A stretch of DNA of 64,000 nucleotides, taken from Hygrocybe punicea. Taxonomy: Eukaryota > Basidiomycota > Agaricomycetes > Agaricales > Hygrophoraceae. The DNA lies in contig OY744466.1 of NCBI GenBank assembly GCA_963556145.1, positions 2,480,001 through 2,544,000 on the forward strand. The letters are read 5' to 3'. The position numbers were made by a program, and so were the translations under genes. Under the pieces are notes generated by a model. The model made no database searches and was not told the DNA's origin. It was given only the letters and a program-made list of their open reading frames with translations. Positions 1 to 64,000 of this stretch are shown in pieces (within the stretch, counting starts at the first letter, position 1; each line of letters begins with the position of its first letter).

Positions 1-919
1 AGTCCTCTTCTAGGGGAAACAGCAAAAGGGAAGAATAGTTCATGGTATAGGTGTGGTCGTTTTCGAGTGGCGGCTTCTTGTCTCCCGGTGCATCCTTCCT
101 GAGAGGTATCTCTGGGTCCTCGACTTCTAAAAATCCGGCTTTATGGTGTCGGACCGCTCTCGTCAGTTCTTTTGGTTGTGCTCGATGGTGGGCAAGGTGA
201 TGATGGCACCGGTGTTTGGATCCGTGATCGTGACTTGTTGCTCTCCATTTTTATAATCCTTCATGAGGGCCTCGGAAAGTGTGAAGAAGGGTCGGCCGAT
301 GAGAATCTCGTAGGGGCATTGTCGACAACTTGGATTTGGAGGAATAGATCGATGTCGCCAAAGGTGAATTTGAGGTTGGTGATCTGGCCAAGGGTTTTGT
401 TGTTGCTTTTATTTGCCAATTGCATCTGCATCTTCATGTTTTAGAGGCCATAACCAGGTTTCTCCCAAATATCGCATCGCATGCTGATGATCATAGAGCC
501 ATTGTCGAGGACGCACTCAAATACGAACTTGCTGTTGATGAGCGGGTAGACCACATGGAGAGGGTCTGAGTCTTGGCCGATGACGAGTGGGGCGTTTTCC
601 TGACAATGTTGGCAGGCATGGGTGGGGATTTCGGGTGCGTGAAAGTGAAAGACCTTGACGTTGTTGGTCTTGGCAGTGACCTTTTTTGAAGTGGTGAGAT
701 CCTTCATATGATGGCGAGTGTCGGATGACATGGCTAAGAGTTCTCGTTGCGAAATGCAAACCTGAGAATTGAGCGTGCGGTCAATGACAGATTTAGCAAT
801 ACCGGGGTTCTTGATGCAATGCAGGGAGGTTCTGGGGAGTGCATGGCACAAAAGCGGTTGGCTCGGTTGGCCGCGTATTCAAAGGGGGGACTGTGGTGAT
901 TGGCTGCTCGTTGATAGGT

Positions 920-1925
920 TAGTGTTGCCGTAGTGCAGTTCGGAACCAATCTGAACCCGGTTCAAACCCCGAACTGAACCCTAAGTTCAGTCTAAGTTCA
1001 GCACTTTGGCTGAACTGAACCACGGGTCCGGTGCGGGGTTCTGGGCCCTTCAGAAATTTCTGAACAGCTTGGAACCGGGTCCAAACCGTGAACTCATTTG
1101 TACGTAGATACTGAAATATTCAATTTTTGTATTAATTTTTGGGTATGAACTTGTGAGAACTTGGGTCATGTGACCTTAAACATACATGCAAATTCACGCA
1201 GCTTCGACTCAACAACAACAACAACAGCAACAAACAATAACAGCAACACTGGTAAGTAACTAGTTTATTTCATACTTTACTGACATTTTCTTACAGAAAG
1301 AAGCCCCCCATGGCCCACGCCCACGCCCACACCTGCCCATGCCCATGCCAAAACCACGCCAACACCCACGACAGGAACCATGGATGGTAGCGACAAAAGG
1401 ATGCAGTGGGGAGTGGTGCGGCCACCCCTGCTGCTAAGGTACAACGTCTTTATTATATTTCATTGGTTATCTATACTTACCCCCCACAGCTCCATGATGC
1501 CCATGAGTGTGGATGTGGCAGCAGCCCCATGGCAACCCCAGCAGCAGTGGCAGCAGCCATGGCTGCAACAAAAATGGTGGCACCAACAATTGCAGCACCA
1601 ATGGCAGCAGTGGCAGCAGCATTGACAGCGGCAGCAGCAGCAGCAGCAATGGCAACAGCGGCAGCAGCAACGGTGACAGCAGCAGCAGCAGCGGCAGCAG
1701 CAATGGCGACAGCAGCAGCAGCAGCAGCAACAGTGGCAACAGTGGCAACGGTAGCAGTGGCAACAACGGCGCCGGCAGCGATGCAGCACCAATGCAGCAA
1801 CAGCAGCAACACAGCCAAAGGAAGGTTCCCCCTTCCTCCCCACCCCTCCCAACTCCTCACAACCCCAGTTTTGAGTTCAGCCAAAAAGGCCAAAAACTGG
1901 ACCAAACCAGACTTCAGCAACACTA
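920..1925. mobile_element. non-autonomous hAT MITE, copy 1 (1006 bp)
   Basis: Ends are TAGTGTTGCC (left) and AGCAACACTA (right), flanked by a perfect 8-bp duplication TGATAGGT (912-919 and 1926-1933). This is the hAT hallmark. It shares both ends and the overall plan with the copy at 19102-20112: imperfect inverted repeats rich in GGTTC/GAACC, a short intron-like segment (GTAAGT at 1252 to TTACAG at 1296), and a core of CAG/CAA-type trinucleotide repeats (about 1500-1815). It splits the gag relic on the minus strand. No transposase is encoded. The long ORFs over the CAG core, in several frames and both strands, are products of the repeat. Confidence 0.9.
1500..1815. repeat. CAG/CAA-type trinucleotide-rich core of hAT MITE 1
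   Basis: A stretch of about 300 bp built from CAG, CAA and GCA-type triplets with point variation. It is open in several frames on both strands, giving homopolymeric Ala, Ser/Gly/Asn, Gln and Leu proteins. The repeat lies inside the MITE, so it is mobile-element sequence. Confidence 0.85.
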
Positions 1926-3338
1926 TGATAGGTCTGGCTGTTTTCTCGGTGGGTTTCATGGCAGGAACGGAGGTGGATGCGGCAGGTGGATTGGGATATG
2001 ATTCTCTAGATTTGCCTTTTGCTTTTGAGGGGATCTCTATGCCGTCAAATCTAACCCGTTTACGAAGCTGCTGCACTTCGGCCTCCAAGACCTTGATCTG
2101 CTCGTTGTCATTGTCGATGTTGGACGTCATTGACTGAAAAATGTCGGCGTACTCTGTAGTGACCTCAGGTTCATAGGTTGGTACTTTGATGGCGGAGACG
2201 AAGTTGGTTTTGATGTGAGGCGGGGGGTCGCGTTGGAACAGTTCTGTGGGGTTACAGGCAGCGGGAGCACAGTTGCTGGGGTTCTGCGCATGCCATGCAT
2301 TGAAGTGATCCTTCATATTTTTGCCAACGATAGCCTTTGGAAGATACATTCCATTGGGTAACACAATGCGGCCATGCTCATTCTTGCAGCATATTCCGTC
2401 CCGAGTGTACTGTTCACAGATTGGACAATCACATATACAATGGAACGGGTCATCACAAAAGAGGCAGTTAAAATTGGTGAACCCTTGTCCCGAGGTGGCC
2501 AGCTCAGCCCTATTTGCACAAGGCTTTGGGGGGTTGTTAGGTTCGGTGAGGGCTTGTGTGAATACAGTGAGTTGTGAAACTAAACAAAAGAGGTTGGATA
2601 TGTTGGGTTCGACCAGTTCCACTTCAGGCAGGTTCTATTGGAGTCGAATACCTGATGGTGGCAGGTGACATTGACGATAGATGAGAGATGGTGGAAGGTT
2701 CAGCTGTGGTTCTGGCCAGCAGGAAGTGGGCGCAGTTATGAAAGTTTCCGACCTTTGTCTAAAAGGAACCCTGAGATCCGGATGAACTTGTGGTAATATT
2801 TGCCAAGTTCGGCGCAAGTACAGATGCCATAACTGGTTTTGGTGTGGGTAAGATGGTCGAGATCCGCCATCGTGTACCGATGATCATCTTCCATGCCCAG
2901 GTATAGTACGAGAACACTCCTTTTGAAAGTTGCGTAATTGGTGCCGGTTGCGCTAGGCAGACTCACCCAAAGCTCATAATCGCTAAGGGACACGTAGTGC
3001 AAGCTATGTTTAATGTGGCCTGCATCGTCGAGGCTGGCATCGGCAGCAAGTAACTTGACTTCTTCAAAGAAGTGGTTTAGGTTGAGCAGGTTCCTGTCGA
3101 AGGTTGGGGCCATAGAAGGTCAGGGCCGTAGAATGACCACGAGCGGGCATTTGTCATGGGGTGAGATGGGGAGCAGTGGAGTGGTACCGAGGTACCACTC
3201 TGGGGGCTCATGCAGGACTCAAGAGGATGTTGACTGGATAGGATGGATGGACTGACTACTACATCTGGAAGGCTACTAACTAGGTCAAACTGTGGGAACA
3301 TGATCACATGACTGACCAGGCACAACTACTACAAGTGC

Positions 3339-3396
3339 TGTCATGAAAATACATCACCCCCATACATTTTTCCAAATACCACTTATTTTCATGACA
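3339..3396. repeat. short inverted repeat
   Basis: TGTCATGAAAAT at 3339-3350 and its exact reverse complement at 3385-3396 flank 34 bp. It may mark LTR edges (TG...CA ends) of the neighbouring gag relics, but no partner LTR was found. Confidence 0.45.
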
Positions 3397-3552
3397 ATCT
3401 TCGACAGATCGCTAGACAAACCCTTATGACTCACACACCCTGCGGAGCGGGGGAAGGCTTTTACATTTACAAGCCCCTTGAAGGGGCACAACCGGACCAA
3501 GCTACAACTACAACTCCCCGAAGGGAGTACAACTATCGTAACCAAGAAGTAT

Positions 3553-4196
3553 CTACTCATCTACGAGATACTCCCCCTTAATCACCTCCACGAGGACGGC
3601 CTCTTCAACGAGCTGACGAACCTGGTCTTCCAACGCCCGTTCGATCACTGCACGGCAATTACGCCTAAACATGTCAGCAATGCCAAAGGGAAGACGAGGC
3701 TGAAACTCACGCAGCCCAAAGGGCGCCCCAGTATCCACATAGGCATCCCTGGGCCAGAAGTCCTCGTCAGAGTTGGGCCCCCAGGAAACCTTCGTCACGA
3801 GCGATGGCATTGAGTCCTCGGACAGGGAGTCTGAGGGCAGGAACGCATCATCCAACGCTATCATAAAAACTATCAGAACAATACTCAAACACCCCAAGAA
3901 AGACAGAACTTACCAAACGGGTTGGCCAGAAGCTCGCACAGAAGCCTCTTGTTGTGTGCAACAAGGTGGCAACACTCCATACAATGTTTGGCCTTCCCGC
4001 AAGTGAAACAACGACCAGTAGCCCAATACAAATCCCGATCAGAGTCGGAGAGGCGGCAGGCGAAGTCATGCATAATACAATTAACCGCGACAGGGCGGGA
4101 CAGGTTAAAGAGGGCAGAACATTTGAAGAATACGAGACAATGGCACAAGTGGGGAAACATCGCATTGATGAGATGGGATGAAGGATCCAACCACAC
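3553..4196 (-). pseudogene. gag fragment with one zinc knuckle, second LTR-retroelement relic
   Basis: The minus strand encodes, in two frames, DRDLYWATGRCFTCGKAKHC... (near 4080-3990), a CCHC-like knuckle preceded by the acidic/aromatic lead-in usual in LTR-retroelement Gag, then an acidic segment (3897-3553). The final Cys/His spacing is irregular (C-x2-C-x4-H-x3-C, or disturbed) and the frame breaks near 3890, so it is a relic. It is a different sequence from the DUF4100-type relic to its left. Assignment to a clade is not possible from this piece. Confidence 0.5.
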
Positions 4197-4275
4197 TTTA
4201 TACCAAACAGAAACCCACTCCCGATCAGGAAGGAACCTCTATCACTTCATCAACGAACCCATGAGAGCGACACGT

Positions 4276-4670
4276 TGTAGAGGGCAAGGTCCCTCTATAC
4301 ACGAAAACCCGACATATACGACACAACCCGAATCCGCACAAAGACCTATAACGAACCCAATCGAAATACGTTCCAAAATCCACCAAACCCGGATCCGGAT
4401 CCGATCCGTAACACAGGGCGGCGCTCAACCCGATTGTATACGTTCTCATCACGATGATCATCAACACCGGTTCACCCCTATACTACAGTTCCTATCACGT
4501 TTCGTAGAGACCCTGATCGGGTTGATATGTTTCAGTAGATTTGACGTTTACTGCCTCTTCTCCTAACTGGCCTGTGCAGAGCACCGCCTTGTTTAAGTAC
4601 TTTAAAATGTAGAGATAGTTGTACCAATAATACAAGTTGACTCTTCACCCCAAAACGCACAGAACCCTTT
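4276..4670. repeat. left part of old solo LTR (TGTAGAGG family), split by gypsy-1
   Basis: Begins TGTAGAGGGC at 4276. The right part is 11698-12007, ending CGTCACA. Together they make a 705-bp LTR flanked by a 4-bp duplication ACGT (4272-4275 and 12008-12011). The end sequence matches that of the gypsy-2 LTR (GCCGTCACA), and the start matches gypsy-2 and the solo LTRs at 12282 and 22732. Confidence 0.8.
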
Positions 4671-5226
4671 TGTCATATCCCATGCAGCTCCGCCGGATTC
4701 CGACGAACTCCGCTCCGGACTTTTCCGCCGACTTATCTTATCTTATCTTATCTTATCTTCTCGCGTACGTTATTGTTCTTCTCTTGTTAATTACTATTCT
4801 TCCCCATCTCCGTTTACTCCGACCTCCTTTTCTCTTCCTCCCCTTTGTTTACTTGTCACCGTACATAGCAACCTTTTATCCCTTTTATTTTCTTCCGAAC
4901 TCCGGTCCTCTTTCCGGAGTTCATATTGTCTTCACGTCTCCAAGGACATGACAATTAGTCTACCAAGTATATAAACTAGAACTACAATGTCCTGTAACTC
5001 CGTTCAGAAAATCAACTTGAGTTCCTTATTTCTTACCCACTCTCAAACTTAAGGCTTTCCCTTAAGCTCATTAGTTATCTTAATACTTAGTCCGGAACTC
5101 CGGACTAACTCCGCTCCGTCCACGTCTTCTCAATACGACTTAAGGAAGTAGTGAACCTACTTCAAGAGTTGACGTCTCCGCTCCTCCGAAGAACTCCGAT
5201 CCTTCCGGAGTTGCACGCCTCTAACA
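4671..5226 (+). repeat. gypsy-1 5' LTR (556 bp)
   Basis: Starts TGTCATATCC and ends CTCTAACA. It contains a short (TCTTA)n microsatellite, a TATA box (TATATAAA, 4969-4976) and the predicted R start at about 5003. It is the same length and sequence as 11137-11692. Confidence 0.96.
4969..5013 (+). promoter_or_regulatory. gypsy-1 LTR promoter: TATA box and predicted transcript start
   Basis: TATATAAA at 4969-4976 lies 34 nt upstream of GTTCAGAAAAT (5003-5013). That 11-mer is the exact reverse complement of the sequence just after the LTR (5229-5239), as expected if it forms the 5' end of the mRNA in Tf1-type self-priming. The start site itself is inferred. Confidence 0.7.
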
Positions 5227-5228
5227 GT

Positions 5229-5239
5229 ATTTTCTGAAC
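5229..5239 (+). other. gypsy-1 primer-binding site, self-priming type
   Basis: ATTTTCTGAAC lies two bases downstream of the 5' LTR and is perfectly complementary to GTTCAGAAAAT at 5003-5013 in the LTR. No tRNA-like TGG start is present at the LTR border. Tf1 of fission yeast uses exactly an 11-nt match between mRNA 5' end and primer-binding site. Confidence 0.75.
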
Positions 5240-5272
5240 AACTCTTGAGTCGTATTCCCTTTACATTTGATC

Positions 5273-6445
5273 ATGTCTTTCCAAGGCTTCTCCCAACGAA
5301 GAACCCCCACACGTTATCGACTTACACGACCGGCAAACACCTCATCCCAACGCCCAACGATAACCCCGGTCTCTCCGTTAGAAGAAACTCACACTCCGAG
5401 ACACGAACCGTTTCCGCGCCCAGTCTTCGAAGAGAACAATCCTCTCGGACCGGGCAATCCTAATCGCGATGATACCAACCTTGCTGAGGCCATCGCTCTT
5501 CTAGCCACTACTCTCCGAAACAAAGGAGACGACAAGCAACGCACCAAAGTCCGAGAACCGGACACGTTTGACGCCTCCGATCCGACAAAACTCCGCCCTT
5601 TCCTGGTTCAGTGTCAACTGAACTTCAATGATCGACCAACCGCTTTCCAAACGGACGGCGCCAAAGTCAACTTCGCCCTCTCCTACCTCAAAGGGATCGC
5701 ACTTGCGTGGTTCGAGCCTTACCTTTTGGAGAACCCAGATATCGATACCTATCCGCCGGACTTCATGTCCGATTACGGAGATTTCTGCACGGAGTTGCAG
5801 AATAATTTCGGACCTCTGGACCCTAAAGGTAGCGCCGAGAGCGAGTTGGAAAACCTTGTAATGAAGGATAACCAACGAATTGCGAAGTATATCGTCAACT
5901 TCAATCGTCTCGCTACGCAGACTGGCTGGGACATCGGTGCCTTACGGCATTCTTTTTACCGAGGACTTCCGGATCGCCTCAAAGATCAACTTGCCCAATC
6001 CGAGAAACCAAAGAACCTCTACGAGCTGAAGGATAAGGCTCAACTCCTTGACGCCCGGTATTGGGAACGGAAATCGGAGATTTCCCGCGCTTCGGGATCC
6101 TCTTCTGCTAAAGCCTCTACTTCCGAGGCCAAGTCTTCAACCGAAAAAGCTTCTGAGAAGAAGTCCCCTGCCAAAACTACCAACTCCGGTAGTACCTCCT
6201 CCACCACTCCGAAAACCCCTCCTGTCTACGCCGATAAGCTAGGCAAGGATGGTAAACTCAAGCCCGCGGAACGTCAACGCCGCATCGACAATAAACTCTG
6301 CATTATATGCGGAGGAGCCGGACACATGGCCAAGGATTGCACCAAGGCCAAATATTCGTCCACTCGCGTTGCCGCCCGCGCCGCCTCCACTTCCTCCGCA
6401 CCTCCGGTCTCTAGTTCCGATTCTCTAGAGGAGCCGGAAAAATAG
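5273..6445 (+). CDS. gag: gypsy-1 Gag polyprotein
   Basis: A 390-residue Gag. I chose the ATG at 5273 because the reading frame opens upstream without another ATG. The N-terminal 90 residues are Pro/Thr/Arg-rich. A retrotransposon gag fold follows (about residues 95-240, with the typical ...FCTELQNNFGPLDPKG... and LPDRLKDQL segments), then a Ser/Lys/Thr-rich linker. A CCHC zinc knuckle of form C-x2-C-x4-H-x4-C (CIICGGAGHMAKDC) is near residues 343-356. It ends ...EEPEK with TAG at 6443. The pol frame is -1 relative to gag and overlaps its last 31 nt. Gag packages the element RNA and forms the particle (known of the family). Confidence 0.93.
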   Translation: MSFQGFSQRRTPTRYRLTRPANTSSQRPTITPVSPLEETHTPRHEPFPRPVFEENNPLGPGNPNRDDTNLAEAIALLATTLRNKGDDKQRTKVREPDTFDASDPTKLRPFLVQCQLNFNDRPTAFQTDGAKVNFALSYLKGIALAWFEPYLLENPDIDTYPPDFMSDYGDFCTELQNNFGPLDPKGSAESELENLVMKDNQRIAKYIVNFNRLATQTGWDIGALRHSFYRGLPDRLKDQLAQSEKPKNLYELKDKAQLLDARYWERKSEISRASGSSSAKASTSEAKSSTEKASEKKSPAKTTNSGSTSSTTPKTPPVYADKLGKDGKLKPAERQRRIDNKLCIICGGAGHMAKDCTKAKYSSTRVAARAASTSSAPPVSSSDSLEEPEK

Positions 6446-9400
6446 AGAGCAGTCTGCATACTCCGGCACAGGATGTAGGCTGCGTTGAACCTGACTGTGC
6501 GCTACCGGAAGTAAAACTCAACGCGTCCGCTCTTTCTAACGATTCCTTGACGATTTCTCTTTATCATTCTACTACGCTTATCGTTACCCTTGTGGATTGT
6601 GGATCGACACATTGTTTCATTGACCCGGAATTTTGTTCCCTTCACAATCTTCCTATTTTTCCTACTGCTCCGAAACGCCTCCGCTTGTTTGATGGTTCCT
6701 CCGGTGGAATCATCGACAAATGTGTATCTATCTCTGTCCGTTTTTCTACTGGTGAAATTCTAATCTTAGAATTTTTGGTCACTCCGTTGGATCCGTCTGT
6801 TTCCGCAGTTCTTGGATATAGCTGGCTCGCCAAATACAATCCGTTGATTGACTGGGTCGAGCATAGCGTTAAATTCCGTTCTTCTGATTCCGCGCCTCCG
6901 TTGTCGACTCCGGTGCCTAGCGAGGCACCACTTCCGGACCCTCCAGTACGACCTCCGTCCCCTCCGTCCTCTCCGTCTACTCCGCCTGGACCTTCTTCAC
7001 CATCCGCCTCGAAGCCTGACATCTCCTTTGTCAGCGCTCAAGCCTTTTTGCGTGGTTGCAAAGTACCCGGCACTCAGGTCTTCCGTATGGAAGTCCGATT
7101 ACCTGACGCCACCGGTCGCTCTGCAAGCTACGGCCCTCCGGAGTCCTCCGAACCCTCCGTGGACCTTCACAATATCCCTGAAGAGTATCACGAATTCGCT
7201 GACGTCTTTAGCAAAACGAAGGCTTGGAACCTCCCTGAACACCGTCCTTACGACCTCAAAATTAATTTGGAGGATGGTGCAAAACCTCCTTTTGGCCCGA
7301 TTTACTCTATTTCACCCTTAGAGCTCGAGACCCTTCGGGAATTCCTTGACAAGAATCTCCGGGCGGGTTTCGTCCGCTCCTCCCGTTCTCCCTGCGGAGC
7401 TCCCATTCTTTTCTCTCGGAAGAAAAATGGAAGTCTTCGACTTTGCGTGGATTTCCGAGGACTCAATCGTATCACGAGGAAGGACCGCTATCCTATCCCT
7501 CTTACGGCGGACCTTCTCGACGCTCCCCGGACTGCGCGCATTTACACTAAAATCGACCTTAAACACGCCTACCATTTAGTCCGGATTGCCGAAGGTGATG
7601 AGTGGAAAACAGCTTTCCGCACTCGCTATGGCTCGTTTGAATGGTTGGTAATTCCGGAAGGTCTTACTAACGCCCCGGCGGCCTTCCAACACTTCGTCAA
7701 CGATATTTTTTCCGACCTCCTTGACGTCTCTGTCATTGTTTACCTTGACGACATCCTTATTTATTCCGATGACCCCGCTGATCATGTAGACCATGTCCGC
7801 GAAGTCCTCCGACGACTCCGGAAACACGGCCTCTATGCCAACGCCGAGAAGTGCTCTTTTGGCGTTGACACGGTGGAATACTTGGGTTACATTCTTTCCC
7901 CCCAAGGCCTTTCTATGGATCCTGCCAAGGTCCAAACTATCCAGGATTGGCCGGAACCCCGGAAGATCAAAGATGTTCAATCCTTCCTTGGATTCGCCAA
8001 TTTTTACCGGCGTTTCATTCCGGACTATTCCTCCATCACTATTCCACTTACCCGGCTCACTCGTAAAGGGTTACAATGGAATTTCGATGATAAGTGTCGT
8101 TCCGCCTTCAATGACTTGAAATCCGCTTTCATTTCCGCCCCAATCCTTTCCCATTGGTCACCCGAGTTTGACACTCTGGTGGAGACTGATGCTTCCGATT
8201 ACGCCGTTGCTTCCATTCTCTCCGTACGCCATCCTGACGGTGAAATTCATCCGGTTGCTTTCCGGTCTCGTACCCTTTCGGACTCGGAGTTGAACTACGA
8301 TACCCATGACAAGGAACTCCTTGCCATCTTCGACGCTTTCACTGCCTGGCGGCATTATTTGGAAGGTACTGCTACTCCGGTCGACGTTATCACCGATCAC
8401 AAAAATTTGGAGTACTTCTCCACCGTCCGCTTGCTTACCCGCCGTCAAGCCCGCTGGTCGGAGTTCCTTTCCCGCTTCAACTTTGTTATCCGCTTTCGCC
8501 CAGGCAAGCTTGGCACTAAGCCCGATACCCTTACTCGACGCTGGGACGTCTACGCTAAAGGGGGAGATAGCGACTACGCCAAAGCCAATCCTCACAATTT
8601 CCGCCCTGTTTTTGGGCCGGAACAATTGGCTTCGTCCCTCCGAGCGACTTCCCTCGAAGATGTAGTCCTTGGCGCCGGATTCACCATAGACGTCGATTCC
8701 CTTCACTCCGATATCATCTCCGGACTACAGGTTGATCCTATTGCCTCCGGACATGTTTCCCGTACCACCTCCGGCCCAGATCCTCGATGGTCTATCGACG
8801 ATTTAGGTTTTCTACGCCTTGATAATCGTATCTATGTCCCCGATGTCAATGACCTACGACTCCGGATTTTGCGTTCCAAACATGATCATCCTACTGCAGG
8901 ACACTTCGGGCAAAATAAGACTCTCGAAATCATCCGGCGGGAATACACCTGGCCCGGACTCCGGACTTTTGTCCGTGATTACTGCAAGTCTTGCACAACC
9001 TGCGCGAGATCCAAAACCCCTCGGCATCGTCCTTACGGATTGCTTAAGCAGCTCCCTATTCCGGAGAAACCATGGAATTCAATTTCCATGGATTTCATCG
9101 AACAACTTCCGGACTCCGAAGGATTTACGGCCATCCTAGTTGTGGTTGACCGTCTTTCCAAGCAAGGGATCTTTATTCCAACTTACGATACGATTACTTC
9201 CCCCCAACTCGCACATCTTTTCCTTATTCACGTTTTTTCTAAGCACGGAGTTCCTAGTCACGTCACCTCCGATAGAGGCACGGAATTTGTTTCCCATTTT
9301 TTCCGGTCTCTCGGAAAGGCCCTCGACATGAAACTCCACTTTACCTCCGGTTATCATCCTGAAGGCGATGGCCAAACGGAACGCGTCAATCAAACCCTTG

Positions 9401-10164
9401 AGCAATATCTCCGCGTTTATTGCAATTATCAGCAAGATAATTGGTCGTCCCTCCTTCCTCTTGCGGAATTTGCTTACAACAACGCTCCAAACACCACTAC
9501 CGGAGTTTCTCCTTTCTTTGCCAATAAAGGTTACCACCCTAACCTTTCCGTTCACCCGGAGCGCGACCTCTCCTCCGCCCACGCACGAAAATTCGCTGTG
9601 GACCTCGATGAGTTACATCAACAACTTCGACAAACCATCTCTGAGGCACAACAACGTTATCAACACTACGCGGACTTGAAGCGCGCTCCGCCTCCGAACT
9701 TCAAGGTTTCGGATTCCGTCTACGTCAAAGCTGAGCATTTCCGGACTACTAGACCCTCCAGGAAACTTTCTGAGAAGAACTTGGGGCCTTTTGAAGTTAT
9801 TGCTAAGGCCGGTACTCACTCATATACCCTCCGTCTTCCGGAGGCTCTCCGCTCTGTTCACCCGGTCTATCATGTCTCTCAGCTCGAACCGGCGACTCCG
9901 AATACCATTCCTAACCGTGTCCAACCTCTGCCTCCTCCGATCGTTGTCGACGGAGAACCGGAGTTTGAGATCTCCGAAATACTCGATTCCAAGATCGACA
10001 ACCGCCGTCGTGCTTGCAAGCTACTGTACCTTGTACGTTGGGAGGGCTACGAAGGCACTGACGAAGAAACTTCTTGGATCTTGGCCTCCGAACTTGGACA
10101 TGCTACTGAGCTTGTTTCGGACTTTCACTCCGCTTATCCTTTGAAACCGGGCCCGTCCTATTAA
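6415..10164 (+). CDS. pol: gypsy-1 Pol polyprotein (PR-RT-RNase H-IN-chromodomain)
   Basis: The frame is open from 6415 and there is no ATG near its start, so expression by -1 frameshift from gag is likely. Counting from 6547: retropepsin motif LVDCGST near residue 17 (Cys after the catalytic Asp is unusual); RT with YLDD at about 399; RNase H (ETDASDYA) near 547; integrase HHCC zinc domain at about 778-820; integrase D,D-35-E with MDFIEQLP (about 848), SDRGTEF (about 909) and GQTERVNQ (about 944); C-terminal chromodomain YLVRWEGYEG...ETSW at about 1160-1182. No frameshift or internal stop is seen, so it should be functional. The chromodomain is typical of chromoviruses and targets integration to marked chromatin in known members. 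Confidence 0.95.
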   Translation, partial: FRFSRGAGKIESSLHTPAQDVGCVEPDCALPEVKLNASALSNDSLTISLYHSTTLIVTLVDCGSTHCFIDPEFCSLHNLPIFPTAPKRLRLFDGSSGGIIDKCVSISVRFSTGEILILEFLVTPLDPSVSAVLGYSWLAKYNPLIDWVEHSVKFRSSDSAPPLSTPVPSEAPLPDPPVRPPSPPSSPSTPPGPSSPSASKPDISFVSAQAFLRGCKVPGTQVFRMEVRLPDATGRSASYGPPESSEPSVDLHNIPEEYHEFADVFSKTKAWNLPEHRPYDLKINLEDGAKPPFGPIYSISPLELETLREFLDKNLRAGFVRSSRSPCGAPILFSRKKNGSLRLCVDFRGLNRITRKDRYPIPLTADLLDAPRTARIYTKIDLKHAYHLVRIAEGDEWKTAFRTRYGSFEWLVIPEGLTNAPAAFQHFVNDIFSDLLDVSVIVYLDDILIYSDDPADHVDHVREVLRRLRKHGLYANAEKCSFGVDTVEYLGYILSPQGLSMDPAKVQTIQDWPEPRKIKDVQSFLGFANFYRRFIPDYSSITIPLTRLTRKGLQWNFDDKCRSAFNDLKSAFISAPILSHWSPEFDTLVETDASDYAVASILSVRHPDGEIHPVAFRSRTLSDSELNYDTHDKELLAIFDAFTAWRHYLEGTATPVDVITDHKNLEYFSTVRLLTRRQARWSEFLSRFNFVIRFRPGKLGTKPDTLTRRWDVYAKGGDSDYAKANPHNFRPVFGPEQLASSLRATSLEDVVLGAGFTIDVDSLHSDIISGLQVDPIASGHVSRTTSGPDPRWSIDDLGFLRLDNRIYVPDVNDLRLRILRSKHDHPTAGHFGQNKTLEIIRREYTWPGLRTFVRDYCKSCTTCARSKTPRHRPYGLLKQLPIPEKPWNSISMDFIEQLPDSEGFTAILVVVDRLSKQGIFIPTYDTITSPQLAHLFLIHVFSKHGVPSHVTSDRGTEFVSHFFRSLGKALDMKLHFTSGYHPEGDGQTERVNQTLEQYLRVYCNYQQDNWSSLLPLAEFAYNNAPNTTTGVSPFFANKGYHPNLSVHPERDLSSAHARKFAVDLDELHQQLRQTISEAQQRYQHYADLKRAPPPNFKVSDSVYVKAEHFRTTRPSRKLSEKNLGPFEVIAKAGTHSYTLRLPEALRSVHPVYHVSQLEPATPNTIPNRVQPLPPPIVVDGEPEFEISEILDSKIDNRRRACKLLYLVRWEGYEGTDEETSWILASELGHATELVSDFHSAYPLKPGPSY

Positions 10165-10174
10165 TTCTGTCTAT

Positions 10175-11014
10175 TTACGATTTTCGCGGACTAATTTCAA
10201 GGTTTCCTCCTTTCCCCAAAAAATCCCCCTCTTCCCACTCCGTTTCCGTCTCCTCCGGCGCGATGTCCTCGGACTCCGGAGTGTACTTCCGGAGCTCGTA
10301 TGAATTATCTCTGAGGAACTCTAAGTTCCTCAGATGGTCGGCCCATTGAACCGCATGTTCGCGGAGATCCTCCACGGTGTCCCATACCCCCTCGCATGCC
10401 TCCGCGACCCGTCCCAACATCGCCGTGTTTTCTTCTGTCGCCCGGAGCAGCTTGTGAAGAAGCTGCTCCGTCCTCGTCAGCGGTTTCTTTACCGCGGGCT
10501 CCACTCCGCGGTACTCCGATCCGGATTCCTCCTTTTCCTCCTTTTTCTTTTTCTTCTTCACTCCACCCTCTTCACCATCTACCTCGCATCGCGCTTTTCT
10601 CTTCTTGCATGCATCGCAACTCCGCGTCTTTCCGGACGCGGGCCACACGCAGTTTTCCCGGCGTTCCGCGCACGCCTTGCATTGTACGGCCCTGCTTCTG
10701 TAGTCAACTCCGGTCTTTCATTTATGTGCCTTTGCTTACCCGTCTCTTTTTCTCTTCCCCTTCTCCGCACTTGAGGGCCCCTCCTCCGCCGCCTCCACTT
10801 TCTTTTTCTCCTCCTCCGCCGCCGTTTTCTTCTTCATTTCCTCCTCCACCCTTTTCATCGCCTCCGCCTGGATCTTCTGTCTCCTCTCCTCTTCCGCCTT
10901 CTTCCTCTCGTCCTCCGCTTTTCTCCGTTCTTCTGCCTCCTCTTTCGCCCTCATTTCGGCGAATTCGCGCTCCATCTCCTTGATGCGCGCGGCTATCTCT
11001 TGTGAGGACGACAT
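10175..11014 (-). CDS. antisense gene in gypsy-1: coiled-coil Zn(II)2Cys6-like protein
   Basis: It lies on the opposite strand to gag/pol, ten bases past the pol stop. Exon 1 is 11014-10740 (ATG at 11014). The intron is 10739-10698 (42 nt, GTAAGC donor, TTGAC before a CAG acceptor). Exon 2 is 10697-10175. The predicted protein has about 265 residues: residues 1-92 are a Glu/Lys/Ala-rich coiled coil; the splice joins frames so that CKACAERRENC and, ten residues later, CDACKKRKARC follow, matching C-x2-C-x6-C-x10-C-x2-C-x6-C, the fungal binuclear zinc cluster pattern. A Lys-rich stretch, a second helical segment and an acidic tail follow. No cDNA evidence is available. Its function is unknown; DNA binding is inferred from the cluster. 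Confidence 0.75.
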
Positions 11015-11123
11015 TTTTTGGATTGTCTCCTGGCCAGGAGTTTGTTTTATACCGTAGGCCCTCCGCTTTGAACTCCGCTGCGGTTCTCCCTTTGTTCCAC
11101 AGGCGTCTCAAGGGTTCGACGCT

Positions 11124-11133
11124 AAGGGGGAGA
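11124..11133 (+). other. gypsy-1 polypurine tract
   Basis: AAGGGGGAGA sits three bases before the 3' LTR, the usual position for plus-strand priming. Confidence 0.85.
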
Positions 11134-11136
11134 TAC

Positions 11137-11692
11137 TGTCATATCCCATGCAGCTCCGCCGGATTCCGACGAACTCCGCTCCGGACTTTTCCGCCGACTT
11201 ATCTTATCTTATCTTATCTTATCTTCTCGCGTACGTTATTGTTCTTCTCTTGTTAATTACTATTCTTCCCCATCTCCGTTTACTCCGACCTCCTTTTCTC
11301 TTCCTCCCCTTTGTTTACTTGTCACCGTACATAGCAACCTTTTATCCCTTTTATTTTCTTCCGAACTCCGGTCCTCTTTCCGGAGTTCATATTGTCTTCA
11401 CGTCTCCAAGGACATGACAATTAGTCTACCAAGTATATAAACTAGAACTACAATGTCCTGTAACTCCGTTCAGAAAATCAACTTGAGTTCCTTATTTCTT
11501 ACCCACTCTCAAACTTAAGGCTTTCCCTTAAGCTCATTAGTTATCTTAATACTTAGTCCGGAACTCCGGACTAACTCCGCTCCGTCCACGTCTTCTCAAT
11601 ACGACTTAAGGAAGTAGTGAACCTACTTCAAGAGTTGACGTCTCCGCTCCTCCGAAGAACTCCGATCCTTCCGGAGTTGCACGCCTCTAACA
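11137..11692 (+). repeat. gypsy-1 3' LTR (556 bp)
   Basis: Same sequence and length as 4671-5226. It is followed by the target duplication CCTTT (11693-11697). Confidence 0.96.
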
Positions 11693-11697
11693 CCTTT

Positions 11698-12007
11698 CAT
11701 ACTAAGTCTCTCACCACTTTCCGTTATCCCGTAACAAACCCGCCCTTACTATCCCTAAATACTCTTCGTCAACTCCACGACCCAACCGGATCCGACACCC
11801 AAATCAATCCGGAAACCAACCTGACCAATCGGACACCAACCCAATCAATCGGAAACCAACCCGACCAATCGGAAAGGTCCAATCCTCTCCGGTTCCCACT
11901 TACGTGACCTCGGATTCTCTACTTGCCACTCCTTTGATCACTTCTACTAGCTGATCACCATTCACAGTAGATTCCCATTCGGATCTACAACCACACTCGC
12001 CGTCACA
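11698..12007. repeat. right part of old solo LTR split by gypsy-1
   Basis: Continues the LTR that starts at 4276. Its end (GATCAC..CTGATCACC.., then CTCGCCGTCACA) closely matches the end of the gypsy-2 LTR (31030-31109). ACGT follows (12008-12011), matching ACGT before 4276. Confidence 0.8.
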
Positions 12008-12125
12008 ACGTGACTGGAGGTTGAAACCTCTGACTCCCACAGGACACCACAGACCACTCCCATCATTTACACTAGAACAATAAGACACCCCACTTTCATC
12101 ATCCACGCTCAAACTCCCCCCAATC

Positions 12126-13331
12126 ATGACCCAGTCAGTTATCACCGCTATCATTGCCGTCATCATCGTATATGCATTTATCCTCGTAACGATATGCCGA
12201 GGAGTACAACGAATCTCCATCACCGCTGAACCTGAGATCCCCCTATCAACATTTGAGGCGTTCCGACCCCCTACAATCCGCTGTAGAGGGTCCTCGACCC
12301 TCTGAGGCCGTAACATCGATATCTAGCGAATCCGCTCGAACCCGACGTCTCTAGCAATCTACGTTCGAACCCGACGCAACCCGACGCAACCCGATGCATA
12401 CCGACTAGCACAGCCGCTCACGTACCTGGTCGGTCTATCTCCTAAACTCGCGGAACTTCAAATATCAAAGATAGATCTCATCGGACTGGGATCCCGACAT
12501 CGGACTTGCCTTATTCACGCCTAGCGTCTCCCTTATGGGGATATAGTAAAGTATTTTGCATCTTTTACAGTTTTTATATCTTCCACCCATTTTCCCTGTC
12601 ATCGTCGCCTCGCAACGCTCTTCCTACTTCCCCATTTTTATTCTTTTTTGTTTCCTCTCATCGGCCGAGGACTCTCGTCCAAATCTAGGTACAGAACTTT
12701 GTAGTATAAAAACGGTGCCCAAGCGCCGTCTCAAAATAAGAAACCAGTTCCCCCGTTTCCTCTCTCTGAGAATTAGCCTCTCAGTAAAATCCATCACACA
12801 TACTACTCGTCGGTTTCCTCGACGCTCTCCCCGTCCTTCTACCGTCTTAATCTCTACGTTTCTCGTCACCCGACACCCGACCCGCCATACCCGACATCGT
12901 CGGCTTCGTCGTCTTCGACCGGTCTCGATAGATTTCAGTAGTTTACTCGGCGGCTTCTTACCTTTTATATCCTATCATTTTACTGAAGCTTGTTAGACTA
13001 TTCCTAGTCACTTCTACGCTGACCCCCATAGGCTTAGGATTATTATTCCGCAGCCACCCCGACCTCGCCTTTACACCGCAGTAACGACACGTCACACAGC
13101 AACGAATACCCTCATGGAGAACTAGACAGCTGTGATGACACGTATCCAGATGCTTACGAATCTAGTGACAAATCCGTGTGCCAGCCCGGCATGATCACAA
13201 ATCACTTCGATGCCAGGGGAGACGTAGACCCACCAACACAACGGAGTGAGTTGTCCTTACAATGCGTCACTGGTACTGTGGAGGGGGGGGAACGGTATAA
13301 AAGACATTGCACTACACGTAGTCTACCTTAA
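12126..13331 (+). pseudogene. small single-pass membrane protein ORF, split by a solo LTR
   Basis: ATG at 12126. The first 52 codons end exactly at the target site CCGC (12278-12281). If the solo LTR and one CCGC copy are discounted, the frame continues without stop from 13080 to TAA at 13329, for 135 residues. Residues 4-24 (SVITAIIAVIIVYAFILVTIC) form one strong transmembrane segment. The rest is polar, Ser/Asp/Glu-rich, with three scattered Cys. I do not recognise the family. The last quarter lies in the 136-bp tandem repeat, so the true end is uncertain. It could be a host gene or part of a retroelement; gypsy-2 also encodes a membrane segment. Confidence 0.4.
12282..13075 (+). repeat. 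solo LTR 1, TGTAGAGG family (794 bp)
   Basis: TGTAGAGGGT...TTTACA, flanked by a perfect 4-bp duplication CCGC (12278-12281 and 13076-13079). It carries a TATA box (TATAAAAA from 12705). It is homologous over its whole length to 22732-23507, which differs mainly by CpG transitions. No internal retroelement sequence adjoins it. Confidence 0.9.
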
Positions 13332-13538
13332 CTTTGACCTCTTGTATTTCTCCTAGCAGTTGTACTAGACATAACAAACTTCACAACCTCCATACCCTAA
13401 CATCACTGGTACTGCAGAGGGGGGGAACGGTATAAAAGACATTGCACTACATGTAGTCTACCTTAACTTTGACCTCTTGTATTTCTCCTAGCAGTTGTAC
13501 TAGACGTAACAAACTTCACAACCTCCATACCGCTCGAA
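13267..13538 (+). repeat. two-unit tandem duplication with TATA box, period 136 bp
   Basis: Both units start TCACTGGTACTG (13267 and 13403), contain a poly-G run of different length, GGTATAAAAGAC and CTTCACAACCTCCATACC, and differ at a few transitions (CACGTAG/CATGTAG). It looks like a duplicated promoter, possibly the LTR promoter of gypsy-3. Confidence 0.85.
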
Positions 13539-13758
13539 CCTTATCCCTGAGACCCTACCTTCACAAAAACATACAATCACTCTTGTAAAAAGACCTTTGA
13601 ACGTAAACCCTCGCTACCGCTAACATCGTGCAACTATTTGACCCACAGTTCCATTACACGACCGCTAGTCGTGACAGTATTCCTTCACCATTTCCAATGC
13701 TGGCTCCTCTCATCAGGACTTAGCTGCTGCAAGAATCTTAACAGCTGAGCCAGACCAC

Positions 13759-16700
13759 ATGTCTACATTTGATGTTCACATTAGTTTCCTCAAAGCTATT
13801 AGAGGATCCCTGGTTGAAGGCATTTGCAGAATTGGATTCAAGCTAGCTACCCCTGACTGGAGGGCCCTCATCAATGAAAGGCCTTCAAATGACCCAGTCC
13901 GCTATTATTTCAACCACAAGTGCTTACTATTTCAGTTTCTGGAAGGAGTTTCTGAAGGACTACCTGAACCTGCAACAGAGCATTTTAGGCCCCTTCACTT
14001 TACAGAGTCAAACCCTCTCCTTGAAGAAGAAGAAATCACCTTCCTCAAAAATTCCTCCATCATCAACCTCAAAATTCTAAGCATGAAGATAAGCCACTAG
14101 AGCAATTTAGTGTATACTATGAGACTATTAAGGATAGCCAAGAAACAACTATGCCTATTTTAGTCTACCCAGAAGATGAAGACAATCAGGATTACGATCT
14201 TAATGAAGTACCAAATAAGCAAGAAAGTGACTCAGAAGAAGCAGACTATTACTACATTATAGGAGAAGGAACTTTAATATGTGAAGAAGGAGACATTCTC
14301 ATACTCCCTTGTGAAGAAACAGACAGTCAAGGATACCCATTAACCCTCACAGCTTACAAAAGAGTGGACAAGAAGATAAATCCTGTCCCTGGAACCTTTC
14401 CAGAAGATGCACGTGTTACAAGGAAATTTCCTTATGACCCTCTTTCCACATTACCACCACTTCCTATGATACCACCAGACTTCATACTTACAGAGAAGCT
14501 TACCTCTGAATGTTTAAAGATACTCAAGATAAACAATGATGGATTTCTTTGGCCAGAAGAAGAAAGATTATTTACTCACATCTTGTCACTTGACCAAGAT
14601 GCTATTGGCTTTGAGGATACTGAAAGAGGCACACTTAAGGAATCTTACTTTTTACCATATATCATCCCTACTGTTCCACATGTACCCTGGGCATTTCGAA
14701 ATATTCCTATACCACCAGGACTTAGAGAAAAGGTCATGGATGTTTTGAAGAGAAAAATAGATGCTGGTGTATATGAACCATGTCAATCCTCTTATAGGTC
14801 AAGATGGTTTTGTGTAAGCAAGAAGGATGGAAAACTTTGTATAGTCCATGATTTGCAACCTCTCAATGCAGTTACAATACGTGATGCAGGCCTTCCTCCA
14901 ATACTAGATGAATTTGTAGAACCTTTCGCTGGTTGCCAATGCTATACAGTCTTCAATTTACTATGGGGATTTGATGCTAGGAAAGTACATCCTACATCTC
15001 GTGACCTCACTGCATTCATGACACCACTGGGATTACTTCGTCTCACATCACTTCCCACTGGATTCACAAATTCACCTGCAGAATTCCAATGTTGTATTCG
15101 CTTCATCCTTCAAGATGAAATCCCTCATACTGCAAATAGCTTCATTGATGATTTACCTATAAAAGGACCTTCATCCATTTATCCTGATTAGGGATGACCA
15201 AGGGTTGACATATGTGATAGGGTGAGATTTTCCAAGGGTTTTGAAGGGTTTGTTCTTGAATCATTATCTATTGCAGATAGTGATAGAAACTTGGTGGGAA
15301 TTTCAAAGAGTTATATATTTTCTAGTTTCTCTCCAAAATTTAGGTCAGATTTCTTCAGTAGTTATTGTGCAGTTCCATTTTCAAAAAGGAGTGTTTTTCA
15401 AAAACCATAGGGGTTGAAAAACGCGGACCCCTATGGTTTTTGAAAAACACTCCTTTTTGAAAATGGAACTGCACAATAACTACTGAAGAAATCTGACCTA
15501 AATTTTGGAGAGAAACTAGAAAATATATAACTCTTTGAAATTCCCACCAAGTTTCTATCACTATCTGCAATAGATAATGATTCAAGAACAAACCCTTCAA
15601 AACCCTTGGAAAATCTCACCCTATCACATATGTCAACCCTTGGTCATCCCTAATCCTGATCAAGATGGAAGACCAGAATTTTGCTAGGTAATCTAGGAAT
15701 CAGAAGGTTTATTTGGGAGCACGCTCAAGATGTACATCACATTATGCATCGCCTTGCTTGTGCAGGAATGACAATATCAGCTAAGAAGACACAACTTTGC
15801 CGCTCAAGTGTTGTGATCGTAGGACAGAAATGCACTCCAAAAGGACATTGTCCTGATGATAGTAGAGTACAAAAGGTTTTGGACTGGCCCCCACTCAAGA
15901 CACCCAAGGATGTTAGAGGCTTCCTAGGTCTCTGTGGAACAGTTTGCATTTGGATAGAAAATTATTCTGCACTAGCCAAGCCACTATCAGAGTTATTCCA
16001 TAAAGAAGCAGAGTTTATATGGGATGAAAGAAGACAAGCAACTTTCCAGGCATTGAAAGAGAAGGTTTCTTCAGCACCTGCACTTCGCTCTATTGATTAT
16101 ACATCAGATAGACCCACATATTTATCAGTAGACAGTAGCCATATTGCTGCAGGTTTTATTTTATCATAGGAAGATGAAGATGGAAATTGTCACCCTGCCA
16201 GATATGGTTCAATACCAATGAGTGAAAGAGAATCCAGATATTCACAGCCAAAACTGGAGTTATATGGACTATACCACGCATTACGCCACTGGAGACTGTA
16301 TTTAATAGGAATAAAGAATTTACATATAGAGGTAGATGCCAAGTTTATAAAAGGCATGCTCAATGAACCAGATTTACAGCCCAATGCTGCCATAAACAGA
16401 TGGATTCAAGGAATTTTATTATTTGACTTCAAGCTTATTCATGTTCCTGCAACCCAGTTAGGGGACCAGATGCACTTTCTTGCAGAGAGCTTGCAGATAA
16501 TGAAGAAATTGTGATTCATGGCTGGATGATATTGCCTTGCTTGTCCATATCTCTGATCCACATGAAATAAGAAAATTTAGCTTCACTGTTCCTACCAAAT
16601 TGCCATACAAGGCTACCACACTCCCTTCAAATAATGAAATTAAATTACAACAGGACAAGATACTCATTCAAGTAAAACATTTTTTATCCACATTGGAAAT

Positions 16701-17969
16701 GCCTTCAACAGATACCTTGCAGGCAAGAAGAAGATTTCTGAAGAAAACTGGACAATTTTATTTAAAAGATAATAAACTGTTTAGGAGAAATGGCCAGAAA
16801 ATGCCTTCACTAGTAATTATGAATGCAAAAAAGAGAATTGCCATTCTCACTCAAGCCCATGAAAACCTAGGTCATAAAGGAGAACAAGCTGTGTTTGACT
16901 TAGTCAAACTTCAATTCTTTTAGCCCCATCTCAGACCAGATGTCCATTACCACATTTCATCATGTCATTAGTGTCAAATTAGGAGCTTGAAGAAAATCGA
17001 AATTTCCCCTACAATTTCTACCCCTACAGCAATTTTTCAAAAGGTATACATTGATGTGATGTTTATGCCACCTTCAGGAGGCTACCATTTCATTGTAGCA
17101 GCACATGATGATTTATCAGGAGCAACTGAAGTAAAAGCTCTAAGATCAAACAATTCACACAACTTAGCAAAATTTTTCTGGGAACAGATCTATTGTCGCT
17201 ATGGTGCCATTGAACATGTAGTTACTGATAATGGAGGAGAAGTCAAAGGAGCATTTGAGTCTCTGCTTAGAAGACTAGGAATTCCTCAAGTTCGCATATC
17301 ACCCTACAATAAGCATGCAAATGGTGTAGTAGAAAGAGGACATTTTACTCTACGTGAAGCCATAGTCAAGTCTTGTGAAAAAGATAAGACTGGAAAAATC
17401 AAGAATTGGCACAAGCATGTAGAGTTAGCATCATTTGCAGACTGAATTACACTCAGCAGTGTTACTGGATACTCACCTTATTATCTACTCCATGGCACCC
17501 ATCCTATACTTCCCTTTGACCCAACAGAAGTCACGTTTATGTTAAAGGTTTTCGCTCAGGACTTTCTACATCAGATTTGTTAGCACTCCACATACGTCAG
17601 CTTGGAAGACATCAAGAAGATATTGATAAAGCAGCAGCTGTGCTTAAACAGGCTCGCTTTATATCTAAATTGCAATTTGATCAGAGATTTCATAGACGAT
17701 TGCAAAAACGTGATTATCAGCCAGGAGAACTAGTTCTAGTATATAATAGTCATTTGGAGATGACTATAGGAAAATTCAAGACAGACCCTCATTACCTTGG
17801 CCCATATGAGGTTGTCAGACAAACAAGAAGAGGAACTTATGTCTTAAAAGAGTTAGATGGTACAGTTCATGCAGAACATTACGCCGCCTTTCGAATTCTA
17901 CCCTATTTATCTCATACAAATCCTATGTTGTATAGAATGGCAGATGATAGAAGAGAAAATAGCAATTAA
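13759..17969 (+). pseudogene. gypsy-3: decayed gag-pol of a Ty3/gypsy element
   Basis: Broken frames read in order: a protease/spacer region (13759-14800); RT with KAKI-like fingers (SRWFCVSKKDGKL, near 14795) and FIDD near 15150 in place of YxDD; after the fold-back MITE, the RT thumb (GIRRFIWEHAQDVHHI...RVQKVLDWPPLKTPKDVRGFLG); RNase H (LSVDSSHIAAGFIL at about 16130, KLELYGLYHALRHWR at about 16250); integrase (HENLGHKGEQAVFDL at about 16860, VTDNGGEVKGAFE at about 17225, GVVERGH at about 17325); and an SH3-like tail (YLGPYEVVRQTRRGTYVLKELDG, 17795-17860). In-frame stops and frameshifts occur throughout. The style of pol resembles the DUF4100-gag clade. Confidence 0.88.
15189..15652. mobile_element. 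fold-back hAT MITE (464 bp)
   Basis: Two 225-bp arms (15189-15413 and 15428-15652) are inverted copies separated by 14 bp. The ends are TAGGGATGACC and GGTCATCCCTA. A perfect 8-bp duplication ATCCTGAT flanks it (15181-15188 and 15653-15660). It lies inside the gypsy-3 RT just after the FIDD motif. The two 62-codon ORFs in the arms encode the same peptide because the arms are identical; they are not genes. Confidence 0.95.
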
Positions 17970-19101
17970 TATCCCACATTTCTATTGTATAGCACCACAC
18001 TCCTTCATCTATGATTTTCCTATTTTCTCTTGAGAGTCACATTCTTTTAGTTACTCACTTTATGTTTACCCCTATCCCACACGTGATTTCCCGCTGCACA
18101 CCCTCTTTTTCTATGCCCCATGCATTTTTATTGGCCCCTATTTTTACCTATGCACAGGATTTCCCGTCACGCACCCTTTTTTTTATGCTATCTAAACTGA
18201 TTAGATAAATTTTATTTGTTTTATGATTTGCTGGTCATTTTTAGGTCAGACACACAAAGAAAAGATATATAACGCTACAAAATGATAATACAACCCCTGT
18301 CATCTAATAGTTGACGAACCCATGATATTAATACAATGAAATAGAAATGATTAAGACATAATGAAATGTAATGAAACGAAATGAAATGACAAGACATAAT
18401 GAAATAGAAAATAGAATAATGGAAAATACAACTGGTGTATGAATAGAAAAGATAAAGAAATGGACGAACGACTGGTGACCCACCACTCCCAGTAGTCCAG
18501 CAACTGAGTCCCGCCCAAAAAATATAGCGCTCGCCCTAGTCAAAATGGAGTGATGCTTGGCATCACCCCTGGCCTGTCCATCCTCCAGATAAATTCGTTG
18601 TTGAATGGTTACAGTAGATAGTGGTTAGAACGGCAAAGTATAGGCCATCTTATCTAAATATTAGATATTCAGTAAAGGTAAATAAATGAGCATACATTTA
18701 AGAATGTACTTAGCGGTTGTTTTTGAGTTCCATTGAGGGGAGGACGGAGTGACCAATCATAGCATCGGATAGATTTTTTTTACGATTTATTGTGTAGTGG
18801 CATAGCAAGAAAAAGGAGTGGAGCACTACAGAACCATAGTGGCAGACTAAAGGAAAGAAAAGACAGATCGTGCAAATGTACAACTATGACCCTGGAAAAC
18901 ACGTGACCAGCACATGTTTTCTCATGTGACTTGAGTAAACAGACCAGACCGAATAAGCATTGGTACTATTGCAGATCTGTGCCCGATATAGCTTCAAGAC
19001 CCTGAAGAACCAAGGGACTGGTAAAATCCCGATTTGATCAATCAGACAACCTTAAATCGAATTTGAAATACATCATCCCAATATAGCAAGGCCAGGGCTA
19101 G
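17970..19101. other. 3' flank of gypsy-3, no gene seen
   Basis: AT-rich DNA after the gypsy-3 pol. A purine stretch (TTGAGGGGAGGACGGAG, ending near 18750) followed by TG could be a polypurine tract and 3' LTR start, but no matching 5' LTR was found. No coding sequence is recognisable. Confidence 0.5.
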
Positions 19102-20112
19102 TAGTGTTGCCATAGTTCGGTTCCGAACCTAGCCGAACCCGGTTCAAACCCCGAACCGAACCCTAAGTTCGGTCTAAGTTCAGCCAAGTGCTGAACCGGA
19201 CCGCGGGTTCAGTTCCGGGTTTCGAGGCCTGCCGGATTTCCTGAACGGCTCCAAACCGCGTTCAAACCGCGAACGCGGATATTTTTAAGGTATTGATTTC
19301 ATTTGTTTTTCGTATTTCTTTACTTACTATTTCGTGTTAAACGGCATCATGTGACCGGCCGTGACCTTTCACGCAACACAGCAACTTCAACGCGGGTTGA
19401 ACACAACACAAATTGTGTTGTGTTCAAAGGTAAGTTTCCATTTTTTTCTTAACTTTACTAATGTTATTTGCGGCAGGCAACTCGACTGCAACCACATCGC
19501 AACCACATTGGCACAAGATGAATGCCAACGCCAACGCAATGCCAACGGACGCGGGGCAGCCGCAACACCACCACCACCACCACCACCACCAGCGGCGGCA
19601 ACGGCAACGGCAAAGGCAACGGCAACCAGGCAACGACAACGGCAACGGCCAGCAGCAGCAGCAACAGCGGAAGCAGCAGCGCCAGCAGCAATGGCAGCAG
19701 CAGCAGCAGCAGCGGCAGCGGCAACAGCCAAAGCCATCCAACATCGCCACCAGCGGCGGCAACAACAACGGCAACCACAACTATGACGGCCAGCAGCAGC
19801 AGCAATGCCAGCAGCAGCAGCAACAGCAACAGCAGCAGCGCCGGACGGCTCCCCCGCAGCCCAACTACCTCGCGAAGTGTAGCGCCGTATCGATTGATAC
19901 GTGCCTGCCATTCGCAAGGAGAACGGAGCTCATGGGGTGAGCCCACCTCGGTCCGGGGTTCAGACCGCGTCTGAACCCAGACCGAACGCGGAGAAACGGT
20001 TCAATGCCGTCCGGGTCCAGGTTTGGCCATGCGCCAAACCGGACCCGAAGTTCAGTTCGCGGTTCCGCCAAAAAGGGTCGGAACCGGACCGAACTGAACT
20101 TCGGCAACACTA
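19102..20112. mobile_element. non-autonomous hAT MITE, copy 2 (1011 bp)
   Basis: Ends are TAGTGTTGCC and GGCAACACTA, with a perfect 8-bp duplication AGGGCTAG (19094-19101 and 20113-20120). The plan is the same as in copy 1: GAACC/GGTTC-rich subterminal repeats, an intron-like segment 19430-19476 (GTAAGT donor, TACTAAT branch, CGGCAG acceptor) and a (CAG/CAA/CCA)n core near 19560-19850. No transposase. The several long low-complexity ORFs here are by-products. Confidence 0.93.
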
Positions 20113-20340
20113 AGGGCTAGTTTAGTTCTGGACCCACAGGGACCTATTGTAACACAATGTCCCACATTAGTATTGCTTGACCCACCATTCCGGTTCCCCA
20201 CAAAAGTCTCTTCCCTAACATGTCTCCTGTTACATCAACTGCACTGCTATTCCGCTCAGCGCTTCAGCACTAACAGATGCCCATATACCGTAATCCATAT
20301 CTTACTATGACATTACTCCAGTCCCTCACCCTCTCCACCT

Positions 20341-20874
20341 ATGGATATTCCTCTACGCCATCTTGATTTATCACACTTATTCGATACTCCCACTGAATAC
20401 GATACAGACTTCTTTATCAAACCCATTAGTCCCACTCAGACACCACCGCTACCCCCTTCGGAATGTGACGAATACATCGACTTCGAATCCGTGAACGTAT
20501 GAGGTGTTGATTGTCCGCCGCCGGATGATTTCGACTTTTTTATGGATAGTCTTCCCAACTTTCCTATGCCACCAACCACTGTCCCTTCACAATCCATACC
20601 CTTAGACCCAGAATTCAGAGAATGGCTTGAATCACCTCCTTCACTTTCCATAAATCGTAACCACCCAACTTCCTCTCACTGCAATCGTTTTGAACGCCCT
20701 GCAATTCTGGCATTACTTCCTAAGCTGCTATGAAAGAACCCCCCCCCCCCTAAGTACCACCTCAAGGCACTACTAAATGCTACGAAGAAGAACATGGATC
20801 GGTTAAAGGCAGAAGGAGTTGATATACGAGATTGGGAGGAGTTTTTTGGAAAGATGAAGAAGTTAAAAGAATAG
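20341..20874 (+). pseudogene. unrecognised gene with in-frame stops, acidic N-terminus and Lys-rich C-terminus
   Basis: One frame runs from ATG 20341 to TAG 20872 with three internal stops (TGA at 20500, TGA at 20731, TAA near 20752 right after an 11-12 nt C run). The translation is coherent across them: MDIPLRHLDLSHLFDTPTEY at the start, a Pro/Asp-rich middle (PPPDDFDFFMDSLPNFPMPP), and a charged helical end (ATKKNMDRLKAEG, DWEEFFGKMKKLKE). It stands just before a solo LTR. I do not recognise it. It may be a host pseudogene or the last gene of an old element. Confidence 0.4.
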
Positions 20875-20962
20875 TTAAAATGTAAAAAGCTTCTTCTCAG
20901 ATTAAAGAGTTGTTTTCTTTTGGTTTCAACTGGGGACAGTTGATTTAATTGTGTTGTGCGGA

Positions 20963-22331
20963 TGTCATGACCCCAAGTGTTTTTGGGTGTAATGTCATGG
21001 GTTTACCATCGGACCATGGACTTAGATATTTAAGTGCAACACTATGGATGCACACCTACATTCATTAGTACCCATTCTATGCCTTTCCACATTACGCATG
21101 CTAGTGAACAGACACAAATAGCATATATGCTTACCTTTATATCATTTATTATGGCTTCACTAGCAATGCCCAGACTTAGCCGTTTATGTATAGTGCACAG
21201 AGGCACATCCCCCACTCATTAGTATTTATTATATATTTCTCTGTATTGTGCATGCAAGGAGACAAGCCCAACTAGCATTCTTACCTATATTAGCAGTAAT
21301 GGATTGATTACAAATCTTGTTTACTTGTATTGATCAAAAGCGGCTCAGCTAGATAATGGGAAATGATTAGATAAGATGTGAACAAGAGGATGGTGAGATA
21401 ATGATAAGATAGGATGCATCAGAGAGTGATTGTGATAGTCTGCTTACATAAAGACAATGGTCTATTGTTCTGAGCAGTCCTTTGTTCTAAACAGTCCAAA
21501 TGGAGATAGAGCCCATTGCTCACAGCCTCTTTGATGCCATCCATTGTTCTCATGACTCAGTCCTATTATTCTCACTTTCCCATTGTTCTCAGTCACCCAT
21601 TGTTCTCCAACAGTATAAATAGGGCCCCCAAATTCCAGTAGTCAGTAGGATTTCCCCCCTCACCACTCAGTAGTCACTCTTAGTTGGGTTCACACAGTGT
21701 GATCCCTCATTCTCTTAGTACTAGTAGTTACTCATTGTAGTAGCTAGTGCTTGCAATCCAGTCTAGTTCACTCTTTTTCTATCATTCTCTGAGTTCCCCT
21801 TGTCATCAAGGAGAATTCACCCAGTTCACTCAGTCCAATCAATTCATTAGTCAGCATTAGTCAGCTAGATACACTTCTAAGGTTAAGGTTTCATCCTAAA
21901 CAAAACAGAGTATTCAAAAGGTATTAAAGATATCCCTGAACTAGTAGCCAATGTGCGTTTGAAGCTTCGGATTTAAGTCAGATATTATAATACCCAGAGA
22001 TACTCTTGATTGAATAGGCCCTGTAGCCAAAACCATCCATATTCAACTGGTGAATATTGTTATCAGTATTCATTAGTTCATATTTTCTATATTCCAGTAG
22101 TGAATATTAGTATTTTCAGTACATCACACACCCAATTGCTATTCATACCCACTCAAAGTCTCAATTCTCAATTGAAGAGACCTCACTATTACATTCTATT
22201 GATTCATATACATATACCCACAAACCCCTTCCTGATATGTTATTTAGATGTTAGAAACCCACGAACAACAAGAAGGTACCTAAACAAAGTCAACTCCAGT
22301 AATTCTTGGTGAAACAAACATTCACATAACA
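20963..22331 (+). repeat. solo LTR 3 (1369 bp)
   Basis: Begins TGTCATGACCCC, ends CACATAACA, and is flanked by a perfect 5-bp duplication GCGGA (20958-20962 and 22332-22336). TATAAAT at 21614-21620 fits an LTR promoter. No coding sequence inside and no internal retroelement next to it. It is unrelated to the TGTAGAGG LTR family. Confidence 0.88.
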
Positions 22332-22336
22332 GCGGA

Positions 22337-22731
22337 TGCTGACATAAATAACCCTGTATACCTAATTGGCCATTTTTAGCTGGGTGGCATATTCTGATCA
22401 GAAAGTCAGATCTAGGAACATTGGCAGCAATCCCAAAAAGCCCAATCTGGAAAGCCTAGAGCACTGTAAAGGCTGTTGTTTACCAGATCAGTCCTTTTAG
22501 GCATAGATGGCTCTCACATCAAGGTTAAAAAACACCACATCAGCTAATAACCTGTTGAAAACTTGATGCCGGAAGGCCAATCAACAAATGTTTTCAAATT
22601 GGCCTTGTTGGGTATAGCTCAAATCACCAGTTGGTTCACCATGAAACAACCTGCGCTGGGAAGCAATTGTCAAATGTTTCTAGATGGGTCTTTTGGGGCA
22701 TAGCTCAAACTGCCCAGCACCGGAATTCCGG
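22337..22731. repeat. degenerate short repeats around solo LTR 2
   Basis: Imperfect units of the form CAAATGTTTT-CAAATTGG-CCTTTTGGGCATAGCTCAAA-TGCC recur near 22480, 22585, 22670 and again past the LTR near 23550-23610. The unit spacing is roughly 80-100 bp and the units are strongly diverged. No gene is seen. Confidence 0.45.
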
Positions 22732-23507
22732 TGTAGAGGGTCCTTGACCCTCTGAGGCCATAAACTTGATATCTCACAAATCCACTCGAACCTGATGTCT
22801 CTAGCGATCCACGCTCGAACCTGACGACCCGATGCATACCGACTAGCACGGCTGCTCACGTACCTGGTCGGTCCACCTCCTAAACTCATGGAATCCCAAT
22901 TATCGCAGATGGATCTCATCGGACTTGATTCCCGACTTTGGACTTGCCTTATATACGCATCCCTTCATCCTGTCGGAGATAGGTATGAATCTTTAGATTG
23001 TTTTCGTGGATATTTACTTTCCCCTCCATTTTCCTGTCACCGTCACGTTGCAACCCTCTTCTCATTTTCCTATTTCTATTTCTCTTTGTTCTCTCTCATC
23101 GGCCGAGGACTCTCGTCCGAATCTAGATAGAGAATTTTGTAGTATAAAAACGGTGCCCAAGCGCTGTCTCAAAATAAGAAATCAGTTCCCCCATTTCCTC
23201 TCTCTGAGAATCAGTCTCTCAGCAAAATCCATCGCACACATTACTCATCGGTTTCCTCAATGCTCTCCCCATCGTTCTACCGTCTTTATTTCTACATCGC
23301 TCGTCACCTGACACCCGACCTGCCATACCCAACATTGTTGGCTTCGTCGGCTTAGACCGGCTTCGATAGTTATTAGTAGTATTACTCGGCGGCTTTTTAC
23401 TATTAGTTTCCCATCTTTTCTTTGAAGCTTGCTAAACTATTCCCTGTCACTTTTACGCTGACACCACAGGTTAGGATTTCCACAGCCACCCCAACCTCGC
23501 CACTACA
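22732..23507 (+). repeat. solo LTR 2, TGTAGAGG family (776 bp)
   Basis: Homologous end to end with 12282-13075. The flanks are CCGG (22728-22731) and CTGG (23508-23511), a 4-bp duplication with one CpG transition. Relative to LTR 1 it has lost many CpGs as TpG or CpA (for example GTCCTCGACC to GTCCTTGACC). Confidence 0.88.
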
Positions 23508-24075
23508 CTGGCTCCGAACAAAAGTTGAAACAGCACACTTGCCAGCCCGGTCAGTAATGTTTTTAAATCAGTCTTTTTGGGCATTGCCCAAGTTGCCTAT
23601 CAACTAAATTTGTCTTGGCCCTGATAGCCCTTCAAAAATAGTACAACTTTCCCTCTCACCATGTCAATCCGTGCAATATTTCATGAGATACAAGACAGAG
23701 CACAGAAATTTTGTCCAAGTCCATCCTTCCTTATTGAATAAAATTCTGTGTCTAACTGCCATAAACAATGCAAACGGCTGTAAACTATCCACAATGCTTT
23801 TGAGAATTTCACCATGAATCATGACCTTGCAACTCCAAAACAGACTTGTAATAGACATTATGTACATTGATAAAGAAAAACACATGGTCCATACACTATT
23901 GCATTCGGCTATCACACATTGTGTCACGATTTTTGAGCAAGGTCAGTTTCCGTAGACAAACACCGCGTCGCAGCGGAGTTGCGCCACATTGTTCTCTCAC
24001 TTTGCAGGAAAGTCACCCATAATCATGTAATCTTTTTTTGCATGCCAATATCATAAGTATACTGCGTCCACTGAC

Positions 24076-26641
<2,566 letters not shown>

Positions 26642-26699
26642 GGTAGTAAATTTTGCAGAACGTCGTCGTAGAAACCAAAATTTTATTGCCCAGAAAAGT

Positions 26700-26720
26700 T
26701 GACGTGTCAAGCAGACGTGG
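26700..26720 (+). promoter_or_regulatory. candidate unfolded-protein-response elements upstream of BiP
   Basis: TGACGTG (26700-26706) and GACGTGG (26714-26720) lie 59-79 nt upstream of the BiP start codon. They resemble the bZIP (Hac1/XBP1-type) ACGTG-core sites that drive BiP in other eukaryotes. This rests on motif and position only. Confidence 0.45.
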
Positions 26721-27639
26721 CGAATCTTACATAATTCCCTTTCTCACGCTTTTTCATATTCGGAAATTTTGTTTTCTAAAAAACATGAGGCACGAGTGCA
26801 AATTAGAATTAGGTCTATGTATGGATTAGGCAAGTTAAGGTTCTGAGCTTCTTGACCTCGCACCTTCACTCATCATCTTTTCTCTAAGACAATCCCTAGC
26901 TCATCTCTGAGCTGATATATTTTCTGTCTTCTCACTCTCTCCACTATCATGGTTCATATCCAAATCGATCCAGCACTCCTCCAATGTCCCAACTACGCGT
27001 CCAACGCATACGTGCCAGTCTGGGTCCCCCTCATCAACTCCCACACTACTGATGAGCAAGTTGTCCAAATCCTAACAAAGACTTGACAATAGCCAACAAC
27101 CTCGAAAGACAACAATGGCAAGAGCAGCATGAAAATGACTTAGCAGCAGAAGCCGACGACATCCTCCACGAACAGGAAGCTGCCGAACAACGAGACATAC
27201 TCCTAGCTGAAGAGCAAGAGACACTGCAAAAGGACAAAATGAAGAAGAACAAGCTCAAATACATTCCCATACCCAACCAACTGATGCCAACCATCACCCC
27301 GGTCTTCGCTTCCAACTACGCCAACAAGAAAATGGAGAAAGGTCAATACATAGAGCTATGGTACTACACCAATGACAGCTTCGATGAAGCCATGAAAACC
27401 AACACCACCCTAGACAACGACACCATGATTATCTCCAAAGGACCCGACGGCTCCACATCCTGGGTTCCCGCAGCAACCGCCTGAGATTCCAAACACATAG
27501 TCGATGACAAAGACATACCCTGGGAAGACTTCTGCCAAGCCGTACCCTGAATAATAATTGCCATGGAAGAAACCGACTGGCCCCCGGAGCGAGTCCACAT
27601 GCTCGCCTCTTTCTGGGGCAATCTCCAAGTCCATGAGCT

Positions 27640-28304
27640 TAGTGTTGCCACGACTAAGACTACTAGTCAACTGGCAGTCATAGTCATAGTTGATTTTAGC
27701 TGCAACTCAGCTAGTTGCAACTATGACTACAGTATTCAATGGCTTCTTTGAACACAAAAATTACCCTCAAATGCCACAGGTAGCCAAATTATCTTGAACA
27801 AAATCTGAATTGACAGAAGGTTGCTCATATATCTCAAGACCTCTCATACCAATTTTTAAAGAAATCTGTTCATACTGGAATGTTTTATGGTCAAAACATT
27901 AGTGTTCAAAGGAGTGATCAGATTTCTCGCTACTTTGTGAATATTCAGTTTCTAATTTTATTGGTGGTTCTGAATAAAAAACAATATCTAGATAGGTTCA
28001 GATAATACACTGAAGGGATTAGAACATTTTTTAGCAGTAGAAATCAGTACAGAATCAATTATATCAGGGTGTTCAAAGGACTGGTAGTGTTCAAAGGAGC
28101 CATTGAACACTGTATCTAGTGGACTAAAATTATATCATGTCTGTTCTGGTATTTATAAGTGATTTAACATACATTTGTTTAATTATAGTTGACTATTCTC
28201 AAGTTTAGTTGACTACAATGACCAGCTAAGCTTCAACTTTAGCTGCAACTATCAACTATGACTACTAAAATTTTGGTGTAAATAGTCTAGTTGTGGCAAC
28301 ACTA
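27640..28304. mobile_element. non-autonomous hAT MITE, copy 3 (665 bp)
   Basis: Ends TAGTGTTGCCACGACTA and TAGTTGTGGCAACACTA. The flanks are CATGAGCT (27632-27639) and CACGAGCT (28305-28312), an 8-bp duplication with one CpG transition. The terminal ten bases are those of copies 1 and 2, but the inside is different (ACTATGACTAC-type subterminal repeats) and is itself hit by a Tc1/mariner-type MITE. It interrupts DIRS ORF1 in the motif QVHEL. Confidence 0.9.
27730..28112. mobile_element. Tc1/mariner-type MITE, copy 1 (383 bp)
   Basis: Terminal inverted repeats CAGTATTCAATGGCTTCTTT and, reverse complemented, CAGTGTTCAATGGCTCCTTT, flanked by TA dinucleotides (27728-27729, 28113-28114). It is identical in length and apparently in sequence to 44158-44540. 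It is nested inside hAT MITE 3. No coding sequence. Confidence 0.88.
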
Positions 28305-28809
28305 CACGAGCTCAGGTCTTCTCGCAACCCCCTCGACCAGAAGACCCTCCTTCTTTACCACGCCAGACAGCGCCGGCTCTGGCATCTCGCTATCCCCACT
28401 CCAAAAGGAGCATACAACATCGCCACCATTGACGAAACCATCATGCGCAAAACCAAAGAAGAAGTATACTGGGAGGACCGTGCCACCAGGGACAACGAGA
28501 GACTTTTGTGTTCATACTCAATCTCATCCAAAACCCCTTCTTCTGCTAACACTTACTCCCTGTTTCCCCCTACACACACTACCTCTCCCATAACCCTGCT
28601 CCACTTTCTCCCCACATGCACCGCGCATGCCCCATCACTCTTAATCACACATGTGCTCTCTCTCACAACGTGCCCGCTCTACCATTGCATCATGCATCAT
28701 GCACGTCCCCTCATGCACCACACATGCACCATTATGCACCATGCATACTCCCAATGCATCATGCATCCTATTACATAGGCTGATCAGAGACTTAATGTAT
28801 CACACATAA

Positions 28810-30518
28810 GTGGACCAAAACTCCCCTCCCCTTGTCGCAACCGTGACAATAAGTACCCAGATGACTCCCGGCGCCAATCTGCCTCCCCAATCCACCACCG
28901 CCAAACTGACCGAGGTTACACTGAAAGGAGACCGGTTTTTCGAGCAGGCACAGGCAATGATGGTTATGCTGCCTGTGCCATATGCCTTGGCTGTCATCCC
29001 CACAAAGTCACCGAGTGCAATGCCCTTCAGACATGAGACAGCCTCCACGCCACACACGCTCAACATGTCCACAAGTCCCTGGTTCTCCGCAATGGACAAC
29101 CCATTTGCAGTGAATTCCAATGATCTACTGGCTGCACCAATACACACCACGACCTGCACCGCAACCATCTCCACATCTGCTCTGGATGCCTCCTCACAAC
29201 TCATGGCACACAAACGTGCCCTTGCACTCAGAAGTCAGTGGGCCATCACTCCCTATAAGCCAGATGTCTGGGTCTCTTCACTCCAGTCAACAGGACTGTG
29301 GCATAAGTATTCACAACTTCCTGAAAGCATGCGCTTCGGTTTCAATCATATTCCAACAATCTCCATCACGCAAACCCCCCTGAACAAGGACTCGATTACA
29401 GAATTTGCCGAAGAGTTTCAAAAAATCGTGCTCAAAGAAACCTCAAAGGGCCGCTACCTTGGCCCTTACTCTCACGACACCCTCGAAGCTCTCATTGGCC
29501 CTTTTCAATCATCTCCCTTTGGCATCATCCCGAAACCTGGCAGAGTGGGTCACTTTCGCAATGTTCAAAACTACTCCTTTCCCCATGCCACGTCATCACA
29601 TTTCCCCAACCCCTCCATCAACTCGCAGATCAACTCCGACCTCTTCCCCAGTACATGGGGCACCTTCCCCACCATTTGTCTCCTTATCTCTCGCCTTCCC
29701 CCTGGCTCACAAGTTGCTACAAGAGATGTTGCCGAAGCTTACCGCACCATTCCCCTCCACCCATCCCAATGGCCTGGGGCCATGGTCAGGCTTGCCCAAG
29801 ATAAATTCTCCATCAACACAGCAACATGCTTTGGGGTATCCCCATCTGCTGGTGGATATGGCTGTGTTGGCGATGCCGGTGCAGATCTATTCCAACACAA
29901 TGGCATCAGACCTCTATCGAAGTGGGTTGATGACCACATCTTTTTCTGCATTCTACACAAGTACCTGGCTAGATACAACCAGCTACGCCAATCATGGCAT
30001 GCAGACATCATGCTCCAACCCCAATGCCATGACAATGGGCATCTATGGTTTGGCGGACAGATGCTCGATGACCAAACCCCTAGCCAGTTCGATGAAGACT
30101 GCTCAGCCCCTTGCGCTGACCTCTCTGCCCAGTCACCCCGCTCAGAGGAAGACCAGCTCTTCACCTACAACTTCGATGACATTGACCACCTCTCTGACCA
30201 CTTGGGCATCCCATGAGAGAAGTCCAAGGACTTACCATTTGCCTCGTCAACAGTATTCATTGGCCTTGAATAGAACCTCACCACCCTCACCGTCTCCCTC
30301 CCCACCAAAAAGAAAGCAAAATACCTTGCTGCCATATAGGATTGGAATCACTCCCCAACCCACACACTCAATGATGTCCAAAAGATCTACAGAAAACTCC
30401 TCCATCCCTCCTTGGTCCTCCCATCAGGATGCGCTTACCTCACTGGCCTGGAGGCCATGCTCAGAATTTACGGTAACAATCCTTTCATGCTGCAGCACCC
30501 CCCAAAATCCATTCGCGA
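28810..30518 (+). pseudogene. DIRS-like reverse transcriptase, 5' part
   Basis: A cysteine/histidine lead-in (HICSGCLLTTHGTQTC, near 29180) is in another frame. Then, in the frame of 28810-30216: YKPDVWVSSLQSTGLWHKY, RFGFNHIPTISITQTP, KGRYLGPYSHDTLEALIGPF, PFGIIPKPGRVGHFRNVQNY, VATRDVAEAYRTIPLHPSQW, and the catalytic WVDDHIFF near 29925. The frame breaks after 30216, and the remaining piece reads FIGLE..., YLAAI, LHPSLVLPSGCAYLTGLEAM up to PKSIR at the gypsy-2 junction. This layout is typical for DIRS-order RT of Agaricomycetes. It is inactive because of stops and the 7.95-kb insertion. Confidence 0.85.
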
Positions 30519-31109
30519 TGTAGAGGCTCCGGGCCGTCTGGACCCGAATCCTCTTCATATCCCACTTCGTCCCCATCCATTCCCATTCAGGTATCATCGA
30601 TTCCGCCCGATTCCGGTCCTTTCCGTCGATTCCGCTCCGGATTCCGCCTCCGGAATCGTTCATACTCAAGATGCAATGTCTCTAACGACCTGGAATCAGT
30701 ACGTATATAGTTACATATGATATATCTTCGCTTCCCATTACTTAGTACATAGCACCATTCCTCCTATACTCCGCTCCACTCCTCTACCATCAGTTACAGC
30801 CTTCGCTTGTAGTACATAGTTACTACAGCACAGGATCACTCCCAGTAGTATAAAAGATGTACCCTTATACTACAACCATAAGAAAATACAGGTTATCACT
30901 CCCCTTCAGTTCTACACTTTTAGTCCTCGCTTCGTATCGTCTCATCAGTCTTCGTACTCCACTCCCTTCACTTCCCCTCTGATCCAGAACCCTGGATTCG
31001 GGTTGGATTGACTAGACTACATAGACACTAAACTCCTCTGATCACTTCTTAGCTGATCACCCTTTTCGTAGATTCCCATTTCGGGTCTACAACAGAACTC
31101 GCCGTCACA
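30519..31109 (+). repeat. gypsy-2 5' LTR (591 bp)
   Basis: TGTAGAGGCTCC...GCCGTCACA, with TATAAAA at 30849-30855. It is followed by ACTGGAGCCCACCGCGAG, where TGGAGCCCACC two bases after the LTR may be a tRNA primer-binding site. This differs from gypsy-1, which is self-priming. Confidence 0.92.
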
Positions 31110-31303
31110 ACTGGAGCCCACCGCGAGGAGTTTATTTCTTTTGTCTTTTCATACCCTCCCCATGGTCAGCTTTGACTTTCATGACGTTTCCCTCTTCTAC
31201 CCGACTCTAGTTATTTAGTTCCGCTTACGACTTCGACCTTGACCTCGAACCTCCTCGACCTGACCCGCTTTCCAACCTGCATCCCGATTTAGACATTCCC
31301 GAT

Positions 31304-33091
31304 ATGACGTACGGATTCATGCCTCTCCGAAGTGATCCCTCAGCCCCGACATTCGATGGAAACGAACTCGACCTTCCCCGCTTCTTCGACGAAATCGACA
31401 TACTCGGTTCCGATTGTGGACTCACAGACGCTTTGAAGATTCGCTACACGCTACAGTACCTCAACAACGACGATTACAAACTCTGGTCGACACTTCCCGC
31501 CGCTTCCGCTAAAGACTTCATCGCTTTCCGATGTGCCGTCTTCGACTTTTATCCCGGTGCTACGGATTCCATCTGGTATATGATCCCGGATCTCGATCAA
31601 TTTACGCGACGACAATCGGCTTACGGTATAGAGAAGATAGTGGACTTAGGACAATATTTCCGGGATTTCATACGCATTTCCGGTGTCTTGTTTGACAACG
31701 GCCGTCTATCGGATAAGCAACGGAACACATACTTCGCCAACGGATTCGACTCAGACCTTCGTCTACGTATTGAAGAACGCCTCCATTACCTTCTTCCCGA
31801 CCATTACCACGACGATCCATACCCGCTCGACGTTTTCCACGATGCTGCCTTATTCCTACTTTCCGGTTATCGCTCCATTCCGAAATCCCCTTCCCTTGCC
31901 GTTACTATCTCTAGTCCCGATTCCGGTCCCAGTCCCCCACCCGTCATAGCTTTGTCATCTCCGGTCCCGATTCCGACCTCAATCCTGCCCACCATCGTTC
32001 GTTCTGTCGCCCACGTTCATTCCAGTCCTACGTATACTCCGTCCCCTTTATCGCATATTCCGCCCCTGTCCATTCCAGTGCCTGTTGAGACTGTCATTTG
32101 TTTACAGGTATTGTCATCCAGTCCCGTGTCGTCCCCGTCCGATCCCACTCCCGATTTATCGATGCCGGTCACCGATTTATCCATTTCATTTCCTATTTCG
32201 TCCACGTCGTCTCCAGATTCGACGCCTCCGCTTTCCGTCCACGAACTCGTACTGGACCCGCTCCCATTGTCCTCGGATTCTCCAGAAATAGACATTCCAT
32301 CCCCGATATTGCCGCCATATTGTCCTCCGTCACCGTCTATCGAGATTCCGTCGACTTTGGTTGAGTATTCCGTACCCGTTCCCATTCCAGACCCCATTCC
32401 ACCCCTCTTATTTGATTTTGATTCTGGTTCCGATTCCGTTATGTCAACCCCTTCGTTCCCGGTTCCCCTCGTCGTTTCTGCTCCCGTATCGTTGTTGGTT
32501 CGGTCTTCACCCGCTTGGGGCACCCCGTCGTTTTTAGACCTGTCACGCGGCGCACCCGTTATATGGGATCGTGTTGGTGTTGGCACTCCAGTTCTCAATT
32601 TTATTTTATTCCTTGTTTCCGTTTTCATTCTACTTTGTCATCGCATTTTGGACTTCCACCCCCTCGACACCTCGCTCGAATATTTGCAAGAAGTTCTCCG
32701 CCTCCTCTCGTCGTTCCGCCTCCGACCTTCTTTCAAAAACTCTTGTGGGGATATAGACCCATTTCCATCTCCTATTTTTGCGTTTTCGTCTTCCGTTCCG
32801 CTTTCCGTTCCTGTTCCCGTTTCTCGTTTATATATATTTTCATTTCCGTTCCTAGTTTTCTTTGTTTCCCATCCTTTCTGGACCCGTTTCATTTCCGTTG
32901 TATTCCGGTCCCGTCCTCCTCCTCGACCCCCAGATTCCGGTTATCTTATCTCGTCGTTCCGTTTCCCTCTTTTCCGTTTATTATGTACTCTATTTTTCTT
33001 TATATACATTGTCCCGCATTCCGTTTTCCCTTTCCATCCGTTCCCTTTTATTCCCTTCTCCCTTTGTCAAGTTTGGTGTCGATTAGGTTGA
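31304..33091 (+). CDS. gypsy-2 gag-like protein with Ser/Pro-rich spacer and membrane segments
   Basis: ATG at 31304, 595 residues. Residues 10-190 are the DUF4100-clade gag N-terminus (SAPTFDGNELDLPRFFDEID, YLNNDDYKLWSTLP, QYFRDFIRISGVLFDNGRLS), homologous to 3113-2736 minus. Residues about 195-420 are Ser/Pro/Thr-rich low complexity. The C-terminus has hydrophobic stretches at about 430-448 (VLNFILFLVSVFILLCHRIL), 505-525 and 553-578 that look like membrane segments. No zinc knuckle, DUF4100 or protease follows, in contrast to the relic at 172-3113. The end overlaps the antisense gene by 44 bp. Whether the hydrophobic tail is translated and selected is unknown; low-complexity drift is the alternative. 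Confidence 0.6.
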   Translation: MTYGFMPLRSDPSAPTFDGNELDLPRFFDEIDILGSDCGLTDALKIRYTLQYLNNDDYKLWSTLPAASAKDFIAFRCAVFDFYPGATDSIWYMIPDLDQFTRRQSAYGIEKIVDLGQYFRDFIRISGVLFDNGRLSDKQRNTYFANGFDSDLRLRIEERLHYLLPDHYHDDPYPLDVFHDAALFLLSGYRSIPKSPSLAVTISSPDSGPSPPPVIALSSPVPIPTSILPTIVRSVAHVHSSPTYTPSPLSHIPPLSIPVPVETVICLQVLSSSPVSSPSDPTPDLSMPVTDLSISFPISSTSSPDSTPPLSVHELVLDPLPLSSDSPEIDIPSPILPPYCPPSPSIEIPSTLVEYSVPVPIPDPIPPLLFDFDSGSDSVMSTPSFPVPLVVSAPVSLLVRSSPAWGTPSFLDLSRGAPVIWDRVGVGTPVLNFILFLVSVFILLCHRILDFHPLDTSLEYLQEVLRLLSSFRLRPSFKNSCGDIDPFPSPIFAFSSSVPLSVPVPVSRLYIFSFPFLVFFVSHPFWTRFISVVFRSRPPPRPPDSGYLISSFRFPLFRLLCTLFFFIYIVPHSVFPFHPFPFIPFSLCQVWCRLG

Positions 33092-33575
33092 GTTGACCCA
33101 GGATATGGGCCTGGTTCGCGCGTAGTCGATTTAGCTCCTTCGTCCAACGGGTTAGCTTGGTGTGGACCTCCGCGACGTATTCAGAAAGGCCGTCTGCGAT
33201 CGTCGATATCTCCCTCTGCATTTCCGTCGCCATCTTGCGCACTGCCCGGACGTGGTCGTTGATTCCGGCTCCGATCCGCGGGTGCTTGAACGGATTCCCT
33301 CGTCTCCCTTCGTCCCGCTCCGATTCCGTATCTGGTTCGACGTCGGTCAATGTCCGCTTACTTGTCGACGCCTCTCCGGTCCGCAACCTAGGCTTCTTCA
33401 CTGGCTTTGGTGTTTTCTTCGCGACGATTTTCCTCTTCGGACTACCCGCCTTCGCCTTCCCTTTCCTTTCCGCTTTTCTGGATCCGGTGGCCGGTCCCTT
33501 CGTCAATAACCCACAGCGTCGTTTAGGGCCTGTTCAGTAACTCGGTAACCAAACACTCCTCATTGTTTCCGAGAC

Positions 33576-34935
33576 ATGCCGGACATGCCGGACATTGCTG
33601 ACAAACTCCGTTTCCTTCCTGAGCTGCGTGCATACTATCCGTTATCATTTCATCGTTGCCTCAGCGCAATGGCTGACTCTGATTCCGATTCTGATTCTGA
33701 CGTCTTTGGCATTGGTATTGACGATCTGGCCATTGTTGGTCTTTTTGGCTTTCTTTGTCGTACTGCTGTGGCCTGGGCTGAGACTTACTACGACAAAATT
33801 CCTCATCACAATTCTGCATTCTCTGGAGTTGCGTGGGTCAATGAACTCATGATGGGGCACCCTGATCGCATCAAAATCGCTCTTGGAGTACATCTCCGGG
33901 TGTTCCAAGCCCTTCTTAAAACACTACGCAAGATGGGCTATAAGGATATGAAACACGTCACCCTACCCGAGCAGCTTGCGATCTTCCTTCATGCATGCGT
34001 CACCGGTAACACAATTCGACAACTTAGTGAGCGGTTCCAACATGCCAATGGTACCATATCCAAGTCAGTTCCCCCATCCCCATTAATTTCAAGTTTAATG
34101 ACCACCTTACCACAGCTGCTTCCGCAGGATGCTTCTCGCCTTTTCATCCTCACCGTTCTATACGAAATATGTCACTCTTCCAAAGCGCGGTGATCCCACT
34201 GCCCCTGAAATATCCAGCAATCCAAAATTTTTCCCGTACTTCACTGACGTGTTGGGTGCCGTCGATGGCACTCACATCAATTGCGTCCCACCCAAAGCTG
34301 ATCGAGCTGCATCCCGTAATCGCAAAGGGTTCTTGTCCCAGAACTGCCTGATGGCATGTTCGTTCGACATGCGATTTGTTTATGTTCTCAGTGGATGGGA
34401 TGGGTCAGTAGCTGATGCCGCAATCTACAATGACGCTCGCCGCCACGACTTCCGAATCCCCCCCGGCAAGTACTACCTCGCTGATGCGGGTTTCGCACTT
34501 ACACAACAACTCTTGATTCCCTATCGCGGCCAACGTTATCATCTTGACGAATGGCGACGCGGAGATCGAGCACCGATGAATAAAGAAGAATTATTTAATC
34601 TTCGTCATTCGTCTGCTCGAAATGTGGTGGAACGAATATTCGGTGTCCTAAAACGTCGTTTCCGGCTCCTCCTCCTACCCCCTGAATATAGCCTGAAGGT
34701 GCAAGCTCGCATTCCACCAGCCCTCTGCGCCCTCCATAATTTCATCCGCCGATACGACCCCACTGATGCAGAGGACTATAATGATGACCAGGACATACTC
34801 CCTCCCCACGTCGATCCAGATGTCTTTGGAATGCTTTCGGATGGATTGCCGAGCCGTGCATCTCGCGAAGCGGCATCTGACATGCGAGATGTTATGGCAG
34901 AAAAGATGTGGTTGGATTACAACCAATTCCTTTAA
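33576..34935 (+). CDS. Harbinger DDE transposase
   Basis: Two exons, 33576-34063 and 34128-34935, with a 64-nt intron (GTCAGT donor, CCGCAG acceptor) that joins ...NGTIS-K-MLLAFSSSPFYTKYV in frame; 431 residues. The ATG at 33576 lies inside the terminal repeat. A second possible start is the MADSDSDSD methionine at 33669. The N-terminal half has a helix-turn-helix-like region (TLPEQLAIFLHACVTGNTIRQLSERF). The catalytic domain (DDE_Tnp_4/HARBI1 type) shows AVDGTHI, LADAGF and VVERIFGVLKRRF for the D, D and E. It cuts and rejoins element ends, and known family members need the Myb-like partner. Confidence 0.95.
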
Positions 34936-35167
34936 GAAAGGGAGGCCCGTGAGCAGGAGGCGAGGGAAGCCCGGGAAAGGCTGATGACGGTGTCTCTGTA
35001 ATTTTTTTTTGCCATGTACTCCAAATCTTTTTTGCCATGTATTTTGCTCAGAACAATACTATGAGACCGCTCTTTCTTTTGGACCGTCGATATCATTTGT
35101 GAGGTATAGAAAAATACAAAGGTACAGAAAAATACTGAGGCTGGCAAGTAAAAAAGTAAAACAAGAA

Positions 35168-36450
35168 TTATTGGGGGAGGGGGGGTGGAGCGGCAAAGTC
35201 AGGAATCATGCGGCCAACCTTCTCAAGCTCTCTCTTAATCCAGAGCCGGCGCAGGCTGTCTCTGCGGATACCAAGGTAGGTTTGCGCCCGTACGGGACTC
35301 TCTGCGAACAAGTTGAACATGGCAATCATCGTGTCGTCATCAAGATATTTATCCTTTTCCTGCAATAAGTCTTGGGCTGCCTGCCTAACTTGAGCATCGG
35401 AAGGGTCGGGTGGGGGCGGACGGGGCAGGATCTCTGCCCGACGGATTTTGTGCTCGGACATAGTGCGTAGAGTGGTGTTGAATGTCAACATTTCCTCCCT
35501 GATGCCGTTTAAGGCGACAGGACCAGTTATACGAGCACGCTTGGAGGCGCTTCCCTCGGTATCGATGAGAGAGGATATTGTTAGATCTGATATGGATGCG
35601 GATGTCGAAGTTGGTGTTTCTTTACGTTTCTTCCCCTTACCTGGTCGAGGGGGACTTGGGGGCAGGGAGGAAGGCGGAGGGGGATGGCTCTCATTGGGTG
35701 ATGAATCACTATGTCCTTCATGATTTCCTTCTCCTGACGAAGAGGGGGAGCTGAGTACTGCACCCTGGGAAGTAGACTGCGAGGGCCGGTAAACGTTTTC
35801 CCCCTTCCCATGGGATGGCATCAATTGCTGCATATCGACATAGAGGTCCCAGCCCTTGTTGCGGAAGGGACAGGCTTTGGGATGTTTCTACATGACTGTC
35901 AATGGAATAGAGAGAAGAGGGCAGATAATAATACCTCGATATATTTATCCCAGACCGGCTGAGTGTTCTCATCGATGTTAAGCCCACGCGTATGGTCCCA
36001 GGGTAAGCCAGACAGTCTTGTGAGGGGCTCCACGTCATGATAGATCTCCCTTAACTGAATTGAAACATCAGCATACTATTATTACAAGTCAGAAGTCACT
36101 CACCCTCCCCCATCTAGATTGGCAAGAAGCGGCCGACTTGGGAATCCCCTTTTCAGGGGGGGTTTTGGCCATTGCAGCAGCAGCAGCATTCCAGGTTGCT
36201 GCCTTGAAATTTGCACCATCACCCACCTCTGCCTTGTGCTGCAGGAGGAAATCAATAAGGAAACCAGTTTCTTTGTCACTCCACCGTGACTGCAGGCGAG
36301 GTGTCTTGTCACCAGAGTTCTCTCCACCCGCCTTACCCTTAGCCTTGGCCTTTGACTTTGACTTTGACTTTGAGGCTGATGCCATTGGAGATGGGGGAGA
36401 TACAATGATATGAGGAGAAGGGGGGTCAGCCATAGGGGGCGGCTCCGCCA
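35168..36450 (-). CDS. Harbinger Myb/SANT-like accessory protein
   Basis: Exons 36450-36104, 36054-35935 and 35887-35168 (introns 49 and 47 nt, GTGAGT...CAG and GTATTA...TAG), about 395 residues from ATG 36450. The frame is open further up to 36484, but without ATG. A Ser/Lys repeat (SKSKSKAKAKGK) is followed by a trihelix Myb/SANT-like domain (RWSDKETGFLIDFLLQHKAE ... NAAAAAMAKTPPEKGIPKSA ... QSRWGRLREIYHDVEPLTRLSG), then KACPFRNKGWDLYVDMQQLMP, a Pro/Ser-rich linker with a basic GKGKKRKE patch, and a helical tail. Such proteins help transposase reach the element ends and the nucleus. It is transcribed toward the transposase gene. Confidence 0.9.
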
Positions 36451-37881
36451 TAGGAACAGAACAAGAGGCGGAGTTTGTCAGCAATGTCCGGCATGTCCGG
36501 CATGTCTCGGAAACAATGAGGAGTGTTTGGTTACCGAGTTACTGAACAGGCCCTTAAGCCTTTTGCATCGATCGCACACGTATCCTTCGATTCCGCGACA
36601 AACTGCATTGGCAGTCACACACGCATCGCATTGCTGGATCCGGTACGATTGCACATACTACGGAATTGTTAGACGGAAATGATATACGAGTCTGCGAGAT
36701 ATCACTTACCCCCGGAATCTTTCCCTTCAGTTCTGCGTCCTCGTTCCCGCTCGCATTCGAGAAATCGTTGCCACTGTTGTAGTCCCCGTGAATGGTCTCG
36801 TCGTCCTGGTTGACCCTCTTATCCCGGTTGAGCTTTTTGTTTTTGATCACGTTCAATACTTGGAGTCTCTCGTATTTTCGTAGTTGCTGATTGGACCAGG
36901 TGCCCTCCTCATCCTCGCTTCCATGATGGCTGGTTTGTGCGGTCTCCTCCTGGTCCCTTTCCACGGCTGCATCATCCCTTTTTGCTGCCTCTGCCGCCTT
37001 CGCCCTTTCCGCCTCCTCGATCCGCTTCTCCGCTTCCGCCCTCCTATTCATCTCCTCTTCGTATTGATGCGATTCCTCCGCCCGTTTCTGCTCGATCCTT
37101 TCTGCCTCCTCAACCCGTTGTTTCCTCGCTTCCTCCTCCTTTTCCTCCTGCAACCGTAACACTTCCTGACGCCTCGCCTCTTTCCATTCCCGTTTGTAGT
37201 CCTCCCAGCTCCACAACCACTCCTCGACCTCCACCACCATCTCTCCGCCCATCGAGAAATCCCTTGGTTCCGTCACGTCGATTCCATTGTCCCAGATTTC
37301 TCAATATGCCCCTATAGTTTCGCTGCCGGGTATCGTTAGTCTGTGCCGTTTACAGGAACGGGAACCCTTACCATGGCCTGTCGTCGTCTCACCACCCATT
37401 GCTGTGCTTCGTTCTCGAATCCGTCGCGTACAATATCGATTCTGGCCGCGTCGACTTCTAGTAACTCAGCCACGGCGCTCTTGAAGTCTTGCCACATTTC
37501 CGCATCGAGAGTATTGAGGAAAGTGTCGTATTCCATCGACATCTGGTGTTGGTATTGGTACTTGTTGGGTTTGTTGGGCTTATTGAGGTTGTCGTCGAGA
37601 TTGTTGAAAGTCGTGTTGAAAAGTTTTCTTGTTTGTATTTGTTGCCCCATCACATGACCGTTGTTCCTTTCACCCAGCCGTTTCGCCCCACCCTCTTTCA
37701 GTAGCTCCGGATCACTGCTTCCCGACACTTCGATACCCGCTGGCTTTGACTCTGCTCACATTGTACTCCCGTTTCCGTCTGTTTTCGACATCGCATCCGC
37801 TCATTTATTCCCACGACCCTGGTATCTTTGTTATTTCGTATGGATTGACCAGGGATGGTCTCTATCTGAGTCCTGACCAGA

Positions 37882-38472
37882 TGTAGAGGCTCCGGGCCAT
37901 CTGGACCCGAATCCTCTTCATATCCCATTTCGTCCCCGTCCATTCCCATTCAGGTATCGTCGATTCCGCCCGATTCCGGTCCTTTCCGTCGATTCCGCTC
38001 CGGATTCCACCTCCGGAATCGTTCATACTCAAGATGCAATGTCTCTAACAACCTGGAATCAGTACATATATAGTTACATATGATATATCTTCATTTCCTG
38101 TTACTTAGTACATAGCACCATTCCTCCTATACTCCGCTCCACTCCTCTACCATCAGTTACAGCCTTCGCTTGTAGTACATAGTTACTACAGCACAGGATC
38201 ACTCCCAGTAGTATAAAAGATGTACCCTTATACTACAACCATAAGAAAATACAGGTTATCACTCCCCTTCAGTTCTACACTTTTAGTCCTCGCTTCGTAT
38301 CGTCTCATCAGTCTTCGTACTCCACTCCCTTCACTTCCCCTCTGATCCAGAACCCTGGATTCGGGTTGGATTGACTAGACTACATAGACACTAAACTCCT
38401 CTGATCACTTCTTAGCTGATCACCCTTTTCGTAGATTCCCATTTCAGGTCTACAACAGAACTCGCCGTCACA
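37882..38472 (+). repeat. gypsy-2 3' LTR (591 bp)
   Basis: Same length as the 5' LTR, with a dozen or so transitions (for example CCGTCT/CCATCT, GTACGT/GTACAT, CCGCCTCC/CCACCTCC). Confidence 0.92.
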
Positions 38473-39176
38473 GCAACAACCTCCAATGGTGGTCACGGTG
38501 CCTCACAGGTGAATTCATGGGCATGCCCATACCAGCACCCATGCCCCTATCTGACCTTGGTGCCTACTCAGATGCCAGCTCAGGCATTGGCATTGCAATC
38601 ATCATCAATGGGCGATGGCGGGCCTGGCGCCTTATACCAGGCTGGCAAACACTTAATGGGAAATGAGACATCAGATGGGCTGAAGCCCTTGGCTTTGAGC
38701 TACTCACCCGTGCCCTCTCCAGGACTCCAAACACTAACCAACATTTTAAAGTATACGGCAACAACAAAGGCGTCATTGAAGGTTGGTGGAATTCCAGGAG
38801 CAGAAATGGACCCATCAATGAATGCTTCAAACAGATCCATGCATTCACTGAGGAACTCCAACACCCTACCTCCTTCTCTACCACCTACGTTCCCAGCAAA
38901 CTCAACCCAGCTGATGCCCCATCCTGTGGCATCCACCCACCCTGCCACCTCTTACTCCCACTCTTCCAACTACCTCCCGGCCTCGACGACTTCATCATCG
39001 ATGCCACCCTCCCACACTGCCCATTGGAACTCCAGATGCTCCGCCAAGGCAGATACCCCAGAGCAGTCACCCAAAGCATTGCAAAAGCTATTGCACACCC
39101 TGATCCTGAGGAGCACTCAGGGTGCGACTCCCTCGATTCACTCCTCCTCCAATTCCAAGCAGAATGGAACAATTAA
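38473..39176 (+). pseudogene. DIRS-like RNase H domain (3' part of the RT gene)
   Basis: Continues the RT interrupted at 30518. With gypsy-2 and one GCRA copy discounted, the junction reads ...PKSIR-D-NLQWW in frame. Then SDLGAYSDASSGIGIAI, one TGA, DIRWAEALGFELLTRAL, VYGNNKGVIEGWWNSRSRN and PSKLNPADAPS, and the stop TAA at 39174. This is the RNase H-like domain usual in this position. Confidence 0.75.
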
Positions 39177-40365
39177 TGGGCCCAGATCCCTCCTACCCCT
39201 ACTACCCAGATCAGCACTTCCAGACCTCACCCTTACTGCCCAGGCCTCATTCCCACAACCTCCCCTCTCTGCCCACACTGCCTATCAAAGGGACTGGCTA
39301 CGTCTCTGGACTCCTGCCCAACCTCGCTCTTCACGCGATGCGACAGGACATCCCATCCACATAACAGATTCCAATCTAGACAGAATTCTAGCGGTAATCA
39401 GTGTATCCTGGGCCCAAGGCACCCATGCCTTATATGGCAGTGGCCTCCTCGCCTACCATGTCTTCTGTGATGAGTGCAACATCCCAGAACCTCAACGATG
39501 CCCTGCTAGTCCAATCCTCATACTAGCCTTCATTGCAAACCATGCTGGTGCCTACTCTGGAAAGACCCTCGCCAACTATGTCTTTGCAATACGAGCCTGG
39601 CACATCCTGCATGGACAGCCATGGGTCATGCTCCAAACTGAAATCAAGGCAGCACTAGATGGCGCCATCATCCTCACCCCCCCATCATCCCGTCGCTCTA
39701 AATGTCAACCCATAACAATTAAATTCTTGGTTGCGGCCAAACAAAAGCTAAACTTGACCCTCCCTTTTGACATGGCCTTCTTTGCATGTCTCACCATGGC
39801 CTTTTACTCACTCGCGTACTTAGGCGAATTCATTGTCCCCACCCTAAAATCTTTCCACCCCAAACAACATGTGAAAAGATCAAACATAAGCCATCGCACT
39901 GACCGCAACAACCTCAAGGTAACAGTATTCCACATACCTGTCACCAAGTCTTCACGCAAAGGTGAAGATGTGTTCTGGTCCACCCAACCAGGCCCATCTG
40001 ATCCACACGCCGCCCTACTTAACCACTTTAACATAAATGACCCCCCCTCCCCCTACCACCTCTTTGCCTGGTGCCCTCCAAATGGCCTTCGTCCCCTCAC
40101 ACAACTAGCCTTTATGGACACCCTTAAAGAACTATGTAAAACTCTCAAAATCGAATGCTTCCAAGGCCATGGCATACAGATTGGAGCCACTCTGGAACTC
40201 CTCCTACCAGGAGTCCCCTTTGACATAGTCAAAACAATTGGCCAATGGTCTAGTGAAGCATTCCTAGTATACCTACGAGACCATGCAATTGTCATGGCCC
40301 CATACATGCAGGGGACACCAGTCCTGGATCACTTCCTCCGTTACACCATGCCTCCACCCTGCTGA
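38509..40365 (+). pseudogene. DIRS-like tyrosine recombinase, catalytic arginines lost
   Basis: The frame is open over 618 codons, but the first 250 only shadow RNase H. The recombinase begins near 39340: ITDSNLDRILAVISVSWAQG, LAYHVFCDECNIPEPQRCPA, then the catalytic region. The position of the first Arg reads AYLGE instead of RLGE. The HxxR box reads GHGIQIG (Arg to Gln, CGG to CAG is a CpG transition). The WSS box (IGQWSSEAF) and the nucleophile region (YLRDH) remain. It would resolve circular cDNA into the genome in active elements; this copy should be dead despite its long ORF. Confidence 0.8.
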
Positions 40366-40985
40366 AGTCAATTGTGAGTAACCCCTGCCTCCTAAAACCT
40401 GGGAGTCTTCTTCGCTCCAACGCATTGCAGGGCTCCTAACATTTGGGAGCCGCAGCTCATCAGTCTCCCTTTGATTAGGTCTGGACTTTAGTTTCGGGTT
40501 TAAAAAACACATTTCGTTTTTTTCCCAAAAACAAAAAACAAAAAACAATTCTTATCTTCAAATCTTCAAAATACTTTGCTTTATCATACAAAGAACTCTG
40601 CCTGCACAATCATAGACATGTCTTTGCCAACTTTGCCAACTTTGACTAGTTTATTTTTTGACTAATCACTCAGTCTCTTAGATGGCATGACAATGGGAGA
40701 GAGAATATGAATAGTAGGGTGCGACTGGCCCTGAAGCAGTGGCCCAGCCCACAATGAGATGACATTATTTAACTTGAGAAATACATGGATGTGTTTTGAA
40801 TGGGGAGGAGGGCACAGGGCATCAGACCAAAATATGATGCAGGGAAATTCCTGTTGTATTGTCAAAGTTTACGAGAATACGCTGAAAATATGACTGGAAT
40901 CCAGCTCCCGTCAACTTCCCATACTTTATCCAAATCCAATGCAAATATGACTGCAATGTGACAGAAAATATGATGGAAATTTGCT
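40366..40985. other. DIRS-like 3' flank, no gene
   Basis: Contains two small hairpins (CTCC...GGGAG near 40391 and GGCTCC...GGGAGCC near 40431) and A/C-rich DNA (CAAAAAACAAAAAACAA near 40530). Nothing coding. Confidence 0.5.
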
Positions 40986-41067
40986 TAGGGCTGTGCCTGG
41001 CCTGTGAGCCTGGCCAGGCCAAGCCAAGCCCTAGTAGGCCAGGCTAAGCCAGGCCGGAACAGCCCTA
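40986..41067. mobile_element. 82-bp hAT micro-MITE
   Basis: Ends TAGGGCTGT and ACAGCCCTA, with a perfect 8-bp duplication AATTTGCT (40978-40985 and 41068-41075). The inside is a GGCCAGGC/GCCTGGCC-type near-palindrome, so the whole element folds on itself. Confidence 0.9.
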
Positions 41068-41468
41068 AATTTGCTACTGTGGTCACTAAATATATGGGCC
41101 TTGTCCTTTGTAGCAGAAATAACAGCCCACCCTATTCCATAGCAGTAATAACAGAGCACTTTTAACATAGCAGTGAGCTTGGCAGGTTTACAACTTGTAC
41201 CAGGATATATAAGCTTGGGAAACCTTTGCAAGTTCATAGCAGACCAGGACCTCTTACCTTTTCTGCTGCTCACTGGTATTCTGTTTAATTCTCATATCAG
41301 ACTGGTTATTAAAACAAATAGTGCTTGTTATTGATAATATCTAACATCGCTGGTAATAGTGTGTGAAAAGCAAGCACGAGGAGAGTGGTAAACAATCTGA
41401 GAACAGCAAGGGAGATCCTCTCAATGAAACAAAGTCCAATTTAAGTGGAAATCACTGGAGCAAGCTTT

Positions 41469-43310
41469 CTAGCAAGTGCGTTTCTTTGCCCCTTTGGCAG
41501 CAGCCTTGGATTTCTTTGCTTTGGCAGTTTGAGGTGCTGGTGGTTTCACCGCCACTCCCACCTTGCGCCGTTTAGCTGCCTTGCCCTGTGACTGCAATAC
41601 ACTGCCACTCCCAGATGCTGTTCCAAATCCTACCTCCATTTCTCTGTCACTTGATAGACTGCTACACCCATCTAGATCCTCAGTACTTGTATTACTTGAG
41701 TGGCTGTGTTCAGGAGATGGAGGCAATTCTGATCCATCCACTGACAGAGAATCACTACCCGGAACACTTCTGCCACTACCAGCACTGTCTGTCTTGTTGG
41801 TAATGTCATTTTCAGGAGAGGGACCACTGATGGACGGTCTGGATGCAATATTGCGGTGGTGCTTGTGGGCAGCCATGATATTGTCCAATGGATTCATCTT
41901 CATTAACAGTCAAGGTAACCGTCAATTCAGAAGAAAATCTGGAACTTCTCTGACAAAAATCAATCACCATTTTAACAATGTAAGGCTGAATACACACAGG
42001 TTCCACCAATTCAATGTGGCAATGCACCACTCATCCTCTGGACCTATCTCAAATAATCTGACAATATTGTTGAAAAACTTCTGTGTATTGAAATTGCCAT
42101 CTATGCTAGACCATTGGTTCTTGGAACTGGACATGAATTGTGTCTGTAAGAGGTGGCATCTTTGAGTGCTGTGATCAACATCGGAAAACAATTTATACGA
42201 ACTTGTACTGCTGCATAAGCAATTGTTCGCAGAGTGACTTAATTCAGTTGATGGATTTTGCCCATTGACAGTTTGGTGCCCTTGTGATTGGCAGATGGAA
42301 TAGCTGAGCCTGGACCTGTGAAGATATGGCGATACACCGAATTCTTGCAGTCAGAAAACAGGAAGAGTTAGGATAGACTGAATACTTACGCGTACAAGTA
42401 AATAACCCTGCAACAGACTCTTGTCCTTTTGCATTGGGTTATATATCTCAGTGTCATCATACAGGAAAGATGGCTAATTGGCAGCTGTGACCCTCAGCGA
42501 GTCTTCCTTAAGAAGGTTCATAACCTCACTGCAAGTGATCATGTTAGAAACATATGGAGGAATCCACAACATGAGAGTACTCACAGGGTGTCATTGTCGA
42601 ACCTTTCACAGCATTGTTTAGGGCATAAGAGCCCTGCTGTCATCAGATGATTGAATCCTCAAATAAGCTTGTTTTGATCTTTTGTGATGGCTGGATTCAC
42701 GATGTCACCAGGATTCTTCGGGATGTAAGTGATGCCCGCATGCTTCAGACTTCCACAATCATGTGAACCTGCATCGGCTGTGGCTGTAGCAAGCTAGAAA
42801 CGAACAAGGATCAACATCTGACATTCAATACCATGCATATAATCAACTTACCTGCACAATAAATGAGCTCATTGCCTTTGGATTGTTCTTAAACCTCAAA
42901 ACGATGGTGCTGAAGCCTGGAACAACTCTGGTGAATTCATTATATATGTGAAGATGATATTCATGCTCATTGTTGTTCCTATATCACTTTATCAGTAATG
43001 GAATATGTAGTTGGCAAGAAACATTGGCACTGATGCATTATTTATAATCGGGACATCAGTCAAAAATTCTGAATTGATCCCAGTCATCATCTCAGTGGTG
43101 ATGTCGATGAATGGATCCATGCTGAGTGGGATCCACCAAGTGATATGCAAGTACTGCTCCATCGGATTGTCACTTAAAGGTACAAATCAGTTGGTGGCAT
43201 ATCATGTCAATGACCATCTTACCGATTCCATTTACATGTATTACAATTGAGGCTGTCAAGTAGGGACTGAGCATGCATATGGCCACGTTGAATGAGTTGG
43301 TCGTCAGTGA
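41469..43310 (-). pseudogene. DUF6698-like basidiomycete multicopy gene, decayed
   Basis: The minus strand reads, exon by exon with GT-AG introns: MMLTDDQLIQRGHMHAQSLLDSLNC, EFTRVVPGFSTIVLRFKNNPKAMSSFIVQ, ADAGSHDCGSLKHAGITYIPKNPGDIVNPAI, LLKEDSLRVTAAN, PSFLYDDTEIYNPMQKDKSLLQGYLLVR, YRHIFTGPGSAI and TIAYAAVQVRI, and ends with a Ser-rich, Lys-rich tail (KAAKRRKVGVAVKPPAPQTA ... KKRTC, stop at 41469). The order fits the DUF6698 family of unknown function known from Agaricomycetes (from memory, not checked). Several TGA/TAG stops break it, many explicable as CGA to TGA. The tail has nuclear-localisation-like basic runs. Confidence 0.6.
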
Positions 43311-43771
43311 GCATCATGGTCAAGAGTTAAGAGTTAAGAAATGTTATATCACAAATTTATTAATAAATTTATGACTGTCTACATTATCAAAAAGAATTAT
43401 TCACACTTCTTTCTCTTGCTTCAAGTCCTTTCATCTGTATCATTTAGCTTTAAAAAATGACATGTCAGATAGATAGAAATCTTCATGTGAAGCCAGATGC
43501 ACTTTTCTTTGCCAGAGGCCCCAGTTCCTCATCGCTCTCAGGTTCAGTCATGCTCCCAATGTGAAGTCGATCAGCCAGAGCAGCCTTTGCACTGTACTTG
43601 GTTGCTGGCAAGTCCTCAACACCCATACCTCTGTGATCAACAGGTACATCTCCTGGACCATCTCCTGGTGTAAGTGTCCGATTCTCGACAGATTCACTCC
43701 TTTTATTCGCTGGAGCATACATGTCTAGATGCACAAACCTCGGCCTCCACCTACCATACCATACCAATTGA

Positions 43772-45842
43772 ATGAAAAAACTTGAGAAAGGTGGTGTTAT
43801 TCAAGAGTTTGTGATGATTGAAACATGGATCCATTACCTTGAGCATGAAGTGCAAGTACTGCAGAATGAAAAAAGACAGCTGCACAAAGCACTCAACTCT
43901 GTACAATCTTTCATGGACCAAAGGCCCACTGCTTTAGAAAAGAAGTATGATGAGCACCTTGCTTGGCTTGCCACCACGCAAATGGTTCTAATTTGTGCTT
44001 GAGATTCCAAAAGCGAAGATATGGGTGATGGGTCTGATGACAAGTCTGGTGATGAAAAAAGTGAGCTGCAGATACAAGTGAAGAAAAGTATGGATGCTGC
44101 GAACCATACAAAAGTCAAGGTACTGTCTAAATTCCCTGTTCCATAATAAATGCATTACAGTATTCAATGGCTTCTTTGAACACAAAAATTACCCTCAAAT
44201 GCCACAGGTAGCCAAATTATCTTGAACAAAATCTGAATTGACAGAAGGTTGCTCATATATCTCAAGACCTCTCATACCAATTTTTAAAGAAATCTGTTCA
44301 TACTGGAATGTTTTATGGTCAAAACATTAGTGTTCAAAGGAGTGATCAGATTTCTCGCTACTTTGTGAATATTCAGTTTCTAATTTTATTGGTGGTTCTG
44401 AATAAAAAACAATATCTAGATAGGTTCAGATAATACACTGAAGGGATTAGAACATTTTTTAGCAGTAGAAATCAGTACAGAATCAATTATATCAGGGTGT
44501 TCAAAGGACTGGTAGTGTTCAAAGGAGCCATTGAACACTGTAACAAGAATTGTATCAAGCAACTCACCAATGTCATGTATTGCAAGTTCTTGGGGGTTGC
44601 CAACCTTACCAAGAAGGAACACTTCCCAATGGCCAGAGATGATGATGAACAGGACCTCCCTTTAGTTCATGGCTCCCAAGATGTCTGTCAAGTTCGTTTG
44701 CTATGGAATAAATCATGAAAAGACCCACATGATCACAAAGTGGTCATGAAGATATCACAGTTTGCAAAATCACATGGCCATGATTATGTGTCTGAAGCTG
44801 CTAGTCTTCTTGGGGTCGTCACACAAGGAGATCTTGATCAGTGGTTCTCCAAGAAGTATGAGGCTCTTCAAAAGGTGTAGCGAGGAATGAGCGGTTGAAA
44901 GACAACTAAACCAGGTGATGGCCTGACTAAGAATAAACGTGATAACCATTGTAGTAGGTAGTCACATGACTGTTGGGATTACCTAGTTTAGTCATGTAGT
45001 AGATAGTCATCTGAATCTTATCCTTATCCTTATCCTATGAGATCATAGCTTTTCAGAGCCTGCAAGTAGCTCTATGACCCCTTAGCCTACTCCATTGTGC
45101 ATGAGGGGTGAGTCAAGCATTCACTTAACATTGGATTACCTGATCACATGACGATCTATAAGCTTAAGGTTTGAGAGTGTAAACAGGAAAACCTTCCTGA
45201 AGATTCTGATTGGAGATCTACTAAGTATGATGCAGCATTCACAATACAACAAATGACAGATGATGAGGATACATTCAATGGGGAAGAGAAACTTATACTG
45301 AATGTTTATACTTCCTGAGCTCCAGACAGTCGCTCAATCATTGTGAGTGAACTTGAACAGGAATATGTATTTTTATGAGCTTATAACCACATCAGGTAAC
45401 ACAATTATTTGAGGTGATTGATGGTGTTCCTGATCTGCAGACTTCAGCACAGTATGTCAGATGTGAATGTGGAGAGAAAAAGGAACAGCCACCTCCAATT
45501 ACAAAACACCTAGTTGGGCGAGCACGTTGATAGATGGTAGACGCTATGTGGTTGAAATCAAACCCTGATTTTAATCATGTGAAGCACATTGCTGATAATG
45601 GAAAAGCATGGGGTGATGCTGAGAATCCTGAAGAGATTGAGTTGTGGATGAAAAAAGCAAGAGACGAGAAAGCTGAACTGAAGTGTAAACGAGATGAGAA
45701 TGGTGGGGGGTCCTCCAAGAAGGAATCAAAGGGGACATGGAAGGGGAATAAAAAGGGAAAAGATGTTGCAGGGAGATTGAAGGCAGCAACTGTGAGGGTA
45801 GAAATGGTAGAAGAAGAAGAAGAAGACTTGGTATTTGACTAG
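43772..45842 (+). pseudogene. unrecognised multi-exon gene with coiled coil, hit by Tc1-type MITE
   Basis: Starts as a coiled coil (MKKLEKGGVIQEFVMIETWI ... HEVQVLQNEKRQLHKALNSV), then an acidic segment. It is interrupted by the MITE at 44158-44540 and resumes NCIKQLTNVMYCKFLGVANL, HGHDYVSEAASLLGVVTQGD and DQWFSKKYEALQKV. A later piece (45190-45842) reads STKYDAAFTIQQMTDDEDTF, VDAMWLKSNPDFNHVKHIAD and an acidic end EEEEEDLVFD. The separate blocks resemble fungal multicopy proteins of unknown function but do not form one frame. I cannot say whether it is one gene or two. Confidence 0.4.
44158..44540. mobile_element. Tc1/mariner-type MITE, copy 2 (383 bp)
   Basis: Same length and apparently identical sequence to 27730-28112, flanked by TA (44156-44157 and 44541-44542). 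The identity implies recent mobilisation by a transposase elsewhere in the genome. Confidence 0.88.
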
Positions 45843-46689
45843 ATGGTGGGATCATTGTCTTCGTCATCTTCAAAAGCTTCATCAGGTTCAGCACTGTACT
45901 GTATTTTTATCTCATTAGTAGCTGAAAATTGATCTTGAATGCAATGAATACACACATGATCAAAAGATATAGAGATCCAGATCACTTTATTAATCCTAGA
46001 GAGATGAACCAGAATAAGTGCCAAGGGACAGTCATTAGATGTTGCCAGTACAATCTCGTAAGAATGGAATTGGTTGTCATATTATGAGTTCTTCCATTTA
46101 TGGAAAACTCATTCTTATAAACCCAGTTTTCAGCCATTGAGGTGATTCATTCATTTATTCATCTCAGGGACTGAGCGAAAATTGTGTCCCGATATGGCAA
46201 CTGAGTTCCAAATCCCATTTGACTAGTTTCATTCCAGAATTCAGAGCCTCTATTGACTTGCACACTTCATGGACTGTCACCCAAATTGACAAGGAGTATT
46301 AGCTGGGGCCTGTCCTGCTGGAAAAAAAATTAAGGAGTGGATCTGGTATAAATTGGGCTACCTGTGAGCCATTCTTTGCAACTGAAATGAGTATAGATAC
46401 AATAACAAGTGTAATACTGCAAAGAAAAATGTGGTAATTTCTAACAATATTCTATTGTATGTATAGTACGCCTTTTCTCACTGAAGGTAGCTGTGAAATG
46501 TGATATCTGAGTCTCTAGAATGCAAACAAGAAAGGGTGGTCCGCAGTTGTGGCTGAAATTCAAGTGGAGTCTGAAATTCACAGTGAGAGCATTCGAGCTC
46601 AGATCAGTGCACGACCCTGCTATTGCTCAACAGCAAGATCATTGGGGGTGGTGATGTAACAGAGGTATGCACTTAATTCTATTGCTCTT
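45843..46689. other. AT-rich intergenic DNA, nothing recognised
   Basis: No ORF, repeat or terminal structure that I can support. Scattered remnants with stops in all frames. Confidence 0.4.
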
Positions 46690-47850
46690 AGTCTAGTAAT
46701 GATGTCAGTACCCCCCGCAACCCGTTTCCATCGACAATGAGGGGTCGGGAGGTCTCAGAACCTGACATTCCCACCTTGTGCCCAAACAACACCCCCCACT
46801 TTTCAACAACCAGGACGCCCTGTTCCTCCCACTGTTTACCAGCCCCAGTCGCTATGAACCCCCTGCAGCTTGTATGAGATAAAAAGGAGGATACGGGGGC
46901 TCCCAGTCCCACCCATTTTCGCCCAGTGCCCAAGCACCACCCCCCGACTGTTTTACACCCAGGACACGTCACCCCACACTGTTTTCGACCAGCCCCAGCT
47001 CGTATACACCCCCTGCACCTCATTCGCATAGAAAACGAGATGGTGGGAGGTCCCAGTCCCCCCCCGTTTCTGCCCAGTGCCCAAGTACCACCCCCCGAAC
47101 ATTTTTATACCCGGGACATGCCACCGCATGCTGGTTTTGACCAGCCCCAGCTAGTCTACGCCCCCCACACCTTGTTCATGTTGAAAACAAGACGTCGAGG
47201 GCCCTGGAACCATCACCTCGCCGCCCTGATGTCCAACCCACCCCACCCCCAGTTTTTCAACATCCACTGCACCCCCTTCCCACCCGTTTTTGACCACCCC
47301 CAACTCGAATAGACCCTCCACGCCTCATTCATGTTGGAAGCGAGACGTCAGGGGCCCTAGAACTGTCGGCTTGCCACCCTGTGTCTAAACCCACCCTCCA
47401 CTGTTTCAACCCGCAAACCACGCCTTCCCTGCCCGTTTTTGACTGCCCCCAACTCGACTAGACCTCCCGCACCTCATCCGCGTTGAAAACATGATGTCGA
47501 GGGCCCTAGAACTGTTGCCACACCGGCCTATGTCCAACTCACCCACCCCCATTTTTTCAACATCCACGGCACCCCCTCCCCACCTGTTTTTGACCACCCC
47601 TACTCGAATGACCCCCCCGTGTCTCATTCGCATTGAAAATGAGACATTAGGGGCCCCAGAACTGTCGCCTCACCACCCTGTGTCCAAATCCCACCCCCAC
47701 TTTTTCAACCCGCAAGCCACGCCTTCCCCGCACACTCCCGCCACAACCACCAGCACCGCCTGTTTCCGCTCATCAGGCCACCCCACCCTGCTGGTTTTAC
47801 ACCACCACCAGCTTATTCATACCCCCCGACCTCTCGTTCACAATACATGC
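46690..47850. repeat. satellite block B, about 7 units of roughly 150 bp
   Basis: The phrase GTTTTTGACCACCCCCAACTCGAA and variants recur near 46840, 46980, 47132, 47288, 47437, 47586 and 47785 (spacing about 140-200). Between them are CATTCGCATTGAAAACGAGA-type and CCCACCCCCACTTTTTCAAC-type blocks. It is C-rich on this strand. A related array in inverted orientation is at 54290-55050. ORFs here are by-products. Confidence 0.85.
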
Positions 47851-48109
47851 TAGTGGAAACCATTTTTTAGCATTTAGAACCAACATTAAATTTGAATTTA
47901 ATTAATAATTAATAATTTGATGATAATAATGATAATATTGCTAGATATGTCCATGTTTGGATGTGAAAGTGATAAGCGAGAGATCGCCTCAATGCCCAAG
48001 GCGATTTTGCTAGTCACTTTCTGCTTATTCAGCAGTTGGCAACATCAATAGCCCCACCACAACACACTTCAGTGCTCACGACATGGTGAGAGTTTCACTT
48101 GTTTAAATG

Positions 48110-49560
48110 TACATAGTGCTGATGGCAGACAGTGAATTGAGTCCGGCACCCCATTTGCAACCAAGAGCATGGGGCTGGGTAAGGAGAATAGCTGCGTATG
48201 GAATTGGTGAGCTGAGGATTTTTTTCTTGTTTACTTTGCCCGGATACAACTCACATAGGTTCACACAGGCCTGACCGATTCTGACCCCGTGTTTCCGACC
48301 GAAACGATGAGTTTGGGCGAGGGGATCGGCCGTGCACGCAATCTGTGAGTTGCCCCCCCCCTTGAAAATCTTTTTGTTCACCTTCGCTCGGATACAACAG
48401 ACTCAGGTTCACATGAGCATTCATCCATTCCAGCACCCTGTTTTCGACCGAAACGATCAGTTTGGGCGAGGGGATCAGCTGTACATGCAATCCGTGAGTT
48501 GCTCCCCCCTCTTGAAATGTTTTTTGTTTACCTTTGCTTGGACACCGCAGACTCAGGTTCAAATGGGCCCTCATCGATTCTGGCACCCCGTTTCTGACTG
48601 CAAGATAAGATTGGGCGAGGGGAACATCCGCACACGGAATCAGTGAGTTGACCCCCCCCTGTTGATTTTTTTGGTTCACGTTCACCCAATACCACTGAAT
48701 GTGTTCACTCAGGCCCTCATCCATTCCGGCACCCCGTTTCCAACCGAAACGATCAGTTTGGGCGAGGGGATCGGCCGCACACACAATCCGTGAGTTGCCC
48801 CCCCCTCTTGAAATGTTTTTTGTTTACCTTTGCTCGGACACCGCAGACTCAGGTTCAAACGGGCCCTCATCGATTCCGGCACCCCGTTTCCGACTGCAAG
48901 ATAAGATTGGGCCAGGGGATCGGCTGCACACGCATTCTGTGAGTTGCCCCCCCACTTAAAATGTTTTTGTTCACCTTCGCTCGGATACCCCAGACTCAGG
49001 TTCACATGGGCCCTCATCCATTCTGGCACCCCATTGCCCACTGAAACGATGAGTTTGGGCAAGGGGAATGGCTGCGTAAGGAATGGGTGAGTTGCCCCCT
49101 CCTTGACTTTTTTTCTTGTTGCCGTTGCCTGGATACAACTCACGTAGATTCGGACAGGGCGCAAATGATCTCGGCACTCAGTTTCCACCCACAATGATGA
49201 GTTTGGGTGAGGGGAATGTCTGCACATGCATTCCGTGAGTTGCCCCCCCCCCTTGGTTTTTCTTGTGTTCACCTTCACCTGGATACCATTGACGTGGGTT
49301 CACACAGGCCCCAATCACTCCCGGCACCCCATTTCCGACCAAAACAATGAGTTTGGGTGAGGGGAACAGCCGCATGCGCAATCCATGAGTCGCAGTCTTG
49401 ATATTTTTGTGTTCACCTTTGCCTGGATAATGCTGCTTTATGTTCACAAAGGCTATGATCAATTCCGGCACCCCATTTCCGATCCAAACGACACGATTGG
49501 GCCAGTGGGACGCCTGTGCAGGGAATCATTGGGTTTCCACCCACAGTTGTTTTTTGTTTC
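48110..49560. repeat. satellite block A, about 10 units of roughly 150 bp
   Basis: GGCACCCCGTTTCCGACC and variants recur at about 48148, 48275, 48430, 48583, 48728, 48880, 49026, 49173, 49321 and 49468, each followed by GATCAGTTTGGGCGAGGGGA and a GTGAGTTGCCCCCCC run. The usual spacing of 145-153 bp keeps one minus-strand frame open over several units (48251-48784 and 48709-49278). Confidence 0.88.
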
Positions 49561-50645
49561 TCCAGCATTGTTAGGAGATCCTTACCTTAGACCTACACGC
49601 ACCTTGTCTCCCACTTGAATGAGCTTGTGCATTGTTGTATTAATTTATTGAAATATTATATTTTTTGCACAAACAATATTGTTTGGTCAGCATGGTGTAT
49701 TGCTTTTTGCTTTCTGCTATACCTGCTACCCCAACAATTGTTTTGGGAGTCCCAGACAATTTAAACTGCCTCTGTGCTTGTCCTAGTTTGATTCTTGGTG
49801 TTCTACACCAACAATATTTGCTGTCAAAGCTTTCATAAAGGCCAAAGTACATTGCTTTTTTCAAAGCTGGATTTCACTCATCTTGTGTCTTCATCCTACA
49901 CATCTAGAGCTATCTTGGAGATCTTTGCAAGGGTTTCCTTTCCATAGCTTCAAATCTCCATTGGGTTCAGTGGTTGTGGAGCTATAACTGTTTGACTATT
50001 GAGGTACATTTGGTTAATATTGTAGCAACCCCTAATCATATTTTCATCATCCTAGGAATTATTTTGAAGCCCTTGCTTCCCTCTATCCACCTACCACAAA
50101 ATCAGCAAAATCCAACCACTTGTTCACAAGGTATTTGACTTTTTCTATTCTCACACTCCTATCTCTTTGTCTCAGAGTATACTCATCCAAATCTCTTGAT
50201 TCTGCAGGCAATTTGGGACCTCTTGGCAACTTATTTCTGCTGGTATCTTTGCCTTTCCAAGAGACCACTCTGGTACCTGGACAAATCACATTTTCATTGG
50301 CTTTTTCACTTATGCTTGGCTTTTCATCTCCAATTGATCTGGTGTATACTAGACCCACAGAGAACTGATTTTCGACCTTGCATCTATCCCAAACTCCCCA
50401 CTGTCCTTTGACATACTCATGGAACTCTCTGACTTGATTAATGTGGAAATGTGTGAACAAAATGCTCAGGTGAGTCCTGAGTACTCATTTTAATTTGAGT
50501 TGCTTGCTCAAGATTCTCATAGGATGATGGCCACCAGTTTGATGCTCCTATGGGGTTGAATACCGATCAGATGGACTTGGATGTTGCAGTTGTCAACAGA
50601 AATCAGGACAATCTATCATGTTCGTTTCTATAACATTATATTTTC
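49561..50645. other. unrecognised region, possible gene remnants
   Basis: Several short open stretches with plausible splice sites on the plus strand (for example ...IPNSPLSFDILMELSDLINV near 50390-50450) but no coherent gene. They may be the upstream part of the ORF at 50646. Confidence 0.35.
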
Positions 50646-51234
50646 TTGCTTTTGTTTAAGTCTCCTTCAATAGGCCACAATAATCCTGAATCAGACAATC
50701 CAGTGCTCTTTGGTATCGGGGATGTATACAGCATATCTCCTCTGGATCCCTATACAACAGAACCACCCTACGACTTGTTTTGGTGTGAAGATCAGATATC
50801 CAGGACACCTGTATCGTCACCAGCTGTATTGGTTCCACCTCCCCCCACAAATCCTCCTGAGGGATCTGGATTTGTCTATCCTAATGCGCCATCTTATATG
50901 TTGGTTCAAGATAACCGTTCTCAAAGGGGATACACATATGTAGCCAATTTCGACACGGCTAAGAAAAGCATGGTTCTGGAAACACTGCTCCATACCATTA
51001 CCCCTCCAAACATAGGTCCTAGTTTGGTTGATGGGAAACTTGTACACGTTCCAGTTCCTGGCATGATCCTGATGCCTATTGGCATACCATTCGTTAATCG
51101 TATCAACGGCTCCAACAAACATATCATCACTGTCACCTGCATTCAAACCATTTCCTCCATGCAACAGTATGCGTGCGGCCCAGAAGTCAGCCAACTAGCT
51201 GATGAAGTACTGGAAATAGCCTTTCACAGGGTGC
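50646..51234 (+). pseudogene. unrecognised ORF truncated by a palindromic-element copy
   Basis: Open for about 196 codons: NNPESDNPVLFGIGDVYSIS, a Pro-rich stretch (SSPAVLVPPPPTNPPEG), SYMLVQDNRSQRGYTYVANF, VHVPVPGMILMPIGIPFVN and QYACGPEVSQLADEVLEIAF, where it runs into the repeat at 51235. No motif I know. Length and amino-acid variety suggest a real former coding sequence rather than chance. I did not find the C-terminus beyond the insertion. Confidence 0.4.
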
Positions 51235-51790
51235 ACAGTAGCATACCATGTCACACAGTATCTTGAAAGTACTTGACAAGTATACTAAATATCATTACCG
51301 GAACTTTCAGCATGGTATTGTAACAGTATTCAGATATAAACTACAATACTTGTGCTCAAATTCATCTGAAAGTATGAAGGAAAATGAAACTTATACCTTT
51401 TCAATAACATCAAGCCTTTTGTTTCACTACTTTTACTGTATTTACAGCAAAGTACTGTATAGTTTGGATAGAATACTTGCAGCCTAAGATGAATCAAAGT
51501 ATTGAACAAGTAAGGAAGTTGGGCCACTTTTACTATTAGGATACCTTTTGAATCCTATCAAGACACAGGATGAAATAGTATAGTACTGTTGCCATATTTT
51601 GGATTTAAGATACTTTGTCAATACTTTTAAGATACTGTTTCAATACATTTAAGATACTGTGTCAATACTTTTAAGATACTACTTCAATACTTTTAAGGTA
51701 CTGTTTCAACGCATCTAAGATACTGTTTCAATATCCTTAAAGAACTTTGGAAAATAGTATAGTACTGCTTCAATACTGGTCAGATACTTT
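51235..51790. repeat. one arm of the CACAGGGTGC palindromic element, with 20-22-bp tandem repeat
   Basis: Starts CACAGGGTGCACAGTAGC and runs parallel to 52214-52640. It lacks the second arm. From 51600 it carries tandem units of the form AAGATACTGTTTCAATACTTTT. Confidence 0.8.
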
Positions 51791-52213
51791 GCAAAATGGT
51801 ATTGGACAGTTATTTAATGCTAAAACCTGGGGAAATATGGGGCTGGGAATTAGGATTCTGAAGTTGTGGGAATTCTGAGAATTGGAATTCCAATGCTGGG
51901 AATGCTGGGAATGGGCATTTCAAAGTGCAGGCTTTGGGATTCTGAAAATTATAATTCTAAGAGTTTGAGAAGTTTGGAAAGTAGAATTCTGAAATTGTGG
52001 GAGATTAGAAATCAACAATTATGAGAATTGAAATCCTGAAAATGTGCATATTAATGCAAATTCTAAGATTGGGCATCCAAATTCAGGAAATTGGGAATCC
52101 AGATTCGGGAGATTGGGAATCCAGATGCGGGGAATTGGAAATCCATTCCAAACAATGCCATGTAATTCCTCGGTCCACGAGTGGCTCAGCAGTATTTGTG
52201 ATGAGTCGTGTGA

Positions 52214-53062
52214 CACAGGGTGCACAGTAGCATACCATGTCACACAGTATCTTGAAAGTACTTGACAAGTATACTAAATATCATTACCGTAACATTCAAC
52301 ATGGTATTGTAACAGTATTCAGACATAAACTACAATACTTGTGCTCAAATTCATCTGAAGGTATGAAGGCAAATGAGACTTATACCCCTTCAATAACATC
52401 AAGCCTTTTGTTTCACTACTTTTACTGTATCTACAGCAAAGTACTGTATAGTTTGGATAGAATACTTGCAGCCTAAGATGAATAAAAGTATTAAACTAGT
52501 AAGGAAGTTGTGCCACTTTCACTACTAGGATACCTTTTGAATCCTTTCAAGATATAGTGTGAAATAGTATAGTACTGTTGCCATATTGTAGATTTAAGAT
52601 ACTGTGTCAATACTTTTAAGATACTGTTTCAGTACTTTTATTATAATAAAAGTATCTTAAAAGTATTGACACAATATCTTAAATCCACAATATGGCAATA
52701 GTACTATACTATTTCACACTGTATCTTGAAAGGATTCAAAAGGTATCCTAGTAGTGAAAGTGGCACAACTTCCTTACTAGTTTAATACTTTTATTCATCT
52801 TAGGCTGCAAGTATTCTATTTGAACTATACAGTACTTTGCTGTAGATACAGTAAAAGTAGTGAAACAAAAGGCTTGATGTTATTGAAGGGGTATAAGTCT
52901 CATTTGCCTTCATACCTTCAGATGAATTTGAGCACAAGTATTGTAGTTTATGTCTGAATACTGTTACAATACCATGTTGAATGTTATGGTAATGATATTT
53001 AGTATACTTGTCAAGTACTTTCAAGATACTGTGTGACATGGTATGCTACTGCGCACCCTGTG
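52214..53062. mobile_element. palindromic DNA element (849 bp), arms of about 420 bp
   Basis: The left arm starts CACAGGGTGCACAG and the right arm ends CTGCGCACCCTGTG. The arms are near-perfect inverted copies meeting near 52640. A TGA triplet flanks both ends (52211-52213, 53063-53065), a possible 3-bp duplication. CAC ends plus a 3-bp duplication would fit a CACTA/CMC-like element, but the evidence is thin. The two 79-codon ORFs on opposite arms are the same sequence and are not genes. Confidence 0.75.
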
Positions 53063-53106
53063 TGAGCTCAAAAGACAATTCCGTGCAAATTCCAACCAAT
53101 TCCAAA

Positions 53107-53150
53107 CTAGTGGGGTGTGGGCCAGTGCTTCGCATGGCAAGTTACTCGTC
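53107..53150 (-). mobile_element. Helitron-type 3' terminus, copy a
   Basis: Minus strand: hairpin GCCATGCGAAGCACTGGC, then CCACACCCCACTAG, ending CTAG before T. This is the pattern of a fungal Helitron 3' end (hairpin, about ten bases, CTRR). The 5' end of this element, to the right, was not located. Confidence 0.6.
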
Positions 53151-54289
53151 CCACCCTCCCAATTTATATAAGGATTCTTATTTTCTGTGACTTGACCTTC
53201 CAATACACTCTTACAGTGTATTTAGAGTCACCAGTCATCACTAACATGCAGTATAGTGGTTTTAACGTGGTGTCCTGAATTCGTATAAAAAGGCAAACAG
53301 ACAACTGAAGCAAGGATAAGAATGAGGAATGAAGAGACAATAAACACTAATTCAAGGTCAGACTGAGCAGTCCAGTGAGGACAGCTCTACCTGGAGAAGA
53401 TTTATAAAGAGAAGAATTGGTGAAGGGAGACACAGTACAAATCCTGGAGCACAAATGAAGCAGTGTCAAGCTGGGTCTTTTGTTCTCTCAAAGCCATCAG
53501 TAATTTCAAGCTGTTCTGGTTTATGTTGTGCATTTGAGTGGTCGATAGTGGTCAACTCCAAAAAGATTTTGACTTTGAAAGAGTAGGCAAGCAGAGTAGT
53601 GGAGATGGTGAAAGATAAGGAGGTCATGGTCCCACATCACATGTCACAGAAACAAAATTCACTCTCCCAAAGAGGAGTCAATATAAAAATATATCATCAG
53701 CAATAAAGTAAGATGCATTAGTTGAACATGACAAGGTGGAACACACACTTTCTCAGAGCCAAGACATGCATTCTTTACTTGTGAGATGGGGAAAGACAGT
53801 GTCAAGGTTGTATGTGAAATAAAATTCTCAGAATTTCAAGACTACAACATATATATAGTATGTTAGCTGATGCAATTTGCACAACTTGTTTAGTGGGCCA
53901 GTGCTGTGCATGGTATGAACAAGTTATTAATCCTGAAATCCTTGGAATTTATATTTGTATAGTTTTTACCAGCAACAATAACAGATTTCACTTGAAATAT
54001 ATAATTATCAATGAAGACAATATATGTATGTGATGATACCATATTGAATTATATGTTTTAAATGACCATATCAGCATATCATCTGATTTTAGCCTATTTT
54101 TGCTTATTGGCTGATATTGCCCTATACAGAGACCAGAGGGAATGGGGAAAAGCAGGAGTAGTAGAAACACAACATAGTAGAATAACATAATATGCACTAG
54201 CAGATGATGTATCATAAACATTGCATTAGATTTCAGAGATATATTTGGAAATTGATTATATAATATTTAATTTCTATGTAACAAACAAA
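53151..54289. other. AT-rich DNA with a second Helitron-like terminus, no gene
   Basis: No coding sequence recognised. The terminus at 53883-53920 (AACTTGTTTAGTGGGCCAGT...) matches that at 59921, with GCATGGCATGAA there reading GCATGGTATGAA here, again a transition. Confidence 0.5.
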
Positions 54290-55050
54290 TATACTGGTCC
54301 AAAAGTGGAGAGCCTGAGCTTTCTGACCTCGCGATTTCAACAGAAACAGGACACAAGGGGGTGTACATGATCCAGTGGTGTGGGACGAGGTGTCCTGGTC
54401 GATGAAAAAGGGGGGTTGGTGGTGGTGGTTGGGCAAACAGCCAGAATGCAAAGTCCTGTGATCCCCTGACCACTTGTTTCCAACAGAAACAGAGTGTGGG
54501 GGTGTAGACTGATGGGGAGTGGTTGAAAACAGGGGGAGCGGGGTCGTCCTGGTAGTTGAGAAAAGGGGGTTAAAATGGTGCGTGACAGGGTGTCTTGGTA
54601 GTTGAAACAGGGGGTTTGGTGGTGGTTGTGCAGACAGATGGAATGTGAAATCCTGAGGCCTCCAAACTGCTCGTTTTCAACAGAAATGGAGCACCGGCGG
54701 TGTAAACTGGCCAAGGGTGGTTGAAAACGGGGTGGGCAGGGGCATCCTGATGGTTGAAAATGGGGGGCTGGGGTTTGGACACAGAGCAGCAGGGTGATGG
54801 GAGTGGGGCGTCCCACTTCTCGTTGTCAACACAAACGGCACATTGGGGGTCTATTCAAGATGGGGGTGGTCGAAAATGGGTGTGTAAGGTGGTGTGGGTG
54901 TGGAATGAGTGAGGGGGGGGTTTGAGCAAAGGGTGGCTAGGCGACGGTTTTGTGAGCCCTGCGCTCTTGTTTTAGATGCAGAGGAGATGCTGGGAGTGTA
55001 GTCGAGTTGTGGTGGTCGAATATGGGTGGCTTAAATGATCGAGACTACTC
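54290..55050. repeat. satellite block B in inverted orientation
   Basis: G-rich units with GGTGGTTGAAAACGGGG, CTCGTTTTCAACAGAAAYGG and GTCCTGGTAGTTGAAA recur at about 150-190-bp spacing. They are reverse-complement relatives of the units at 46690-47850. Confidence 0.75.
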
Positions 55051-55100
55051 ATCATTTTTCTCAAAAAAAAGCAGTAAGATTTTAGAATTTGGCATGATGG

Positions 55101-57966
55101 CACATCAGGACTTTCAACATTTAGTCGGGATCTAAAGTTATTTCTAAAGTTAGCAGCAAAATATAATCTTTAGATTTTAATTGAGGCCAAGTCTAAGTAT
55201 TGAATTTAAGTCATGAATAAATAAATGTCTAAATTAATTATTTTCTCTTGTCTTTAGATCACTCCTGCAATCAAAATAATTATCAGTGCTAAATTGTAGA
55301 GGGAAAGTATAATTTAGATTCGCGTTTACACAGGTTTGCTAGTCCAAATTTAGGCATCACTTCAAGACAAGCTGAAATTTATAATTTTGACAGGATGAAA
55401 ATATTTAATTTAATGGATATCAAAATGTACCATTTTGGTAGTTGTCAAAATTTAAGATTCCGTCAGAACCAAAGTGATTGTACGCTCCTATCGCCCACCC
55501 GTCGTCGCACACTCGCTGCCCACTCTCCCCACGTGCACGTTATCGGGCATGCTCATTGCCCACCCATCCTCTCACTACCCACACACACGTCTTCGGCGGG
55601 TTTCCAGATCAAGATGTTCAGTCACAAGTCACAGCAACAACAAACAACACGACAACGAAGCAACAACGACAACAAGTTCAACAACGACAACGAAGCGACA
55701 ATAACGACAACAACAGCAACAACAGCAACAACGACACTGACAATGATGGTGATCATCAGCGAGGCCGGAGGAGTTGTGCGCCAACTCTCCGGCCAAGGTA
55801 CGTCTCTATCGCCTGACACTCTCGTTGCCTGCTGACTACTTCGTCAGACACCATCGGCTCTTGAGGTGGATGGAGTGGCTGACAATGACATGGCGACCGA
55901 TGAGGACGACGAGGACGACGACGGTATCGGTAGTGGCACCACCATCACCTTCCCATTGCCCACCCATCTGTCAGTCATCATCAATCCAGTGAGGACAGCA
56001 GCGGGCACCCCGCGGTAGTGTCGACCATGCACCCACCACCACTGCCGCTATCACCATTGCCGCCACCACGATCACGAGCACCTCCACCACGACCACGGGA
56101 CGATGAGGGCGATGACCTCCACTGCCAACTGGCAGCGGCAAGGCAACAATGACAACGATGACGGTGGAATGGGGGTCACAGCCCACATTGCCATTAAGTA
56201 GCCGATTGGAGCAGACGACGAGGACGAGGATGTTGAAGATGACGGCAACGGCGGCTACCAAGTGGCAGCAGCTGGATGGCGACGGCGACGGCCCATGGAA
56301 CGATTTCCACCACCCACCGGCATGTCGGGTATCGGGTACACTGATTGCCCACCCATTGCCCACCACATCTTCATCAATCCAACGGCGGCAACAAAAATGA
56401 GGGCCAAATGGTCCCTACTATACGAGGTTGCCAACGAGGACGATATCAACGGCGCAAGGCGACACAACCAGCGAGGACACGAGGGGACGATGGCAGCGGC
56501 AGGTACTCACCACCCACAGCCGCTGAACAGCTGCAGGACGATGGTGACAACGACCTCCACTTCCAACTGGCAGTGGCAGGGCAACGGCAGTGACAATGGT
56601 GGCAGAATGGGGATCACAGTGCACAATGAAGGAAGGACAGCAACAAGACGACCGCTGTGGCCACTACCATTGTCATCATCACACCACGCTCTCATCGCCC
56701 ACACTCTCGTCGCCCACGCTCTCGTCGTCCACGCCATACCCTCATCACCCATGCCATCTCCCCACCCTCACATACCATCATCTCCCCCTGCCCACGCCAT
56801 CTCCCTCGTCCACACCCACACCTTCTCCCTCACCCATGGCCACACCATCTCCATGCCTACGCCATCTCCTCACCCTCCCACTCACCCACGCCATGTCTCC
56901 AACATACCATCCCATCATCCCTGCCCACACCATCTCCCTCGCCACGCCATCTCCCTCACCCTCGTCGCACACACCATCTCCCACTCCATAGTCGCCCACC
57001 CTCCCATCCCATTGTGCTATGCCCACGCCATCTCCCACACCTCATCGCCCACACCCTCGTCACCCTCCCGCCCACATCCTGTCGTGCTCCTGCCATCGCC
57101 CACACCCTCATTGCCCTCCCTCGTCGCCCTCCCGCCCCCATCCTGTCATGCCCCCACCATCACCCACACCCTCATCACCCTCCCTCGTCGCCCTCCCATC
57201 CTGTCGTGCCCCTGCCATCTCCCCACTCTCATTCTGTCGTGCCCCCATACACCCTCGTCGCCCCCGCCATCTCCCCCACCTGCCTCTCTCACTACCTCTG
57301 TCATCACCTCACGAACCCCACCACCACGTCAATTGACGTCGGAACTGGGCTTGTGAGGTCATATGATTGGGAGATGGGCAGGCAATGGGTGGATGGAAAG
57401 TGGGCAATGGGCAGATGACTGCCATCACCTAGACCTGCCCTGATGCCACGTCAATTAACATTGGTGAGTAGTGGGACACCCTCAAAGCCTGCAAGAAATG
57501 ACGATGGCACCAACTGCACAGCAGCGTGATCGCTGGGTGGTGGGTGGGTGATGGGTGGGCGACGGGTGGGCGACGGGCGGGTGATGTGCGGGCGACGGGC
57601 GGGCAATGGCGCGGGCAATAGCTTTAGATCTAACGACAACTTTGAATTTAAATAACTGCTGAAATCTTACATTTTGATAACTATTAAATTTATTATTTTA
57701 ACACTACCAAAAGTTTTACTTTTGGCCTGCCTTTAAGTGAAGCCTGAATTTGGACTAGAAATTTGAGTAAACTTGAAACTAAATTATACTTTCCCTTTAC
57801 AATTTAGATCTGATAATTATTTTGATTGCAAGAATAACCTAAAGATTTATTTGGGACTTAAATTCAATATTTAGGCTAGGCCTAAATCTAAATCTAAACA
57901 TTATATTTTGGTACTAACTTTAGAAATCACTTTAGATCCTGACTAAATGTGGAAAGTCCTGATGTG
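55101..57966. mobile_element. long-TIR element (2866 bp) with CCCACCCTCGTC-rich core
   Basis: Terminal inverted repeats of about 370 bp start CACATCAGGACTTTC (left) and end GAAAGTCCTGATGTG (right), roughly 85 percent similar by eye. TGG flanks both ends (55098-55100, 57967-57969). The core (55470-57610) is GC-rich and dominated by CGCCCACACCCTCGTC-like and CACCATCTCCC-like repeats, on one strand in the left and middle part and inverted at the right end. No transposase seen. The long ORFs (for example 56262-57356) are low complexity. Confidence 0.7.
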
Positions 57967-57969
57967 TGG

Positions 57970-58841
57970 GTGATTTCAAAAATTAATCAATCAATTGATT
58001 ATTTATTTACTTACTTATTTATTTGATTATAATAATTAATTAACTACGGACAATCTGCCTGGAGTCGGAAGAATTTAGGGAACAAATCGTAACATAGAAG
58101 CCAAGGGGAAGATTAACATTATATAATAAATTCAGAAAAGCAAACGAATTTATCCTGATCATTTAACTCTATATACAAAGAATATTTTCAAAAGTATGAT
58201 ACATTGATTGTAATCGATGAATCGTTGGATGCTGGCTGCTGGAAATGTTTAAAATACGACATTGTATTTAAAAGAAAAGGAACAAACCTAGTGTGACGGC
58301 GAGTTATAATGACCAGCTTCATAAGAACAGCGATCAAAGCACCAGATTCCGGCAGCTTTACGATGTTCTGGGGCATTGCTGCAGACCGCACCTGTCCTCT
58401 TTGCGCGTCTGCAGAGTGTGATTCGGGTTTCCGATCGTCCACAGAGAAAGACACGGATGTAAAGGCGGCATTGACACATATCTGGACGCTGAGTTGAAGA
58501 GATTGTTCCACGTTAATTTAAACAACACGTACTGTGAGGATTTCGAACGGTAATGCCAATTAATAAGCCCAATCGATGTAATAAGCCCAATCGATGTAAT
58601 AACAATGTGAGAAAACGGCTTTGAAGCAAACGTGCAAGTGGATGTAAATTCAATACTTAAGTAAACCTTGATTTCAATAATTAATTTAGCGTTGAATTCA
58701 AACTCGATTGAAACTTCAGATTCACTATTCAATTAATTATTCAATTCAACTTTGAATACAGTGATGAATCTATTCATGAACACAAGGTGACTTGAGAGTT
58801 ATGTAAATTTATGATTGGAAGATGTAATGGATAACAAATAG
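57970..58841. other. AT-rich DNA, no supported gene
   Basis: Contains a short tandem (AATAAGCCCAATCGATGT twice, 58560-58596) and a Cys-rich minus-strand ORF (58479-58288) without recognisable family. I cannot support a gene. Confidence 0.35.
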
Positions 58842-59430
58842 AACATGATGGATCAACTAATTTTGAATAAGTTTTTAACAGAAGGATCTTAAAGTGAGTC
58901 ATAAAATTACATACAGAAGTTTGAAATACCCAACTCTCCTGCAAGGTCTTTCATTCTTTACAATATTTCAGAATTCATCTTCAATTTTAATGTGATTTTA
59001 TCACTTGACCAAATGGGGTATTTGAATGTTCGAATGATCACGTGATCGCAGTGATGTTTGAACATTCAAATAATCACGTGACTCATGTGATCAATGAATA
59101 AATCTATTTGAACGTTCGAAGAAAAAGAACATGAGTGATCAACTAACGGTTAGTTGAATCGGTGTTCAATAGATGGATCATAAAGTGACTGATGAAATTA
59201 AATAAAGAAGTTTTAAACACGTAACTAACTCTCCTGCAATGTCTTTTATTCCGAAAAAGATTTCAGAAGTCATAATCATGGTTTCAATTTTAATACGATT
59301 TTATAAGTTGACCAACTAAAGGTATTTGAATGTCCGAATCATGGGATCCAAGAGATGGTTTGAACTTTCAAATAATCATCTGACTCATGTGATCGGATAA
59401 ATGTGTTTGAACGCTCGAATAATCACGTGA
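58842..59430. repeat. two-unit tandem repeat, period 286 bp, rich in CACGTG palindromes
   Basis: Unit 1 starts AACATGATGGATCAACTAA (58842) and unit 2 AACATGAGTGATCAACTAA (59128). Both contain AACTCTCCTGCAA-GTCTTT and AATAATCACGTGACTCATGTGATC-type palindromes. A partial third unit starts near 59400. Confidence 0.8.
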
Positions 59431-59693
59431 CTCACGTGACCAAATACATTTTTTGATGTTAGTCTCGGTACAGACAATCCAATTTGGTATTGTAAATTTT
59501 GAAGAACAAAAAGATAATTGAATGCGGAAGGTCACAAAAGACAACTCAGAGCCTAAAAATATCCTGGTTGCAATGCATTTCCATGAACTTTTGTAACTTT
59601 GCACATGATCATGTGCCAAGCTCGCCACAAATAAACAATAACAATCAGTTTGATTTTTTTTTTTCTTCCCGTGATCACTTAATTATAGTAATA

Positions 59694-59877
59694 ATGAAAC
59701 GAAGTTTGGAAGAAGATATGTTTCGATCAGAAACCAAAAAGGCAAGGTAAATAATAATTTGATAAATGTTCCAGCTTGATTAAAACTCAATGTTTTTCCA
59801 CCAGACATGACAACCATTCATTACTCAATCAGTTTCAAGACAAAGTTTTGTTTCTATCAACTCAATTCCAGAAGTAA
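59694..59877 (+). CDS. 5' end of a small gene, possibly truncated by the Helitron
   Basis: ATG at 59694 (MKRSLEEDMFRSETKKAR), an intron 59747-59814 (GTAAAT...CACCAG) and a second exon (HDNHSLLNQFQDKVLFLSTQFQK) to TAA at 59875. The sequence CAGAA|GTAAAC at the end could instead be a further donor, in which case the gene continued and was cut off by the Helitron end at 59921. The basic start KRSLEED...KKAR looks like a nuclear protein. No family recognised. Confidence 0.35.
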
Positions 59878-59920
59878 ACATATTCGTTTTAAATCTGCTA
59901 TTGATAATTGTTATTGAAAA

Positions 59921-62900
59921 AACTTGTTTAGTGGGCCAGTGCTGCGCATGGCATGAATGAGTTCTTTTTTCCCCCTCCTCACTTCTTTATTGAATTAAGC
60001 AATAAGATGAAATTGCATAAAGCATATTACATATGGCATCAGATACATAGCATGTGTTGCATATTGCATATTATTCTAATAAGCCCACCTCCCACCTCTG
60101 CAACATATAAATTAATATAAAATAAAACTACATAAAGTGTCTTGAGTCTTCATCAACCTTCTCTCTCCCTGCCATCTCCCCTGTGTTGCATCATCATGCA
60201 ACACTCTCAGCCATGAAGCAATTGCTCAGGGAGCAACAGGTCAACTGCCAAACACAACTGCCCCCCAAACAGTGTGCTGACAATTAACTCACATTTGCTC
60301 AACCCTACTTCTCCATGACCTTGAATGCTACACAACAGATGAACACATGAAGACAGCCATGCTTGACCTCAAGGAGGATGCTCAAAGACTCTGAGCATAA
60401 ATAACTAGTACAAGGTTTCTATTTTTACAGTGTCTGATATCATGGTCTGAAAGTAGTGTAAGGTCAGTGTCTCTGGAACAAGAGTTGCCTGTAATCATTC
60501 CATCATGATACCATACTCATTTCTGTGCAGTAATAATGCGTGATGTGAAATGATATTGACCATGATATACAATGCCTCTAAGTTCTAATGTCTTTGTGCC
60601 AGTCTCTGAAACAAATTCCAGTCTATGACTGGTTTTAATATTTTTGAATGGATACTCTAGAATAAGAATATGTGGTGCTTCATTATAAAATACAAGTTGT
60701 TTCATTCTGCTGTTGCAATCAGGACATCTTCGATTGGTTTTATGTGACAAGGTATCAATCCAATTCATGGTAGACTGTTTAATGGTGTCATCAGCATGTA
60801 ACACATAGCCTAGTCTGTCATCAATGGGTTCTTCTGCAAAGTCACATTGAAAACATTCATGTTGAGAAGAGGCTACAATGTCATTGACTTTAAACAACTC
60901 CATAGCCAGATTGGCAACACTGATGCCCACAGTGCCTCTAGGAAAGTCTGTAGGATTCATGTTATGCAGTGTAGTCCTAAGATGATCTCTTAGTTGTTCA
61001 AATGTTACATTTTTGTGCAACACCTTGGAAAAACCATGAGACAATGTGGTCAAATGATCATTCATGCTTCTGAATACTGTAGACCACTCTGTATGATTGT
61101 CTTTCCACAGATTAAACATAATCACCAACAATGAGTCATATGCACAGCTGTAGTCATTTCTATCCCAGATCAGTCCCACTGGAGAGTTGATGACCTGTTG
61201 CTTGCTTGTTGATCCTTTGTTGACATGGTCTTTGGTGATCCGAGGCCTTTTAGCTACTGGTTCATTGTTTGTGTCAAGTGAATGTTTGTGGGTGGAAGCA
61301 ATAGCAACTGAACCTTTTGCTGGAACAAATGAAGTTGCAACTACAGCTGCTTTCTGTTTGCCTTTGCATTTTTCAACCAATTGCCATGGGCTGTCAGGGA
61401 TTCTATGAGCCAATAGTAGTGGATCAGTTGGTGACCATTTAATAGCAGTATCAGTTTTGGCAGGAACATAGTGAATTCCCTTCCACTGCTGAAAGTTTCG
61501 AAGCATAACTGAGCGTGTACCAGCATCAATGTGATCAGGTAAAGTGCCTTCATATCTAATCCTTGTAATCTCATCAAGCAATTCTAGTTCTCTAAATTCT
61601 TGTCTAAGATATCCAGAACAACCTCTAGTGATCACTTTAGTGTCAAAGCCTTGAATTATTACAGTTCCAGCAGCAGAAGCACTTCTAGACAATGAAGAAT
61701 AATATGACATGTGGTTGAAGCAACTGTTTAAATGCACAACATTGAATGGACGTGTTTTTCCTTGAGCAGCATGAGCAGTCATTGCAAAGTTAGGTAGCAC
61801 CCAAACTTGTTGTCTCTCAATGGATTCCTTCAGGTCACTGGGAAACACACACTGAATTGTCTTGGTGTTTTTTACAATGGGCACTATATTGTCTGGAAGT
61901 CCTGGAATCTGCACCAGCTTTGGAGGTTTGTCCAGTTCAACAAACAAGGTGTCAAGTACTCTTTTGCCATGACTTGCTTTCATTGACTGCCAGCCAACAA
62001 CAAATCCCTCTTGTCCTTTTGTAATGCAGAGTTCAGTGGCATCATTGTTGCGAAGCATCACAGGCATACCAAGACACAATGAGAGTTTCCCAGCAAAGTT
62101 ATCAGTGGCAGCATGTCACACTTTCCATATCTCTCTTTGTGTATCAAAATCTATATCACTGGATTGATGTACTGCTTTAGATTTGGACTGTGACTTGTTT
62201 CTCACACTAGACTCCTTGTCCTTTCCTGTCAATGGAATAGAAGTTAGTCAAGTTTTGATTGGTATCTGAAGCAAATCTTTCACATCCAAGAAGATTGATT
62301 TGATCCTTCTGTGAGTGAATGCCACATATGATAGGAACATTTCTAAAAGTTTTGGAGGCAATGTTGGGCTGGTCTGGTCGTTTGCCTGCAATTCTGGTTC
62401 TCAAAAATTGAATGTCCTGTGCAGTACACTTGCCATAGCGCATGTTGACAAGGGCAGTTCTCAACAATGCATCCTCAGTTGTTTGTGTCTTCTGTCTCAT
62501 GTTTTCTCTAAGAATCACCACTGTGGTCACTTGATGCCAGAGTGCTTTTCCAATGGCAGTTTCCTGAGAGTGTGTTGTCAAAGCTGATGTGATCTGAGTG
62601 CCAACTGTGCCACTGTACAATGGTGCACCTCCAACCGGTGGTAACTGTGCAAAGTCTCCAGCAAATATCATGTTGATTCCACCAAATTGCATGTCATGTA
62701 TGTTCAAAGCTTTTGCTAGTCTAGCACTGATTTTGTAGAGATCATGACAAGACAACATTGAGACTTCATCAATGAAAATGTAGTCAACTCCTTCTAGTCT
62801 ACCTTTGAGCTGAGCAATGCCCATTGCTTCATTTCTATTTGACATGTTTGGATTGATGCCCAGGAAGTAGTGATAAGTAGAACCATTTTGCAGAGCTGCA

Positions 62901-64000
62901 GATGTACCAGTGGGACCAAGAATAACAAATCTGTGGGACTCATGTGCAGTATCAAAGAAATGAACAACTGCTTTGATGACTTGTGATTTTCCAGTGCCAG
63001 CCATTCCAGCAATATTCATTTTCAACTGGTCACTAATGAGAGATGAAGCATGATTTGCAATGATTCTAAAGGCTCTTTTCTGCTCAGTGTTCAAGCTGAA
63101 TTTTCTAACTGTAGCATCAATTAGCTGTTGTCTCTGTGCATTTTCAGCTGTGAAAGTTTGCATCAAGTATGATTGGTCCACAATCATCACCTCATTTTCA
63201 TTTGGATCAGTGTATGTTTTATGTGAAATAGACTTTGAGTTAGCAGGAATGTGTTGATTGCGCACATCTAGTATTTCTTGCCTCTGTTCTTGAACAAGTT
63301 GTTTCCATTGAGTACCAGGTTGATTCATTTCAACTTCAAGTGGAGCAGAAATTACTGTAATTGAACCATCTGGACATGGATCAAGCCAACCAATGTTTCT
63401 GACAATGTTTTCAGTGGCATCCATTTGAGCTTTGATCAGTCTACCATGTTGACCAAGTTCAGAATATTTGTTAGTGCCATAATCTGCATTGTTTTTGTCC
63501 TGCTCATAATTATCATCTCCAAAGTTGCCATCATTTTGAATGTTGTCATCATCCAAGTGTGAAATCATGTCTGAAGTCATAAATTGAGGACAAGTGCCAT
63601 CTAACACTGCTCCTTGTCTAAGCTGAGCAGAATAGTCATCTCTAGCATCAAGGCATTCATATCTCAGATTAAAGTTGTCCATGACATCTAATTGTCTATT
63701 AGTGAATTCATGATCAGTGAATGCTTCATCCCATGATTCCAGTTCACTTTTCAGGTCATGACCAGATCTCCATGGTTTGAATAGAGTGAGCATTGTGATG
63801 CAATAGTATTCTCTGTCTCCTCTATCACCTCTGGGCAATGAACCACCAACAAAGTTTGGAACAACATGCTTCTTCTTTTCACTGAATTCTATACAGTGTG
63901 TTTCATATAATGGGTGATCTTCTAGGAAAAGCTTGGTATCTTCTTGGACAGACTCAGTGCTATCAGACTCATTTTCCTCTGAATCACATTCTATGAAAGT
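59921..64000 (-). mobile_element. Helitron, 3' part; continues beyond the window
   Basis: The minus-strand element ends at about 59921. Its end shows the hairpin GCCATGC-GCA-GCACTGGC (59935-59952) followed by CCACTAAACAAGTT, shared with the terminus at 53883. The encoded protein (60517-64000) is a Helitron PIF1-type helicase with the usual upstream Helitron motif PRGDRGDREYYCITMLTLFKPWRSG. The Rep (HUH) nuclease should lie past 64000. Confidence 0.82.
60517..63838 (-). pseudogene. Helitron PIF1-like helicase with C-terminal USP-like protease domain
   Basis: Upstream piece (63838-62207): Walker A GMAGTGKSQVIKA, Walker B YIFIDEVSML, GDFAQLPPVGGAP and the arginine motif ILRENMRQK, all helicase motifs. 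Downstream piece (62079-60517): PGLPDNIVPIVKN, MTAHAAQGKT, YSSLSRSASAAGTVII, then from about residue 300 a domain with NDYSCAYDSLLVIMFNLW (Cys box), two CxxC pairs (CFQC, CPDC) and GIVYHGQYHFTSRI (His box), like a ubiquitin-specific protease. Between the pieces lie a one-base frame change near 62210 and a TGA (WKV-stop-HAATDNF), probably CGA to TGA. So this copy is recently inactivated. The frame is open upstream to the window edge in pieces. Confidence 0.85.

Follow-up and report, generated by a model that had tools for sequence, protein, structure and literature searches.

A conserved antisense gene in a chromovirus of Hygrocybe punicea, predicted to encode a Gal4-like protein that may read a motif dense in its own element

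How retroelements distinguish their own DNA from that of the host and evade silencing is an open issue, and one locus of Hygrocybe punicea raises it in a particular form: does a retrotransposon carry, on its antisense strand, a regulator that recognises the element itself? The window, that is, the whole stretch of 64,000 nucleotides analysed, contains a Ty3/gypsy chromovirus in which an LTR pair, gag, pol in the order RT-RH-IN and a C-terminal chromodomain are all present. The 5' LTR (4671-5226, plus strand, TGT...ACA) and the 3' LTR (11137-11692, plus strand) have 556 bp each and are 100% identical; the insertion is recent. A 5-bp duplication, CCTTT, lies on the outer flanks of both (4666-4670 and 11693-11697). 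The gag reading frame (stop to stop, 5249-6445, plus strand) encodes capsid and zinc knuckle (Pfam Retrotrans_gag at 2.1e-11 and zf-CCHC, on 5306-6445), and pol (6415-10164, plus strand) encodes protease, RT, RNase H, integrase and chromodomain (Pfam RVT_1, RT_RNaseH, Integrase_H2C2, rve and Chromo, the last at 25.4 bits, just over the Pfam cut-off of 25.1). A polypurine tract, AAGGGGGAGA, was read in the sequence before the 3' LTR (11124-11133, plus strand). With identical LTRs and with gag and pol domains found by Pfam, the preliminary description of this DNA was right to place an antisense gene inside an intact chromovirus.

Elsewhere the window holds a PIF1-like helicase frame of Helitron-like appearance (62210-64000, minus strand) next to a 532-aa frame (60520-62115) with no Pfam match at 0.01, a DDE_Tnp_4 transposase frame (34102-34932, plus strand), a piece of an Hsp70 gene, likely a host gene (25154-25765, minus strand), and arrays of direct repeats, diverged to about 67-76% similarity (46778-49560).

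Between pol and the 3' LTR, two antisense ORFs can be joined in frame by a GT-AG intron, just as first described, and with the acceptor at 10698 they give 798 nt and 265 aa. Exon 1 (10740-11014, minus strand) begins with the ATG and encodes a long charged helix (residues 3-77), after which comes a KRKR basic run; exon 2 (10175-10691, minus strand) ends with a stop 10 bp from that of pol, the two genes being convergent. The GT-AG borders and the frame-exact joining stand, whereas the proposed 42 nt and about 265 residues need correction. The 42-nt and 48-nt acceptors are both in frame, and when the window was aligned with 59 other rows of the same genome (60 rows in all, six being duplicate views of one place; coverage varies from part to part), the acceptor shared by the young and old families described below is the next AG, ...CAG/GGCC, 6 nt beyond the one chosen initially. 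Since this acceptor is kept in both families, the intron is most likely 48 nt long (10692-10739, minus strand, GTAAGC...AAGCAG; the alternative ends at 10698) and the protein 263 aa. Splicing had also been thought to complete two C-x2-C-x6-C motifs, which is not the case because both lie entirely inside exon 2; what it does is attach the charged N-terminal helix of exon 1 to them. The window copy lacks an in-frame 15 nt directly after the ATG, and most sister copies therefore start MSSSQLSSSQE and have 268 aa. A spliced frame that begins with ATG and has 261 aa or more is found in 28 of the 30 top loci (L001-L030, window copy included).

When the entire genome (92.2 Mb in 42 contigs) was searched with the gene, at least 162 matches were obtained, often two or more per gene. 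Among the matches listed, 78 places were chosen, with exon-1-only and overlapping rows excluded: 47 are at 90-98% identity, four are partial at 88-94% and 27 are at 37-70%, one of these last (L057) being a frame-shifted young-type copy. Counted by place, the gene occurs in this genome at least 47 times in a young form, here called family A, and about 26 times in an old, decayed form, family B. Changes of the C-to-T and G-to-A type are numerous in family B. Decay in the older copies among L031-L060 fits CpG loss (for example R to W or Q, and stops), as methylated DNA or a RIP-like process would give. Convergence with a pol match is seen at 69 of the 78 places (61 within 62 nt), the other orientation at none, and nine have no pol match within 3 kb. 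The gene thus travels with the element: every place with a pol match shows the convergent arrangement.

Conservation of the antisense frame among related elements, with dN/dS below 1, had been put forward as a check on the gene, and it was borne out on both counts: two diverged families both retain the gene with its start, TATA box, intron and cysteines, and the between-family medians are about 0.15 for exon 2 and 0.111 for exon 1. For exon 2, comparison of the window with 18 B matches gave a median of 0.148 (14 computable), or 0.114 with CpG-type changes masked (16 computable). The exon 1 value comes from 19 rows, one of them (L057) A-type (6 computable), and falls to 0.096 when CpG-masked (7 computable); the pol C-terminus gave 0.097, or 0.054 CpG-masked (15 rows, one a short A-family edge match). 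Values are missing because dS was often saturated. Six diverged rows of family A, two of which come from one locus, gave 0.27-0.90 when compared inside that family, as expected from post-insertion drift. When 15 older copies were compared with the window, stops in either sequence affected 5 of 2265 codons in the gene frame against 44-135 in the other five frames, and pN/pS was 0.28 against 0.42-1.41. By these sequence comparisons, the antisense gene is under purifying selection between families A and B.

The intron and its surroundings are kept as well. The GTAAG donor and the CAG acceptor are each found in 15 of the 16 family B copies covering the intron (three of 19 B rows do not cover it). 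Family A has an intron of 48 nt (L057 one of 51), and 12 of the 16 B copies have one of 50 nt; the spliced frame is maintained although this shift is not a multiple of three, which speaks for actual splicing. One family B copy, L051, is fully open once spliced. Judging from such patterns, the gene would be transcribed and spliced. A TATA box, TATAAA (11046-11051, minus strand), stands 37 nt upstream of the ATG and is in place in 40 of 41 family A and 16 of 19 family B rows. Between it and the ATG lies the palindrome CTCCTGGCCAGGAG (11027-11040, minus strand), of the form CTCCTGG(A)CCAGGAG, which is perfect in all but one of 41 young rows and in 11 of 19 older ones, the older family having a one-base spacer, and just upstream of the TATA box are two direct CGGAG sites 12 bp apart (11061-11077, minus strand). 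The placement of these three features suggests a likely promoter between the LTR and the gene. As the intron is one on the antisense strand only, and the genomic RNA is the sense strand, it could survive reverse transcription.

Zn2Cys6 proteins have six cysteines in the consensus CX2CX6C-X5-12-CX2CX6-8C, in which the basic, DNA-contacting half of the cluster precedes the other half. The cysteine domain of the antisense protein (10586-10681, minus strand), CX2CX6C-X10-CX2CX6C, fits this spacing, with five cysteines invariant and the sixth in 9 of 10 rows of the alignment. The comparison with the Zn_clus profile (PF00172) suggested earlier gave a divided outcome: the six-cysteine pattern and the predicted fold agree, whereas the whole protein falls below the Pfam gathering cut-off (11.8 against 21 bits), and its second half, cut out, reaches 18 bits. 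Profile positions 1-15 align to the second cysteine half, the basic half stands second, and the halves thus appear swapped relative to Zn_clus. AlphaFold nevertheless predicts a Zn2Cys6 arrangement, 1.9 A from GAL4 over 36 residues, in which two short helices each follow a CXXC as in Gal4. The likeness to Gal4-type proteins therefore lies in cysteine spacing, predicted fold and the order cluster-linker-helix; apart from the half order and the profile score, the protein is unlike them in being encoded by a retroelement on its antisense strand. A charged helix is predicted for exon 1 (AlphaFold without alignment, mean pLDDT 86.7) and a long alpha-helix for exon-2 residues 73-134 (10289-10474, minus strand; pLDDT block means 87-97, the last 65), which is a possible dimerisation coil. 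It is followed by a tail with conserved acidic and aromatic residues in the alignment (10211-10288, minus strand), which by eye seems activation-domain-like. The predicted protein would thus have a Zn2Cys6 (Gal4-like) fold with apparently swapped half-clusters, set between charged N-terminal and long C-terminal helices, and is probably nuclear and DNA-binding. The two-family conservation and this predicted fold support the earlier suggestion of a DNA-binding regulator encoded by the element itself. Searched against protein sequences, the full protein and an alignment of 10 rows both gave a single hit, P0001 (165 aa, 69% identity, source lgn); no relative emerged when viral contigs were scanned with exon 2 or the pol C-terminus, and a PDB sequence search gave three weak matches at E 0.12 or worse.

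Zn2Cys6 proteins read CGG triplets, and the element is rich in one extension of this triplet, with 115 CGGAG/CTCCG sites in 7022 nt and a strand bias of 92 to 23, the 92 being CTCCG on the sense strand. Other chromoviruses of the same genome, group C (L061-L063) and group D (L064-L067), provided controls: the gene was absent from the seven C and D pieces by filtered tblastn, by six-cysteine pattern and by an exon-2 profile, which recovers 3 of 3 control copies. The share of CGG triplets with AG directly after them is 52% in the LTR, 38% post-pol, 26% for pol and 21% for gag; the rest of the window has 6% and the group C and D pieces have 7-8%, chance alone giving one in sixteen. The LTR has 15 sites against 1.5 in dinucleotide shuffles. 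Under synonymous-codon shuffles, pol has 51 against 22.6 (none of 500 reaching 51), the antisense gene 18 against 10.1 (1 of 500) and gag 13 against 6.6 (4 of 500). CGGAG is the top enriched 5-mer of pol, where both orientations are about 2.2-fold over synonymous shuffles; it is up in gag too, though another 5-mer ranks top there, and CGGAC and CGGAA are slightly raised. Taking a second-order Markov model as reference puts the regions of the element at 1.7-2.3 and its flanks at 0.80-0.93. The spacing between sites has no single dominant value, and they are no more even than random.

In the controls, the post-pol pieces of groups C and D have 2.2-3.2 CGGAG per kb (six pieces), and the one group D pol, the sole gene-less pol control, shows no enrichment (6 sites against 4.5 expected). 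With that single pol control, one short motif is enriched in the element carrying the gene relative to others, as in VANC-type systems. Three of three group D post-pol pieces (L064, L065 and L066) share a similar sense frame of 276-289 aa at about 570-1510; 255 residues of the L066 frame had no Pfam match at 0.01, and the frame may be another accessory gene.

The motif can also be followed into the older family. In decayed B pol (7731 nt, nine pieces, six loci) the top 5-mers are CAGAG, CCAGA and TGGAG/CTCCA, which we read as decay products of the motif because CpG decay of CGGAG and CCGGA yields them; the unrelated GAAAG/CTTTC comes next (z 5.2 against 6.0-6.6). In 137 of 175 comparisons between A and B, which are not independent because the B copies are related to each other, the motif site is retained, and the motif ranks sixth of 51 CpG 5-mers (median 0.54). 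Split by codon phase, retention is 0.67, 0.67, 0.80, 0.94 and 0.87, against 0.63, 0.34, 0.47, 0.54 and 0.56 for other CpG 5-mers. Older-family LTR pieces are about 77-80% identical to the young LTR region in longer matches, with CGGAG or its decay forms at many shared places by eye. The dense CGGAG in LTR and body gives independent though indirect support to a regulator acting on its own LTR.

Taking these data together, we lean, with reserve, towards a conserved antisense accessory gene whose protein reads CGGAG and acts on transcription or chromatin of the element itself, by activation or anti-silencing, and not as a host regulator. From its own promoter the gene would give a half-swapped Gal4-like DNA-binding protein, which would recognise CGGAG in the LTR, in that promoter and in the coding body, and this recognition would in turn control transcription or the chromatin state of the element. 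The antisense protein is most likely the reader of the motif. The sign of the effect is a guess; activation or anti-silencing is favoured because of the sites throughout the body and the acidic-aromatic tail. More tentatively, and at somewhat less than even chances, this may be a complete self-recognition circuit, in which selection has kept CGGAG dense over the full length of the element, its coding sequence as well, and the protein opens or drives the element's own chromatin and does little else.

It is rather unlikely, in our estimation, that the gene is real and its protein serves another step (integration targeting or RNA binding, for example), with CGGAG read by a host factor or acting in RNA. 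The strand bias and the mild rise of CGGAC and CGGAA would suit such a role, and the pairing of protein and motif is itself deduced from sequence; however, the increase of both orientations in pol suits double-stranded DNA, and CGG triplets are what Zn2Cys6 clusters read. Also unlikely is a restraint as by HBZ of HTLV-1, whose layout, in the passages of that report, is the same (PMC10186651): the antisense protein would bind the LTR and repress sense transcription, so that copy number or host damage is kept down. CGGAG sites in both LTR and antisense promoter agree with this, but the enrichment in pol and gag goes beyond the needs of LTR repression and the acidic tail resembles, by eye, an activation domain. 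A host transcription-factor fragment carried passively by the element is very improbable: a Gal4-like domain is typical of fungal host regulators, yet both families show purifying selection, TATA box and intron, and no separate host gene was seen in the 78 places (nine without a nearby pol match, not inspected singly). A chance open frame in a pyrimidine-rich region hardly merits belief, for although exon 1 is low-complexity and the region has further long frames, the conserved splice sites, the selection and the frame-specific scarcity of stops refute it as far as sequence can.

The favoured reading, an antisense gene whose protein reads its own element, is best seen by analogy as like VANC in logic and like HBZ in layout. 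VANDAL is a DNA transposon and the present element an LTR retrotransposon, and we are not aware of a VANC-like system in any LTR element, or of one whose sites are written into pol. In the passages of the report on Arabidopsis VANC, an element-encoded protein is paired with a short, dense, one-orientation motif in its own element (PMC5735166). The VANC21 motifs are described there as mainly non-coding and often in tandem repeats, whereas here CGGAG fills pol and gag too, and binding is proven for VANC while we infer it for the antisense protein. HBZ is a nuclear bZIP factor, antisense, expressed from the 3' LTR side as spliced transcripts and lowering 5' LTR output, according to the passages of its report (PMC10186651). 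Shared with it are the antisense gene adjoining the 3' LTR and a DNA-binding-type factor; HBZ is spliced, and here we infer splicing. It is a bZIP protein of a retrovirus with its promoter in the 3' LTR, and ours a zinc cluster protein of an LTR retrotransposon with a TATA box between LTR and ATG. A conserved antisense ORF between pol or env and the 3' LTR is common to HBZ, Retand and the present element. The plant Gypsy elements Retand, Grande and RIRE2 have antisense ORFs between pol and 3' LTR, with a TRP28 domain in Retand, and position, orientation, cross-family conservation, a predicted DNA-binding protein and a suggested regulatory role are shared, as far as the passages of that paper go (PMC11963269). 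Retand belongs to a non-chromovirus plant lineage with a TRP28 domain instead of a zinc cluster; the words zinc and intron are absent from the main text of the paper, and its passages contain no matched motif array (PMC11963269). No published fungal case was recognised in a search of the openly licensed literature, and in a keyword look the main texts of two fungal surveys had neither 'antisense' nor 'zinc'.

For the biology of such elements, placement on the antisense strand is a possible way for an intron to persist in a retroelement, and a natural zinc cluster with apparently swapped halves is on offer. Since a candidate protein, candidate sites and both a young high-copy and an old decayed family occur in one genome, the question of self-recognition could be addressed with one purified domain.
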